Below are positions 1-64,000 of a stretch of DNA of 64,000 bases, piece after piece (the stretch's first letter is position 1; each line of letters starts with the position of its first letter). The DNA comes from Phytophthora colocasiae (taxonomy: Eukaryota; Oomycota; Peronosporomycetes; Peronosporales; Peronosporaceae). The notes under the pieces were generated by a model. The model was given only the letters and a program-made list of their open reading frames with translations. It was not told the origin of the DNA and ran no database searches. A program made the translations under genes and the position numbers. The stretch lies in NCBI GenBank assembly GCA_018806915.1, contig JAGKQI010000079.1, positions 62,001 to 126,000 of the forward strand, given 5' to 3'.

Positions 1-1479
1 GCTCTGTAGACGCATGCACTCTTCGTAGCCCTTAACGTCCACAGTCATGCCCTCCTCCTCGGCCATAATCTCCGTCAGATCGATCGGGAAACCCATCGAG
101 TCGTACAGGAAGAAAGCGTCTTCGCCGGGGACAACAAGCGCCTTGTTCGATCCAGCGTTGGCCTCACGGATGCCCTGGGCAATCTTCTTGAAACGCTCAA
201 TGCCCTTGTTCAGCGTACGGCCGAAAGACTTCTCCTCGTCGAGGATAATCTCTTCCACTTCCTTCTGCTTCTGGATGAGCTCGGGGAAGGCTTCGCTCAG
301 CATGTTTACCACAACGGGCACCAGCTCCGTGATGAAGCCGCTTGGCGCGTTGAGGAACTGCTGGCCATAACGCACAGCACGACGCAGGATACGACGCAGC
401 ACGTAACCACGGCCATCGTTGCTGGGCACTGCACCGTCCGTGATAGCGAACGTCAGCGTACGCACGTGGTCAGCCACGACACGGTAAGCCATATCCTTTT
501 TGTCCGGGTCCTCCTTTCCAAGCTTGCCCGTGTATGGGGCAGCCTTGGTAATCTTTTGAATAGCAGCGAAGAGCGGCGTGAACACATCCGTGTCGTAGTT
601 GGAGTCCTTGCCCTGCAGGATAGAAGCCAGGCGTTCAAAGCCCATACCCGTATCCACGTGCTTGTGAGGCAACGACACCAGTTTACCGTCCTGTTCACGG
701 TTGAACTGGATAAACACGTTGTTCCAGATCTCAATGACATCCGGCAAGTCAGCATTCACCAGCTTGGAAGCATCACGGTTGCCAATACGGTCGTAGTGGA
801 TTTCCGTGCACGGTCCGCACGGACCCACATCTCCCATTTCCCAGAAATTGTCCTTGCAACCGAAAGGCAGCACCCTTTCAGCAGGCAGGTAGTTCAGCCA
901 GATCTGGCGGGTCTCCTCATCCGAAGGGAGGCCTTGCTTGTCATCTCCACCAAAGTACGTAGCATAGAGACGGTCCTTGTCAATACCGAAAACCTCAGTC
1001 AGCAGCGTAAAACTCATGTGCACAGCCTCCTTCTTGAAGTAGTTGCCGAAGCTCCAGTTTCCCAGCATCTCGAAAAACGTGTGGTGGTACACGTCCTTGC
1101 CCACGTCGTCCAGATCGTTATGCTTGCCGCCAGCACGGATACATTTCTGCGAGTTGCAAGCGCGAACCAGCTTGGACATTGGGTGCGAAGGGTCCACCTG
1201 GCCCAGGAAGATGGGCTTGTACTGGTTCATACCGGCATTGATGAACAGCAGCGTCGGGTCGTCCAGAGGCACCACAGGGCACGACTTCCAGAATGTGTGA
1301 GGCAGGTCCTTCTGGTTTTCGAAATACTCCACAAACGTCTTGCGAATGCGCTTGGCGGGCCAGTTCTCCACGGAGAACGGGGCCAGGTCCTTCACCTGGG
1401 CCTCTAGCGCCTCCACGCGCACGTCGGAGGCCGCCACGGCCTTCTCCAGCGACGAAACCTTGCTCTCCAGTCCGCTCAT
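1..1479 (-). CDS. Alanyl-tRNA synthetase, N-terminal part (runs off the left edge)
   Basis: Charges tRNA(Ala) with alanine, in cytosol and possibly organelles. The minus frame is open for 493 codons from an ATG at 1477-1479 to the edge, so the 3' half of the gene is missing here. Class II AlaRS catalytic signatures are visible: [13 protein letters not shown] near residue 115, [17 protein letters not shown] shortly after it, and [12 protein letters not shown] near residue 212. The first 30 or so residues are a polar coiled-coil-like extension ([18 protein letters not shown]) before the conserved core begins. No intron is needed. The downstream neighbour is divergent, with 184 bp between the two starts. 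The family is certain; the exact start is likely but not proven. Confidence 0.96.
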
Positions 1480-1663
1480 AGCGTTGATCCTTCTTGGGCT
1501 AATGCGGAAGTGGACATCAGCCAGCGATCCAAAAGGGAGTGCTGTAAGCTGATTGGTTAAATTAAAAATGATTATTAATTTTTTGTGATTGGATGAAAAC
1601 GATGGTGCAATTATTGTAATACACCTTACCCGCAAAGACCATCACTCTTCGATTCCGCACTCG

Positions 1664-4178
1664 ATGGACGGACTTGTACAGGAGCTTGTGGCGCTTCCGG
1701 GGCTGGAGAAGCTGGTAAAGAGGTGGCTTGGTTGGTATACAGAGGGTTAATTTGTACTGATAAGGGTTAAATAATGTGGCGGTGGCGTAGTCGGCCTCGC
1801 AGCTGCGTGATCTGCCCTGGAGAGCTCGAGAACTGGTGTTTATTGCACTCTTTAAACAGGTAGCGATTATGGGCTGAAGGCTTTCTGCTAGATACCTACA
1901 GTCGCTAATTGTGTGTTCTGCAGCAATTGTCGTCCAGTTCAGTGGCTGAAGAATTAAAAGACAAGAGCAGGGATCGGAAGATGGAGCGCAAGGCGGACAA
2001 ACTGCTTGAAGACGTGTGCGTGTAGACTGATATTGCAAGTTTGATCCATTATATTAATTATTCTTTGTTTTATTTGTAGTGATCGAATAGCTCAACGCAG
2101 GAAGGAGGAGAATTATCGATCTGATTTCATGCGGGTAGCTGCAGTGGAGCTGGCGGTGAGAATCTTTAGTCATATTTCATTGCACTTGCAACAATGGATT
2201 ATTGTAATGCATGACTTTCTTGCAGAGATTGGGGGCTCCAGCTTTGATCACATGGCAAAAGTTGGTGTTTGATAACGAGTGCTGTGCACAGGCATTTCGC
2301 CTCTTGTTGACGAGGATAAAATCATCGCGGAGGAGTGCAGCAAGTGGGGTTAGTACCAATAGTTCGTCATTGCTTGCGAAACGATACGCTACTGGAAGGT
2401 ATCGGCAAGGTAGAGGAATTCGACGGGGAAGCGAAAAATATGAACTGGATGAAGAACAGCAGGGGTATCAAAATGACGCTAAGCTTATTGAAAAGGATGA
2501 GACTGAAGATCAAATTCGATTCCCGCCGTTAAAGCCGACTTACGCGGTAGTACGTCGCTCTGCTCCTGTTAGCTTGGCTTCGGTGTCGACATGTGACGTT
2601 GATACTACCATCGAGACGCCCCCTGAAGAAGATGAACCTGATGGTTTTAGTACGAGGTGGTCGTCAGAGAAAGCCGGGATGATTCACCAGACAGGAGCTG
2701 GTATTTCAATTGAACGGAGGTTACCAAGTAAACAGCATTCGCATTTCTCCACAAAATTTAAGAAGAACCAGTTGCAAGCCTTACAAGAAGAAAATGCTGG
2801 ATTAGTAGCCGAAAACTCCGCATTGCGTGCAGAAGTTGAGCAATTAGAGGCGTTGAATGCTGTACTCCAGAATGACAATTCAAGCAGCAGTCTAGGCGAT
2901 TACCCAGAGGCAGCGGAATTTGCACAACGACGATTGAGGCTGGTACAAGCGCAAAACCTGCAACTCCAGCGTCAAGTAAGTCTATTGCAAGATGCAATCA
3001 AGGCTCGCGAAAATTCAGAGGTGAATTTGATGTCTGCACTGAATCATTGGCGTAATGTGATTGAAAGTGGGTGTGGGGAAGCTAAGGCCGCGGGTGCCGA
3101 CCAGAACGCGGCAGATACACCTACTGAACCAGAGGATAGCGGGACTTGCCAGCCGATCAAGTGGATGCTCGCGGTTCCTGATAAATTCATGAATGAACTG
3201 GTTCGTGTGGAGGACCAGATCCGGAGTGCTGTGGCAGCCATGAATGCTTGCTTTGAAACGAAACTCCGTGTGAGTAAATTGTCATCGTCATTCTTACGTA
3301 GCAGCGACACCTCGTTGAGGATGAGTGAGATTTACGGAAAAGAGGCGTCAAACATGGCCCACCTACAGGTGGAAAGGATTAAACAGCTTGAGAATGCGCT
3401 TGGATCCATTTCAGCAGAACTAGACCGACTGAGCGCTGAGGTCATGCAAAACTTTCCCCCAGCAGTCCTGACTACCGATCCTATGCGCTCGACGGCCTAT
3501 GACTTGGCAAGTCGTGTCCGCCAACTGCTTCTCGAGGTGGGAGCGTTTGGTGTTGTGGTACCGACACTCTCGGCATCAGCAGTTAAACCGATCGGTGCAG
3601 GGACTGCTAGCGGAGACATCACGCCACTTGATGTAATAAATGTGTTATCGTCGAGCGTCAGAGGTCCTGGTCATGCTAAGGAGCGCGAGCGCCAAGCAAA
3701 ACGGATGTTGAAGCAGCTACATGCAAAATGTACTGCCAAAGAGTATGATCTGGCTGCTTGTCGTAGAGAGGCAGATTATTGGCGAACGGCGTGGCACAAC
3801 CAAGATGAAATTCTTCGCAGATTAGCCAAACACGTGCGGCATCTCGGACAAAAGAAGGTGGAGTGGTGCAGACACTACTTGCAAGCACCCATGACGAACT
3901 TGGCCGAGGTATTCGCATCTTTTCGGCAAGCGTATGATGAGAACACTACACGGCAAAACCCATATTTGCCATTACTTGTGGAGACTCTGGATATGGAGCA
4001 CCCGATGTTGGAGGATGCATTGCAACAGTGGCAAGAGTATACAAAACGTGTTGAACTGAAGATGGATGAATTGGTTGCAGACTACGAGGCCAACCGACTT
4101 GTTCTAGCCGCTACTCTTGTGCCCGGGATTGACGATAATGCACTTCCTAGCGCTAGTCAACAGATCCCGGTGCATTGA
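1664..4178 (+). CDS. Coiled-coil protein of unknown function, four exons
   Basis: I do not recognise the family. Proposed exons are 1664-1714, 1924-2015, 2080-2155 and 2226-4178, giving 723 residues. Introns 2 and 3 (64 and 70 nt) have clean GT-AG ends and keep phase. Intron 1 (209 nt) is less sure, with a possible alternative donor at 1735. The last exon alone is open for 650 codons. The protein is charged, with heptad-rich stretches near residues 250-290 and 310-335 and more helical segments later, so a cytoskeletal or scaffold role is possible but is inference only. No membrane segment or signal peptide is seen. The small minus-strand ORF over exon 2 looks like a shadow. Confidence 0.7.
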
Positions 4179-4573
4179 ATGACAATCAGGTCGTACCGTG
4201 AGTGAGCATCCAGCGCCAAGTTTACGGCGTCTGGAGTCCATTGTACGCTGCGAGGAGAACAATGGGTCCAGCGATTCGGGTGGAATCAGCGCGGCACTGG
4301 AGCTAGGCTGACATCAGCACAATGGCGAAAGTAGCGGCGGAAAGACACGCGTTCACGGCGGTTGGACCAGATAGAACGACGAAACTCAGCAACCCGATGA
4401 CAGGTCAAGAAACACAAATGTGATGCCAAATTCACAACAAATACTAGTACGACTAGTAGTATTTTTTACAAGGTTACTTCTTGCCTTAAACGCACGTGTG
4501 CTACAGTCCAGAGAAATCGACTGAGGGGGAAGTCCGGGTTTCTTCAGGAGATTACCCCGGACAAGTGTTCGCC
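4179..4573. other. Intergenic, nothing recognised
   Basis: Between the coiled-coil gene and the Kazal relic. Only tiny ORFs are present. No repeat or RNA gene was recognised. Confidence 0.5.
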
Positions 4574-4802
4574 TTACGGTTTGGGATTTCTGCACCTGCC
4601 GTTATGCAGAATTTTCATAGCTTTGTTGTCGCAGTTGGCCTTGCCGAATTCGCATCCATTCCTGTAAGTGATACCGTTGCTTGCACAGACCTTTCCGTCG
4701 TCGATACAAGTAATGGCTCCAAGACCACCGCAGGTAAACCAAGCGAGCTTCCGGCGATCAAGAGCGAGACGAGTACAGACACTATGGCCAGAGCTCGGAA
4801 AA
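4574..4802 (-). pseudogene. Kazal-type protease inhibitor relic
   Basis: The minus strand encodes a short Cys-rich domain ending at a TAA at 4574-4576. The spacing C-x6-C-x6-Y-x3-C-x6-C, with the local motif CASNGITYRNGC, is typical of Kazal inhibitors, which oomycetes secrete against host or other proteases. Upstream, in a different frame, is a hydrophobic stretch (IVSVLVSLLIAGSSLG) that looks like a secretion signal. The two parts are out of frame near 4725-4745 and no ATG precedes the signal, so as it stands the gene cannot make a secreted inhibitor. Alternatives are an unrecognised intron or a distant first exon. The Kazal identification is good; the pseudogene status is probable. Confidence 0.6.
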
Positions 4803-4975
4803 AATAATTATAATATAGTTATTGTGCAATTGTATTGACGGAATTATGGATTATTGGTAAGGAGTACTTTCCGTAAAATATGCAATTGTGCCCGTAATAA
4901 TTATATTGACTTTACAATATCACCAGCTACTCAAAAGTGCTATGACGTCGGTCATTTTCTCTTCTTCCAAGTGGC

Positions 4976-5110
4976 ATGTCGACTTCTCGAGCAATATCCA
5001 ACTTCTTCTTCACGGACTGTGGCAACGGTCACTTCTCCTGCAAGCAATGCGGGACAACTCGGAAGCAGGCGCCTGGGACAGGGTACACAAACCTCATCCT
5101 GGACTGTGTT
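4976..5110 (+). pseudogene. BED-type zinc finger fragment, probably hAT transposase relic
   Basis: About 40 codons on the plus strand read FFTDCGNGHFSCKQCGTTRKQ and continue to PGTGYTNL, which resembles the start of BED zinc fingers in oomycete hAT-like transposases (C-x2-C followed by a basic stretch). The similarity stops abruptly and no transposase body follows within several kilobases, so this is a short relic at most. No terminal repeats were found. The call rests on recognition of a short motif and could be chance. Confidence 0.35.
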
Positions 5111-5212
5111 GCCGTTGCCGGCTCATTTTTGTTTGCGATAGTACATTTAAGCCAGGACAAAAGTCCCGGTGGCAGCCACCCCCTGTGCAGTGGATTGGTA
5201 GGGTCATCCTAA

Positions 5213-5670
5213 ACCACTGCACTGCACCACTCTGACCCTACCAATTTATTATAATAATTGCATTACTTATTATTGTTTTCATGGATACGGCAATGATGGA
5301 TTATTTTTCACTCAGAATCCAATACAATTTTATATTTTATTTTCTGAGCACTGACTATGGCTAAATTCATGGCTTTGAACTTCGGAAGTGCAATGGGGTT
5401 GAGGCGGCGAGGGTTTCGTTGTCGTGTGTTGCTGGAAAATAGCAAAGTGAAAATCGAACAAGAGCTACTTCTGATGGCAGTGCCCCACAGTAGGTATTAA
5501 TAATGTATCATCATACATGGAGGTAAAAGTTGACAATCGTGCTGCAGACGCATGCAGATCCATATTGTAGGGGACACTAGGGCGTGTGGCGTATTGGTAT
5601 GGTTTTGATAACGCCTCGAATAATTTCTTACCGTTTCATTTAGACAGATGAACAATAGCCACTTCCTGGA
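5213..5670. other. Intergenic, AT-rich, nothing recognised
   Basis: No convincing ORF, repeat or RNA gene was recognised between the BED-finger relic and the small ORF at 5671. Confidence 0.4.
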
Positions 5671-5952
5671 TTGTGCTTGTTGCACATGTACTTCAAAGAA
5701 CCACACTGGAATTGGCCCGTCAAACAAACGCGTGATGATCTCAACAATTTCATCCGCCGTCTTGCCACAATTCACAAGATCAACGACGACGCCTCGGCAA
5801 TATGGGCCGGTCAGCCTTGTTTTAACAACTACACACGTCACCCGTACCAATACTTACCACAGTTTGAGGAATCTCCAAAGTTCTTGCAGGCTCAGTACGA
5901 CGCATTTGACAGTGCAACCGGCGCAGTTAAGGTACCCCCCCCTCCGTCGTGA
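5671..5952 (+). CDS. Small ORF or exon fragment, unrecognised
   Basis: An open frame of 93 codons whose middle (FIRRLATIHKINDDASAIWAG to QYLPQFEESPKFL) has a protein-like composition with aromatic and charged residues, unlike the shadow ORFs around it. It may be an exon or a gene fragment: the frame ends in a proline run from a C-rich tract at 5933-5943, where an indel is plausible. No family was recognised and no signal peptide is evident. Coding status is uncertain. Confidence 0.25.
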   Translation: MCLLHMYFKEPHWNWPVKQTRDDLNNFIRRLATIHKINDDASAIWAGQPCFNNYTRHPYQYLPQFEESPKFLQAQYDAFDSATGAVKVPPPPS

Positions 5953-6155
5953 TCGTAACTTTTTTATCGCCGATTCGATGCAACATGAGCATCTCGGTTA
6001 TTCCCTAGATTTTTGGTTCCGACGAGATTTTGCAGATTTTTGGAATGTTGCAGAATTCGAGGGGACATCGATGGCAAGAGCCAAGCGGGAAGTGAGGATC
6101 AATTACGGCTGCAGACTACCAACTTATCCGATTTCTGCTACAGTATCTCTACATT

Positions 6156-7256
6156 TCAGAGAATTCCGTTGGAGCTTTCGGCAACGACAACAGCGTCTAC
6201 CACCTTCTTCTGATGCTCTTGCAGTTCCTGGTATCCCCACTGTTCCACTTCATCCAAGAAAGGATCCTTCACCTGTTTCTCTGCATCCCGAATCCCCAGC
6301 ATCTCCTCAATCACCGCAACACCGCAAAACGGCACGTACGTCTCTGAGTATCCTCCTTCGTGGGCGAACAAATAGAGTCGATTCGCTGCCTCAATCAATT
6401 CATGCGCCATGAATCGGAATACCCGACTACTCAGAATCATCACAGCTAACGGATCTGCATACGAAGCATCAAAACCAGACGACACCAGTATAAAATCGGG
6501 CTTGAACCTCTCCAGCATTGGCAAAACAACCTTTTCGAACGCATATTCATACGCTCCCGATCCTGATCCCGGTGGTAACGGCAGATTGACGTTCAATCCT
6601 TCTCCTTTTCCTTCCCCTCTTTCACCTATCCCCCCGCTATTCACCGGATAATTGTTATCTTGATGCAGTGACACAAACAACACTCGATCGTCCTTATAAA
6701 ACGCTTCTTGGGTCCCATTACCATGATGAACATCATAGTCCACAATGGCGATCTTCTTGATCTGTGTCGAATACGTCTCCAATAAATGTTTCACCGCAAT
6801 GGCTACATTGTTAAGAAGACAGAAGCCCATTTCTTTGTCTGCAACTGCATGGTGTCCAGGTGGACGTGTAAGAGCGTAAGCAGTGTTCACTTTGCCACTC
6901 ATCACCGCTTCAGTAGCTGCTAATACTCCTCCAGCTGATAACCGAGCAATATCAAAGGCAAATTGGGAGAAAGGAGCTTCTTCTCCTGCATTGCCACCTT
7001 CTTCTCTAGCTGAAAGACGCTCCAGTTCTTCTAAATATCGACACGTATGTACTCGTTCCATTTGGTCCTTGGTAGCAATCTGAGGGTTAATTGGTACCAA
7101 TTGGTCCAACAGACCCGACACAGCCAGCAATGAATGGAAGCGGCGTTTGGTCTCAGGAGCTTCCCAGTGGCGAAATGGCTCTACTAATGCAGAATACTGC
7201 ACGCTCCAAGGCCTGTGCCACAGGTAGCGCTCGTCGTAGACGTACCCCACCTTCAT
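6156..7256 (-). CDS. Class II-type histone deacetylase
   Basis: Zn-dependent removal of acetyl groups from lysines of histones or other proteins. The intronless 366-residue frame covers a whole deacetylase domain. RPPGHH is at 131-136 (active-site His pair). DYDVHHGNGT is at 173-182, with Zn ligands D175 and H177. SSGFDASYADP is at 259-269, with third ligand D268. EGGYSE at 300-305 carries the catalytic Tyr303. All key residues are present. The shape is that of the HDAC6/10 and acetylpolyamine amidohydrolase branch, without extra domains, and a polyamine substrate cannot be excluded. The gene is divergent from the YqeH-type GTPase, with 133 bp between starts. Confidence 0.93.
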   Translation of the reverse strand: MKVGYVYDERYLWHRPWSVQYSALVEPFRHWEAPETKRRFHSLLAVSGLLDQLVPINPQIATKDQMERVHTCRYLEELERLSAREEGGNAGEEAPFSQFAFDIARLSAGGVLAATEAVMSGKVNTAYALTRPPGHHAVADKEMGFCLLNNVAIAVKHLLETYSTQIKKIAIVDYDVHHGNGTQEAFYKDDRVLFVSLHQDNNYPVNSGGIGERGEGKGEGLNVNLPLPPGSGSGAYEYAFEKVVLPMLERFKPDFILVSSGFDASYADPLAVMILSSRVFRFMAHELIEAANRLYLFAHEGGYSETYVPFCGVAVIEEMLGIRDAEKQVKDPFLDEVEQWGYQELQEHQKKVVDAVVVAESSNGIL

Positions 7257-7389
7257 ATTTAATCCTTTAATTGATGCGTCGCTTCAAGATACACTTAAGG
7301 GTTAAATAAAAAACACTTGACGGTGTAACCAGTAGTCGGGTTACACTTCAGGGTTACATAGTGTAACTTACAGATTTTGAGTGGCAAGC
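7257..7389. promoter_or_regulatory. Divergent promoter region with GTGTAACC dyad
   Basis: The 133 bp between the divergent deacetylase and GTPase starts must hold both promoters. It contains GTGTAACC and GGTTACAC as an inverted pair around 7323-7346 and further GGTTACAT and GTGTAACT copies up to 7371. These are candidate binding sites; the assignment is inference from position and symmetry. Confidence 0.35.
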
Positions 7390-9318
7390 ATGCTGTCGCT
7401 CCGGACGTTGGCGTTGCGCAGCTCTCGCGTCGCACTGGGAGCTTCTCATCGCTTGAACGCTCGTCATCAACTAGCTGCGTTGTCTGCACACCCACTGGTG
7501 CTTGTTACGTCGTCTAATTCACTCTGTAGCCGTCGCAATTGCTCTTCAAGTGACTTGTCCAAGCCAACGGACACTTTCCACGCCGCTGCTGCTGCTCAAG
7601 AGCCGAAGTTAACGGTAGACCAGATCTTAAACCATGTATCTATCATGGAGCAATGGACATGCAGTGGCTGTGGCATTGAGCTGCAGTATAAGGAGCCCAA
7701 ACAGGTCGGATACTTCCCCAAGCAGCTGCTGAACAACATTCACGACCTCAAGGACCTCAAGCGATTGCGTTGCGAGCGCTGCTTCCAGATGACTCAATAC
7801 GGCAAGATCTCAGACACTAAGATGCCGTACCAGGAGTACGAGAAGAGAGTCATGGAGCTTCGCAGTAAGGACATGCTGATGATCCAATTGGTGGATATCC
7901 TCGACATTTCAGGCAGTTTGTTGCCCAAAGCACGCCACGTCTTCGGCAATAAACCTGTTATGCTCGTGGTCAATAAAGGAGACTTGGTTCCTACCAAATC
8001 AGGCATCAGAAGACTCATGCGGAGGATCAAACAGGAGGCCAAGGAGGCGGGTATCGACAATTTGATCTCCATCTACTTGATCAGTGCCATGAAACGTATC
8101 GGAATGAAGGAAATTGTAGAAGATGTGGCCAAGTACAGACAAGGTCGTGATATCTGTGTGGTTGGAGCTGCTAACGTCGGCAAATCGACGTTTCTCAACT
8201 CGTTCCTGTCGCACTTGGTGGACCGCAAGTGGCAGCACAACCACCGCAAGTACATGAAGATGTCGGAAGTGCAGTTGTCGGAGCTGGAGAACGATGAAAC
8301 AGCCACGATGTTGAACATTGACGATGAGTTGTTGGCCGAAGCGAAGGCCGAAAAAGAGAAGGCTGAGGTGGATGGAGAGACGACGGTTGTGACTCCCTAT
8401 GGCGAACTGTACGTCGCCCCAGGTGAAGACCCAGAGATGATCGAGACTAGTTCCGAGGAAGACCGCGAGATGACCACGTCTCCTCTTCCCGGCACGACTC
8501 TAGCCGTTCAGTATCTGCCGGTTATGGTGCGCAATGAGGTCTTCAACATCCTGGACACCCCAGGTTTGATCACTGACTCGAAGCGGCAGAAGCTGGTTGA
8601 AGTGCTAGCATTGGATGGAGCAGCCAAGCTGAAGAACGTGTTCCCCACCAAGCAATTACCGGTACGTAGTGGTTGCTTCTTGATTATCGTCGTTAGGTTT
8701 TACTAACCGACTCATCCTTTTCATTCTCAGGTGACGACGTATCGTGTTCGTCCTGGTCGCAGTTTGTTCCTTGGAGCTCTTGCACGCTTCGACTATGAGA
8801 CTCTTGGAAACGATACCGACAAAAACCTGCTACTCCTGTCGTGGTACGGCGTATTGCCCGGTCATCTCACAAAAACTGAACGTAAGTTGGTTAAACCTCT
8901 AAAGCTCCTGGCAATTATTGAGCTAATGCTGTGAATATTTCGTATAGGTGCCGAGGACACGTTTGTAAAGCACGCTGGCGGCATCCTCTCCCCTCCGCGT
9001 GGACTGGACGCCATGAGCTTTACCGGTCCACTCAATCTCTCGCAGAACGTGTACCTGAAGGACTACGTGCTTGACAGCGTCTTGACCAAGTCCAAGCACA
9101 AGACACCCAAACGTACTACAATTGTGGAGTTGGAAGTGCCAGGCTTCGGTTGGTTATCCGTCACGGCCGTGGATCTCGATGGTACAGCTGCATCGCAGAA
9201 GACACTGAAGCAGGGGAAAATCTCGGTACACACATGTCGAGGTCTGTCTGTTGTGCCGCGTTCTCCACTCTTCCCATACGAGTTGTCGGACTCGAAAAGT
9301 TCGAGTTGGAAGCGTTAG
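7390..9318 (+). CDS. YqeH/NOA1-type circularly permuted GTPase, likely organellar
   Basis: Exons 7390-8661, 8731-8881 and 8948-9318 give 597 residues; both introns (69 and 66 nt) have GT-AG ends and restore the frame exactly. A treble-clef zinc site (C91, C94, C128, C131) precedes a GTPase domain in permuted order: NKGD at 195-198 (G4), a G5-like ISA near 231, then GAANVGKST at 259-267 (G1) and DTPG at 389-392 (G3). This order marks the YqeH/NOA1/RIF1 family, which helps assemble small ribosomal subunits in bacteria, mitochondria and plastids. The Ser/Arg-rich first 55 residues look like a mitochondrial presequence. An acidic insert (about 290-362) separates G1 from G3. The start is the first ATG; an in-frame GTG lies 9 nt upstream. 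Confidence 0.92.
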
Positions 9319-9566
9319 AACGACAGCTGAAGCTTTTGACTTCGGTCATGAAGCTGCTGATAGAAACAAAGCCTTTATTCGTATCTACAGTTGCTTTCTC
9401 CATCTCCGACTGCGTTTAGGGAGGTTGGTAATGCACATTACAGTCTCCCCAGGATAGAGCCGTGTGGATCGGAACGAAGGCCTTTACAGTTGTCTTGAGG
9501 TCAAGTGCAGGCACAATACAATTCGCCAGCCAACGCACACGTCAGTCTCCACCGGAATCTCTTACA

Positions 9567-10566
9567 ATGGCTGGCTGGAGTCTACCGAAACCCCCTAACG
9601 TTAGTTTACCGACCGTTAGTTTACCGACTTCTATTGCTCGGTTCGCCCGTCGTGCTAGTAAAACCAGTAGTAATGGTTCTGCATCGTCGTCACCTCAGAA
9701 GGCATCGAGTTTCAAGCTGTACGCTAACCTCATCAGCCAACCCAGTCGTGCAGGTAATACAACATCAACAACAATAGATTGAGATTGAGTGGCAATCTAA
9801 TGGTTGCTGTTTTATAGTTGCGTGGGTTCTGAAGGTGAAGAACGCAGACTATGAGCTCGTGAACGTCGACTTCGGTGGAGATCTCATTAAATCCGATGAG
9901 TTCAAGACGTGGAACCCCAATGCTCTCATTCCTGTGCTCCGTGACGGGGACCTCTCTCTCTTTGAAGGGTACGGAAGTGTTCAACAATAGTATTGAGGGT
10001 TGTCAACTAACATTTACTTGTAGCAACGCCATTCTCACGTACGCAGCCGTGAAGTTCGGCTGGACGGACTTGTACCCGACAGACATGCAGACACGCGCCA
10101 AGGTGGACGAGTTCTTGCACTGGCATCACACCAACACACGATTGTTCACAGTGCAGATCCTCCGTCCAGCTGCGGCTAAGGCATCCGGGAAAGCGTCACC
10201 TTCGGACTTTACGTTCCTAGAGAACGCAGACGCACTCATCGAGAAGACGATGACGTTGCTCGAGACGTTCCTTGATAAGGACTTCATCGCCCATACAGAC
10301 AAAGCTACAGTCGCTGACTACGCCGCGTATTGCGAGATCGACCAGCTGGAGATGATGGGGTACGACTTCTCCAAGTACACGAAAGTCACGGCTTGGATCG
10401 CACGGATGAAGGTTTGTACCATGTAGAACGCTGTGCTCTTGAGTTCCATTGATGTTGACATGATGCTTTTCCCTGGTTAAAACAGCAAATCCCTTTCCAC
10501 GACGAAGTGCGTGAAGACCTTGACAAATTCCTGACCAAAGTAGGTCTCCGTGTTGAGAAACCCTAG
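9567..10566 (+). CDS. Glutathione S-transferase with N-terminal extension
   Basis: Conjugates glutathione to electrophiles. Exons 9567-9753, 9818-9968, 10024-10411 and 10486-10566 give 268 residues; all three introns (64, 55 and 74 nt) are GT-AG and keep frame. The thioredoxin-like half starts at SFKLYANLISQPSRA, where a Ser of SQPSR is the likely catalytic residue of the theta-like type. The helical half contains FLHWHHTNTR and YCEIDQLEMMGYDFSKY. A Ser/Arg-rich extension of about 50 residues precedes the core and may target the protein to mitochondria, though it could be an over-long start. It is a clear paralogue of the intronless GST at 12313-12981, on the other side of the CobW-type gene. 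Confidence 0.9.
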
Positions 10567-10731
10567 GATGTAGAGTCCAAGAAGATGTCTTGCATATAAA
10601 CCAAAACCCTGTACATGCTGCAGTCACCCTGTAGTCTTGATCACTTTTGAATTGCCACGCACTGCACCGTCATTACTGGTGCGATAGAATGTGAGTGGCT
10701 TATTTATGGCTGCTCCACAAGCTAATCGAAG

Positions 10732-12069
10732 ATGTACATTGCCATGCTGCATGCTCTGGTACTCGCGACGGCTTCTGCTGGTCCTCCTGGCGGCTACGAC
10801 GAAGAATTGTACTATGGATCTCCTCCTCCATCATCTTCTCTATCTCCTCGCGGTTTCTGGACTCTTCTAGGTGCCGTCGTTCTCGTGTTATTGGCATTTT
10901 CCTTCGTGTTAGCCAATGTGGTAGCCTGGTGCCTTCAATTACGTCGCGAACGTCGCATCCAGCTCAAAACGGAGGAGTTAGCGGTTAAATCCAAGGATTC
11001 AGGAGCTAAACCTGTGCCTGTGACGATCTTGACGGGCTTTTTAGGCGCTGGAAAAACCACTTTACTTAATCGGATCCTATTGACAGAAGACGAGCTTCCC
11101 TACAAGATTATGGTGCTGGAGAACGAACTGGGGGCCGTCAGCATCGACCACACACTGCTACAAGCTGGAGGCAAAGAGAAAGATGGGATTTACGTGCTAC
11201 AGAACGGCTGTATGTGCTGTACGGCTCGAGGTGGTAAAGGCAGAGGTGGAGACGAACTGGAACGTATTCTGGACTATTTGCTTCAATTAGTCTCGGAACA
11301 GAGTTTTGACTATCTCGTAGTGGAAACTACTGGGCTAGCAGACCCTGGGCCAATCATTGAGACCTTTTTGAGACTCCGAGCATCGAGATTCCGACTGGAT
11401 GCCATTGTAACGATGGTGGATGCTAAGGCAACGCAAAGGTATTGGAAGGAGGAGGAAGGATATGATTTCCCTATTGAACTGCAACGACAGGCTCTGTATG
11501 CGGACATTGTGGTCATGAACAAGGTAGATGTTGCCACCAAGGAAGAATGTAAGCGGCTGGAAAAGGCTCTGACAGGGATTAATGAAGAAGCGACCGTCTG
11601 TAGCTGTGTGAACGCTGATATTGAGCTGGACAAGATCCTGAATGTCAAGACGTTCGATGCTGTACGCTTTAATGCACAAAATACCGCTGTAAATGGTGGA
11701 AAGGGGAGTGTGAAGACTCGAGGACAACATACAGGAGGAATCAGTACAATGCACTTCGAGGTCGAGCGCGACGTGGACGTCGCTGCTTTTGGTGAATGGC
11801 TGTCGGAAGTCGTTACACGATACGTGAAAGGAGCGGACGTGCTGCGCGTGAAGGGCGTCCTCTCAGTGGCCGGTGACGCTGAAGACCGCAGATGTGTTGT
11901 TCAAGGAGTGTTCGACACGTACACAATCGCTCCTGGTTCGCCCTGGGAGGCTGGAGAGCAACGCGTATCTCGCCTGGTACTAATCGGCCAAGGTTTCGAC
12001 CGTTCTGAACTTGAACAAGGCTTCCAGAAGTGCCTTGTGGACGATATCGAGTCGAAGAAGGAGCGGTGA
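10732..12069 (+). CDS. COG0523/CobW-family GTPase with membrane anchor
   Basis: A G3E GTPase of the family that delivers or handles metals (Zn chaperones such as ZNG1, or cobalamin- and nitrile-hydratase-type proteins). Walker A GFLGAGKTT is at 102-110, the metal-binding CxCC (GCMCC) at 159-163, the Walker B region VVETTGLADP follows, and NKVD comes later; a CobW C-terminal domain ends the 445-residue protein. Unusually, residues 42-67 form a strong hydrophobic segment after a short Pro/Ser-rich head, followed by a basic stretch (QLRRERR). The GTPase should therefore be membrane-anchored. The intronless frame starts at the first ATG. The metal cargo cannot be told from sequence. Confidence 0.9.
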   Translation: MYIAMLHALVLATASAGPPGGYDEELYYGSPPPSSSLSPRGFWTLLGAVVLVLLAFSFVLANVVAWCLQLRRERRIQLKTEELAVKSKDSGAKPVPVTILTGFLGAGKTTLLNRILLTEDELPYKIMVLENELGAVSIDHTLLQAGGKEKDGIYVLQNGCMCCTARGGKGRGGDELERILDYLLQLVSEQSFDYLVVETTGLADPGPIIETFLRLRASRFRLDAIVTMVDAKATQRYWKEEEGYDFPIELQRQALYADIVVMNKVDVATKEECKRLEKALTGINEEATVCSCVNADIELDKILNVKTFDAVRFNAQNTAVNGGKGSVKTRGQHTGGISTMHFEVERDVDVAAFGEWLSEVVTRYVKGADVLRVKGVLSVAGDAEDRRCVVQGVFDTYTIAPGSPWEAGEQRVSRLVLIGQGFDRSELEQGFQKCLVDDIESKKER

Positions 12070-12312
12070 ATCCAATAACACTAAGTTTTTGGTGGTAAGA
12101 GGTGAAGATCGATAAGTTCCTAACGTCTGCACAGCTTGAAGCCTATCTGTACTGGATTTCCAGAGAAATTTATCAATCATTTATCGAAACAGTAAGTGAC
12201 AACTTGCAGTTGATTTGCTGACGTACTTGAGGAATCTGATGCACATCATTGAGCAGATAAACAACGGAGGACAACGTAATTTATATTGTGTTGCGCTCGA
12301 ACTCGTTTCCAT

Positions 12313-12981
12313 CTAGGCGTCAAGACCGAACTGCTTGATGAATCCATTGAGCGGCACATGGATCTCATCATTGAACGGCTGCGTCTTCATACGCGCAATC
12401 CAGGCTGTGACCTTGGGGTACTTAGAGAAGTCGTAGCCCATGAGTTCGAGTTGGTCGATCTCGCAGTACGCCGTAAAGTCCGCAATGGTGGGGAAGTCGG
12501 TGTGGGCGATGAAGTCGTTGACCAGGAACGTCTCGAGCAAAGTGAACTCCTTCTCAATGAGCGCATCTTTGCCTTCAAGTGCAGCCAAGTCCTTAGGAGT
12601 CGCAGAGTTGAGCTTCTTGGAGATCTCCGGACGGACGATGTTGAGTGTAAACTGACGCGTGTTGGTGTGGTGCCAGTGCAAGAACTCGTTGATCTTGGCG
12701 CGGACCTTGAGGTCCTTCGGGTACAGGTCCTTCGGTCCAGTCCAGTCGTACTTGTCACCGAGATATTGCAGGATGGCCATGCCTTCAGTCAGGACAAAGT
12801 CATCGTCCTTAATAGCAGGAACGAGACGGTTGGGGTTGATCGCTTTGAACTCGTCCGACTTGAAGAAGTCACTGCCCGGGTTGCAAGGTACCAGTTCGTG
12901 GTTGATTCCCTTGACTTTGAGCACCCAAGCCACAGTACGGGACGGTTGGCTAATGAGGTTGGCGTAGAGCTTGAGAGACAT
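12313..12981 (-). CDS. Glutathione S-transferase, intronless
   Basis: A 222-residue GST starting at MSLKLYANLISQPSR; the frame is open a further 72 codons upstream, but the family core begins here. Landmarks are the thioredoxin-like half with NPNRLVPAIKDDDF (the cis-Pro loop) and EGMAILQYL (glutathione-binding Glu/Gly/Met region), then FLHWHHTNTRQFT and YCEIDQLELMGYDFSKYPKV in the helical domain. The closest relative in the window is the GST at 9567-10566, but this copy has no introns. It faces the CobW-type gene tail to tail. A retro-copy or intron loss after duplication is possible. Confidence 0.93.
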   Translation of the reverse strand: MSLKLYANLISQPSRTVAWVLKVKGINHELVPCNPGSDFFKSDEFKAINPNRLVPAIKDDDFVLTEGMAILQYLGDKYDWTGPKDLYPKDLKVRAKINEFLHWHHTNTRQFTLNIVRPEISKKLNSATPKDLAALEGKDALIEKEFTLLETFLVNDFIAHTDFPTIADFTAYCEIDQLELMGYDFSKYPKVTAWIARMKTQPFNDEIHVPLNGFIKQFGLDA

Positions 12982-13280
12982 CTTGAAGGACTTGAATTGG
13001 AGACGGTGAATTCCAGAATGAGGAATTCCGTTGAGATCCCCCTGACTGACATCAGATGTGAGGCTTGGATCTGCTCTTGGATGGTCTCTAACCGGATGAT
13101 GGAGCTGTCGATGCTTACAAAACGATATAACAGGTTTTAAAATCTGATTAGCCCGGGATTTCGCATCGCACCTAATGGAGTGGCCAATCGGATTCAAGGA
13201 AGAACACCATACCTGTTATATCTGATTAAATGTGGGTGGATTAAAAGAAGAACACCAAAGATTTTCGTAAAAAAAACTAC

Positions 13281-15569
13281 ATGATGAAGATACCTGTAGC
13301 CGCTGCTGATGCCCATGTGCACGGCTTTGTGAGAGGAACCGACAGGACTTTAGCGCTGGATCTGCACGACAACCAGTCTCCGGTCCTGTCCCGAAGCTCT
13401 CAGCCTTCAGAGTGCGACGAGTGCGAGCAGAGACTCGCTCAAGTGACGTGCGATGATTGTGGTCTGGTGTATTGTGCTCAGTGCGACACCCACAGACACC
13501 GTAAAGGGAAACTACAATTACATCAACGTGTACAGATTACGCGAAAGAAAAATGAAGCACCAGAACATTCAGAGATCCAAGTAGAAGTTGTAAATTCTAC
13601 AGCTAAATGGAAAATCTGCGACGTGTGCAAATGGCTGGAAGAACACGACTTGGAGCTGTTTGTGGAGGAGGCACAAAGGCAGAAAGTGACTGGAGCAACT
13701 TTACTCTCTTCTCATGGACTGGAGCAGTTCCTGGATGCTGCAACAGGTGTAAGTCGTGGCCATAAGAAGAAATTACAGAGAGAAGTGCACAAGCTCCAGA
13801 TTTCGGCTCAAAATGATAAAATTTCACCTGTACCAACGCCGTCGCCGCCAATTCCACGTACTAGCAGCTCTATGCGGCGAATTGGACTGAATTTATGTGT
13901 GGACGTTGAGCCAGTGGCAGCTAAACCACCTCCCAGACGTGCTACAAACTTGCAGATTGACGTGAGTGAAAATGATCGTGGAGTTATTTCGGCTCCAAAG
14001 AGAACTGCAGCGGGAAGACCGAGTGCTGCTGCGTTAGGACTGGATATTGGACAGGTTAAAAAGGAGGAGAAGACGGTGGCTGCGTCCTTCGACTTCTCGG
14101 CAACAGGTAGACTGCAGACCCAAGGATTCGAAATTGATGTAAGGCTGACTTTCGTTGTTTATATATTGGTGGGTAGTAGACTAACGTTTTGGTATTGTAG
14201 ACCCGGGGTATTGCTAACGTGCCATTCGCTCCTCAACAGCACCAAGCTGAGAAAAAATCTACATCCGCTGAGTCAATTAGTACGAAGGACTATCTTCTGA
14301 TACTTGAAGAATTGGGGCATGGAGCTGGTGGAAAAGTATACAAAGCGTTGTACATGCCGACGTTTAGACTGGTGGCAGTGAAGGTCATTCGTGTGTACGA
14401 CCAGAAGAAGCGCCACCAAATGGTTCGAGAGCTCAAGTCTCTGTACGTGAATTTCGTCCCTCTTGCTACGGCTACTTTCCCGTCTAGCAGTGCTGCTACA
14501 TCACCAGCTGCTCAAGCAGCGTGTGAGGAGCTTGTAGTCTTCTACGATGCGTACACGAACCCTGAGGTGGGATCTGTGTCTATTGTTCTCGAGTATATGG
14601 ACGGAGGCTCGCTCGAAGACTATGTGCAATCTTCGAGTGAAAACAACCAAGGGAAACCTGGATGTTTGTCGGAAAAAGATATCGCGAATGTAGCAGCTTG
14701 CGGACTCAAGGGACTGGCATTTTTGCACGAACATCACCAGCTTCATCGGGATATTAAGCTCAGTAACATGCTGATTAATCACCAAGGCCAAGTCAAGGTG
14801 AGATAGCAAGAGTCTATGTAGACTTCAACTCCTTCTAACCTGTGAAATGTTCTGTAGATTTCTGACTTTGGAATCTCACGCGACCTTGAAAGCACCTTGG
14901 CCAAGGCTACAACATTCACAGGCACACTTCTGTAAGTGCTGTCTACCCCCTATGCTATACTAGCCCACAGCTAATTCAATGGTTTGTTCCAGATACATGG
15001 CGCCTGAAAGAATCAGTGGAGGGATGTATTCGTATCCTTCCGATCTCTGGTCTTTCGGATTATCGATCATGGCTTGTGCTATCGGAAAACTGCCCGTTCC
15101 AACCAAAGACGGATATTGGGGTGTGGTTCACGCTGTTCAAGAGCAGCCGTCACCAAGACTTGAAGACTATGGCGACCATTTCTCTCCAGAACTGTGCGAT
15201 TTTCTAGCCAAATGTCTGCAGAAAAATCCCATGTATCGACCTCCTGCTGCTGGTCTTTTGGAACATCCGTTCATCACGAAGAATTATTCTCCAAGGGAAC
15301 AAGCGAATGTCCGATTGAGTCGAGAACAACCCGTGACATGGAAAGCACTGGAAAGAAGTCGTCAGGAGATGCGAAACATTGCAGAAAAAGCTGAAAATTG
15401 GTGTCGAGAACATACTGAATCCCTACGACGACTTTCAGTTATCAGTGAATCACATGACGCACTGGAATCATCCAACCACGCCAAAGTCGAAGCTCTAGCA
15501 AGACAATTACGTTTACCAACGGATGAAGTTGCAGCTCACTTTACCTTCCTGGACGAATATTGCAAATGA
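13281..15569 (+). CDS. B-box, SAM and MAPKK-like protein kinase fusion
   Basis: Exons 13281-14138, 14201-14797, 14858-14931 and 14993-15569 give 701 residues; three GT-AG introns (61-62 nt) fall in phases 0, 0 and 2 and splice cleanly. Order of domains: a B-box-like zinc finger (45-83, CDECEQRLAQVTCDDC onward), a SAM domain (about 110-175), a disordered linker, and a Ser/Thr kinase from about 315. Kinase landmarks are GHGAGGKV at 325-332, catalytic Lys347, HRDIK at 468-472, DFG at 488-490 and GTLLYMAPERI. The activation loop and P+1 region resemble STE7/MAPKK kinases. The tail after the kinase is charged and helical. The combination suggests a scaffolded MAPK-cascade kinase; substrates are unknown. 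Confidence 0.9.
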
Positions 15570-15652
15570 GCAACTTTAGACTCAGCATGTCGTATCAGCA
15601 ACATTACAGCAACTTAAGCTTTTACTAGCATTGTGCGAAGATATATTCCAAA

Positions 15653-17270
15653 ATGAAGGGTTTGCTGGCAGCGCTCTTGCTGTCTACAGCAGTCACTACT
15701 TTCCTCTCTGTATTGCCAGAAGCTATTGGAGACCCTTGTCTACCTTCTGACGTGTTGTGGCTGTGGAGTGGCGCGTTAACGTCTCGCTCCATCACTTTCA
15801 AGTTTGGGTTACGAGAAGGTCACAATTGTGTGGATTCGGACTTTGTACTGTACGCTTTTCCGGAACTTTTGGACGGTGAGAAACCTCATTCGGCTATTGC
15901 CACCTGCTCTGGAGTAGATGGAGGGGAAGTTGGGGACGGGGAGGTCACAAGTCCGTCGTCTTTTGATACTCCCAAAGTGAAGGAGTGTATACTTTCAGAC
16001 CTCCCACATAGTGATAGGGAATATCGCTATGAGTTGACGTTATTAAGATCAGGGGAAGTTGTCAAGACAGGTAGTTTTACAACGCCTAAAGAAGAGGGAG
16101 AGCCATTCAACTACAGAGTGGCATTCGCTTCTTGTGCAGATGAATTATCCGATCCAAAGGTAAGATTTCTTGGTGGTTGTTTTGTATTATTCTTATTAAG
16201 AGGTTATTGTTTTTTTTTAGGTATTTGAAGAAATCCAGAAGGAGAAGGCCTTGTTCTTCATGCACACTGGAGATCTTCATTATCACAATTTGGAGGTGAA
16301 CAGTGTTTCAGCTTTCAGGGATGGATATGACTCGATGTTCGCTTCACCGGCTGGACAAGCCATGTTAGCGATGGACGTGCCGTTCGCGTATATGTGGGAT
16401 GACCATGACTTTGGTCCGGATAACAGTGACTCGACTGCTTCTGGTAGAAACGCATCGGTTCAAGCGTATCATGAGTTTGTGCCTCATTACCCGCTAATTG
16501 GAGGACGTTCACGTACGAACACTGTTCACCAAGCTTTCACCGTCGGTCGAGTGCGTTATCTCCTCACTGACCTGCGGTCAGCTCGAACTCCGAATACAGC
16601 CCCTGCTGCACCGACGAAGACTGTACTTGGAAAGAAGCAGAAGGCGTGGTTTAAGAGTGAACTGGTGCGTGCGACGAGTGACCCGAATATCCGGCTAATC
16701 ATTTGGATCAACACGATGCCGTGGCTGGATGACGAAAGGAAGTGGGGACATTTCGTACATGAACAACAGGAACTGGTGAACTTCATCAAAGGCCACGGAC
16801 TTAACAAGTGGGTTCCCATTGTAATTGTCAGTGGCGATGCACACATGTTAGCAGTGGACGACGGTAGCCACAGTCCCGGAAACCTTACAGTACTTCACGC
16901 TGCTGCTATGGGGCGTCCAGGCTCGATCAAGGGAGGACCGTACAGCCATGGTGCTTTTCCAGGGTCTGGCCAGTACGCTGTGATGGATGTTACAGATGAA
17001 GGTGGTAAGGATGGTCGTGTGTGTCTTTACTATCGAGGTATGAACATCTACAAAGGGATGCTGGTGGAATTTGATACCTGTCATCCGGAACGCACGCCCC
17101 CTGTGACGCCGTATTATCCTCCACCGATCCCTGTGCGCATTATGATGCGGGTGTTCAAGAAAGCCAAGAGATATACAGGCACTGCAGCATTTGTGGTGGT
17201 CACTTTGGTCGCTCTTCTGGTGTACCGGAGTAGACGACAACAGGCTGTTCACACGAAGAAGCATAGCTAA
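15653..17270 (+). CDS. PhoD-type alkaline phosphatase or phosphodiesterase, membrane-anchored
   Basis: Exons 15653-16159 and 16221-17270 give 518 residues; the intron is 61 nt with a long T tract before the acceptor. A signal peptide (about 1-26) leads into an N-terminal beta domain and then the PhoD metallophosphatase core: HTGDLHYHN with D187, WDDHDFGPDNS, TMPW and SGDAHM, all metal- or phosphate-site motifs. A hydrophobic segment (FVVVTLVALLVY) followed by RSRRQ near the end predicts a type I membrane protein with the enzyme outside the cytosol. The likely role is phosphate release from diesters or monoesters at the cell surface or in a secretory compartment. Confidence 0.9.
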
Positions 17271-17361
17271 AAGGAAGATCTCGTGCTTTTATGCTTTACA
17301 TTTTGGATAAATATCAATATGGAGAGGAAATGATCATCGCTTGATACATGTAAGATCAAGT

Positions 17362-18930
17362 TTAACAGGCTGCCACCGCATCCGGGAGGAAGTCCGCAAC
17401 GCCGAGAAGATGCATGAGAGGTTCAAAGCCAATGGCAAATTCCACGTATTGTAGACGACAACTTGGAGCAAAGCAGTAGCAGATCATCGCGTCAAAAGGA
17501 AGGTGTACATGTCGTTCCAGTTGAGGAGCTGTGTCTGCTGCATTCGTGTCACTTTCATTCACTTCTTCTTCGTCTTCTGACCATGTGGACGTTGACTCGA
17601 TACTCATTTGTCTTAGACGTCGTTCAACAGCTGAAGTACTATTTGTCGATGGTAACAACGATAAACACGTCGCTTTAGATGCCACAACGTACGTTTTCTT
17701 CGAAATCCGGTTCGTGGCAGTCAAATGGAAGGCGAAAATCTCACGTTGACCGTCGTACGGAATTTCCAATGGTTCGCTGTCCTCAGCTCCACGTGATCCA
17801 CTCGTTGAAGGTGTAGCTGACTCTGCTGCGGCACTTGCCACTTCCACTGACGCATTCTCTTGCTCTTGATTCTCAGTAGGCACTCCATTCGGAAGAGGTT
17901 TCTCGGGTAATTTTCCATACGAAAGAAACACTCTCAAGGCGTAGGATGTAGTATTCAGGAACACTCCTTCTCTCTGTACAGGTAGTACATATCTTTCATC
18001 TCCAACTTGTAGCATCGCATCAAACGTCCAGTCCAACGGTCGATACTGCAGCGGGTTGAACAGGTACAGTAAGTACGTGTTGCTGATCAAAGCATTCACA
18101 CACAACTCGTCTCCTTGCAATCTGTATCTGAGCGTATTGTCGTCAATACTGATCGTCATCCCTGACAGTTCATGGAGTTTCAATGACGCGTAGGTGGCTG
18201 TTTCCTCTACATTTTCCCCAACATGTTGAACTCGATCAGGTGTTTCTTGGATCGTAGATGGTGGTGCTAATGGGCGATAGATCAGTCCGTCAATAGAAGC
18301 CCAGACCTGCATCATCATCAACGAAGACTGCAGGAATTCAGTATCTTCTTCATCTTGGAACTTGTGTGTGACTCGCAGTAACGAGTTGGTATCAAGAAGT
18401 ACCGGAGCCGGGAAGATCTGGAACAGTTCGCTTTCAAAGTTAAGCGAGCCTCTGAGTGCTGCAACGGATGCCATTAGACTGATATGTTCATTTAGAAGTC
18501 CTCTAGCTTCGTCCACCGACACCATGCCGATCAATGTCGAGATTTCCTGGATAGACCTGTTTATTCTTAATGAGAGGTCAAACATCCTCTTGCAGCGGTT
18601 ATAAACCACAGCTCGTTCCCTGGAACACATGAGGGGGGTTCCTCTCTCAATAGGGAAGAAGCGAGTCTCCCCTCGATTATTCATAAGGTAAACTCGAGCA
18701 GTAACGCTCTCTACGGCTTTACGACGGAATTGGGAACGCAAAAGGAAGCAGCGACGCCATTGACTCGTGATGAAGCGCAGATCTCCGAAACGCGCGATGG
18801 TGCGCAGTCGCCATTCAGGATTGCACGTGCTGGAGACGTCATGGGACACCTGGGACAGATGCTGAAGCTCCTGTAGCGAGCAGAAGCGCAGCACGAACGG
18901 CAGCGGCGCCAGGACGGAAGCGTCGGCCAT
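17362..18930 (-). CDS. Unrecognised protein with F-box-like N terminus
   Basis: A 522-residue intronless frame from ATG 18928-18930 (11 more codons are open upstream, to 18963). I do not recognise the family. The start (PLPFVLRFCSLQELQHLSQV then SHDVSSTCNPEWRLR) has the leucine/tryptophan rhythm of an F-box, which would make it a substrate adaptor of SCF ubiquitin ligases; this is a weak resemblance. The rest looks like a beta-rich domain with a long Ser/Glu-rich loop (about 340-375) and an acidic stretch near 450-470. No membrane segment is seen. Coding status is strong from length and composition; function is open. Confidence 0.75.
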   Translation of the reverse strand: MADASVLAPLPFVLRFCSLQELQHLSQVSHDVSSTCNPEWRLRTIARFGDLRFITSQWRRCFLLRSQFRRKAVESVTARVYLMNNRGETRFFPIERGTPLMCSRERAVVYNRCKRMFDLSLRINRSIQEISTLIGMVSVDEARGLLNEHISLMASVAALRGSLNFESELFQIFPAPVLLDTNSLLRVTHKFQDEEDTEFLQSSLMMMQVWASIDGLIYRPLAPPSTIQETPDRVQHVGENVEETATYASLKLHELSGMTISIDDNTLRYRLQGDELCVNALISNTYLLYLFNPLQYRPLDWTFDAMLQVGDERYVLPVQREGVFLNTTSYALRVFLSYGKLPEKPLPNGVPTENQEQENASVEVASAAAESATPSTSGSRGAEDSEPLEIPYDGQREIFAFHLTATNRISKKTYVVASKATCLSLLPSTNSTSAVERRLRQMSIESTSTWSEDEEEVNESDTNAADTAPQLERHVHLPFDAMICYCFAPSCRLQYVEFAIGFEPLMHLLGVADFLPDAVAAC

Positions 18931-19124
18931 CTCGCAAGACGTTGGAAATTTTTTTATAGACACTATAAATTATTGCAGGGAGATTCCCCCTCCTTTACCT
19001 GCCTATAGACCTACCTGCTATTCATCACTTTCAAGAACTCTTCAAAAACTATGGTTACTACATGTCGGTCCTGCTTAAAGATCACTTGAATTCGCAGCTT
19101 TATCACCACTTCACACTTATTTCA

Positions 19125-19979
19125 TCACTCTTCGAAGAGAAAATCAAGACAATCGATATCTTCGGTCTGCAATTGAACTGGGTGTTCAAACGGCTCGTAG
19201 TCTTCTTCTTCGCCTTGCGTCCACACTTCTGGCTGTGCATTTCCAAGTGATGCGGGCATTATTATCGCAAAGTGTCCTAGAAACGGAGCTTGTGGTACTA
19301 TCGTGCTCCCGGCTTGTGCTATTTCTCCACTCGCTACGTATGGAGCAGCTCCGCCGTACACTTCCATACCTGGGTACGGGCTTACCATCATCGCATTCGG
19401 TGTCCCCATAAGAGCAGGATCCACGAAAGAGGCTTGACCATGGGGTGCCATCTGGGCTAGAGCTTGTGCCTGAGCTTGTGCTTGCGCTTGTGTTTGTTGG
19501 GCCTGCAGTGCTCGCATCCGTGACTGTATCCGTTTTTCCTTGAGTCCCTGCTCCAGTTTCCGCTGATATCGGTTAGCCGAGTCGCGATGAGAGTCGCAAA
19601 ACTTGTGCAACTCGCCGTTTGTCTTCACCGCTCGCTTGTTGTAGCAACGTTTGTTCGGATACCGACACAAGTTCTCGGGGTGGTTTTCGTGGATGGCTGG
19701 AGTGCTTCCTGCTTTGGCCGTGCTGCGTGCTGCCGGCTTTTCATTGCTACCTGCACTGACGTTCTCGCTGTTCGCAGCACCCCCGCTACTTCGACTCCGC
19801 TGTTTCGTCTGGGACACGGAGGCTGAGCTACTTGAAGAAGCAATTGCGTCGGCCGGTTCAGGTGTCGGTTGCGCTGGCGGTTCCGATGCTCTTCTCCGAG
19901 TCATGAGCGAGACGGTCGGTCCGCAGTCAAGCTCCGCTAGTGCGGCTTCGGTCATGTTGGGATCTGCAGCAGGTGCCAA
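19125..19979 (-). CDS. Cys/His-motif protein, possible transcription regulator
   Basis: A 284-residue frame; a second ATG 24 nt downstream (19955) could be the start. Disordered Ser/Ala/Pro-rich head, then a compact Cys/His unit (C105, C112, C128, H131; C-x6-C-x15-C-x2-H) embedded in a basic region (KRCYNKRAVKTNGELHKFC and on through RYQRKLEQ), a Gln-Ala repeat tract (about 160-175) and an acidic C terminus with an EDIDCLDFLFEE end. Basic zinc-binding unit, Q-rich tract and acidic tail together suggest a DNA-binding activator; this is inference. I do not recognise a named family. Confidence 0.7.
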   Translation of the reverse strand: MAPAADPNMTEAALAELDCGPTVSLMTRRRASEPPAQPTPEPADAIASSSSSASVSQTKQRSRSSGGAANSENVSAGSNEKPAARSTAKAGSTPAIHENHPENLCRYPNKRCYNKRAVKTNGELHKFCDSHRDSANRYQRKLEQGLKEKRIQSRMRALQAQQTQAQAQAQAQALAQMAPHGQASFVDPALMGTPNAMMVSPYPGMEVYGGAAPYVASGEIAQAGSTIVPQAPFLGHFAIIMPASLGNAQPEVWTQGEEEDYEPFEHPVQLQTEDIDCLDFLFEE

Positions 19980-20327
19980 CTTCCTTCGCTTCCGCCCTTG
20001 TGGACACGCTGACTCGGCAGCACAACGTGCAAGTCACGCGTCACATGACAGGAATGAGGCGAGTGCAGACCACAAACACCAAATGTGGACACGAGTCACA
20101 GCCTTCCGCCCAGCAGAGGGAGGGGCGACCTTCGTCGTCATAGCATTGAGCACGGGCGGACTTGGCCTTGGCCAGGATGCAGACGGAGCGCCTGGGATCG
20201 CTCCGGCACCACCAAACGATACAAGGCCGGACCATGAGCTGATTACGCCGCAGAAATGATGAGTTGCAATTCCGAACTCCATACAAACTCCAAGTGAACA
20301 AACCGAATATCTGGAGCATCATCCGAC
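19980..20327. other. Intergenic, nothing recognised
   Basis: Upstream region of the Cys/His-motif gene, reaching to the start of the duplicated segment. An overlapping plus-strand ORF here is mostly antisense to that gene and is not supported. Confidence 0.4.
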
Positions 20328-21101
20328 TTATGCTTTGTCTGCTCGACTTTACGAGGGTATCCGCCGTACAGCGCGAGCACTGACAGGTGTGGGACAGCAA
20401 ACGTTGCAAAGCTGACCTTACTCGTTGGACAGCTAACTCGCATCGACTTCTAGCCTCAAACGCGGTGCCAAAGAGTTCGGTTGCAGTCGATCACACCATG
20501 AGGATACGTTAGATGCACTGCTAGACTCACGGATACTGCACGCTGTCGTCGGTATAGATATTCTGGTGACTGTATTATCTTCTTGCAAGCCGAATCAACC
20601 TACACTATCGATACGTTCGTGAGAGAATCAGTACGAGGAGTGCCAACCCGAACAACAACACCAGCGAGGACAAAGTACGAGTAGCACCAGCATAGCGCTT
20701 ACGCTCAAGCGCAGGACACCAACGTGAGCCACTTCGACCAATCGTTTGCTGATCGCGCATTGTGACGACGTGACGGAAGCCATGAAGTTGACTGCCACTG
20801 ACAGAATGCGGGAAATACGCACACAGAATATGTGACAGCACATAAAGCATGCGTGGTGCACACCAACATGAAGTAATACCACACGAATAAAATTCTTGCC
20901 ACACTGCAATACGGAGCGTCACACCAAATCTGGGTGGCAGAACACCACCCATTATCAGCGAATCAAGTTCCGAAACACAAGTCATTTCTACCAATTAAAG
21001 CGAAGCAAATACCCTATGAGCTCTTGACATATTCGAAACAAGACCTCTCTGCGCAGACCAAGACGCCCCCCCCCCCCCCTCTTCATCCAACTCCCCTCAA
21101 G

Positions 21102-22973
21102 ATGCCTCCTACCTACACGTGGAAAACGGTGTGCAGCGATATGGCTCGTGAGGATGCCCAGCTCCTTGTTGAGGACTTGAAGTTCTTCATTATCGTGAAG
21201 AGCCAGCTGGTTCCATGTGTTGTGTGCGCCCTGACACGGCCGCATAAGATGCGATACCAGTTGCTGAAGTGTTCGTCGGAAACTTGCAAGGCCGCGACGC
21301 CGTATGACGCTTGCCCGTGGACTGGCAAGATTCTCACTTGCCAAGAGCTGAATCGAGTAACCGTGATGGAGCACGGAGCTCATGAAACGTCCGTCCGAGA
21401 TCCACGCAAGCCCCAGCTGAGACCACGCCTGAAGGACTACGGTCGTGAAATGGCTACCGTTGGGTTGAAGCCAGCTCGAATCCACATGGGAATGAGTCGA
21501 CGTTTCGGATTAACGGAGGACGAAATGCCGACCTTACGTCAAGTACAGTGGTTCGTCGGAAACTTTACGAAGAAGAAGTTGCGCCGTACGGACGACTATG
21601 ACGACATCCTCGATCAAGTTGGCAAGTTGGAATTTGGGTCATCGACAACGGATACGCAACCATTTTCGTTTGGCTGGGCACGTGACAGCGACGGAAAACC
21701 AGATGTGGGTGACGGCTCTGACGAAAACCCTTTCCTGATCGGTTTGACGACCAAGTGTCTGTTACGCAACGCCGCTCGGGACCCGACCTCGTTCGTATTC
21801 CACATGGATGGAACCTTCAAGTTAAACCAAGTGGGATATCCTGTCGTCGTGTGTGGCATCTCGGATCGCGGTAGATCTTTTCACCTTGTGGCTCTCTTCA
21901 TCACGTCTCAACGCCTTGAAAGCCTGTACGTGAAGGCGCTTTTGGCTCTTCGCAAGATGTTCACAGTGATTACCAGCCAGCAACTGTCACTGAAATATGT
22001 GATGGCAGATGCTGAGGCTGGCCAACTGAATGCCGTTACCCAAGTATTTGGCATGGACTCCGACCTGACCTATTTGATGTGCTTCTATCACGTAATGGCC
22101 AAGGTACATGAGAGGCTCAAAGGTGTTCCGGTTTCGTTGCGGGAGCAGGTGGTTACCGACATTTACGACCTTCATTTCTCCTCAAGCCAAAGTGTCTATG
22201 ACGAACTGGTACAAACAGTACTTGCCAAATGGTCGGGCGAGGATCAGTTGTTGGCGTTTCGAAGCTACTTTGAGGCCATTTGGATGACCAGTTCGTTCCA
22301 CCGCTGGCAATGCTTCCACACACCAGGTGGATATGCGACGACCAACAATCCCGTTGAGCAGTTCAACCGTCTGATCAAGCGAGACTACACGCTCCGCACG
22401 AAACACAAGATCGGAACGTTGATCCGTTTGCTGGCCGACTGCTGTGGACACCAGTCGGTTAGTACCCGACCGTTCAAGGAAGCTCCTCAAGCCACACAGC
22501 AATTAAAGGCTCGTGTAAAAGACTTTCGCCTCCGCGGCTTGCTCCAAGACATGACTCCGACCCGGTCGAGCATTGAGTTCTTGCTCGTATCCCCAAACCC
22601 GGATATGGTGCGTGTGCTGTCACGCGGATGTCATCGCGTGTTCTTACCGGAATTGGGTCGAACTCGCGAAGTAGCTCCTATTTCGGCACAGATGGGAGCA
22701 AACTATGCGCGGATGGAAGTTGAAGGCCAACCAAAAGGTGGTTGGTATGTGGATGTTCGGCGCCTAAGCTGCGGATGCAAGTATAACTTCAAGTTTGCCA
22801 TTTGCATCCACGTGGTTTTCGCTTTGCAAGTCAAGTACTACACTGGCTTGGACGGCAAGCGAACACTTGTCAACCGTTCTGTTTCGCATAGAAAACGGAA
22901 GACTCCTGCGGACACGACCCGCGTTCCACCGGGGCGTCCTCGATCGAACGGACACGCATTAAACCGAGAATAA
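21102..22973 (+). CDS. MULE transposase
   Basis: Cut-and-paste transposase of the Mutator superfamily, 623 residues from ATG 21102 (the frame is open further upstream, but only from a GTG and through a C-rich run). The N terminus has a Cys/His zinc-binding region (CVVC, C57, C62, C71, C80, then H91/H94) of the WRKY-GCM1/FLYWCH type. The DDE core has D236 (VFHMDGTFK), D303 (VMADAEAG), CFYHV and E419 (NNPVEQFNR). A SWIM zinc finger (CGCKYNF then CIH) lies in the C-terminal part. All catalytic residues are present and no frame break is seen. Confidence 0.92.
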   Translation: MPPTYTWKTVCSDMAREDAQLLVEDLKFFIIVKSQLVPCVVCALTRPHKMRYQLLKCSSETCKAATPYDACPWTGKILTCQELNRVTVMEHGAHETSVRDPRKPQLRPRLKDYGREMATVGLKPARIHMGMSRRFGLTEDEMPTLRQVQWFVGNFTKKKLRRTDDYDDILDQVGKLEFGSSTTDTQPFSFGWARDSDGKPDVGDGSDENPFLIGLTTKCLLRNAARDPTSFVFHMDGTFKLNQVGYPVVVCGISDRGRSFHLVALFITSQRLESLYVKALLALRKMFTVITSQQLSLKYVMADAEAGQLNAVTQVFGMDSDLTYLMCFYHVMAKVHERLKGVPVSLREQVVTDIYDLHFSSSQSVYDELVQTVLAKWSGEDQLLAFRSYFEAIWMTSSFHRWQCFHTPGGYATTNNPVEQFNRLIKRDYTLRTKHKIGTLIRLLADCCGHQSVSTRPFKEAPQATQQLKARVKDFRLRGLLQDMTPTRSSIEFLLVSPNPDMVRVLSRGCHRVFLPELGRTREVAPISAQMGANYARMEVEGQPKGGWYVDVRRLSCGCKYNFKFAICIHVVFALQVKYYTGLDGKRTLVNRSVSHRKRKTPADTTRVPPGRPRSNGHALNRE

Positions 22974-23065
22974 AGCGGTCGTTGCAGTTTTTTTTTTAAC
23001 TATGAAACGGATATGCTTGAAACAAGCGTCAGTTCTTTATTCATTCTCAAACTTTCTTCGCTACA

Positions 23066-23560
23066 ATGGCCGCTCCGACCAACGCCCAAGCTCCCCCGTC
23101 CGCGTTCGTGGCATTTTTCGACTGGTGCAAGAATCACCTTAAGGAAAGCGGACGGGGGAGGTTGGATGAGGCAGCCGCCCGGTATTTGAGGTCGTGGGGC
23201 CTCATTCAAGCTGACGCGTCCTCAAATACCGGGGACGCGATCAAGCGTCTTCTCGACTCGGTCCCCCACCCGCGCATCACCAAGGCCCGTCTGGTTGAAG
23301 CTGCATCCCAAGGAAGTGGAGCGGGTGAGGTAGAGTGGGTTCTGCCAAGTGGAACCGATCTTCAAGGTCGTCCGACTTACCAGATGAGGACCATTTTGGA
23401 GGACCGACGTGTCAACGGAAGGGTGGAATTCCTAACCACCTGGGAGCCTACCTGGGAGCCAGCTGCGAATCTCCCCTCGGGTGAGTTGAAGAAATTCCGG
23501 CAACGCAAGCGCCGTAAAGTTGAGCGCGCCTACATTGAAGCTGAAGCTGAGGAAGACTAA
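23066..23560 (+). CDS. Chromodomain protein encoded by the MULE
   Basis: A 164-residue frame 92 bp after the transposase, in the same orientation and inside the same terminal repeats. Residues 127-155 read as a chromodomain: an RTILEDRR-type beta strand, NGRVEFLTTW, and TWEPAANL, the TWEP box typical of chromo and chromo-shadow folds. The N-terminal half is helical and uncharacterised; the C terminus is basic then acidic. Chromodomains bind methylated histone tails, so the protein may steer insertion toward or away from heterochromatin; that is inference. Such a companion is not part of canonical Mutator elements that I know. Confidence 0.65.
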   Translation: MAAPTNAQAPPSAFVAFFDWCKNHLKESGRGRLDEAAARYLRSWGLIQADASSNTGDAIKRLLDSVPHPRITKARLVEAASQGSGAGEVEWVLPSGTDLQGRPTYQMRTILEDRRVNGRVEFLTTWEPTWEPAANLPSGELKKFRQRKRRKVERAYIEAEAEED

Positions 23561-23755
23561 TGAAAAGAGAACGATAGTTTGCAGCTACGTATTATTTGAT
23601 TTTAGATAATAAAAAAATGCAAACTTTTATCTTGAGCTTGAACACTCCCGCAACGACAAGCAACAATGCAAACCAGTAGCCATCAGCTAGAACGGTACAG
23701 GGTCTAGCCCTTCAACACGTTCAGCACAAGCCACCGGCCCGCACCATACACTTGC

Positions 23756-23985
23756 CGTCGCGCCATAGATGTATGTTGCATGTTGTAGTCGTATAGCCAG
23801 CAGACGTCGTATACGCAAGCGAGTCGGGGGCGCCGCCATGCCAGTTGCAGCCGAGGCACGTCGCGCCATAGATGTATGTTGCATGTTGTAGTCGTATAGC
23901 CAGCAGCTCCGTCGTATACGCGAGTCACGTCCGCAAGCGAGTCGGGGGCGCCGCCATGCCAGTTGCAGCCGAGGCACGTCGCGCT
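23756..23985. repeat. Tandem repeat in the MULE 3' non-coding part
   Basis: A unit starting CGTCGCGCCATAGATG occurs at 23756-23858 (103 bp) and 23859-23976 (118 bp, with a 15-bp inner extension), and a third copy begins at 23977 and breaks off. It lies between the chromodomain ORF and the right terminal repeat, a usual place for MULE subterminal arrays. Confidence 0.8.
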
Positions 23986-24313
23986 GCTTGTAGTAGTTGG
24001 TGTTAGCTGGAAAAAAGCCGAATGAGGTTGGAGTGAGAGGCTGGCCCAGCTTCCATCCAATCAGTGACATCCACCATTGATTGGATGACAGCAAAGGACG
24101 TGGACAGGTCACGTCCTGGAATCTTATCTGTGTGGCACACAGATATTGTGTGTGCTTTATGTTTGTTAGCGTGTGTTTTTGCTATTTTGTCACTGCCACT
24201 TGGCTTGAGATGCTCCGCTGATCGTTTTCCTGTTGCCCTTATCATTCTGTTTGTTTGTTCCGACCTCCTCTGCGGTGACGCACATGTACAAACGGTCGTT
24301 GAGAGCTCGTTGA

Positions 24314-25024
24314 TTGTGTGTAAATGGCGCTCTACTGCAGTATGAGAGCAAGATTGACCCGCACTTCTGCTACGTGCTGGCATCGTGGATGGGCCTGCAG
24401 GTTGGCATTCTAGCTTTACAACAGCGCTATGGTCCGAGATTCTTTGTGCCTGCGCGGTTCTTACCTGTGAAGTACAACTACGAACGGCGCATCAATCTGC
24501 AGGAACTGGCACTGCTTAAAGATGGCGACAATTCTATCGACTGTGTGATCTGCATGGTGGAGTTGGACATTGAAGCTCGCGACTACATGATCGCGCCATG
24601 CGACCACATCTTCCACCGCGAGTGTCTGCAAGGTTGGATGCAGGTCAAAATGGAGTGTCCAACATGTCACCAGAGCCCTAAGCTGGAGGATCAGTGGCGC
24701 TTGCAGAGACATTACCATCGGGAAAGCGGTGAGGAAGTTGTCCGGGCAGCCGTAAAAGTAGAGCGGCAGAAATAGTCTCAAAGCGCTAATGCCGTAGAGA
24801 TACCCTAAATCGAAAGGATTCCAAACCTCCCTGGAAACACACGCAATTGTTATGATCAACGCAGCCAACGGAAGAGCAAAACTGAAAACATACCTGCGCA
24901 CCATTGTGGACGATTTGTGGGATCCAGAACGAGTAGCAAATGAATACCAGCACGGGTAAGTGATTCTTTGGTTTCAAAGCACAACGAATCAGTCAAGTTA
25001 AACCACTCATAACAACCACAATTG
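24314..25024 (+). pseudogene. Broken duplicate of the TUL1-like ligase 3' exons
   Basis: 24336-24668 on the plus strand repeats the RING exon of the intact gene (VICMVELDIEARDYMIAPCD region), nearly unchanged up to CPTCH, where it runs into unrelated codons. The preceding exons lie just downstream (about 24690-24990) but on the minus strand. The RING exon is thus inverted against its neighbours, so the unit cannot be spliced as in the parent. It has no 5' two thirds of the gene. A truncated RING protein could still be read from 24314 if transcribed, but nothing suggests it is. Confidence 0.8.
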
Positions 25025-25085
25025 CGAGCAAACCATAGTGGTTGGGTCGGACCAGGTAGCCTAGTGGCCGTGTTGTTATCACCTT

Positions 25086-25284
25086 TGTTGAAGTGGCCAT
25101 TTTATCTGGTACAGTGTACCCTGAGCTGATAAACCTGTGGATGCTGTTATACTAGATTAGCGTATTACTATAGAAGAAGTCTTACATTAAGTCTGCTTCT
25201 CCTCTCTCTAATAAAGCTCACTTCGCCTTTCACTGAGTACAACAAACATCTCTTCTTTCTACACTACTTACGCTACTCGCCAGA
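25086..25284 (+). repeat. Copia 5' LTR
   Basis: Starts TGTTGAAGTGGCC and ends CTCGCCAGA. Matches 48011-48219 over nearly its whole length with several block differences. ACCTT precedes it. Confidence 0.8.
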
Positions 25285-25296
25285 GGTTATGAGCCC
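25285..25296 (+). promoter_or_regulatory. Copia primer-binding site, half-tRNA(iMet) type
   Basis: GGTTATGAGCCC immediately follows the LTR. Its complement GGGCTCATAACC is the anticodon arm of eukaryotic initiator tRNA-Met. Priming from an internally cleaved initiator tRNA is established for copia, so this fits the family and fixes the LTR end. Confidence 0.7.
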
Positions 25297-27122
25297 AAGA
25301 TAAGCCTCAAGCGACGATTCATCGGCGCCGAAAACTTTGACGTGTGGAAGACTCGCGTGTGCGCAGCACTCGATGGCAAGCACCTGCTCTGCTACGTGAA
25401 GCAGCTCGACTACGATGGTGTGTCAGAAGAACAGAGTGAAGAGAGCGCTAGTGACATGTCCGACGATGATGATCCTCCATCCAAGCCCCCCAAGGACGCT
25501 GAAGTCGACGCTGACGCTGTTGACTACGAGGAGAGCGACGACGAGCTTAAACCACCCTCGAACTCTGATGATGCAGCTCAGATGGGTCGATCAAGCGCAA
25601 CGAGCTTCCAGCCATCCATCGCGTGAAGCTCGCCGAGTACGTAAGCGCTCGAAGAAAGAGAAGCCTCAGCCTCTTACCCAGTGTGAGCGCCGTCACCAAG
25701 TAGCCAAGACCAAAGCTTTCTTGATGAAGACGATGGACAACATGCACGTGCGGCTGGTCAAAACTCGTACGAGCTTTTCAACTACATCTGCCAGAAGTAC
25801 GAGGGAGCAGCCTTTCACGGTGACCCGTACTTCATCCAACACTACTTGATGGAGATCAAGTATGACGAAGGATCTGACTTGACTGAATTCTTTCTCAAAC
25901 TTGAGAACGCGATGAAAGCCGCGTCAGAAGCCACCGAGTCGGTGATGACCGAGGGGCAGAAGTCTATCTACCTGTTCCATTCGATGCCCAAGTCGTGGAA
26001 GGATGATCTCCGCATTTGGAAGGACCAACGGAAGTATATCCCATATGAAGATCTCAAGCAGAGTATCGAAGGCAAGGTTCGTGACCTCCAAGCTCAGGAG
26101 CGCTACACCTGGGCCAAGGGTACCCCTGAGGCTCCTGCAACCAAGGGTGAGCGAGCTCTTGTGGCAATTGGGCCTTCTGCATCGCATGCTCCAGAGCGCG
26201 ACAATGTCAATATCTGCTCGTACTGTGATCGCCCACGCCACAACATTCGCCAGTGCCGCGGTCTACAAAAGGACTTGCGTGATGGACGAGTGAAAGCTGG
26301 AACGATACTGCCAGCAAATTTTGCTTTCAAGGGTAACTCGTAGCGCGATCATCCGTATCGGAACTCAAACAATGGGAACAACAGGCGCATCTACAAGGGA
26401 AGCAACAACCGAGATTTTAAGGGCAACAACGGCAACAACAACAAGAAACACGGGAACGGTAGCAAACAACGTGGACAAGAGTGCTACAAGGATCGCCCTC
26501 TCGAGTCAGACAATGACAACGATGATGACAACGACAATGATTCCGGCAACCGTAAGGTGTCTCGCCAAGGACGTCGTGATACCGGTCTCATTGCTGTCGC
26601 TACCACAGTTATTCCCCAGTTCAGCCTTACCGCTCAAGCCAAGGTTGAACCTGACCCCACCTGGACGATCGGCTCTGGCTGCACACGCCATGTGTCCCAT
26701 GAATCCCAGTGGTTTACTGACATCACCACTAGTGGTGGATCGATCACGGTTGGTGGAAACAACCAGATCCCCATTGAAGGCATTGGACGGGTCGAACTGC
26801 AAGTCTCTGACTCCAAGGGCAACATGAAGAAGCTTATCCTCCATGGTGTCTTGTACGCTCCCCAGCTCCAATTCAGCCTGCTGTCAATTCCAGCAGCGGT
26901 GAAGCATGTTTTGCGCTTCAGCTTTGACCGCAAACAGTGCGCTATGCAAACCGACGAGCGCTTCAAGATCAAGGCACTCATGGCTAACAACACGGACCTG
27001 TATCAGTTCCAAGCCAAGCCAGCAGCACCACCAGCGGCTCTTATTGCCTCAGGTAAGCAACGTTTCTTTCTGCTCTTACATGGACATCCTAACGTTCGTG
27101 TCTTGAATGATCTATCTAGGAG
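25289..27122 (+). pseudogene. Copia gag and protease, frameshifted
   Basis: Gag starts after the primer site (GAENFDVWKTRVCAALDGK around 25325-25382), has an acidic patch, and is frameshifted near 25600-25845. The later part has a CCHC zinc knuckle (CSYCDRPRHNIRQC, about 26215-26256). The protease region reads WTIGSGCTRHV at about 26662-26694; copia proteases have DSG here, so the catalytic Asp is replaced by Gly, an inactivating change. The frame runs into the LINE at 27106-27122 and the polyprotein resumes at 34454. Confidence 0.88.
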
Positions 27123-27200
27123 TGAAGTGAATTAAATTGATTAACTGGTGAGTGGACAACTCGTTGGACTACAGATATTCTGTCTTAGTTTGGAGCTTGT

Positions 27201-30200
27201 CTAGATTGACGCTTGAGCAATCCATAGATGTGGAGTTTGTTCCAGGTGAACGTCTTTCGGCGGGTCAAATCCAAGTTGTCGGATCAATAGTGTAATTGTT
27301 TTACCATCACAGTCGAGTTGGTTGGCATGTTGGTAGATATACTGGTAGTGCCTCTTAAAGGACGACAGTACGTTTGCCACGTGTGGTAGTTGCGTTTCCG
27401 TTTTCCGAAAGTGTATGTCATTCCGAAGTCTCCATGTTGCATGAAAGGCTACGGCAATCTGAACTCTCCATAGAAATAATATCTCTTGTTGATACTTCCT
27501 CCAATTTTTGCATACATCCTGCGGCTTCGGGAAGAGCAATACTTTCCACTTCAATTCAGCTCTAAAGAATCGTGACCAGAATAACCATATCTGGCGCCAG
27601 AGCGGTTGTAAAGCAGGGCACAAGAAAAAGCAATGTTCCGTCGTCTCTAATGCTTGGCATGTTGGTCGCACACACTGCTGAATTGTTGGATTGAGCGGCG
27701 TCAGGAAGTACAACCGTGAACCCACGGTTAAATCTCCAAGGAAAAGCCGTAGCATCACGTCATGAACCACTGGTAACATGTAGCTCCGCAGCATCAGCAA
27801 GCTTGCCAGTTCCTGGTGTATCCGACGGGGAGGCCATCCAAGATCTTCCATCGGGTGGCGATTGAGCTGAGGTACGTGTTGCAGAAGTTTAGTCCAATCT
27901 TGAGAACGTAGGAAGGGGAAATAACGCGTGTTCGTTGCTACGAATTCTTCTGTGCCAAATACCGGGGGTACCCTAGTGATTTCCACTGTTTGCATTCCTC
28001 CAGCTTGGGGGTCTGGTATGACATGGTGGAAAACTTGAGTGAGCTGCCGATATAGCCTGAAAATGTCGTGTGGGTTGATTTTGGAACCCAGAATTGGGTG
28101 TACTTCAGAGCAAACCATGGTGTAAAAGACCACTGATGTTGGCCAATGACGATTCTCATCTAAGAAGTCTGCTAAGCACTGCTTGTTCTTCTCCGCAAGC
28201 GAACGACATAGGCATCGAAACTTTGGCGTACCGAACCAATAGGTTTCAGTATCAACTTAGAGTCCCGAACCTGGAAATCTTTTAGCTTGCTCCACCAAAT
28301 CGGACAACACAGCGACCACTGCAACGTCTTAACTCGGGTGTGGTGCTCTTCCGGCCATTGAATTCTGTTCCATTCCTTTATTATTCGTCGCCACCACAAT
28401 GGAAGCATCGTGGCTTTCCACCCAGCTGGCTTGGGAGGGTTTTGCAGGAGGAAATCACTCGATCTGGGTCGCGAATAGCTTCCATATCTCGCATTAATCA
28501 TTGCTAATAGTGGTCGATACCAAACATTGTCGTCATCGGTCGGATGAGCCGTAATTGCAGCCACAAAATTCTGTACCAGCTGAAATTGCTGACGCTGAAC
28601 GATGAGTTTCACGTCAGGAACCCCAATTCCGTCCTCGTTTCGTGGTCTTACAGCAAGCCCTTTCCGCACAATATTAACTCCAGCCTTTCCAGTACTCACT
28701 CGATTGTACAGAACATATCGATTCACTATACTCTGCCAACGGTTTATAAATCTGATTGGGATCGATATCTGTGCTGTAAAGTACCAAAGTATCGATAAAA
28801 TTTCGGTTTGCACAATCAACCTCCTTCCGAGTAGTGTTCGCGCTCTTCCTTGCCATTTTTGAAGACGTGCCATCAATTGTTTGTCCAGCTGGCTCGCTAG
28901 CGCTGTAGACGTATCGCCACTTCCAAACGGAAATCCAAGATACTTAACCAGTTCATCTTTCCCTAACGATCGTAGTGGCTCCAACTTTGGTGCAGCGTAC
29001 CGATTATTTAAGTTCATAATAACACTCTTGTCATTATTCAGTTGCGCTCCAGAACCTCCACAATAAATTTCCACCAGTCGTAACTGTGTCTCGAGCTGTG
29101 ATTTCCCTTTCGAGAACAACACCGTATCGTCAGCGAAGAAAGCTACAGGAATACTTAAGGTTTCGTCAACTTTTACGCCTGCATTTCTGTTCGCCCGTAA
29201 GAGGTTTCCCAGCGGTTCCACAGAGAGAGCGAACAAATAAGGGGATAGTGGGTCACCTTGCTTAACACCACGGGTTGGTGTCAGTGAGTCTTGAGCCCAA
29301 CCATTGATCATAAGTGAGCATTTAGTATCTTTATACATCAGACGAATCCATGACAGGAAGCGAGGGCCGAAGCCTTAGCACTCTAGTACCCGAAAGAGGT
29401 ACTGCCTGTTCACCCGATCATACGCTTTAGCGAAGTCCAGAAATGTCGCAATGCCTTTGTGGTTTCGAGATGTCATGAGATGCTGGAGGTCACGAACTAG
29501 CATGATCTGTTGATTGATTCGGCGTCCTGGAATAAACGCTTTTTGATCGGGGTGGACTAACTTCGACATCAATGGCCTCAGTCGGTTAACTAGCACCCGT
29601 TACACAACTTTTATTTCTACAGGCATCAGTGAAATCGGTCGAAAGTTCCCTGGTACGTTCCGATCTCCTTTTTTAAACAACAGTGCCACTGACGAGTATC
29701 GCTGGTGGGGCAAGAGGATTCCCCGTTCCACTTGGTACCGAAACACTAACAGAATTTCCCCAAATATCTGCGGGCAAAGGCGAAAGAAATCACTGGTAAA
29801 GCCATCCGGCCCCGGGGCTGAATGGGGCCGTAATTTAGATATGGCCCCCGCAAATTCTTCCACTGTCAGCTCTCCATCAAGTTTGGCTGCATCATTAGGG
29901 CTTAAACTCCGCTCGATTGAATCTATCAGTTCATTCTGAGCCTCCATATCAACAGCAATGTCTGATCCAGCATTCCGATGCCTTGGATCACCGAAGATTT
30001 CTCCCCAATGTTCTTGAAAACCGTGGCAGATATCTGCTGGATCATTTGACTCACTGCCATCGCTCAATCGAATTGACCGAAATGGAGTATTCCGTAACTC
30101 ATAACGTGGTGGTCGAAAGAAGAATTTGGTACTCTTTTCAGCTTGCGTTACAGCTTGTTCAAAACCGTAGCTAGATCCGAAACTTTCCCAATCGTTTCGG

Positions 30201-31298
30201 CATTCTTCGTATCTTTGCTTTGCGAAATAGTATTCGATTTCGTCTTGATCAGTTGCGTCTTCTTTTGCTACAGCAGCTGCGCATTCTTCTAATTGCTCTC
30301 TTGCCAAAGTAGATTCTTCACGTCTTGTTGAGGACAGATTGTGCTGACATCTTTTCAAATAACCCTTGATTTTTCTTTTCCACGACTTCCACACAATCCC
30401 CGGGTTATTTGAAGCTCTGAGCACCGGAAGAAGTAATTTAGCTTCGTCAACAATATCCTTCTGTAGCTCTGAAATTTGTAGGAGCCATGCTGGAATTCGC
30501 CAAAACCCATAGCCAGTTGGGTGGTGCCATGACGTTAGCTCTACGTGAACCGCTAAATGGTCCCCACCATTTTCCCACGAGGAATAACCCGAGTCATGAT
30601 AGCATTCGGATTGCAGATCATCAGACAGGAAAACGTAATCAATACGATTTTTCCGTGGGCGTGGTCCCGAAAATACAAGATCATTTGGATGATGCAGTCG
30701 CCACACGTCAATGGCGTTAATCTCCGTGAGCCACATCTGTAACGCTGCTCTGCTGGAATCTGGGCCAGGATGCAATGCCGTTGCGTCTAAGGCAGGATCA
30801 ATTGCCAGATATAAAATCTCCACACACTATGTGAATGACATTTTCATCAAATTTCACTGGAAGATTGTTGAAAAATGCTCTCCTAGATGCTGGATCGTTG
30901 GGAGCATAATTATTATGGAGGTAGCACACTTGGTTTGACCACCGTAGCCGGACTAATAGGTACCGATTGGGGATGGTAGCCTGTGACACTATCTCAGCAG
31001 TCTCTACTGCTGGACATGACCCGTGAATTATCGTAGCTATTCCTCCACTCCGTGAAAATCTTGTTTGTCTGCTTTCACCATTCTTGTCCGAGAAAAATAC
31101 ACGACCGCCAAAACTCTGACGTACCAAATAACAAAACCGTTGAGCCTGATTATCGTCCTTGAATCGAGTCTCCTGTAAAAACGAAAAATAAAAATACTTG
31201 AGATGAGTTGAGATCAGGGGATTGCCTCCCCCTTTAATCCCCCTCACATTCCACGACAAAATTTTACACGACTGGCCAATATCCATCCCAACCACCAT
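27201..31298 (-). pseudogene. LINE ORF2: endonuclease, reverse transcriptase, zinc knuckle
   Basis: The ATG at 31296-31298 directly follows the ORF1 stop. Parts in order: endonuclease (31298-30798, LSWNVRGI and LQETRF), more endonuclease and the linker to RT (30823-29600, RPRKNRIDYVF, GDHLAV, then SAPGPDGF and FKKGDRNVPGNFRPISL), RT palm start (29596-29375, FLDFAKAYDRVNR), RT core (29338-28172, GVKQGDPLSPYLF and the catalytic FFADD box), and a C-terminal domain with a zinc-knuckle pattern (28133-27201, CVRPTCQALETTEHCFFLC). Breaks between these blocks at about 30.8, 29.6, 29.36 and 28.15 kb inactivate it. Confidence 0.9.
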
Positions 31299-34200
31299 CT
31301 AATTGGATGATACCGCAGTCATCGCGGTTGTTGTCGGCTGGTATGTCAATAGGCTTGTTGATAATTGAGGAAGATTCGATACAGCGAGATTGCTCGCTTG
31401 CAGTGCATGCAGGCCTTGTACAATCGCACTTCCAGGAGCTGCATTATTGACGGCGGTAGGCATAACCTTTCCAAGGCCGCTCCTTAGTAATTTCAGCAGT
31501 GACTCGTCAGAGAGCAGCGTAACGTGACTGTGCGGTAGACCTTCAGTAACGCGTTCCTCGAGAACCTGCATCCATCCGGGCGGGGTAAATACCGATGGAC
31601 ACATTCCAATCGCAAGGAGTTCAAACAGGCTGAGCCACCGGAGAAGATTCCACTTGTCCTGATCTTCACTGGGAAGTCGACTAAACACGTCTTTCAGGTA
31701 CATCGTGTAGTGATCACGAGAGTTTCCAACCGGCAAATTCAGTGACGAAACGCGATCATGGAAGGTCCTAATCATGTCTTCATCCATGGTCTCAGATGCT
31801 AATATGCGGTTCCATAGGTGGATGTCGGCCAAGTTCATTAACCCTTCAACCCCCGACAAAAAATCGAGGGGTATATTTTGACCATTATATTGGAGCCACC
31901 AACATAATTAGTCTTGATGTTTGTATATGTCTACTCTAAGTACGAATTTGTTGGCGGGAGGGATAGGTAAACCCCAGTCTCTGTTCTCGTGTAAAGTCGG
32001 GCGACCTCTAACATATTGCGCTATATGTAGGCAAAAACGCCAATACGATCCAGTATGATGGAGGATCCAACCTTCAGAAATGCACTTTTTATTAAATATC
32101 AAGTTTTTGCACGAACACAAGTTCAGAAAATGCATTCCTCAGTCGTACAAAGAGTGTGTATAAGGAACGCATCACTTGCTTACTCACCTCTATTTACGTA
32201 TTATTATAGAAATTTGGCTGGAGCTAGACATGCTTGGATTAACGCGCACAATCAAGCTGAAGACGACGTATATGAGAGTCATGCAAAGGTCACTAGGTAC
32301 AGTAAAATATAATGCACTTGAAATAATTTCCTCAAAAGTAGCAGCACTAGTAGGGTTATTCCCATCAATCTAAATCATGATATGTGCAGCTTGAGCCCTG
32401 CTTGTGAGAACAATCAAGCGCTTAGAGGGTGCACAATCTAATGGGAAATGTATTGACAGGAATTTATGTTCATTATTAACGAATTAGAAAGGCCTTTGCA
32501 AAGTAATGGTGTACATAGCAAGGAAACAACACCGTATTTCGTTACAGATCAGATAATGTTCTGCCTTTGTCCGTTTGTGTAGATTTTCTCCTTTCGATTC
32601 GACCTACCCCTGTGCATCGTCACTTCTCTCTCACAGTTTTTCCATTTGGTTTTAGTATTGAGCTACTTTCAATACAAATATATAGACTAAATTCAAATAT
32701 GTTGGAGCCTCCAACATGCGTATAGATGCTGTGGTTAGGTTTTCAAGAGCTATACACCCATTATGTTGGTGGCTCCAACATATGGGGGTTGAAGGGTTAA
32801 TTGCGTTCCTCCTTCAACAATGTCGGTGAAGAATGCTGTTGTCCATGCAATAGGCTCGTCGCATATGGACTTGATAATCAGGTCCATGTTCTTGGATTCG
32901 CTGAGCAGTGACTCGGTGGCTTTTAAACGCTTTGCGTTGGCTGCGACCTCAGCAGTTCTCTTTATGAGTTGCGCTTTCTGCTCTGATTGCAGTAAGGCCT
33001 CTTCTAGAAGTAAGTCATCGCCTTGGCCACTCTGGTCTTGAGACTTTGCCCGCTTTTTGGACGGAGCTGGACCTGAATAGTTTTTGCCTTGACGAGGTTT
33101 AAAGTGTGGTATTATAAAAACACCAGATTGCATTCCTTGAATTGGATCCGGTTGCACGATTTCGAAGTCACACTCCGGCTCACTCAGGGCATCGTATCGG
33201 TTCTCATGAACAAATGAGGGTTCCAAACGCTTAAACCCACTCTCAAGATGTTTAGACATGTCAATGTCAGTGTTTTCACCACCTTGGGTTGCCCACTGCT
33301 CATTCATAGGTACGTTTGCCTCATTATTTGGTGCTTCTGCTTCGAGTTCATCCGCAGCTGAACCTAGCACTCCCTGCTGACGAAATGATGTCTGTACCCA
33401 CGCCGAGATCTTGTTCCACCAGTGCTTCAGTCATCGATGGCATTGCGTTGGAGGATCGGTTGCGTGCCGAAATGAGAGACCTCGTGCTTGCTGAGTTGTT
33501 AGGTTCATCCTGGTGTTTAGAATGGCTCGTTTCCATCGGACTAGGGCGCCCGTCCTTAAACGGAAGCACGACTCCATATCGTGATTGACGGCGAGTTGTA
33601 GCTCGAGTGGGTGGATCCATTGCGATAGACCTCTTGCCTCTCGCTAAGTAGAGGTTTCGGCCATAGATCAGCTGATGGGTGACACACCCATCCACCACAA
33701 GACACTCGGGGGTTGCTTCTGACCAGAAGTAAAAGCGCCACGTCGGAGACACAACTTGAGTCTCCATGTTCACGTCGCGAGGAGTTAAAAACAGTGGATG
33801 GGCTCCCATTGCACTCAAAGCCAGGAAGATTGCGTTTGCTTCTTCCACCGCATGAATTCCAGATACATCCAAAAAGAACTTGTCCATCAGGAACGACCTG
33901 CGCTTGATCGTGAAATTCCTTCCCATTAGGTTGACTTCCTGACCGTCCAACTTCGCTTCATCATCAGCCGAACGGACATGGATCAGGACGCCACCTGACG
34001 GTATATTGTCGAGCATCACTACACCATAGTGCTCAAGCACCTCCTTGACAACAGCGTTGCCGTTGTCGTTGAGGAATGCTTTCATGATCATAGACAGGCC
34101 AGTGTTTGAGCAGTAAGATCCAGAGTTGATCATCACAGCGTGCTGAGTGGAAACAGGTGTGAAACCACGTTGCTCCGTCACGATTGAGAGATATTCTTCT

Positions 34201-34364
34201 GGCGAGGACTTCTCATGCTCGAAAGCCTCATACGCCTCCGCCAGAATCCCAGCAGCTTCCTCCGATACAGGAGGTTCGATTAGCATCACTTTCGACGATC
34301 GGCGAATGCGCGAGTACTCTTGCTCACGAAGATGATCGGCCATCGAGGTGGCCATCGTCTCCAT
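31299..34364 (-). pseudogene. LINE ORF1 protein, interrupted
   Basis: Starts at ATG 34362-34364 and ends at 31299, next to ORF2. LINE ORF1 proteins usually bind RNA and chaperone reverse transcription. Here 338 codons are open to 33348, a one-base shift near 33355 moves to the next frame (to 32797), and the TTAA-flanked element (31842-32796) splits the rest, which continues to 31299. Frames on both sides of the TTAA insertion agree when one TTAA copy is counted. No zinc knuckle or RRM signature was obvious. An acidic region and a KKRAKSQDQSGQ nuclear-type basic patch are present. Confidence 0.7.
31842..32796. mobile_element. TTAA-flanked element (piggyBac-like, non-autonomous)
   Basis: 955 bp bounded by TTAA at 31838-31841 and 32797-32800. 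Both ends begin CCCTTCAACCCCC (13-bp inverted repeats). A subterminal inverted motif TTGGAGCCACCAACATAA follows at each end at different spacing, and a further TGTTGGAGCCTCCAACA lies at about 32700. TTAA duplication and CCC ends are the piggyBac hallmark. Small minus-strand frames (around 31908-32135) may be transposase debris but I do not recognise catalytic residues. Confidence 0.8.
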
Positions 34365-34453
34365 TATAGTCAGATCCTTCTTCAGACGAAGGGGTTAGGG
34401 TTTGATGTGATTCGAACAGGTCCAAATCAGTTGTCAAATGATCTATCTAGGAG

Positions 34454-37160
34454 CCAAGCCATAGATGGACTCGACGTAGGTTCGAGACAGATTTCTTCTG
34501 TGTTGCATGCACGTTAGCGAAGTCACACCGCTCCCCATTTTACTCTAATAGAGTTGTTAAACGTGCCACATCACCTTTGTCGAAAATCCATTCAGATATC
34601 TGTGGTCCACTACCTGTGCCTAGTCTTACTGGTTGCCGTTACTTCTTGATCTTCATCGATGACTTTTCTCGATTCATGTTCACTTATGCGATTAAGAACC
34701 GTAGCGAGTTGTACGACTGCTACGAAGACTTCAGGAAGAAAACCCTGAACATCTTTAGACAAGATATCTCTGTCATTGAGTACACGTTCAGTGCTGAAGA
34801 CGATAAGTCTCACGAAAATTATGAGATTCAACGTCTCCAAGCAGACAATGCGAAAGAGTACGAGAAGCTGGGTCGAACCATCTTTAAAAAGTATGGGACT
34901 CATGCACAATTCACCAACGCGTACACTCCTCAGCAGAATGGAGTTGCAGAACGCTGCATGCGTACTGTTATGGAGCGTGTCCGAGCCCTTCTACTGGACG
35001 GCACACTTCCCAAGTAATTGTGGGCCGAGTGTGTCTGTCACGTGACAACTCTCATCAACGTTGACACCTAGCTCTAAGACGGACGGTCGAACCCCGTACG
35101 AGCTTTGGTACAACAGAATCCCATCGATGCAATACATCAAGGTCTTTGGATGTAGTGGATATGTCCACATCACGGAGCAATACCGAGACAAACTCGACGC
35201 TAGAGCCCGTTTGTGCATGTATCTCGGTGTACCTGACCACAAGAAAGGATATCGTCTGATGGACATAAACACAAATGCCATTGTGTATAGTCGTGATGTC
35301 GTTTTTAAAGAGGACAAATTTCCCTCTCTCACAGGCCTGATGTCTACACCAGAGCCCACCCAACCCACCAACAGGCAGCAACTTGCTGCCGAACCTGCAT
35401 CTGTACCTGCGTCATCCATTACTTATTTAGAACGGAGACGGACCATGAACCTCCGCACACTTCAGCTCCTAAGCGACCTCGCCTCACTGCGGAAGCCACT
35501 GAGAAATGCGTCAACTCTGAGAAGGCCTGTGACGTAACCCTCAACTCGGAGGAAGACATCCACGAACAGGAGCAACGTCAGTATTTACTGTACACATTAC
35601 TAGCCATTCGGTATGTGTCAGAGCCCACTACGTATCGGGAAGCAATGAAGTCTTCCCACGCTAACCAGTGGCATTCAGCAGCTAAATCGGAATACAAGTC
35701 CCTCATGGACAATAACACTTGGGTGTTGGTAACTCCTCCTAAAGGGAGGAAGATTTTGAGTAGCCGATGGCTCTTCGTAGTGAAGTGGTGAAATTGACCG
35801 CTTTAAAGCGCGTCTGGTGATCAAAGGGTTCCTACAGGAATTTGGCGTCGACTACAATGAGATTTTTTCTCCTGTTATCAGAATGGAGGTACTCAGACTA
35901 CTGCTCACTGTTGCAGCTCTTCTCGACCTTGAAGTCCACCAAATGGATGTCAAAACAGCATTTCTTAATGGCTATTTGGAAGAAGAGGTCAACATGGCTC
36001 AACCGGAGGGTTTCAAAATCCCGGGCAGGAGCATCTAGTGTGCAAACTTCTTAAGAGCTTATACGGGTTAAAACAGGCACCCCGTGTCTGGTACCAAACC
36101 TTGTCTGCCTTTCTAGAGAGCCTTGGGTTTCTGAAACTCATTAAAGATCGATGTGTCTTTCGACGCACAGTTGACAACGTCACTTGTTATATTGCAGTGT
36201 TCGTCGACGATTTACAGATTATTGCGCCTACACCAGCATTCGTCAGCAGCCCTGAAAAAACGATTCTCCATGTCAGATTTAGGGGAGGTGAAGTACTAAC
36301 TCGGCTGGTCTATTCAACGTGATCGCAAGAACCGAACGATGTTTATCTACCAACACCATTGACCGCTTCAGCGACTACATTCCGTACCCTATAGCAACAC
36401 CAGCAGAACGGAATGCCAAACTCTCCGTAAGCGGCCAGCCTAGCAGTGAACAAGAGAAAGATGCGATGAAATCAATTCCGTATCGCCAAGCAGTAGGCAG
36501 TGTCATGTATCTAATGGCTGGGACACGACCCGACATGGCATTCTACATGCGTGAGTTCAGTCAATTCCTAGCCAATCCAGGCATGGAACACTGGAAAGCA
36601 GTCATTCGTGGACTAAAATATCTGTCAGGAACGAAAGAATATGGTCTCCTTCTGGGAGGCTGTCCGACGTTACCTCGGAGAGCCTAGCCGACCAGCTACT
36701 TGCCTACAGTGACTCTGACTATACTAACTGCCCCGACACGAGACGCTCCGTCGGTGGATATGTGACTATGCTCGCAAGCAGTCCAATCTCATGGCTCTCC
36801 CGCAAGCACCACACTGTGCTTCTCTCAACTACAGAGGCAGAATATATCGCCCTATGTCACTGCATGCAAGAAATGATTTTCCTCAAACTTCTCCTCGAAG
36901 AACTTGGCTTTGCTACAACGCAGGCTTATACTATATATGAGAACAACCAAAGCTGCATCAAAATCTGCTACAATCCCGAACTTCACGGACGATCAAAGCA
37001 TATACACGTACGATATTGTTTTGTGCAAGAAAAGGTAGAGAGGCATGAATTCAACGTCACCTACTGCAATACGAAAGAGATGATAGCTGACATCTTCACT
37101 AAAGCTTTAGACAAGCACCAGTTCAGAGAACTAAGGGCCAAGCTCAGGATAAACCCCTGA
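34454..37160 (+). pseudogene. Copia integrase, reverse transcriptase and RNase H, frameshifted
   Basis: Continuation of the copia polyprotein after the LINE. Integrase zinc region CVACTLAKSH (about 34498), core (34577-35017, DICGPLP, FIDDFSRF, TNAYTPQQNGVAER). The frame breaks at a stop near 35017 and shifts; SGYVHI and the copia-type tail follow (35061-35537). RT: 35620-36030 (WVLV, DVKTAFLNGYLEEEV), CKLLKSLYGLKQAPRVWYQ from 36038, catalytic box FVDDLQII at about 36205, shift near 36300. RNase H: 36319-36687 and 36762-37160 (LSTTEAEYIAL, KHIHVRYCFVQE, DIFTKAL). At least five frame breaks; dead element. Confidence 0.92.
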
Positions 37161-37384
37161 AAGCCGAATTGCCTATCTCCTGCGTTCTTTTTAGATTTGT
37201 TTTCCCACTGGGTTTTATCTTTTTGGTCGCTCAAGGTTTTCCCTCGTTGAGGTTTCCCTGGTCAAGTACCGAATCATCTAGGCATATGAGTTATATACAA
37301 CAATCCATGCACAAAAGACAAATTTGCTGGGAAGGTCCATTATCGGTTAGACAAACCCGCGGAAATCCTACCGACTCCTATCAT
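37161..37384. other. Copia segment between pol and the antisense gene
   Basis: 224 bp after the copia stop. It contains the pattern GGTTTTCCC and GAGGTTTCCC typical of the region after copia RNase H. No ORF recognised. Confidence 0.4.
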
Positions 37385-37894
37385 CTACTTAAAGATGATG
37401 AACGGACGAATAAATGCATAAAGGTTGATCCAACCCCTTGCGGACGAGATCGGCTTACCTTGTTCGTCATTTTTGTCGTAGACGAGTCGCTTGTTTCCTT
37501 GGACAGTAAGCACTGCAGCATGCCCGACGTGACTATGGTTGTAGGCAGCAACGATGTAGACTCCATCTCCGAGCGTTATCTCTCTCATCACACGAGCTCC
37601 GCGGCGGCCTGGCGTCATGTAAGTTGGTCTTGACGAATGCGTTGTAGCTGATGTCGCGACCAGCATCTCGCAGGCGAATCATGAAGTCCCACACGTCGAC
37701 CCACGTTGCTCCTTCTCGAAGGTCTTGATTGTAAAGCACGAGTCTGCCTTCGACGAACTGCTCGATATCTTGTTGAGAGACGAGATCTGGGCGATCCAAC
37801 AGCTCCGCCGCACGCTTCAATGCATTGAAAACGCACAGATTGTCCTCATCTGCGCCTAGAAGCCCCATTCCAACTTGGTCGGTTCGCCAGAAAT
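37385..37894 (-). pseudogene. OTU-like protease part of the copia antisense gene (3' part)
   Basis: C-terminal half of the gene that starts at 47831; the gypsy element at 37895-46925 lies between. Residues just inside the junction (GADEDNLCVFNALKRAAELL) match the catalytic Cys segment of OTU-like cysteine proteases (D-x2-C-x-F-x-A), and NHSHVGHAAVLTV supplies the candidate catalytic His. A one-base frameshift near 37625 separates the two. The frame runs to a stop at 37385-37387. OTU proteases remove ubiquitin or similar modifiers; the assignment rests on motif spacing only. Confidence 0.5.
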
Positions 37895-39270
37895 TGTAAT
37901 AGGTCTACCTACACTAACTACAGCATTTAGTGTTAATAACACTATTGATGAGGCCCTGCTCTGAGATTATGCACTGAAATTAGTGTTAATAACGCTAATT
38001 AAAAACTAACACTATCTGTGGTACAAACAATTAGTGTTAGCGATGGTATAAATAAGAAGGAATTCTTATACAATAGCCTCTAGCAGCTCTCCAGACAGGG
38101 TTTGCGTCTGAGCCTGTGCTAGTGTAAGATCTTTAGACGGTTGTAGTTGTGCTAGGCCAGCATCTTCAACCGGTTTGCCTTGAAAATGATCATAATGATC
38201 TGCAATGATGAACTGAAGCTCTTCACTTAGCTGATCAATTCTCCACTTGTCATTTACGGTAGCAAGACCACAACAATCATCCAATTAATAACCGAATATC
38301 GCTCTTGCTTTGTCACGACGTGTTGGACCTGTCGTTTACGTTTTCCTGAAGTTTTTGATACTTCAACTTGCGCGACTTGTGAGATGTCATCTTCACCAGT
38401 TCCGGGCGCACTAGGTTCATGTGAGCCAGCGTTTTTACGCGCTTGCGCGCATTCGCGTTGCTGTTGAGCTAGTCGTCTGGCACGATTCATTGCCACAACA
38501 ATCGTGTATGGTCGTTTTGTCGAGCACACTTGCGGAGTAGAAACGGTAGGTGGTGCTTGAGATATCGACGGATGCGTGCTTGGTGCGGCAGGATAATTTG
38601 TGTCGTGAGCAGTAGGCATTGCAAAGGTTGTGGGTGGCGAAGTGCTGCTCTTGGAGAATGTTAGGAAGTGTTTGAGCTGCATATGCATTGGTCTGAGCTT
38701 CTCTGCCGCCATACCTAAAATAGTGTTAGATTTTCTTGCCTTTCAGAGCCCACACAAATTAGTGTTAATAACACTATATAAAAACTAACACTATTCATCC
38801 ACTAACACTAAATGCTGTAGTTAGTGTAGACCTATTAGGTGGCGTACACGTGCGCTTACGTGTATGAGGAAGCGTGCAATTAGAATAGACTTAATTTAAG
38901 TATACTTATTTAAATAAGTATAATTAAATCAAATATAACTAAATTAAACTGCAAAATACAGTAAAATGAGAACTGTTATTGAATTTGGCATAAGCCAATT
39001 ATGGACCTCCTAAAACTGTTTGTTATCTATTTCTAAAGGGTCTGCCAACGTGTGGTTGGCAGAACTCTGCTCAGTGATTGGTAGAAATCCGTTACTTTCT
39101 ACCAATAATATGCACAAATGCACACGAACCACCCAATAATGTGGTTCGCCCATGTATCCATTGGTGTGTACAGCACACCAAGGTCTGAGGCCCATATCCA
39201 ACCTCTAACAGTTATCCTAACTGTTAGAGGTACAAGTGGTACAACCACTTGTACGTGTAACCCTGTTACA
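37895..39270 (-). repeat. Gypsy-1 3' LTR, split by a TA-flanked element
   Basis: 37895-37911 and 38827-39270 together match the 460-bp LTR at 46466-46925. Plus-strand ends are TGTAATAGG and CCTGTTACA. Confidence 0.88.
37912..38826 (-). mobile_element. TA-flanked DNA element inside the gypsy LTR
   Basis: 915 bp flanked by TA at 37910-37911 and 38827-38828. Both ends begin CACTAACTACAGCATTTAGT (perfect inverted repeats, about 24 bp), followed by subterminal copies of ATTAGTGTTAATAACACTA-like palindromes. It carries two overlapping minus-strand frames (38254-38712 and 38066-38284): a Pro/Ser-rich head, a basic stretch (SKTSGKRKRQVQHVVTKQ) and a helical tail; they look like one short gene with a shift near 38270. 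No DDE triad is visible, so probably non-autonomous. TA duplication fits a Tc1/mariner-like or related element; the CACTA-like end with a 2-bp duplication leaves the superfamily open. Confidence 0.72.
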
Positions 39271-39324
39271 CCATCCCCCCGTTAAGATTCGACGTATCGG
39301 TCTCGATACGTCAATCAACAGAAC

Positions 39325-40893
39325 TTGACAAGACCGTCAAGTTCCCGAGAGAAATCCGAGTTCATTTCGCAATGGACTCGCCAACGCCCACGTCTCCGTC
39401 CGCGTCTGCGGACGCGCAAGCCTCACCTGCTGCCTCTGCACACTAGCACTGCTGCTTCCAGCGGTCCGACAGAGAAGCTCTCTGTCACCAAGTACCATGC
39501 TCTCCATAAGGAGAAGCATGAGAAGAAGAAGAAGTCTTCTTCTCTAGCAGAGATTAAGAATCCTGCTGTCCCTCTCAAAGAGCTCTTTGGAGAGGACTAC
39601 GAAGACATCCTCGACTACGAGGAGGATGTCGAGGAGGGGGAGGTTGATGTCAAGGCTCCCGCTCTCGTGTCTTCGTCCGAAGACACGTCAGACCCACCCG
39701 TGGGATCTCGACGACCTCGTGATGAGGCCTCGGACGCTTCAAGCTCGAAGCGTCCGCGCAGTGATGATGGAGCGTCCCCCATGTCGAGGGCGCTTACTGC
39801 CCCGCGCACTGATCCGCCAGTGTGCACACCATGGATGCCTACTGAGGCAGAGATCCATGACCGGTTCGGTGCTAGTTCACCACCGAACCCGATACGGTTG
39901 TACTCATGCAACAGTATTAACGACGACGACGTCGCCGCTAAGGTTGTCTTTGAGTCCGAGACTCAAAGACGCGACTACTATATCGGGCTCTTCCACGAGC
40001 TCCGATACTATGCAGCGAAGAAGACTTCGCGCAAGAGCAAAGTGCCAGAGTGGCAGGCACTTTGCCAGTCGTGGAACGCCTTTGTTGATAACTTCAACAA
40101 AGACCCGAAGGCGTATCGCGAGCGCGTTGCTGCGGCTCGCGATCGCTACTACACTTACACTACGCGTGGTAAGTGTGAACGCCTCCATGATCAGTCCATG
40201 GAAGCGGGGATCCCATGTGCCGTTCCCTTTGGCACACCCTGTCCGTGTTGCCAACCCTTGGCAACACGTCTCACCGAAAGTGATCTCCTGGGGTACACGG
40301 TCGTCCGTGTACCCGATCACATCAAGGAGCTCCGTGGTCGTATTGTGCCACGCGAAGCTCCGAGTGCTGTGGCTAATCGCAGCACTCCTCGTGCAGGGCT
40401 TACCCCTGCAAGTTATGGTGGGCTTCGTACGCCCTCACCATTTCCGGAACGTCCTCCATCAGGACGTTCCGCGGCTCCCATGTATCTCGATGGGGAGGAC
40501 ATCCTCTCCAACGAATACGAAAACGAACCCCTTGAGAGTTCGTTCTCTTATGAGCCACGATCCGCTCAACAATCCAGCGGATCGCTCCACGCGCGTCGCG
40601 CAACGGCGGCGGAGGGGGTGGGAACACTCCCTCCGCATGGTCAACGCTATGACCATGACGATCGTGCCCTGCACGATCGAGTTGCTGCGCTGGAGCAGAC
40701 ACAGAGCGCTGAGATAGCGGCTCTGAAGCAGGAGGTTCGTGTCCTCCGTGCTGAGGTCTGCGAGGCAGCTCAGACTGCCTCGAACCTCTCGTCCGGTCTT
40801 TGGACGAGAGTGAACCGGTTGATCGACCGTGTCGACGGTCTCGAGAAGGCCTTCCAGGCCTCTCGCACTCCTCAGTCGGACTACCAACCCTAG
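39325..40893 (+). CDS. Gypsy-1 antisense ORF, acidic/basic protein with C-terminal coiled coil
   Basis: 522 codons are open on the strand opposite to pol, between the 3' LTR and the integrase end. The frame opens with a TTG; an ATG at 39372 in another frame starts a plausible N terminus, so one small indel near 39440 may separate them. Features: KHEKKKKSSS basic patch, acidic GEDYEDILDYEEDVEEGEVD, nuclear-type SSSKRPRSDD, a central folded-looking part (about residues 190-330, with RGKCERLHDQ and a TPCPCC cluster), and a coiled coil at about 450-515. 40400-40893 overlaps the chromodomain frame on the other strand. I do not recognise the family. Uninterrupted length beside a decayed pol suggests selection or recent decay. 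Confidence 0.5.
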   Translation: MTRPSSSREKSEFISQWTRQRPRLRPRLRTRKPHLLPLHTSTAASSGPTEKLSVTKYHALHKEKHEKKKKSSSLAEIKNPAVPLKELFGEDYEDILDYEEDVEEGEVDVKAPALVSSSEDTSDPPVGSRRPRDEASDASSSKRPRSDDGASPMSRALTAPRTDPPVCTPWMPTEAEIHDRFGASSPPNPIRLYSCNSINDDDVAAKVVFESETQRRDYYIGLFHELRYYAAKKTSRKSKVPEWQALCQSWNAFVDNFNKDPKAYRERVAAARDRYYTYTTRGKCERLHDQSMEAGIPCAVPFGTPCPCCQPLATRLTESDLLGYTVVRVPDHIKELRGRIVPREAPSAVANRSTPRAGLTPASYGGLRTPSPFPERPPSGRSAAPMYLDGEDILSNEYENEPLESSFSYEPRSAQQSSGSLHARRATAAEGVGTLPPHGQRYDHDDRALHDRVAALEQTQSAEIAALKQEVRVLRAEVCEAAQTASNLSSGLWTRVNRLIDRVDGLEKAFQASRTPQSDYQP

Positions 40894-40909
40894 GTAGTCC
40901 ATGCTGCAC
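40400..40909 (-). pseudogene. Gypsy-1 pol C-terminal linker and chromodomain
   Basis: In frame with the integrase after a TAG at 40910-40912, which is probably a mutated sense codon. The C-terminal half is a clear chromodomain: RWIVERIVAHKRT, VRFRIRWRGCPPH, DTWEPRNVL. Chromodomains on gypsy integrases direct insertion to marked chromatin. The linker is Arg/Ser/Pro-rich and lies antisense to the coiled-coil part of the plus-strand ORF. Confidence 0.8.
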
Positions 40910-43724
40910 CTACGGCTTCAACCGCCCGACGTAGAAGGTCGGGTGGAGCCTCATGCTGGACGGTATGTCCAACCGGTACGCGTTGCCGTGCCGTTCAAGT
41001 ACTTTGAACGGCCCAATGAATCTTGGAGCAAGCTTGCTTTCTCCAAAGTCAGACACTGCATGTTTAGGCAGGTTTTGTGTAGCTAACAAAACTAATGAAC
41101 CCTTTTCGAATTCATTTGTGTTGCCCCTACCAACATTATCAGCGTTCAGCTTCTGTCGATCGGCAGAAGCTGCAATAGCATCCTGGACAAACCGTATGAT
41201 GGCTTGTCTTCGCTGGACAAAGTCTAGCGCACCCGAGCTGAATCCTTTCAGCTTGTCGCCCTTGTCAGCAGCAGGCCCTGCCTGCTCGCTATCATCTCTC
41301 ATGTCTGTGCCCGGCACAGACATCGCGCACTCGTTCCTGCTCGAACGAGACGTCGCACGCGTCACCGCCGCTAATAATGTGCTGCTATCAGTTGCATTTT
41401 GCGGTTGTTCGTACGCAACCGTAGATTCTCCCCTACTTAAGGAGGAAGCTACCCCGCCGAGCATGCTCGGCAATCGTGGATGCCTCATGGCGTTCACGTA
41501 GAACGGTGTATGCCCTGTCGAGGCATGCACCGAGTTGTTGATGGCGAACTCTGCCATCGGCAAGCACTCGCTCCAATGCGGGAACGAGTGAGCGTAGCTC
41601 TTCAACGTGTCACCCAGTACACGGTTGACACGTTCGGTCTGGCCGTCCGTCTGCGGATGATCCGTAGTCGACATTGAAAATTGTGAACCAAGAAGTGTAA
41701 ACACTTCTTGCCAGAACCGCGCTGTGAAGCGCGGATCACGGTCCGACACAATGTCGAGCGGCATGCCATGGTGTTTGAAGACCATGTCAACAAACAGTCG
41801 CGCAGTCTGCGCGGCTGTAACAGTAGCCGGGACGGCAGCAAGATAAACCATCTTGCTGAATCGGTCCACAAAGACAACGATGCCCGTCCTCCGCTTGCTG
41901 TCAGGCCGAAGACCGAAGACAAAGTCCATGGACATGGACTGCCAGCACTCCGACGGAGTCGGTAGTGATTGAAGAGGAGCCTGCGAGAACTGCGCAGGCT
42001 TCACGCGTTGACAAACCTCGCAAGCACGTACGTACTTGCGCACCCACTTGTACTGGTGGTGCCAGTAGAAATCACGCGTGAAAAGAGTGTATGTCTTCTC
42101 ACGACCCGGATGCCCTGCCGTGGGGGCATCGTGATACTCGAACATGATCCTCAACCGGAGGTCATGATCATTCGGAACGACAATGCGATCCGCATTGTCG
42201 TCTAGTGCACTGTACAACAGTAGGCCTTCGTGTACACGATAGCGGTGTACACGAGCTCGAAGATGAGGGGATAGCTTCCGACGTGCCACGTCGGAAGGTG
42301 CTGCGAGGAACTCCAGCAGCCCCTTCGCGTCTGCATCCCTTGCATACGCGTTCGTCACGTCGTCAATCAACGTTGACGACGGCACACTTGTCCTCACGAC
42401 GCCAACTGCGTTGGCGTCGACCGTCTCCGCGTAGTCAGGTCGACGCGATAACGCGTCGGTCACTACATTGAGTCTTCCGGGTTTGTACTCCACCCGGAAG
42501 TTGTACTCCGCGAAGAAGGACAACCATCTCGCCATACGTTGCGAGATATGCGGCGACTTAATCGCCGTACGCAATGATGCGTGGTCTGTATAGACCACGA
42601 ACGGTCTACTCCCAAGTAGATACACTCGGAACTTTGCGAGTGCATACTTCATGGCAAGGAGCTCCTTGTCATGTACGGGATAGTTACGCTCAGCTGGCTT
42701 CAGCTGACGCGATTGATAGTAGACTACACGATCACGCCCTTCGTGATCGTGTTGCATCAATGCACATCCGATTGCAAAGTCGGATGCATCGCACACTACG
42801 TGGAATGGACGATCTTGGTCCGCCATGGCCAAGATCGGCGCTTCAGTCAAGCCCTGCTTGACTGCACCGAATGCATCCTCGCACTCGGTCGTCCAAATCC
42901 ACTCAGCTTCTTTCTTGAGAAGCTGTGACAACGGGCGAATCTTGTCCGCATAGTTCTCCACGTACTTGCACAAGTACGTGGCAAGCCCAAGGAACTGCCT
43001 CAGTTCCTTCACATTGGATGGCGTGGGCCATTAATTGATCACTCTGACCTTCTCTGGGTCAGGGCGCACGCCGTCTTTCCCCACGAGACACTCCAGCACG
43101 GGTATCTCGCTTGCCCCGAAGATACACTTCTTCAGGTTCGCATAGAGCTTATGTTTCCTCATAAGCTCTAGCAGCTTCCGGAGATGCACCTTGTGCATCT
43201 CAATATCCGTCTTCCCGTTCACAGCCCGGCTGTGGACGAATACGTCGTCGAAGTAGCTCGGTGCGAAGTCGCGCACCGAGCGCAATAGATGTGTCACGCA
43301 TCTATTGAACGTCGCAGGGGAGTTCTTAAGCCCCTGTGGCATGACGAGCCACTCCCAAAGCATACCGCTTGGAGTGCTTACCGCAGTGAGAGGGATGTCC
43401 CTCTCACGCGAGGATCTGATAGAATCCATCACGCAGATCTAGAGCACTGAAGATAGTGCTCAAGGCCATCGAATCGATGATGACATCTTTTCGCGGTATC
43501 GGCGTCTGCGCCGGTATCGTCGCATCGTTTAGCTTGTTATACGCATGAACGATGCGCCAGCCGCCCTTTGGTTTCTTAACACAGAACGTTGGAGCACTGT
43601 GCGGGGACTTTGACTCCCGCACTTGACCTGCAAGACGACGACTTTCAAAGAAGTCGTCGATCGCTTGCACTTGTTCACGCGGCAGTAGCCACTGCCGTGT
43701 AACACAGTACTTCGTGCCCGGCAC
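40910..43724 (-). pseudogene. Gypsy-1 reverse transcriptase, RNase H and integrase
   Basis: RT begins around 43724 (CVKKPKGGWRIVHAYNKLN), with the frame shifting near 43410-43430 and again at about 43020. The catalytic box is SYFDDVFVHS (about 43235). From 43012 to 40910 a 700-codon frame holds the RT thumb (LRQFLGLATYLCKYV), RNase H (FHVVCDASDFAIGC, DKELLAMKYAL, VYTDHASL), the integrase zinc domain (HPGREKTYTLF then CEVCQRVKP) and core (SMDFVFGLRPD, DRDPRFTARFW, TDGQTERVNRVL), ending at GRLKP and a TAG. RT is broken by shifts; the RNase H and integrase part is intact. Confidence 0.92.
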
Positions 43725-44830
43725 GAGATCAATCTCGTGCTGTACGCCCTTGTCCTTCGGAAGGTCCGACGAGCTGCTTCAGCTCTTCGGCCTCGCGCTC
43801 CACTCTCTCGATATCCGAGAGAATGCAAATTTGTTCGATGCGTCCATCGTACAAGTCTCGTGCGAAGCGCTTCCAACTCATCGTTGGAAGTGCGGTCAAC
43901 GCCGACGCACTCGTCGGCGGATTCTCCAACCGCATCCTCTGGTACTGTAACCCAGTACCAGTACGTGTCAAGACGTTCAACGTCTCGACACTCGGTGTCT
44001 GCACTGCAGATACACCCGTCTCAGTCCCGGACTGAGACTCGCGCAGCTCCCTGAGCTTGCGCCGCGAAGGTCTACCGTGGAGCCCGGCTCCAGGTGCTCC
44101 ACGTCCAAGGCATCACACCTTGGACGGGACGTTAACGCAATCGTCAGCGGATTCCTTCCGCTGACTCGCACTATCAAGCCCTGCTTGAGTGCCGCTCATC
44201 GCGTGCAGCGCTGCTGCACGTGAGCACACGCAGGTTGTTCGGGTGCTGGACGTTTGCAACCGCCAGCACCTCCTGCCGCGCAGTCGGTTCCCTGAACCGC
44301 TGCGCCTTTATCCGCTCCCGGAGCGGATGAAGCAACCGCATCGTCGACTCCCGGAGTCGACGTGCTCTCGCTAGCTTCCTGCGCTAGCGAGTGTTCGCTT
44401 GTACACATATCGTCAGCTCCCAGAGCTGACGCACGTTCGCTAGTTCCCGGAACTAGCAGCGAACGTTCGCTTGTACACGCATCATCAGCTCCCGGAGCTG
44501 ATGCACGATCGCTAGTTCCCAGAACTAGCAGCGACGCGCCAGTGGCGTACGCCTTTCGGTTCCCCGAATATTATTTGCTTCGTCAACTCCCAGAGTTGAC
44601 GCAACGTCGTCGGCGCGACCCTTGGGGGCTTGAAGTACCTCCAAGGATACCGGTAATACCGGTATTTTACCTTCTCTCAGGTGAATGCGATTCACCTGAC
44701 CATCACTCATGTGACAAACATCATTCAGATGTTTATGCGTCAGGTGATTCACATTCACCTGACCATCACTCATGTGACCGCGACCCTTCGGCTCAGATTT
44801 CTGAGTCGACACACATTTTCTCCCAACGAC
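43725..44830 (-). pseudogene. Gypsy-1 protease-RT connector, decayed and repeat-rich
   Basis: Connects protease to RT on the minus strand. 44004-43729 still reads as polyprotein (WKRFARDLYDGRIEQIC and an ERVEREAEELKQL helix). 44160-44560 is a run of near-identical hairpins built from GTCAGCTC/GAGCTGAC and GCTAGTTCC/GGAACTAGC arms, and the frame is lost there. 44690-44790 has direct repeats of a TCACCTGACCATCACTCATG unit. Confidence 0.7.
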
Positions 44831-45472
44831 TCACGGAGTTGTTGATGGTCGCCGGCGGCGATCATCGGCAGCGGTGGCCGCTGCTGCCTCAACTGGGGAT
44901 CCACATGCACCGGCCGATGCATGTGCAGCACTGACAGGGCCATCGCTCTCTGTCACGCATGTGTTGTTGAAGCGTACGAGCGTACGCTTCTCCCAGTTGA
45001 TCACCGGGTCATGCCGTGCAAGCCACGGCATGCCTAATACCAAGTCGAACTTATCGTCTAGATCCAAGACGATAAGATCTTCTACAAACGTCCTTCGTTT
45101 GTAAGAGAAGCGCACACGGACTACGCGCTTCTCAGTCCTCACGGTGGCACCTGTTGCCAACCGCACCTCCAACACGCCGCGAGGCGTGTCGGCCTCTTCG
45201 AAGTCAAGCCTTCGAAGACTTTCCTGTCGAACAAAGTTGTTCGACGCGCCCGAGTCCACTAGGGCACGAAGAGAGTTCGCTCTCTTCGACATCACGTTCA
45301 GGATGACAAGGTTTGGCTTGTCATCTTGCAGCTTACAGCGAGAAACCTTCTCGCTGGGGGCAGCAGTCCTCATCGCCGCGTGTCCAAGCTCGACACGCGA
45401 GACTGCATCACCAGTAGGACGCCCCGCGCCTACTGGTCCTTGGCGTTTTTTGAACGCCCGCCCGCTGTGCAC
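44831..45472 (-). pseudogene. Gypsy-1 aspartic protease region
   Basis: The retroviral-type protease motif LVDSGASNNF and the flap/strand DLVLGMPWLARHDP are present. The frame overlaps the end of gag by 43 nt in another phase, so it was reached by frameshift or has drifted. It ends in a Thr/Pro tail at 44831. Confidence 0.85.
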
Positions 45473-46416
45473 TCGCGTGCATAGTGACCGATGTTACTAC
45501 ACTTGTAACATCGAACCTTGCTGTTCCTACGCTGATGTTGACCAGCAGTCGTAGCACTCGAGAGGTCCATAGGTTCCGGACCTCTCGTCTTCACAACAGG
45601 ACGCGCCGGCTTCGGCGCATTCGCATGGAGTTTAGCTTGACGCCGGCTAAACTCCTCTTGCATTGCAAGGCTGATCGCCTCCTCGAGAGTATTCGGATAC
45701 TCTCGGAAGAGATACGTCTTGACGGGACCATCTCTTAGTCCCTTCATGAACATGACGACCTTGGTCGCCTCGTCGATCGGGTTCGCCACTATGTTCGATA
45801 CCAAGTATCGAGCACGCTGGGCAAAGGTGTGAACATCATCCTTGCCCTGTTGCAGATCGAGAAACTCCGCTCTCGATCTGAACTCGTTCTTCGGGGGCTC
45901 AAACGCAAGCTTGAGCTCCTCTTTGAACACCTCGTACGTGCCGAAGCACGTAGGATCCGAGAGTCGGCGCCCATAGGCCCAACTCCTCGCACGTCCGCCA
46001 AGACATGACATGGCGAACGCGACCTTCGACATCGGATCGACGATACGTCGAGCCGCAACGGCTGTGTCGAGTTCGACAAGCCACCGAAGGAGGGTCTCGT
46101 CCTCCTTCCCCGTGTAGGTACTCACGTGGAGTTTCAACGACTCCACGCGTGGCTCAGGGGAAGCCACCGAGGCAGCAACATCTCGTTGCTCCTTAACAAT
46201 TTACCCCAGAGCAACACCGTGTTGCTCTGTCGGCGATAGCGTACGAAGCATCGTAGCTACCGCTGCCTCTCCAATGACTCGCGAGAGTCTTTGGAGAGCC
46301 TCCCACTCTGGATCAGACAGGTGGGCGCAGTCCGTGCGCGTCACGGACATTTGAGGGGTCCCAGCAGATCCCTCATCCATTGGGGAGTTCTCTACCCCGC
46401 GTTCGTATGACTCCAT
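45430..46416 (-). pseudogene. Gypsy-1 gag with in-frame stop
   Basis: Starts at ATG 46414-46416. A TAA at 46201-46203 interrupts after 71 codons; the same frame continues for 245 more. The capsid-like part (YTGKEDETLLRWLVELD, FMKGLRDGPVKTYLF) precedes a CCHC knuckle (CYKCSNIGHYAREC) near 45480. Structural protein of the particle, dead in this copy. Confidence 0.88.
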
Positions 46417-46465
46417 ACGAATGAACAGCAGTCGGTCGTGGGACGGACTACAAAGTGCTACCAGG

Positions 46466-46925
46466 TGTAATAGGTCTACCTAAACGTATTAGGTGGCGTA
46501 CACGTGCGCTTACGTGTATGAGGAAGCGTGCAATTAGAATAGACTTAATTTAAGTATACTTATTTAAATAAGTATAATTAAATCAAATATAACTAAATTA
46601 AACTGCAAAATACAGTAAAATGAGAACTGTTATTGAATTTGGCATAAGCCAATTATGGACCTCCTAAAACTGTTTGTTATCTATTTCTAAAGGGTCTGCC
46701 AACGTGTGGTTGGCAGAAACTCTGCTCAGTGATTGGTAGAAATCCGTTACTTTCTACCAATAATATGCACAAATGCACACGAACCACCCAATAATGTGGT
46801 TCGCCCATGTATCCATTGGTGTGTACAGCACACCAAGGTCTGAGGCCCATATCCAACCTCTAACAGTTATCCTAACTGTTAGAGTTACAAGTGGTACAAC
46901 CCCTTGTACGTGTAACCCTGTTACA
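46466..46925 (-). repeat. Gypsy-1 5' LTR
   Basis: 460 bp, plus-strand ends TGTAATAGG and CCTGTTACA. Matches 38829-39270 almost base for base. TGGTAGCACTTTG follows 2 bp inside on the minus strand as a candidate primer site. Confidence 0.9.
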
Positions 46926-47831
46926 GAATTCCTCGAACACGGGCACATCTGACACCTCCCAACGATCGATAACTGCCATTTCTTCCGAAAAGTCGTCTTC
47001 TCTAAGCTTAACAGCTGGTTCCCATGTCCATAGGTAGAGCTTCTTACAGCTTCGGTCTGGATGCACCCAGAGAACACGGTACTCCATGCCCAACGCTCCT
47101 TCACGCCGATCATTAATATAGGCCACCTCCCAGACCTCGACTGTGGTTACAAACCGGCGGTCCACTGAGATATCCCGACCCGTTTAATATTCACCATATA
47201 TTTCGTAATATAACTGGTCGGGGGTTGTTGTCTCGTCAGCAACGATAGTAGTTCGTTTGGTGGCAGTCAGTGTGTGTCTACTGGCAGTCGGTGTTTGTTT
47301 AGTTGCAGTAGACGGCTGGTCGGGAGCAACAGTCAGATTTTCGGACGTAGTCACACAGTTCATCGGCTCAGCTGCTTGAACCGCTTCCATAGCCTCAACG
47401 ATTGCATCGTCAACGAAGCAGCGTACACGAGCACACTTGCAGCGTGTGCACCGCGAGCGAGTGGCGTTGGTAAATTTGCAAATGCGACAAACCCAGTGCC
47501 CGCTCTTTGCCTTTCTGGCTCGTCTGTCACTAACATACCCGTTTTTCGAGACATTAGGGAGCGGCGAAGCCACCGCGGGGTCGTGGCTCGACCCCTGCGC
47601 GCGCACTTCCGTCCCGCTCCCCGTGTCTTCTGCTGTCGTGCAAGGTGGGTTCTCTGGTACCGTTTCGCCACTGTCTGTGGCCGCAGTCGCAGCTCGTGCG
47701 GCAGCCCTAGCAATTTTAGCAGCTCGAATTTGCTTGGCTGTTCTCTTCCTTCTGGTCTTCCCTTTCTTGATGGGAGCTGATCTATGTAGCACAGCATCCC
47801 TCTGCACACCTGTCTTCCAGACACGAGCCAT
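46926..47831 (-). pseudogene. Copia antisense gene, 5' part: RanBP2-type zinc finger and chromo-like segment
   Basis: Starts at ATG 47829-47831 (the frame is open to 47933). A basic head (KKGKTRRKRTAKQIRAAKIA) precedes a Ser/Thr-rich region. The zinc finger WVCRICKFTNATRSRCTRCK fits RanBP2-type fingers (W-x-C-x2-C-x3-N-x6-C-x2-C), and a Thr-rich linker follows. A single TAA at 47184-47186 interrupts; the same frame then gives a chromo-like segment (VEVWEVAYINDRREG, YRVLWVHPD, TWEPAVKL) up to the gypsy insertion at 46926. It resumes in the same phase at 37889 with the OTU-like domain. About 470-500 residues in all. It lies opposite to copia pol, between pol and the 3' LTR. Confidence 0.55.
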
Positions 47832-48010
47832 GGCTTGCCCACGTGACCTCCGTTCGCAAAGCAGCAGCACTGAATGCGCCAACGGAGAGTCAGCAACGTG
47901 TGCTTCCTTAGCTGCGACTGTTAGACTGACCACTAAAATTCAATAAATGGTTGAATTGTGATATCTTATATTTGGATATTTTCAGTCACCATCTAAAGTG
48001 ACAGGGAGGC

Positions 48011-48219
48011 TGTTGAAGTGGCCATTTATCTGGGACAGCGATATCCAGTCATTTACAAACCTGTGAATGCTGTTATACTAGATTAGAGTATTACTATAGA
48101 AGAAGCCATACATTAAGCCTGCTTCTCCTTCTCCAACCAAGGAACTCTCTCTCTAATAAAGCTCACTTCGCCTTTCACAAACATCTCTTCTTTCTACACT
48201 ACTTACGCTACTCGCCAGA
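48011..48219 (+). repeat. Copia 3' LTR
   Basis: Starts TGTTGAAGTGGCC, ends CTCGCCAGA; followed by ACCTT (48220-48224), preceded by a purine tract. It differs from the 5' LTR by substitutions and a block of about 20 bp (around 48130-48150). Could alternatively be a solo LTR, but the matching duplication argues for the composite element. Confidence 0.75.
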
Positions 48220-48224
48220 ACCTT

Positions 48225-48658
48225 AAAAGCTATCGCCCTACCATCATACATGTGGTAATCGTTAGAACTGTCTGCGGTGCGCTGCCATTTACATGGAAGA
48301 CTGGATCAAGAACCAGACGTGTGCTACTGCTTGCCATCTTGTAAATTGGTAATTGCACGTTTTGCCTGTCAAAAGTTGGAAACAGAAAGAAAACTTCACA
48401 AAACACTTGCTTACTTGGGATTCTTGCTGCACTTGAGCTTCCCGAACATCACGAGCGTACATTGTAACTTGCTGCAACTATCTCGCTTTTCTGCTCCAGC
48501 TCCCAATTCCTAGAATAACCTACTAGTACGCTGAGAATGCCTCATTCACAGGCAAGCCCCGGAATAAGGTAGTGTACTGCATCGTTTTACATCAATTGAC
48601 ATCTATGTCACATCCCTTCATTTCTAAGTCATTTCAGAATCTGCCGGCTCGAGAAAAG
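48225..48658. other. Upstream region of the CRN gene, nothing recognised
   Basis: No supported gene. CCTTCATTTC at about 48616-48625, some 35 bp before the CRN start, resembles the pyrimidine-rich TCATTY core of oomycete initiator elements; weak evidence. Confidence 0.3.
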
Positions 48659-49050
48659 ATGGTGAAGCTTTTCTGTGCGATCGTTGGTGAGGCGGGCAGC
48701 ACGTTCCCCGTAGTCATTGGTGAGAGTGGGTCAGTAGGGGACCTAAAGGTGGCGATCAAGGAAGCGAAGAAGTCAAAGATCACGTGTGGTGCTGACGAGC
48801 TGCAGCTCTTCTTGGCGAAGAAGGACGGCGCGTGGCTGGATGGGGCTGGAGCTGTGGCGCTTGATGAACATCGGCACCCGCAAAACTTCGTGCGGATGGA
48901 TCCCACACGGTGGATCAAAGATGACAACTACTTTGGAGAGAATTTCCAACCAGATCAGGGTCAAGTTCACGTGCTGGTGGTGGTTCCGGAGCAGTATCAA
49001 CAGTTGCGAGTTGAGAACGTCCACGATTCATTTTCGATGTGGCGAGAAAC

Positions 49051-49278
49051 TGTAGTAGGTCTTAACGATAAACCACTCCTAGGGAAGCTGGCGCTTCCTG
49101 GTAAACCCAAAGTCTATTGTGAGTCGTAGAATGTAGAATCTCTAATGTCCACTGGTTGGCACAGCTAAGTCCTAACCAATGCTGTCCTAACCCTTAACTA
49201 GCCAGCTTGGCAATGCTCTCATGAGCTTTGCCCTGTGTGAGGTGGCGGAGGCTTACCATCGAGATCCCCACCACTACA
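49051..49278 (-). repeat. Gypsy-2 3' LTR
   Basis: 228 bp, TGTAGTAGG to CCACTACA on the plus strand; same sequence as 54113-54340. Confidence 0.95.
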
Positions 49279-49315
49279 CTGCCCTCCCAAGCTTCAGCCA
49301 CTCATACATCTTGTG

Positions 49316-50722
49316 CTACACGTTCCGTTGTGCTCGCGGCTGTGGTCGATCCGTTGACCGTTGCTTGAGCTTCGTTTCCGCGGTGACGTGCCGCTGAAAT
49401 AGTTTGTCCTTAACAGTTTCTGCAAATTCCGTTAGCAGTACAGGAATATCTTTACAAAGTTGTCGGACCGGTTCCCAGGAGTCTTCAATCGGCTCCAGCC
49501 CTTTCCATCCGACCAACACTTCGTAGTCGTTTGTGTCCGCATTCCATCGCGTATCTTTCAGTTCTCCCACTGACAGTACAATTCCTTGTGCTGCAACATG
49601 ATCACGCAGCTCCTCGGTGACCGACAAGGATTTGTCCGCGTAAAATTTTAGCCGCGAGGAGTGCACATCGGTTTGCACCCCTGTTACCAAATGACGCACT
49701 TGAAACGAGTGCGGGTCCGCTCGAATTACTTGGTACGGTCCGACCCACGTAACGAGCAATTTGTCGTGGTGTTTTTGGTCTACTCTCGACCGTAATACGT
49801 AGTCGCCAACCGAGAAGTTTGGTCGACGGGCGTATTTTTGCATCCGTTTGTTCCGCACAGTCTGTCGTGTTCGCTCTCTGATCATAGGTTTGTGGAGTTC
49901 ATGGATACTGTTCCTTAGGTTGCCGAGCCAAGTCTGTATGGCCTCTGGTTGCTCCGGTAGTTCCATGATTACCTTCTGCTTAGCATCCATGCAGAGATTC
50001 AGCGGCGATGGTAGTGGTAGACCGCAGAACAATTCCACCGGAGCAGCATTTCCCAGTGACGGAACTGGTGTATGGTTCAAACTAGCCTGCAACATAGGCA
50101 CGAAGAATGTCCAGTCGTGAGTGTCCACTTTGTACTCTAGGCACATCACTCGAAGCACCTGCATGATGTCTCGATTAGCTCGCTCCACACTACCATTTAT
50201 CCATGGTGAGTATACCACAGTGAATTCATGACGCGCTTTCAAGCGCCTGCAAAGTTCTCCCACAATCTCAGCTTTGAAATGTGAACCTTGATCTGAAATC
50301 CACACAGGTGCCACACCAAACCTACTGTACCAAGCCAGGATTGCCTCGACAACGACTGTACTCGTTGGAGCCGAACATGGCACGAGCTCCGTAAAATGCG
50401 TAGCTTCGTCCTTCAATACCAGTAAGTAGCTGTCACCCGAAAAGCTTTCACCCAACGTCAGAAAATCAAAGTGCAACGCGCCGTTTCTTTCGTTCGTTCG
50501 AAATGTTGGGCCCCATGGTCGTGGGATGGTCTTCCCACCCTTTACATGTTTACACATGAGGCATGACGCGAGGAAATGCTCGATCCGAGCTCGTAGATGG
50601 TGCACGTTGAAATGTCTACCAACACTCTCCATCATTGCATCGCGTCCACGATGGCCCTGTGGGCCGCAGTGAGCCACCACTAGGAGCCGTTGTACGAGGT
50701 CGCCTGCTTTGCGGGGATCCAC
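49316..50722 (-). CDS. Gypsy-2 integrase with C-terminal chromodomain
   Basis: 468 codons in a frame one base back from the RT frame, overlapping it by 43 nt. HHCC zinc domain (HCGPQGHRGRDAMMESVG then CLMCKHVKGG), catalytic core (LHFDFLTLG, SDQGSHFKAE, and SPWINGSVERANRD with the catalytic Glu), a GPY-like segment (VTWVGPYQVIRAD) and a chromodomain (NDYEVLVGWKGLEPIEDSWE). The nominal ATG at 50722 is not a likely true start; translation probably continues from RT by a -1 shift at a C4 run near 50715, or the copy lost a base there. Confidence 0.9.
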   Translation of the reverse strand: MDPRKAGDLVQRLLVVAHCGPQGHRGRDAMMESVGRHFNVHHLRARIEHFLASCLMCKHVKGGKTIPRPWGPTFRTNERNGALHFDFLTLGESFSGDSYLLVLKDEATHFTELVPCSAPTSTVVVEAILAWYSRFGVAPVWISDQGSHFKAEIVGELCRRLKARHEFTVVYSPWINGSVERANRDIMQVLRVMCLEYKVDTHDWTFFVPMLQASLNHTPVPSLGNAAPVELFCGLPLPSPLNLCMDAKQKVIMELPEQPEAIQTWLGNLRNSIHELHKPMIRERTRQTVRNKRMQKYARRPNFSVGDYVLRSRVDQKHHDKLLVTWVGPYQVIRADPHSFQVRHLVTGVQTDVHSSRLKFYADKSLSVTEELRDHVAAQGIVLSVGELKDTRWNADTNDYEVLVGWKGLEPIEDSWEPVRQLCKDIPVLLTEFAETVKDKLFQRHVTAETKLKQRSTDRPQPRAQRNV

Positions 50723-52983
50723 ACTTTGTCCTTAATGAACCAACCGTTTTCTTCATCACCCACCGCCACTTGCGGCCTGCAGTCTGCATGTAGCTGCTGT
50801 GTGGCTCTGATAGCTGAGGCTGAAGGCCACACGAAATCCGGGTCGTCTAGAGGTCGAAGTAGCTGTGGTAGTAATTTTTGGTCGTCGACAGTAGTCTTCT
50901 TTCGACGACAGCGAGTCCTCTTTCGTCGTGGCTGTATATCTGTCTGTTGTTCGGCCGGACTTCGCTTTCTTAGCGTCATTACATTCAGGTGTACGGTAGG
51001 ATCGTGATTCCCAGCCCATCGAGAAATCATATCTGCCCATACATTCGCTTCTCCGTCAATGTGCTCCACTTCATACCTGTACTCCATCAGTTTCGTTGAC
51101 CATCTCAGTAGTTTGCCCCTAATGTGCTTTTTCACTTCCTTGCCGGGTGCAAACACGTAGATCAGGTTTCGGTGGTCGCAGTAGAGCCTAAATCCACCAG
51201 GACGCAAAAGCAGGTAGCTGAGTTTCTCGCATGCACACACAATCGGGTAGGCCTCCTTCTCTATGACCGACCAATTACACTGCGAGCCCGTAAAACTGCC
51301 GCTCAAACAGATCAGAAGTTCGTGCGTCTGTTCCTGAACTTCCTTGTCGGCTTCCCACTCTACCACTTGACTAACCAGTACACTCCATCCAACGTCAGAA
51401 GCATCAGTGAGCAAACACATTGTCGCTCCATCTTTCGGGAATGCCAGTGTGGCGCTGGAGGCCAACATTTCCTTCATTTGATCGTACGCAGATCGTTCTG
51501 TGTCCCCAAACTCGATGGCGATCCCTGCAGCAACGCGTTTTGTCCGCCTAGACGCTTTTGCTAACGCTAGGTCCAGCGCATCTTGCAGTGGCCGAGCTTT
51601 CCGAGCGTAGTCGACCAACGAGTCTCTCATCCAGTTCGTCGCACACAGGAATTGTTGCAGTTCTCCAGCATTTTTCGGGTAAGGAAGAGTTTGCAGGGCC
51701 CGGATTCGTTCCGGGTCGTGGTGAACTCCGTCACCATTAATTAGTTTGCCACACCACCGGACCTCTTGTTCGAACAAACTCGACTTCTTCGGACTGATCT
51801 TAAAACCAAAGAAATCAAGCAACTCGAACAAACGCTCGAGCTTGGAGAGATATGTACCTGCATCATTTGCGAACAGCAACAAATCATCGATCCAAACCAG
51901 TAAATGGTGGTGCAACAGTTCTTCAAGACATTTCTGAATTGTCGACTGAAAGAAAAGAGCAGCATCCGTGCATCCTTGGGGTACTCTCCGAGGTGTGTAA
52001 ACTTTCCGATGCGTCATATACGACAACCACTCCTGGCACTCTTCAGCTAGTGCTAGTTGCCAATAGCCTTTAATAAAATCAAATAGCCCAAAAAACTTAG
52101 CTCCTTTCACTTCCTCCAAGTCCACATGCAAGTCCGGCATTACACCGACAATAGCCACAATGTCTGCATTCACAGGTTTGTAATCAGCGGTTTGTCGATA
52201 TTCACCGCCACTCTTGCGCACCGGTAACACCGGGCACGCCCACCGGCTCTCAGCATTCTCATACACCCAACCTAATCGGACAAGTTCGTTGTTGAAGTCG
52301 TCCAGGAAATTGCGCACTTCCGGCGGATACCGTCTCGCTTTACAGCGATAAGGCTTGGCTCCGTCCCGCAGTCGAACTTTCATAGGTGGAACTCGAGCAG
52401 GCGGGTCATCTCCCAGCTTTAATCTCCAAATGTCAAACTGAACAGCGATGCGTCGCAACTCTGGTGCAAGTTTGGCAGGAAATCCCTTTTCCACTGCCTT
52501 TTCCACCAGTTTCTCCACTGCAACCACTAATTCGTCACTCAAATCCACACTGCTACCAATTCTTGGCTCGTCGACGTCGTCAAATTCGTCATCCAATTCA
52601 TTTTGTACAGTACCAGCGACGAGAAGTTCCAATTGCCGCTGTACATCAATACCTAACATTGTCAACACATCATTTCCCAACAAGAATTCGTCAGCATCAC
52701 CGGGAATAATAAGGCACTCAACCGGTTTTGCAATCCGAACGCTGCCGGCAGCAGTCCGTAGTCTCAAATGTAGGTTAACAATCCATTTCACTTCGATAGA
52801 TTTGCCGTCGGCGCCTCTGCAAACCAGCGGTTCCTTTAGCTGCACTGCCTTCACCTCCGGGCAAACCTTCACAAATCTTTCCCAAACAGTCCTGCTCATA
52901 CCTGACCTGTCCGCACCACTATCAGCGCAGAAATCCACAGAAAACGTGTCTTCCAACACAAGTGAGCGTGCTTGTGTTGGCAA
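50680..52983 (-). CDS. Gypsy-2 protease, reverse transcriptase and RNase H
   Basis: 767 codons. Protease motif CADSGADRSGMS near residue 18; RT with KPYRCKARRYPPEV, DFIKGYWQLAL and catalytic box LVWIDDLLLFA; RNase H with LLTDASDVGWSVLV, VIEKEAYPIV and LYCDHRNLIYVF. The frame extends upstream without an ATG into the end of gag in the +1 phase, which fits Ty3-like +1 gag-pol frameshifting (known for Ty3). No internal stop. Confidence 0.93.
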   Translation of the reverse strand: MPTQARSLVLEDTFSVDFCADSGADRSGMSRTVWERFVKVCPEVKAVQLKEPLVCRGADGKSIEVKWIVNLHLRLRTAAGSVRIAKPVECLIIPGDADEFLLGNDVLTMLGIDVQRQLELLVAGTVQNELDDEFDDVDEPRIGSSVDLSDELVVAVEKLVEKAVEKGFPAKLAPELRRIAVQFDIWRLKLGDDPPARVPPMKVRLRDGAKPYRCKARRYPPEVRNFLDDFNNELVRLGWVYENAESRWACPVLPVRKSGGEYRQTADYKPVNADIVAIVGVMPDLHVDLEEVKGAKFFGLFDFIKGYWQLALAEECQEWLSYMTHRKVYTPRRVPQGCTDAALFFQSTIQKCLEELLHHHLLVWIDDLLLFANDAGTYLSKLERLFELLDFFGFKISPKKSSLFEQEVRWCGKLINGDGVHHDPERIRALQTLPYPKNAGELQQFLCATNWMRDSLVDYARKARPLQDALDLALAKASRRTKRVAAGIAIEFGDTERSAYDQMKEMLASSATLAFPKDGATMCLLTDASDVGWSVLVSQVVEWEADKEVQEQTHELLICLSGSFTGSQCNWSVIEKEAYPIVCACEKLSYLLLRPGGFRLYCDHRNLIYVFAPGKEVKKHIRGKLLRWSTKLMEYRYEVEHIDGEANVWADMISRWAGNHDPTVHLNVMTLRKRSPAEQQTDIQPRRKRTRCRRKKTTVDDQKLLPQLLRPLDDPDFVWPSASAIRATQQLHADCRPQVAVGDEENGWFIKDKVWIPAKQATSYNGS

Positions 52984-53005
52984 GCATTCAGCTAGACGAC
53001 GGAGG

Positions 53006-54064
53006 TTAGCGGTGCCTCCCTGTCACAGGCCGCTCGTTTTTTGTTATCTGCTTCGAGGCAAGACGCTCACGATCGTCTTTCGTTGCGGTTGGACATCCAC
53101 TAAGGTAATGGGGACCTCCACAGTGAAAACACCCATCCTGTGGGGCCCCTTTTGTTCCTTGTTTGTCCTTCTTGTCCGCAGGTTTTTCAAGTTTCCTCGT
53201 GTCACCCTTCCTGGGACGCTTCTCGAACGGCTGGTTCCTCCCGTCGCTGAGGCGTTTTTTTACCTGGGCCCCACGTTGCTCGCGCGCTGTAGCCTTTCGG
53301 TTTGCACCATTGCACCGTTTAAGGGCACGGTCCTCAATAGCCTGTTCGAGAGCTTGCTGATTAATCAGCTTGGACAGTTTCAACACACTCGTCCGTGCTT
53401 CAGGAGAGCGATAGTCAATTTCGTTCTTGACCTTCTCCTTCAGCTTCTCGGGTAGTGAGTTGACGAGAAGTTTGCATTTCTTCTTAGCTCCTTTCTCTCC
53501 TTCGAAGAAACTATTAAAACCGTACTTCTTAATCAGGAGGTTACACGAGAGAAAATAATCTGTCACTCGTGACTGAATGTCTTCATTGCTCATGTTCATC
53601 TTCAACTCATTCAGAAAAAGCTCGTTCACGGGGGGTAGCGCTTGATTCTGGTAGTTGTCTGTGATTGCATGAATCTTCTCTAAGAGGAACTCGTCCGTCA
53701 GTTGGTTTCTCTCCATGCCCCAACTTGCTTCGCACAACGTGTTCAACAAATCAGCATCAAAAGAACTTCGCACACTCTTCAGCACCGATCTATAGTCTTC
53801 TTTGCCATCCTTACACCTCTCTCGCGTCGCTTCCTCGTAGGCCTTGCGGAGTTTCAACCACTCCAGCAGTGCTTCGCGTGACGTCGACGTGACCAAGGGT
53901 GCAGCGACAACAGCAAAAATGGGCTGTGGTGCACGCAGTATACTCGGCGTAACTGATGGGCCCGGTGGAGTTGTCGTCTCCGATGGTGTCTGCAATCCAG
54001 CGTTACTGGGGCAATCAGCAACCAAACTTTGATTGTTGTCTTCTTCGTTCATGCTGAGCACCAT
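53006..54064 (-). CDS. Gypsy-2 gag
   Basis: 352 residues from ATG 54062-54064. Helical capsid-like centre (LEWLKLRKAYEEATRER, LLNTLCEASWGMERNQLTD), basic tail and a CCHC-like knuckle (CFHCGGPHYLSGC; x3 instead of x4 before the His). Ends in TAA next to the pol overlap. Forms the particle that packages element RNA. Confidence 0.9.
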   Translation of the reverse strand: MVLSMNEEDNNQSLVADCPSNAGLQTPSETTTPPGPSVTPSILRAPQPIFAVVAAPLVTSTSREALLEWLKLRKAYEEATRERCKDGKEDYRSVLKSVRSSFDADLLNTLCEASWGMERNQLTDEFLLEKIHAITDNYQNQALPPVNELFLNELKMNMSNEDIQSRVTDYFLSCNLLIKKYGFNSFFEGEKGAKKKCKLLVNSLPEKLKEKVKNEIDYRSPEARTSVLKLSKLINQQALEQAIEDRALKRCNGANRKATAREQRGAQVKKRLSDGRNQPFEKRPRKGDTRKLEKPADKKDKQGTKGAPQDGCFHCGGPHYLSGCPTATKDDRERLASKQITKNERPVTGRHR

Positions 54065-54112
54065 TTCGTTTTCGCAGTTCTAGTCGCGAGACCACGCAAC
54101 TAAAGAATTCTT

Positions 54113-54340
54113 TGTAGTAGGTCTTAACGATAAACCACTCCTAGGGAAGCTGGCGCTTCCTGGTAAACCCAAAGTCTATTGTGAGTCGTAGAATGTAGAA
54201 TCTCTAATGTCCACTGGTTGGCACAGCTAAGTCCTAACCAATGCTGTCCTAACCCTTAACTAGCCAGCTTGGCAATGCTCTCATGAGCTTTGCCCTGTGT
54301 GAGGTGGCGGAGGCTTACCATCGAGATCCCCACCACTACA
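54113..54340 (-). repeat. Gypsy-2 5' LTR
   Basis: 228 bp identical by eye to 49051-49278; GAAAC follows at 54341-54345. Confidence 0.95.
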
Positions 54341-55679
54341 GAAACTTACGCTCGCCAGAAGCGGCTTGAAATGCTGCTTGAGCAATGTCTGGCCACTTTA
54401 CCTCATAAAACCTCCGAGTCCTACTCTGATGCGACACTGGGTCAACTTGAGAAAACAAGATTGGAAAGCGATGAATTGATCATCGATGCTGCAGAAGTGG
54501 AGAACGGAGAAGCATTTTGGTCGGAGGAAATTCAGATTCAATCCGATGCCATTCGGGATGAGGCTGTTTTTGACGCATTTATTACTCCTTTTTTCAGCAA
54601 CGTACTACACGGCTGTGATATGGTATTCGTCAATAGCGAGAGAGTGTGGTTGTATCAGTCTAGACAAGGTCTCAAACCTTATGGATTTGCGACCCACCGT
54701 GGGATGTTTCGCGCTAAGCCAGTACCAAATGATGACGGATTTCGCTTTGGAGTAGCAGAGGAAGAGTTGTTCGACTGCCTCATTTTGTTTGAAAGCAAGC
54801 TCACTATAACTAATGCTGCGTTTGGCCAAGTAATACGATATCTGCAGAATCTTTGCCCCGATACGTCAGCAAGCGCTATTCTGTTTGACCGTCGCTCCTT
54901 TTGGTTGATCAGAAGCCACAAGTCTGTTGTTGTCAAAGTTCAAAAAGCGATGTGGGTCCAGAAGGGCTCGAAATCACTGTTTCAGGACTTTATTACTACA
55001 GTACCAACATATCTCCATGGGTGGCGTACTTAGCCAATGCCTGCTCTTTATTTGGCGTTGATGTGGTGGAGGGCGATGCATTTCTCGGGCGTGGCGCATA
55101 TGGACGCGTTTTCAAGGTAACTGGGCAAGGCCAGAAGGTTTTCGCGCTCAAAATCGTGGAGAAATGCTCCATTGGACTTCTTTATCGAGAGCAGAAGGCC
55201 TTGGCGAAAGCCCGTCACACAGGCTTGGCGATTAGTTCTGTAAGAGAGCTCATGGAAACTCCTGGTAGCGCGGCGTTATTGCTGTTTCCTGTTGGGGAAT
55301 CTCTACCTCAACCAACGACACGACAGGAAGTACGAAACTTCTTTGGAATGCTCTGGAAGCTCCACGCGAATGGCCTGGTCCATGGAGATCCTCGCGTGCC
55401 GAATATGATCTTCACTGAGGAAAAGTTTCTCTGGATTGATCTTGTGGAAGTGATGGAAGCGACCCCCACTTTGAAACAACATGATGCTGAAATTCTCACA
55501 AGGTCCATTCTTAGTGTCTCTCGGACCGTTTTGCTGGACCAGGCGCTGAAGGAGTTGATCGACAAGTATGGCGAAAGCGCTACGGAAGAAAATGTCAACC
55601 ATTTGGCCGATGTAGTGTATCAGAGCTTGGGATTTTTTAAATTAGCTGCAAGTTTTTAAGGTCATAAACCGATCCAATA

Positions 55680-56593
55680 GGGGGTGTCAGAATTGCAAAA
55701 CGTGGGTCTGAAATCCCATGGGATTTCGCGCCAAAATCACATGGGATTTCGACCCGAAATAGCATGTGATTTCAAACAATGGTTTCGGGGGTCTCAGAAT
55801 TGAAGCTGCAAAAGCAATTTTGTAAAGTTCTGCTGCGTGCGCGAAAGAAGCACACGTCCATGCCGAAGGTCACCGCGCGCCAGCATCTGATCGTGGAGAT
55901 CATAGACCTTCTCGCAGTTGCAATTCTAGAGGAAGAGCTTGACGATGAGCTTAAGAGATTGTGCTACACTAGACGCCTTGCGAAAGCTGTTTACTAAAGA
56001 CGTTTGAGACGCTTGTTACCCAAGTTGATGAATAAATGCACCGCGATATTTCAAAACACGGCCAACTTAGACATCTTAGGTGGGTCGTCTTTCCACTGGC
56101 ACCGTGAAGAGCTTCATCTTGTCCTACTGCCAGCCCACGATTACCTTGTAGTCGTCAGCCGTGAGATGAACTTCATCTGCACCCGCCTAAACAGCACGCT
56201 TAACTCTAGTTCTTGCGTCATGGCTACACGCAAAGAGATAAGCCTTCCACGATGCGGTTCTTCAAGCATGAGAGTACTTACCGTGGTCGTTTGCCGTTGA
56301 TAATCGGCACCTTGGGACTCTCCCAAGAAGGCGTGTCCCCTGTAGTTGCTACAGACGCGATGTCTGCTTGCGCGAGAGATCTTTCCCTTTCAAAATGAAA
56401 AGAGCAACTGAGAAAGGTTTCCTTTGGCGGATCACTTGTGGGATTTCCTAACTCCAGGCAAATCACCCACCTCCAGAGGTAGGTGATTTGGTGAGGCGCC
56501 AAATCACATGCTATTTCGGGCCGAAATCCCACGTGATTTTGGCGCGAAATCCCATGGGATTTCGGACCCACGTTTTGCAATTCTGACACCCCC
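55680..56593. mobile_element. TA-flanked DNA element with long inverted repeats
   Basis: 914 bp between TA at 55678-55679 and TA at 56594-56595. Ends match as inverted repeats for roughly 95 bp, beginning GGGGGTGTCAGAATTGCAAA and containing the perfect palindrome GAAATCCCATGGGATTTC. Small plus-strand frames (55779-55997 and 56004-56300) may be transposase debris; no DDE motif is visible. The TA duplication suggests the Tc1/mariner-pogo group. It starts 20 bp after the CRN stop. Confidence 0.8.
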
Positions 56594-56710
56594 TACCGCA
56601 TATGCCCTGTCCTAAGCGAACGCCAATGTGCACTCTAAACATTAGGGTTAATTACTTCAACCACGAATTAGTAGGTAAAAGGTAGGAGTTATAATCGTTC
56701 ATAGAGAATT

Positions 56711-56715
56711 AAAAA
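56711..56715 (-). terminator. RNA polymerase III terminator of the tRNA gene
   Basis: T5 on the minus strand, 3 nt after the tRNA 3' end. Confidence 0.7.
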
Positions 56716-56718
56716 GAG

Positions 56719-56791
56719 TGGACGCGGCGGGAATTGAACCCGCGTCCATCCGCATAAAATGCGGTGCTCTTGCCAATTGAGCTACGCGTCC
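56719..56791 (-). tRNA. tRNA gene, probably tRNA-Lys(TTT), atypical anticodon arm
   Basis: 73 nt. Acceptor GGACGCG/CGCGTCC pairs perfectly, D stem GCTC/GAGC, T stem GCGGG/CCCGC with loop TTCAATT. A box TAGCTCAATTGG and B box GGTTCAATTCC fit the pol III consensus. The anticodon arm is odd: CCGCA/TGCGG closes a 5-nt loop TTTTA, or with a 7-nt loop ATTTTAT the anticodon is TTT (Lys) but one stem pair is A-A and a spacer base is missing. It lies inside a pogo-like transposon. Functional status is uncertain; a structure scan would decide. Confidence 0.7.
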
Positions 56792-56845
56792 AAGCGCACT
56801 TGGTTACCTTCAAAATTAAAATAAGTAAGAAAAAACAATCGGGTT

Positions 56846-58404
56846 TTATTGTAATTCATCATCGGAGAAATCACTGCTAGCATACTCATCGTCTGTGGTT
56901 ATAAATCTCCCAGTAGCACCAAGGTCAGTAAGCTTGTTAAGTATTTCGGTGATGCAGTCAGTATCAGTTAGCACTGAATCGTCAATTGGAGTGCGTACGT
57001 CACCAAGCAAGCCACATTTCGAAAACCCACTTACAATCGTCTTGCTGCTGAGTTCGGTCCAGCTTTCTGCAATCCATGACGTTATGTCCGTGCGTTTGGG
57101 CGCTACCATTTGAAAGGAAGACCTTGGAGCTTTCTCGAGAATACCTACCTGACCTTCTCTCTTGCCACCTCTTGTATCTCGTCTCTTGTGATCTGTCCAA
57201 CCTGATGTGCCAAGGATTCCCTTTCGGTAATTCTATCTCGCTCCATGGCATGGTGGTGAGCTATCTGAGCACGAAGGCCTTCCACCCAGCGTGCCCCGTA
57301 GCCGACTTTTAAATGGCTGATTCCACGCGACGTCCGCTGGTTGGCATACGCCATAGGTGTAGCGAGGGGTACCTTCATCAACATAACGTTGATGGACTCA
57401 GCATAGTCAGTCACCTCCTGCGTCCAATGACCCGAGAAATCATCCCAGATAAGCAACACCTTCTCGACCATGTTGTCCCTGCAACTAAAGTGAAAGCGAA
57501 GGAACTCTAACGAGATGCGTGAGTTCCACCAAGCCGTTGGGTTGCCGTAAATGCGGCAGTTATGTAGAGCTTGTAGTGCGAACATCTCTTTCCACAGGCG
57601 TACTCGAATCCATGCCGCTTAGTGTCATTAGCTACCCTGAACTTGGCCCCGACGTGAAGATCCGCTCTTGAACACGAGAAACGGATCATATTTGTTTCCG
57701 TGCCAGTCACCCAATAGCATCACAGGTAGCTCGCTCTTTGTCCTTGCCACTGCACTTTTACCCATACCGTTTTCACCGCGTTTTGGTGATAGTCTTGCGC
57801 AGTAGATACTCCGAAAAGCACAGCCAGAAGCGTTGCATATCAGTAGGGCTCAATGGTTTAAAATCGACAAACGTACGTACCCTGTTTGGTCCGCGTTGCA
57901 TACAGTAGTAATACCGTTTTGGACGATAGCCGCTCGTACTTCACCAATAAACTTGGCTTTTACTTCTGCTGCATCTTCGGGTGTGAGTTTGACCCTGTCG
58001 TGTCCTTGCTCGTATCGATAGCTTATGGCGCTTCACCATGAATCTTCTCCGCCATGAATGAGATGCCTTGAATATGTCGGGGGCTCAAATCTTCATCAGC
58101 AGCCACCTCCAAGGCCTTAGTGCAGCATTTGAGACGTAACAGGGCATCCCTCTCGACGCATCGAACTCAGCCAAAGCACGATATCGTTCTCAGCATCACT
58201 GGATAGAGTTGTAGCTTGGCCTGTACTTCGTAAATTCTTGAGGTGTCCCTTACCGTCACTACATAACGAATTAATATGAGCTGCCTGCTTTTTCCATTTT
58301 GAAATTTGTTTTTGCTTGCGTGTCTTTTCAGAAGCAGTACAGGCTGGATAGAAGTGATCAATAGCTTCGTTTACACTGTGGTTAGCGGCTACATAATCTA
58401 ACAC
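56846..58404 (-). pseudogene. Pogo-like (CENP-B-related) transposase, decayed
   Basis: N-terminal helix-turn-helix region at 58404-58117 (NHSVNEAIDHFYPA then KQKQISKWKKQ). DDE core pieces in shifted frames: about 57760-57600 (LLGDWHGNKYDPFLVFK) and 57585-57145 (VLLIWDDFSGHWTQEV, VPLATPMAYANQ, HLKVGYGARWV). The C-terminal block is 57109-56846 (WIAESWTELSSKTIVSGFSKCGL, acidic end). The order and motifs are those of pogo/jerky-type transposases. Several frameshifts and stops leave it inactive. Confidence 0.82.
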
Positions 58405-58653
58405 AAGACGTTTGTGAGTGTAATCGACTGCGATACGACAATATCGCTTCGGCTTCTGCCTAACCTCCCCGTTGTGCGAGGTCTCCCCATGGCAATTTAG
58501 CCAATGCTTCTTACATGTACGCCCTCCAGCCTATAATTAGCCGGCTCAACGGAGTTTTTTACCTTAAACCATATGCCAAAAATAGAACTATGCTATTGGT
58601 CAAAATACATGTTCGCTTAGGAAAAAACTTCGCTTAGGACAGGACAGATGCGG

Positions 58654-59351
58654 TAATGGTTTTCTTTCGCACAACAATGGTGATGAATTACCTTCCCTTT
58701 GAAGTTCAAAGAAATGGTAAAATGTTTCTCAGGGAGCTTATGCTTTGCCTGCTCGACTTTACGAGGGTACATGTATCCGCCCGGCCGTATAGCGCGAGCA
58801 CTGACAGGTGTGGGACAGCAAACGTTGCAAAGCTGACCTTACTCGTTGGACAGCTAACTCGCATTGACTTCTCGCCTTAAACGCGGTGCCAAAAGAGTTC
58901 GGATGCACTCTAGCCATGAGGATATGTTAGATGCACTGCTAGACTCACGGATACTGCACGCTGTCGTCGGTATAGATAATCTGGTGACTGTATTATCTTC
59001 TTGCAAGCCGAATCAACCTACACTATCGATACGTTCGTGAGAGAATCAGTACGAGGAGTGCCAACCCGAACAACAACACCAGCGAGGACAAAGTACGAGT
59101 AGCACCAGCATAGCGCTTACGCTCAAGCGTCAAGCGCAGGACACCAAAGTGAGCCACTTCAACCAATCCTTTGCTGGTCGCGCATTGTGACGACGTGACG
59201 GAAGCCATGTAAGTTGACTGCCAAAGAAGACTTGGCTTGGGATGCTCCGCTGCTCGTTTTCCTGTTTATGCCCTTGTCATTCGGTTTGTTTGTTCCGCCC
59301 TCCTCTGCGGTGACGCACATGTACAAACGGTCGTTGAGGGCTCACCTCAGC
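58654..59351. other. 3' flank of the TUL1-like gene
   Basis: No gene supported. From 58737 on this is the parent of the duplicate at 20328-20798. At 59214-59231 it reads TTGACTGCCA, seven extra bases AAGAAGA, then CTTGG, at the spot where the other copy has the MULE. Confidence 0.5.
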
Positions 59352-61762
59352 TTAGGGCTCTGGTAGAACGTGTCGACATGTTGGACACTCCATTTTGACC
59401 TGCATCCAACCTTGCAGACACTCGCGGTGGAAGATGTGGTCGCATGGCGCGATCATGTAGTCGCGAGCTTCAATGTCCAACTCCACCATGCAGATCACAC
59501 AGTCGATAGAATTGTCGCCATCTTTGAGCAGTGCCAGTTCTTGCAGATTGATGCGCCGTTCGTAGTTGTACTTCACAGGTAAGAATCGCGCAGGCACAAA
59601 GAATCTCGGGCCATATCGCTGTTGCAAAAGCAGAATGCCAACCTGCAGGCCCATCCACGATGCCAGCACGTAGCAGAAGTGTGGGTCAATCTTGCTCTCA
59701 TACTGCAGTAGAGCGCCATTTACACACAATCAACACGTTAGCCAATATATCGCAGAGGATCAGTGGCGCTTCCAGAACCATTACCATCGGGAAAGCGGTG
59801 AGGAAGTTGTCCGGGCAGCCGTAAAAGTAGAGCGGCAGGAACAGTCGCAAAGCGCTAATGCCGTAGAGATACCCTAAATCGAAAGGATTTCGAACCTCCC
59901 TGGAAACACACGCAATTGTTATGATCAACGCAACCAACAGGAAGAGCAAAACGGAAAACATACCTGTGCACGTTGTGGACGATTTGTGGGATCCAGAACG
60001 AGTAGCAAATGAATACCAGCACGGGTAAGTGGTTCTTTGGTTTCAAAGCACAACGAATCAGCCAAGTTAATCACTCATAACAACCACAATTGCGAGCAAA
60101 CCATAATAATCTTACCGAAAAGTTGTAGAAGATGCAAAGCCCAGCAAGTAAAGACAGGTAGAATCGCGAATAGAGTGTCGTCAACTCACGACGGAGTGTT
60201 AGCCAGCCTTCCGAGAATCCTTGAGGTCTTCGCGCCTTCCAAATGATCAGCAAGTACCGCATTTCGAAAACCGAGAAGATGATGAGCTTGACGAAGGCGA
60301 CGGACGCAAACGCAGCAAACACGTTTTGTGCCACGATGCCCACAGTTAAATGGCCTAAACACAGGTAGGAATCTACAATAGCCTGCTGCCCGATAGTCAA
60401 CAACGACACCTTTGCTGCCGTTGCTTGGGTGCTGGAAATCTGTAGTTGGCGCAGCAAAAAGTAGATTTCGGCCATAGCAATAAACGTCATGATCACGGCG
60501 TAGCGTGAAGCCTTGGCGAAGAAAACGTTCAGGTTCTCCTCCTGGAACGTCGTATCCAGCTTCAGATAGAGCCCACAGTTCACACTAGCAAGTGTACCTT
60601 CGAGCTTCATGTGACGCATCGACTTCTGCAATACCGTCGCTGCATCATCGCTCTCATCGTCTTCACCATTTTTATTTGCAGGTTTGCTCGTATCGTTCAC
60701 TAGCGACATCTCGACGATGCTCACACACTGGTCGCTGAACGAGTCACTACTCCGAAACCTCGACACGTACGAATATCTTGGTGGCGAAATATCAATCGAA
60801 GCATACTCGTCCCTGTTCTCCACAGCTGGAACTCCATCTAGCACCCCCAAATTCATCAGCTCAGCTCTTGGTTGCCGTGGCAGTCGCTCCAAATTAGCCT
60901 TTCCATCCTCTTCCTCTTCTTCCGGTGCGTCCGTGACTTCCTCCAACTTAGTTGCATTCCCAGCTTCATTGTCACCTTTCCGATACAAAATCTGCACACT
61001 TGAATCCGGGCTATTACCAAATAACGTCAACTTGGCGAGTTTCCTTAGAAAAACTCCCTGAACTGGTAAAATAGTCGCCGCTAGTGACGCCTGCTCTTCA
61101 TAGATGACCAACTGTCCAGTAACATACGCCACCTCCTTCGACAACTCCTTCGAAGCTGGCGTCTTCATCTTCAAGAAGAGCCATGTATGACCTTTCTCCA
61201 CTGGTTGAGTATACTGCTGCAGCTGAATCTCCCGATCCACCTTCAAATACGGGATAATATCACTATACACTGGTTTATTAGCGTCATATTCTTCGGCCAG
61301 CAACGAGTCCCAAGTGCCTGAATAGATCCCCGTAACATTAAGCGGGGGTTCTTTCGTTCTATAACCTGGTTGCTCCTTCAGCAGTGCCTCCAGTTCATGC
61401 ACCTTCTGGACTCGATCTGTATCATTAAAAGCGTTCTGAGGCAAAGAGTAGCGATTACGACCACCAGTACCGTCCCCCATTGCTCCTGTTCGTCCATTGC
61501 GGGCATTACGCGCATCCCCTGCGCGGTTATCGAAGAAGAGGACGAGGAAGCAGAGGAAGATAGCCATACTGAGCAGCTGCATTCGCTGCCGCTGGAACTG
61601 CTGCTGTCTCCAGTCCGCCTCCATAGCCCCAAGGTTCAGTGCTAACGGGTCGTTCCCACCTGGACTCCCGCCCGGACTCCCGCCTGGGCCGTCGCCGTTG
61701 CGCCGCGGAGAATTAGCGCGCACGATCATGACGACGCGGCCGTTCTCGTTGCGGTCCGCCAT
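59352..61762 (-). CDS. TUL1/FLY1-like transmembrane RING E3 ubiquitin ligase
   Basis: Exons, 5' to 3': 61762-60116, 60034-59964, 59899-59785, 59702-59352; 727 residues. All introns (81, 64, 82 nt) are GT-AG and in phase. A membrane segment near 62-78 (MQLLSMAIFLCFLVLFF) precedes a lumenal domain with the family signature GYRTKEPPLNVTGIYSGTW, several membrane helices from about 420 (including LPVLVFICYSFWIPQIVHNV and LYGISALRLFLPLYFYGCPD), and a C-terminal RING-H2 (DCVICMVELD, CDHIFHRECLQGW, CPTCRH). Yeast Tul1 and plant FLY1 sit in Golgi and endosome membranes and ubiquitinate membrane proteins. The last three exons are duplicated at 24 kb. Confidence 0.93.
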
Positions 61763-61932
61763 GACTTGGTCTGACTATGGAGCTGCGATATTTTCTGTTG
61801 AAAGGAAAAAGTGGTACAGTGTACCATTTTCAGAGAGAGTGACAATCACTCTCCATTCCGCACTGGCGCACACCATTTTGTTGTCGAGACCTGCTCTTGT
61901 GGTGACCTTCTCTGCGTGATAGCTTTGTGGAT
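61763..61932. promoter_or_regulatory. Divergent promoter between ligase and CUE/Smr genes
   Basis: 170 bp separate the two starts. CTCCATTCCGCACT at about 61850-61863 resembles the oomycete initiator (YTCAYTYY-type core) at a fitting distance from the plus-strand start. GGTACAGTGTACC at 61812-61824 is a perfect dyad. Roles are inferred from position. Confidence 0.35.
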
Positions 61933-63891
61933 ATGAGGTCTGATATGGTGGTAGATGCATGTTCTTCTTCACCGTTGTCTCCTCTTTCAAATGATATGCT
62001 TAGGGCGTTGACTCTGTCTGTACAAGACGCGGAATCTGCTCAAGACGCTGCTCAGATTGACTTGGTGCTGGAGATGACTGCAACTTTCGACGCTGACGGG
62101 TTTCAACAGCCATCTAAAGTGACGAGGAAGGAAGTTCAACGTGCGCTTCAATCATGTGATGGAGATTTGTCACGTGCAGTTGATGAGGTGCTAAGTCTTG
62201 TGGCCATCAAGACACTGAGTCAACAGGACCAGCAAACACTTAAAGAGCGTCAAGAACAACAAAAGGAGCACGCCAAGTTGCAGCTAAGTGAATTGTGCAG
62301 TGGTCTAGGGCTGGACGAGGACAGTTCTTTTGTTACAGCTCTGCGGCAGTTGCCCGAGAGCGAACGAGATGACCTTTTAGCTACCAACGGAGTCTTTGTA
62401 CAGCAGTTATTGTTGAGTCTCGATGAAGAAGATGACAGTGAAGACGGTAGTGAGACCGAAGATGTTCATCCACTGCAATACCTATTGGAGATGTATCCTG
62501 ACTACAAGGTGGAGGTGGTGGAGGATGTGTTGGACAGCAACAACTATGACGTCGACAAAGCTGCGGAGGCGCTGCACAATTTACGGGGGTTGAACCATGT
62601 GCAGAGCTATGCTACTGTGGTCAATGCAGACGCTCGGGCTGCGGCGCAACAGAGGGAGTTATATGTGAATGGGCCTAGGGTGGATTCGATGGGCCAGTTC
62701 CCAGAGCTTGGTGCGCCGAGTAAAACGCAGCTGAAGAAATTGAAGAGACACCAACGTAGACAGCAGAAAATTCAGCAGGCCCCACACCAAAGACCTCCAC
62801 CAAAGCCTTCGCCTCCGCCTATAGCGTATCCTATGCTTCCTACACGAGGGCACCCTGCAAAGCTAAAGGCCAAGGGAACTTTCAACGCGTGGGACCACCA
62901 GCATGCGCCGCATGATCGTACGGAATCAGGCATCACAACACAGCTTAAGCTGGAACGGCTCAAGAAACTACTGCCAAGTATCGATGCCAGTGTCATTCAA
63001 ACCGTATGCGTCGACGACGACACCCCTCGATTGATTTTATGGGCGTTGTATTCTAATCGCATTGTGCTTGTGAACAGACATTTTTCCTGAATGGATGCAG
63101 CTCAGATGCTACAGAGGCAGCACTGCGTGAGGTGTACAACTTACCATTAGCCCAGAAGCTCCTACCCCCACCGACCGTAACTGAGGAATTTGAAATGGCA
63201 ACCGTTGCTGCAAATGCTGAGGAAGAGCTTGCTGCTGCCAAAAGCTCTCGTCAATCACGCCGAGGAACGGATTGGACCCTCGTATCTAGCAAGAACAAGG
63301 TTGTTGCCGCTAGGGAAACCCTCAGCAATCGCTATTGTGATCTTATGGCATCGTTCAGGCGTGGTCAGCATGTTCTTGCTGCAGACCGTGTTCGAGAGTG
63401 AGTTACACAGTGCCCAAGGTGTCATCCTGCTATGTCGATGAATTGATTTAACACCTGTGCTGTGCAGGTTGAGCAAGGCGCGCCGCGACCATCGAGAGGC
63501 TCAACGGCAGTGTGCCCACGATTTTTTCCTTGCGCACCAGGAGCATCTGAAGTAAGTTGCTGGAGACTTTCTCAACGGCCCCCACCTCTGTTTCCAGTCT
63601 GTCTTACCTGGGATATCTTTTTTGTTATGTGATAGGCACCAACGCCCGATTGATTTACACGGCTTTATCGTAATGGAAGCTCTGTGGGTCGCTCGTGAAG
63701 CAATCGAGTACTGCCAAGAGCACCGCATCCGAAAGTGCTTATTGATCTGCGGTGTTGGCCACCACTCGATCAATGGCAAACCACGTATCTTGACTGCACT
63801 TCAATTATCACTGGATCGACGCGGGATCGCGTTCCGCGAGCTCCATGGAGTGGTGACCGTGTTTCCGCTCCGTTCCACGGATTCGATCTGA
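61933..63891 (+). CDS. CUE/DUF1771/Smr domain protein
   Basis: Exons 61933-63003, 63078-63397, 63468-63551 and 63636-63891; 576 residues, all introns (70-84 nt) GT-AG and in phase. Domains: UBA/CUE-like segments near 40-90 and 180-215 (HPLQYLLEMYPDYKVEVVEDVL), a third near 340-375 split by intron 1, a basic Pro/Gln linker, DUF1771 (RYCDLMASFRRGQHVL to LAHQEHLK, split by introns 2 and 3), and a C-terminal Smr domain (IDLHGFIVMEA, GVGHHSINGKPRI). The set matches N4BP2 and plant CID5/CID7-type proteins, where CUE binds ubiquitin and Smr can cleave nucleic acid; ribosome-associated mRNA quality control is a plausible role. An alternative start is ATG 61945. Confidence 0.92.
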
Positions 63892-64000
63892 ACGACTGTC
63901 GATATTTTCTACACTGACCAAGGATTTTCTACCAGTTTACGGCTGAGAGGTAATTTCTACGGTAACTCGTTTTATACGTTTCAAGCAATTGTGTGCAGTA

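Follow-up and report, generated by a model that had tools for sequence, protein, structure and literature searches.

A gypsy element in the genome of Phytophthora colocasiae is tiled from end to end with short perfect hairpins, and this tiling is real and very strong. The explanation that we favour, with a probability of roughly 0.45, is that template switching writes the stems, with a limit on stem length. The analysis covered a window of 64,000 nt (assembly GCA_018806915.1, contig JAGKQI010000079.1, positions 62,001-126,000, forward strand). Unless otherwise given, a stem is a perfect inverted repeat with arms of at least 8 bp and a loop of 1-10 nt.

The element and its hairpins

Judged from its sequence, the element is a chromodomain Ty3/Gypsy retrotransposon on the minus strand at 38825-46925. 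These bounds follow from its two LTRs and replace the span of 37895-46925 that the original prediction had given. Its parts are:

38825..39270, minus strand: LTR, left in the window, the 3' end of the element (self-comparison; termini compared with other copies)
46466..46925, minus strand: LTR, right in the window, the 5' end of the element, TG...CA (self-comparison, termini)
45430..46167, minus strand: gag ORF with Retrotrans_gag, Ty3_capsid and zinc knuckle (Pfam, ORF list)
44831..45472, minus strand: aspartic protease ORF, RVP_2 (Pfam, ORF list)
44309..44601: connector with five related 9-bp hairpin units (alignment of units)
43013..43408, minus strand: reverse transcriptase part (row C33:104230-105408)
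40910..43012, minus strand: pol ORF with RNase H, integrase and SH3_Tf2-1 (Pfam, ORF list)
40400..40909, minus strand: chromodomain ORF (Chromo, E=1.2e-12)
39325..40893, plus strand: antisense ORF, 522 aa (ORF list)

As in chromoviruses, gag with its CCHC knuckle, protease, RNase H, integrase and chromodomain follow each other in this order on one strand, and the two LTRs are near-identical (98.9% over 445 bp in self-comparison) with TG...CA ends. The left LTR is slightly shortened at its outer end by a deletion that the right one lacks; an apparent inverted segment at this end turned out to be a plain deletion. The flanks look unequal as a target-site duplication (GTTAG on the left, GAATT on the right), the left LTR end carrying the deletion. 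The reverse transcriptase part is out of a single open frame with pol here and open in many other copies, and near 43767 about 140 bp are missing that many other copies contain. The antisense ORF shows protein-level constraint in other copies, and the connector holds a tandem array of 72-bp units at 44386-44534. No Rfam family matched at gathering score in 38700-47000, no tRNA features were found in the element and no relatives were found in viral contigs.

All 11 inverted repeats that had been named beforehand are perfect at their coordinates. With both LTRs included, 37895-46925 contains 103, 76, 34 and 15 stems with arms of at least 8, 9, 10 and 11 bp, respectively, against 13, 4, 2 and 0 in the remaining ~55 kb of the window. 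Twenty dinucleotide shuffles of the same span gave means of 1.5, 0.35, 0.15 and 0.05 stems (maxima 6, 2, 1 and 1). Synonymous-codon shuffles, 200 per ORF, gave a similar picture: 20 stems in pol against a mean of 0.68 (maximum 3), 11 in the protease (44831-45429) against 0.46 (maximum 3), 7 in gag against 0.14 (maximum 2), 7 in the chromodomain ORF against 0.22 (maximum 2) and 21 in the antisense ORF against 0.66 (maximum 3). In this check, which was set beforehand, the hairpin count is therefore far above both kinds of shuffle.

It was also correctly proposed that the LTRs and the coding sequence are alike in this respect, and that the nested LINE, copia and gypsy-2 sequences differ. Stems are present in both LTRs and in all the ORFs counted; those of the left LTR are at 38901, 39041, 39077, 39125, 39161, 39201 and 39230, and the stem listing shows six of the seven again in the right LTR. 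Two gypsy-2 ORFs and two presumed LINE ORFs have only 1, 0, 0 and 1 stems, and the copia stretch at 32-38 kb has 0-2 stems per kb in the per-kb table. The proposed density of a hairpin every 20-40 nt was too high, since 99 non-overlapping stems of at least 8 bp in 7.65 kb leave a mean gap of 53 nt; the spacing, when searched for evenness, was indistinguishable from random.

Lowering the arm length to at least 7 bp gives 131 stems, which make up 38% of the element, and arms of 4-7 bp are likewise in excess. Arm length is 8-11 bp in 109 of 111 stems (arms of at least 8 bp, loops of 0-14 nt). Arms are longer beside loops of less than 3 nt (9.8 vs 9.1 bp, p=0.004), which suggests that the folded unit as a whole matters. 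A listing of short loops revealed no conspicuous shared motif. Two ideas on placement were rejected. Placement through synonymous sites showed no clear difference, with the 3:3 phase in 28/119 stems and in 111/390 chance control stems. As for stems at variable residues, the conservation of arm codons was 0.685 vs 0.733 (10 relatives), and 6% of circular shifts were equally low.

Distribution among related elements

In the loci sampled, dense hairpins mark a clade of gypsy elements. A stem excess was found in all nine sampled loci at 51-59% pol identity (seven against shuffles, two by density) and in none of the 17 sampled loci of other gypsy lineages of the same genome at 41% pol identity or less; nine sampled loci at 33-41%, seven of them bearing SH3_Tf2-1, had no hairpins above chance. 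Family 1 has ~13 stems per kb and two groups related to it have 3-4 per kb, nearly all of 8-11 bp, while a third family has mostly 6-8 bp stems. The upper stem size thus differs by family, being 11 bp in family 1 and about 8 bp in family 3.

These data leave practically no weight to chance, base composition, codon usage or a sequencing or assembly artefact. The excess over dinucleotide and codon shuffles is roughly 15-90 fold, each of 45 stems in the main stretch recurs in at least 25 of 33 copies, and the 17 loci above serve as controls from the same genome. Nothing of weight speaks for such an origin; the GC content of family-2 arms is above the sequence average (0.67-0.70 vs ~0.60).

The positions of the stems largely turn over between families. 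None of the 21 window stems that can be aligned to L044 is kept there, and only one of 20 family-1 stems is retained in family 3. The idea of conserved functional sites was largely rejected because most family-1 stems have no counterpart at the homologous position in families 2 and 3.

Inverted loops and changes in the arms

If template switching writes the stems, they would arise and be renewed while the element is copied. The nascent strand, or both complementary strands, would switch template locally at a weak dyad, one arm would be copied from the other to give Watson-Crick-perfect arms in one step, and the loop would occasionally end up inverted. The upper size typical of each family may be set by how far this copying runs or by an intolerance of longer stems. 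The turnover of stem positions, the restriction to one clade among the loci sampled, the likeness of LTR and coding parts, and mismatches without wobble preference also speak for this explanation.

Direct support comes from inverted loops, the trace that inter-strand template switching leaves behind. Comparison of copies shows the exact reverse complement, with the arms intact, in 12 of 92 loops belonging to stems with arms of at least 8 bp (11/91 with the LTR counted once); 48 of the loops have multi-base variants, and the 12 are among these. In six control sets of 92, none of 173 multi-base variable segments was an exact reverse complement. Plain reversal and plain complement were found in one loop each, and several flips are common to 2-3 copies. 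Cases from the copy comparison are:

39201..39231: 14-bp LTR stem, loop TCC; GGA in copy L036
39741..39746: loop AAGCTC; GAGCTT in copy L023
40301..40304: loop TCGT; ACGA in copy L020
42188..42190: pol-stem loop ATC; GAT in copy L040
42407..42409: loop TGC or AGC; GCT in L016, L025 and L028, GCA in L038
42737..42741: loop CCCTT; AAGGG in copies L028, L029 and L036
44193..44230: 8-bp stem; in copy L033 a perfect 17-bp stem with inverted loop

In L033 a single copy combines the flipped loop with a stem that has lengthened from 8 to 17 bp. Replacement of sequence by the reverse complement of its neighbourhood, as expected of template switching, is thus present. Across the element as a whole, 13 of the 21 inverted cores found lie between arms of at least 7 bp; short inverted cores alone prove little, because six of 3-4 nt lie outside stems and 15 plain reversals also occur.

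The original prediction had offered template switching during reverse transcription as one cause of the dyads and had proposed compensatory changes in aligned copies as a check set beforehand. Between paralogous units these changes were found: in the five hairpin units of the connector three of nine base pairs are altered on both sides in a complementary manner, and the covariation score of 0.467 vs 0.213 is reached by none of 500 shuffles, although two of five covariation measures are not above shuffles. Among copies they are weak: covariation is seen in only 6 of 1437 pairs, where steady copying from arm to arm ought to leave more, and polarised minority changes (in at most three copies) in 39437-43765 include one stem gain vs 0.44 expected. 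Apparent stem gains in single copies proved to be mostly decay of the window copy instead. The 17 stem losses vs 19.6 expected indicate ordinary decay, so for recent changes the arms do in part mutate independently. Such decay is expected for dead genomic copies, yet it limits the case. Overwriting of arms relative to families 2a and 2b gave no signal, the arms being neither more diverged nor unequal (for example, asymmetry 0.192 vs 0.196) in what is a weak test at 58% nucleotide identity.

On balance, we infer that switching is the main source of the stems, that it probably occurs in reverse transcription rather than in host replication, and that stem retention contributes alongside it. Under template switching the sharp stop at 11 bp needs an additional cause. 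A bolder version, which we put forward tentatively and as somewhat less probable, is a clade whose replication has an inbuilt bias towards writing palindromes: during its reverse transcription one arm of a local fold would be copied onto its partner, which would tile the whole genome, coding and non-coding, with perfect hairpins. Stem length would be heritable per family (~9 bp in one, 6-7 bp in another), and the texture would persist although positions shift.

Folding, selection and comparison with other systems

A serious rival to template switching is selection for folded RNA or DNA: comparison of copies gives weak signals of stem gain, of compensation and of arm asymmetry. Selection for folded genomic RNA, in which many short stems would be useful wherever they lie and would have been made by point mutation and selection, is a less likely account than template switching. 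Such stems could, for example, be inaccessible to siRNA-guided silencing while staying below a Dicer-like length, or serve compaction or packaging. Predicted minus-strand RNA folding agrees with it, at z -9.5 and -6.8 against shuffles in two hand-picked 401-nt stretches vs +2.6 in a single control stretch of gypsy-2, as do the sharply limited stem size and the longer arms around the shortest loops. Published work in which Phytophthora retrotransposons are a source of small RNAs (PMC3804510) fits as well.

Against folded RNA stands the lack of the G-U tolerance that is expected of ordered RNA structure. Mismatches show no G-U preference on either strand and are ordinary transitions and transversions; in genomic minus-strand RNA 5 of 23 one-mismatch stems are of G-U type (A-C on the plus strand), and 15 of 61 shared unpaired variants vs 99 of 312 singletons. 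In favour of folded RNA, arms are less variable than other sites in shared variants when stems are chosen in the window (2.9% vs 6.2%) or from at least 25 copies (1.7% vs 5.7%), but with stems from any copy the difference is smaller and no longer significant (4.1% vs 5.3%). Strong purifying selection on the arms was rejected, the first figure being inflated because the stems had been chosen in the window copy. Positions are little conserved between families and the loop inversions stay unexplained. For the suggested selection for a folded genome or RNA, the strong predicted folding of the two stretches and the bounded length speak in favour; the missing wobble preference, the mostly unconserved positions and the dependence of arm variability on stem choice speak against it.

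Another hypothesis, which we regard as improbable, is selection on DNA. Single-stranded cDNA or the integrated copy would form hairpins or cruciforms, which might, for instance, protect the cDNA or affect chromatin. Strict Watson-Crick pairing without strand asymmetry and stems in the LTRs and in ORFs on both strands agree with it. However, it too leaves the loop inversions unexplained, we know of no function of DNA hairpins or cruciforms of this kind, and a cruciform whose arms measure 9 bp is not stable in duplex DNA.

The element resembles Ty3/Gypsy chromoviruses in having gag with zinc knuckle, protease, reverse transcriptase, RNase H, integrase and chromodomain between LTRs; dense perfect hairpins through LTRs and ORFs set it apart from the nine sampled loci at 33-41% pol identity, and an antisense gene under coding constraint is a further difference. 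Genome-scale ordered RNA structure in RNA viruses has folding energy far below shuffles, as do the two stretches folded here, whereas here the stems are short, perfectly Watson-Crick and size-bounded, on an element with a DNA stage and in non-coding LTRs too. RNA viruses likewise carry dispersed packaging signals as many short stem-loops along the genome; here the short loops listed have no evident common motif, and loops occur in both orientations. A further precedent is the origin and upkeep of RNA hairpins through template-switch mutations (Monttinen and Loytynoja, 2022; PMC8794818). There, the events are in rRNA and miRNA genes and tied to DNA replication, and complete loop inversions are very rare. 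Perfect stems, concerted arm changes and loops fully inverted by inter-strand switching are common to both, while here ~100 size-bounded stems lie on one mobile element, with inversions in 12 of 92 loops. A literature search, judged mostly from search results, found no description of a hairpin-tiled retrotransposon. New here are the clade-marking trait, loops inverted in place, the turnover of positions and the missing G-U preference.

If template switching writes the stems, these elements document in nature what is elsewhere known as rare single events, and the process could be measured on them, with many copies, ~100 sites per copy and a stem length particular to each family. If the stems are selected, a retrotransposon genome is shaped throughout by structure, in the LTRs, gag-pol and the antisense gene, which bears on silencing avoidance or RNA packaging by elements in RNAi-competent hosts. 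On either reading, the origin of perfect stems becomes testable on abundant material, and a trait shared by close relatives but absent from the other elements sampled suggests that this clade copies or protects its genome in an unusual manner.

Gypsy-1 and its hairpins

Gypsy-1 is a Ty3/Gypsy chromodomain retrotransposon on the minus strand (38825-46925), with Pfam matches to gag and a zinc knuckle, an aspartic protease, RNase H, an integrase with SH3_Tf2-1 and a chromodomain. Its LTRs are:

38825-39270, LTR
46466-46925, LTR

It was suggested from the sequence alone that this element is tiled with short perfect hairpins, and all 11 of the 11 examples listed in that original prediction are perfect. 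A count of perfect inverted repeats whose arms reach 8 bp or more, around loops of 1-10 nt (stems, unless stated otherwise), gave 103 in 37895-46925 versus 13 in the remaining 55 kb, whereas 20 dinucleotide-preserving shuffles of the same region gave a mean of 1.5 and a maximum of 6. Synonymous-codon shuffles (200 per ORF) gave 0.68 stems versus 20 observed in the pol ORF, 0.46 versus 11 in the protease ORF, 0.14 versus 7 in the gag ORF and 0.22 versus 7 in the chromodomain ORF. Such low shuffle counts indicate that base composition and codon use do not account for the stems. As predicted, gypsy-2 and the presumed LINE of the window do not share this pattern: their ORFs, two of each, have 1 and 0 (gypsy-2) and 0 and 1 stems (LINE).

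With loops of 0-14 nt there are 111 stems of at least 8 bp, with arms of 8 (30), 9 (45), 10 (19), 11 (15), 12 (1) and 14 bp (1). The excess spans every arm length from 4 to 11 bp, with a second peak at 9 and an abrupt end past 11 (Table), and the short-arm part of it may partly consist of longer stems after decay. Among stems of at least 8 bp, the loop mode is 3-7 nt, loops of 19-29 nt are absent and those above that range are scattered as elsewhere. Arms are longer where the loop is below 3 nt (9.8 versus 9.1 bp, p=0.004), so that the unit seems to be the stem as folded, closed by 3 nt or more of loop. The 99 non-overlapping stems are spaced as at random (mean gap 53 nt).

Table. Stems by arm length, observed/expected. 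Gypsy-1 counts leave out the second LTR; counts for L065, a family 3 locus, include loops up to 13 nt.
Arm (bp) Gypsy-1 L065
4 292/245.5
5 108/62.5 20/15.8
6 56/16.6 20/3.8
7 31/4.4 12/1.0
8 27/1.2 5/0.1
9 44/0.3 0 observed
10 20/0.1 2 observed
11 12/0
12 0 observed
13 or more 1 observed

A 401-bp stretch of the element gave 286 candidates in the genome (92.5 Mb, 105 contigs), and the 40 scored among them are all 98-100% identical. Long open frames are present in many copies, so this family (family 1) was probably active recently. Among the 120 matches listed for pol, the named sources are Phytophthora or Globisporangium and the best 24 are all Phytophthora. On the opposite strand an ORF of 522 aa (39325-40893, plus strand) has no Pfam match, but of 8000 candidates scored 517 are homologues at E<=0.001; the 120 matches listed are nearly all from Phytophthora, the nearest named being P. 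citrophthora and P. oleae. Across 39437-40393, with 319 sites per codon position, variants shared among 26 other copies number 17 at first, 10 at second and 47 at third positions, and a stop is absent from 24 of the 26, by which the ORF looks like a genuine protein-coding gene lying antisense to gag-pol. The stretch 39569-40097 is absent from six of the 39 compared copies (L020, L022, L028, L036, L038 and L042), a subfamily without much of the part that is antisense only. Near 43767 (43767-43769) the window copy lacks ~140 bp carried by many other copies. Just outside the element an identical 8-bp palindrome is found at 37928-37944 and 38760-38776, ~830 bp apart, perhaps as the ends of another inserted sequence. 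Identical 228-bp repeats (49051-49278 and 54113-54340) flank the gypsy-2 ORFs and are probably the LTRs of a very recent insertion.

Stems in related families

The families were compared as a sample of loci hand-picked from search listings. In family 1, 29 loci of 5 kb average 13.0 stems per kb (range 8.8-14.3). Two related groups (families 2a and 2b, ~51-59% pol identity) are represented by eight loci with 3.0-4.2 per kb, where stems of at least 8 bp likewise have arms of 8-11 bp; six of the eight hold 12-22 stems where shuffles give about 1, and one (L044) has many 5-7 bp stems besides. In family 3 the stem-length limit is shorter: in 1.8 kb of L065, at 55% pol identity, 5 stems reach 8 bp, but 35 reach 6 bp where 3.6 are expected, and two other family 3 copies (L070, L071) have 36 each. 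No stem was found in any of the 8 gypsy-2 lineage loci, and 9 further gypsy loci (33-41% pol identity) show no excess (2 stems in 16.2 kb, 2.2 expected).

Stem positions are seldom kept between families. Of 112 window stems, only 21 can be aligned as DNA to L044, and not one of these survives there even when one mismatch is allowed; one of 20 is kept in L045. For the closer pair L045 and L049 (~8% apart), 13 stems align in one direction, 9 of them unchanged and one covarying but still perfect; in the opposite direction 9/18 are identical and 3/18 perfect with covariation. From family 1 to family 3 one of 20 is kept, in a conserved integrase stretch; from family 3, 6/39 recur in family 1 with at most one mismatch, 2/39 in L044 and 1/39 in L045, and from L044 to family 3 none of 6. 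It is thus mainly the texture that is inherited, though a few places are shared. The clearest shared stem lies in the integrase (41836-41858, SKMVHLA codons): family 1 has it in common with family 3, and L044 of family 2 almost does.

Loop inversions and concerted changes

The window copy was compared with 39 others, many covering only part of the element. In 12 of 92 loops (at least 3 nt, stems of at least 8 bp) some copy carries the loop exactly reverse-complemented between intact arms; an LTR loop is counted twice, leaving 11 independent places, and one inversion (39530) sits in a GAA repeat. Multi-base variants occur in 48 of the 92 loops. One loop is reversed without complement and one complemented without reversal. 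Six control sets of 92 equal-length segments outside stems (173 multi-base variable in all) contain no inversion. Stems of 6-7 bp add 3 in 91 loops. By scanning all segments of 3-39 nt, 21 inverted cores were found (13 between arms of at least 7 bp, another 2 lying within these 13, and 6 of 3-4 nt elsewhere), together with 15 plain reversals and 2 plain complements. Most loop inversions are single-copy; CCCTT/AAGGG and AGC/GCT occur in three copies each. In one copy (L033) the loop of the stem at 44202 is inverted and its arms match perfectly over 17 pairs, versus 8 in other copies.

Five paralogous hairpin units (44309-44601) differ on both sides in 3 of 9 pairs and on one side, to U-G, in one end pair, and every cell pairs. 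Their covariation score (0.467 versus 0.213) and their two-sided changed cells (6 versus 2.0) were each reached in 0 of 500 shuffles; the numbers of pairs with two-sided change (as high in 99/500) and of pair types (383/500) are unremarkable. At 44386-44534 there is a tandem array of 72-bp units with two kinds of hairpin each, near which hairpin units are gained or lost between copies.

The compensatory change looked for in the arms is present between paralogous units, but among copies a double complementary change was found in only 6 of 1437 pairs.

Template switching or selection

We propose, with a probability of roughly 0.45, that the stems are written by local template switching, a reading that fits arms pairing strictly by Watson-Crick rules with no wobble, loops turned round, a stem extended in concert, changes on both sides of a pair between paralogous units, and positional turnover. 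One study (PMC8794818) proposes such switching for rRNA and miRNA genes and takes complete loop inversion as a sign of an inter-strand mechanism. Of the template-switching idea in the original prediction, the inversions, the L033 extension and the paralogous changes speak in favor; covariation among copies is weak, and switching does not explain why stem length stops so sharply or why the limit differs from family to family. A copying step of fixed reach, or removal of longer stems, might set that length.

On the plus strand, where G-U in minus-strand genomic RNA reads as A-C and in antisense RNA as G-T, 23 stems with one internal mismatch comprise 9 G-T, 5 A-C and 9 others, about the mix expected from decay. 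Unpaired variants in at least two copies (over the 1437 pairs, leaving out 84 without a Watson-Crick majority) are 23 G-T, 15 A-C and 23 transversions, at most a slight lean to G-T (singletons 86, 99 and 127).

The main rival, selection for folded RNA, is somewhat less probable but serious. Two stretches of the element, picked by hand, have folding z scores of -9.5 and -6.8 versus +2.6 for one gypsy-2 stretch. In Phytophthora, small RNAs from transposable elements are mainly of 24-30 nt and those from inverted repeats mainly of 21 nt (PMC3804510), so stems shorter than Dicer-like enzymes take could be useful. Arm conservation hinges on the choice of stems: variants in at least two copies affect 2.9% of arm, 13.9% of loop and 6.2% of other sites for window-defined stems (2.2, 20.6 and 9.7% at pol third codon positions), 1.7, 13.3 and 5.7% for stems in at least 25 copies (p=0.0002), and 4.1, 10.6 and 5.3% for stems from any copy, where the arm effect has p=0.43. 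In a comparison with families 2a and 2b, whose 58% nucleotide identity makes the test weak, arms diverge about as other sites do, both equally; family 1 stem pairs are complementary at 42-46% of aligned places there versus ~25% for slid partners, by our own estimate roughly what shared letters alone give.

Across 39437-43765 in 33 copies, changes in up to three copies make 1 stem gain (0.44 expected), in a GAA repeat, and 17 losses versus 19.6 expected. These counts indicate that dead copies decay neutrally and that stem births are infrequent on this time scale. Apparent gains in single copies were mainly mutations of the window copy instead.

The element itself is of a known kind; its hairpin architecture could be matched to no known one, and literature searches brought up no account of an LTR element covered in short perfect hairpins. 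A mixture of template switching and selection for folded RNA is likely. The confinement of the stems to one clade, in LTRs and ORFs alike, suggests that stem writing is a property of the element's own replication.
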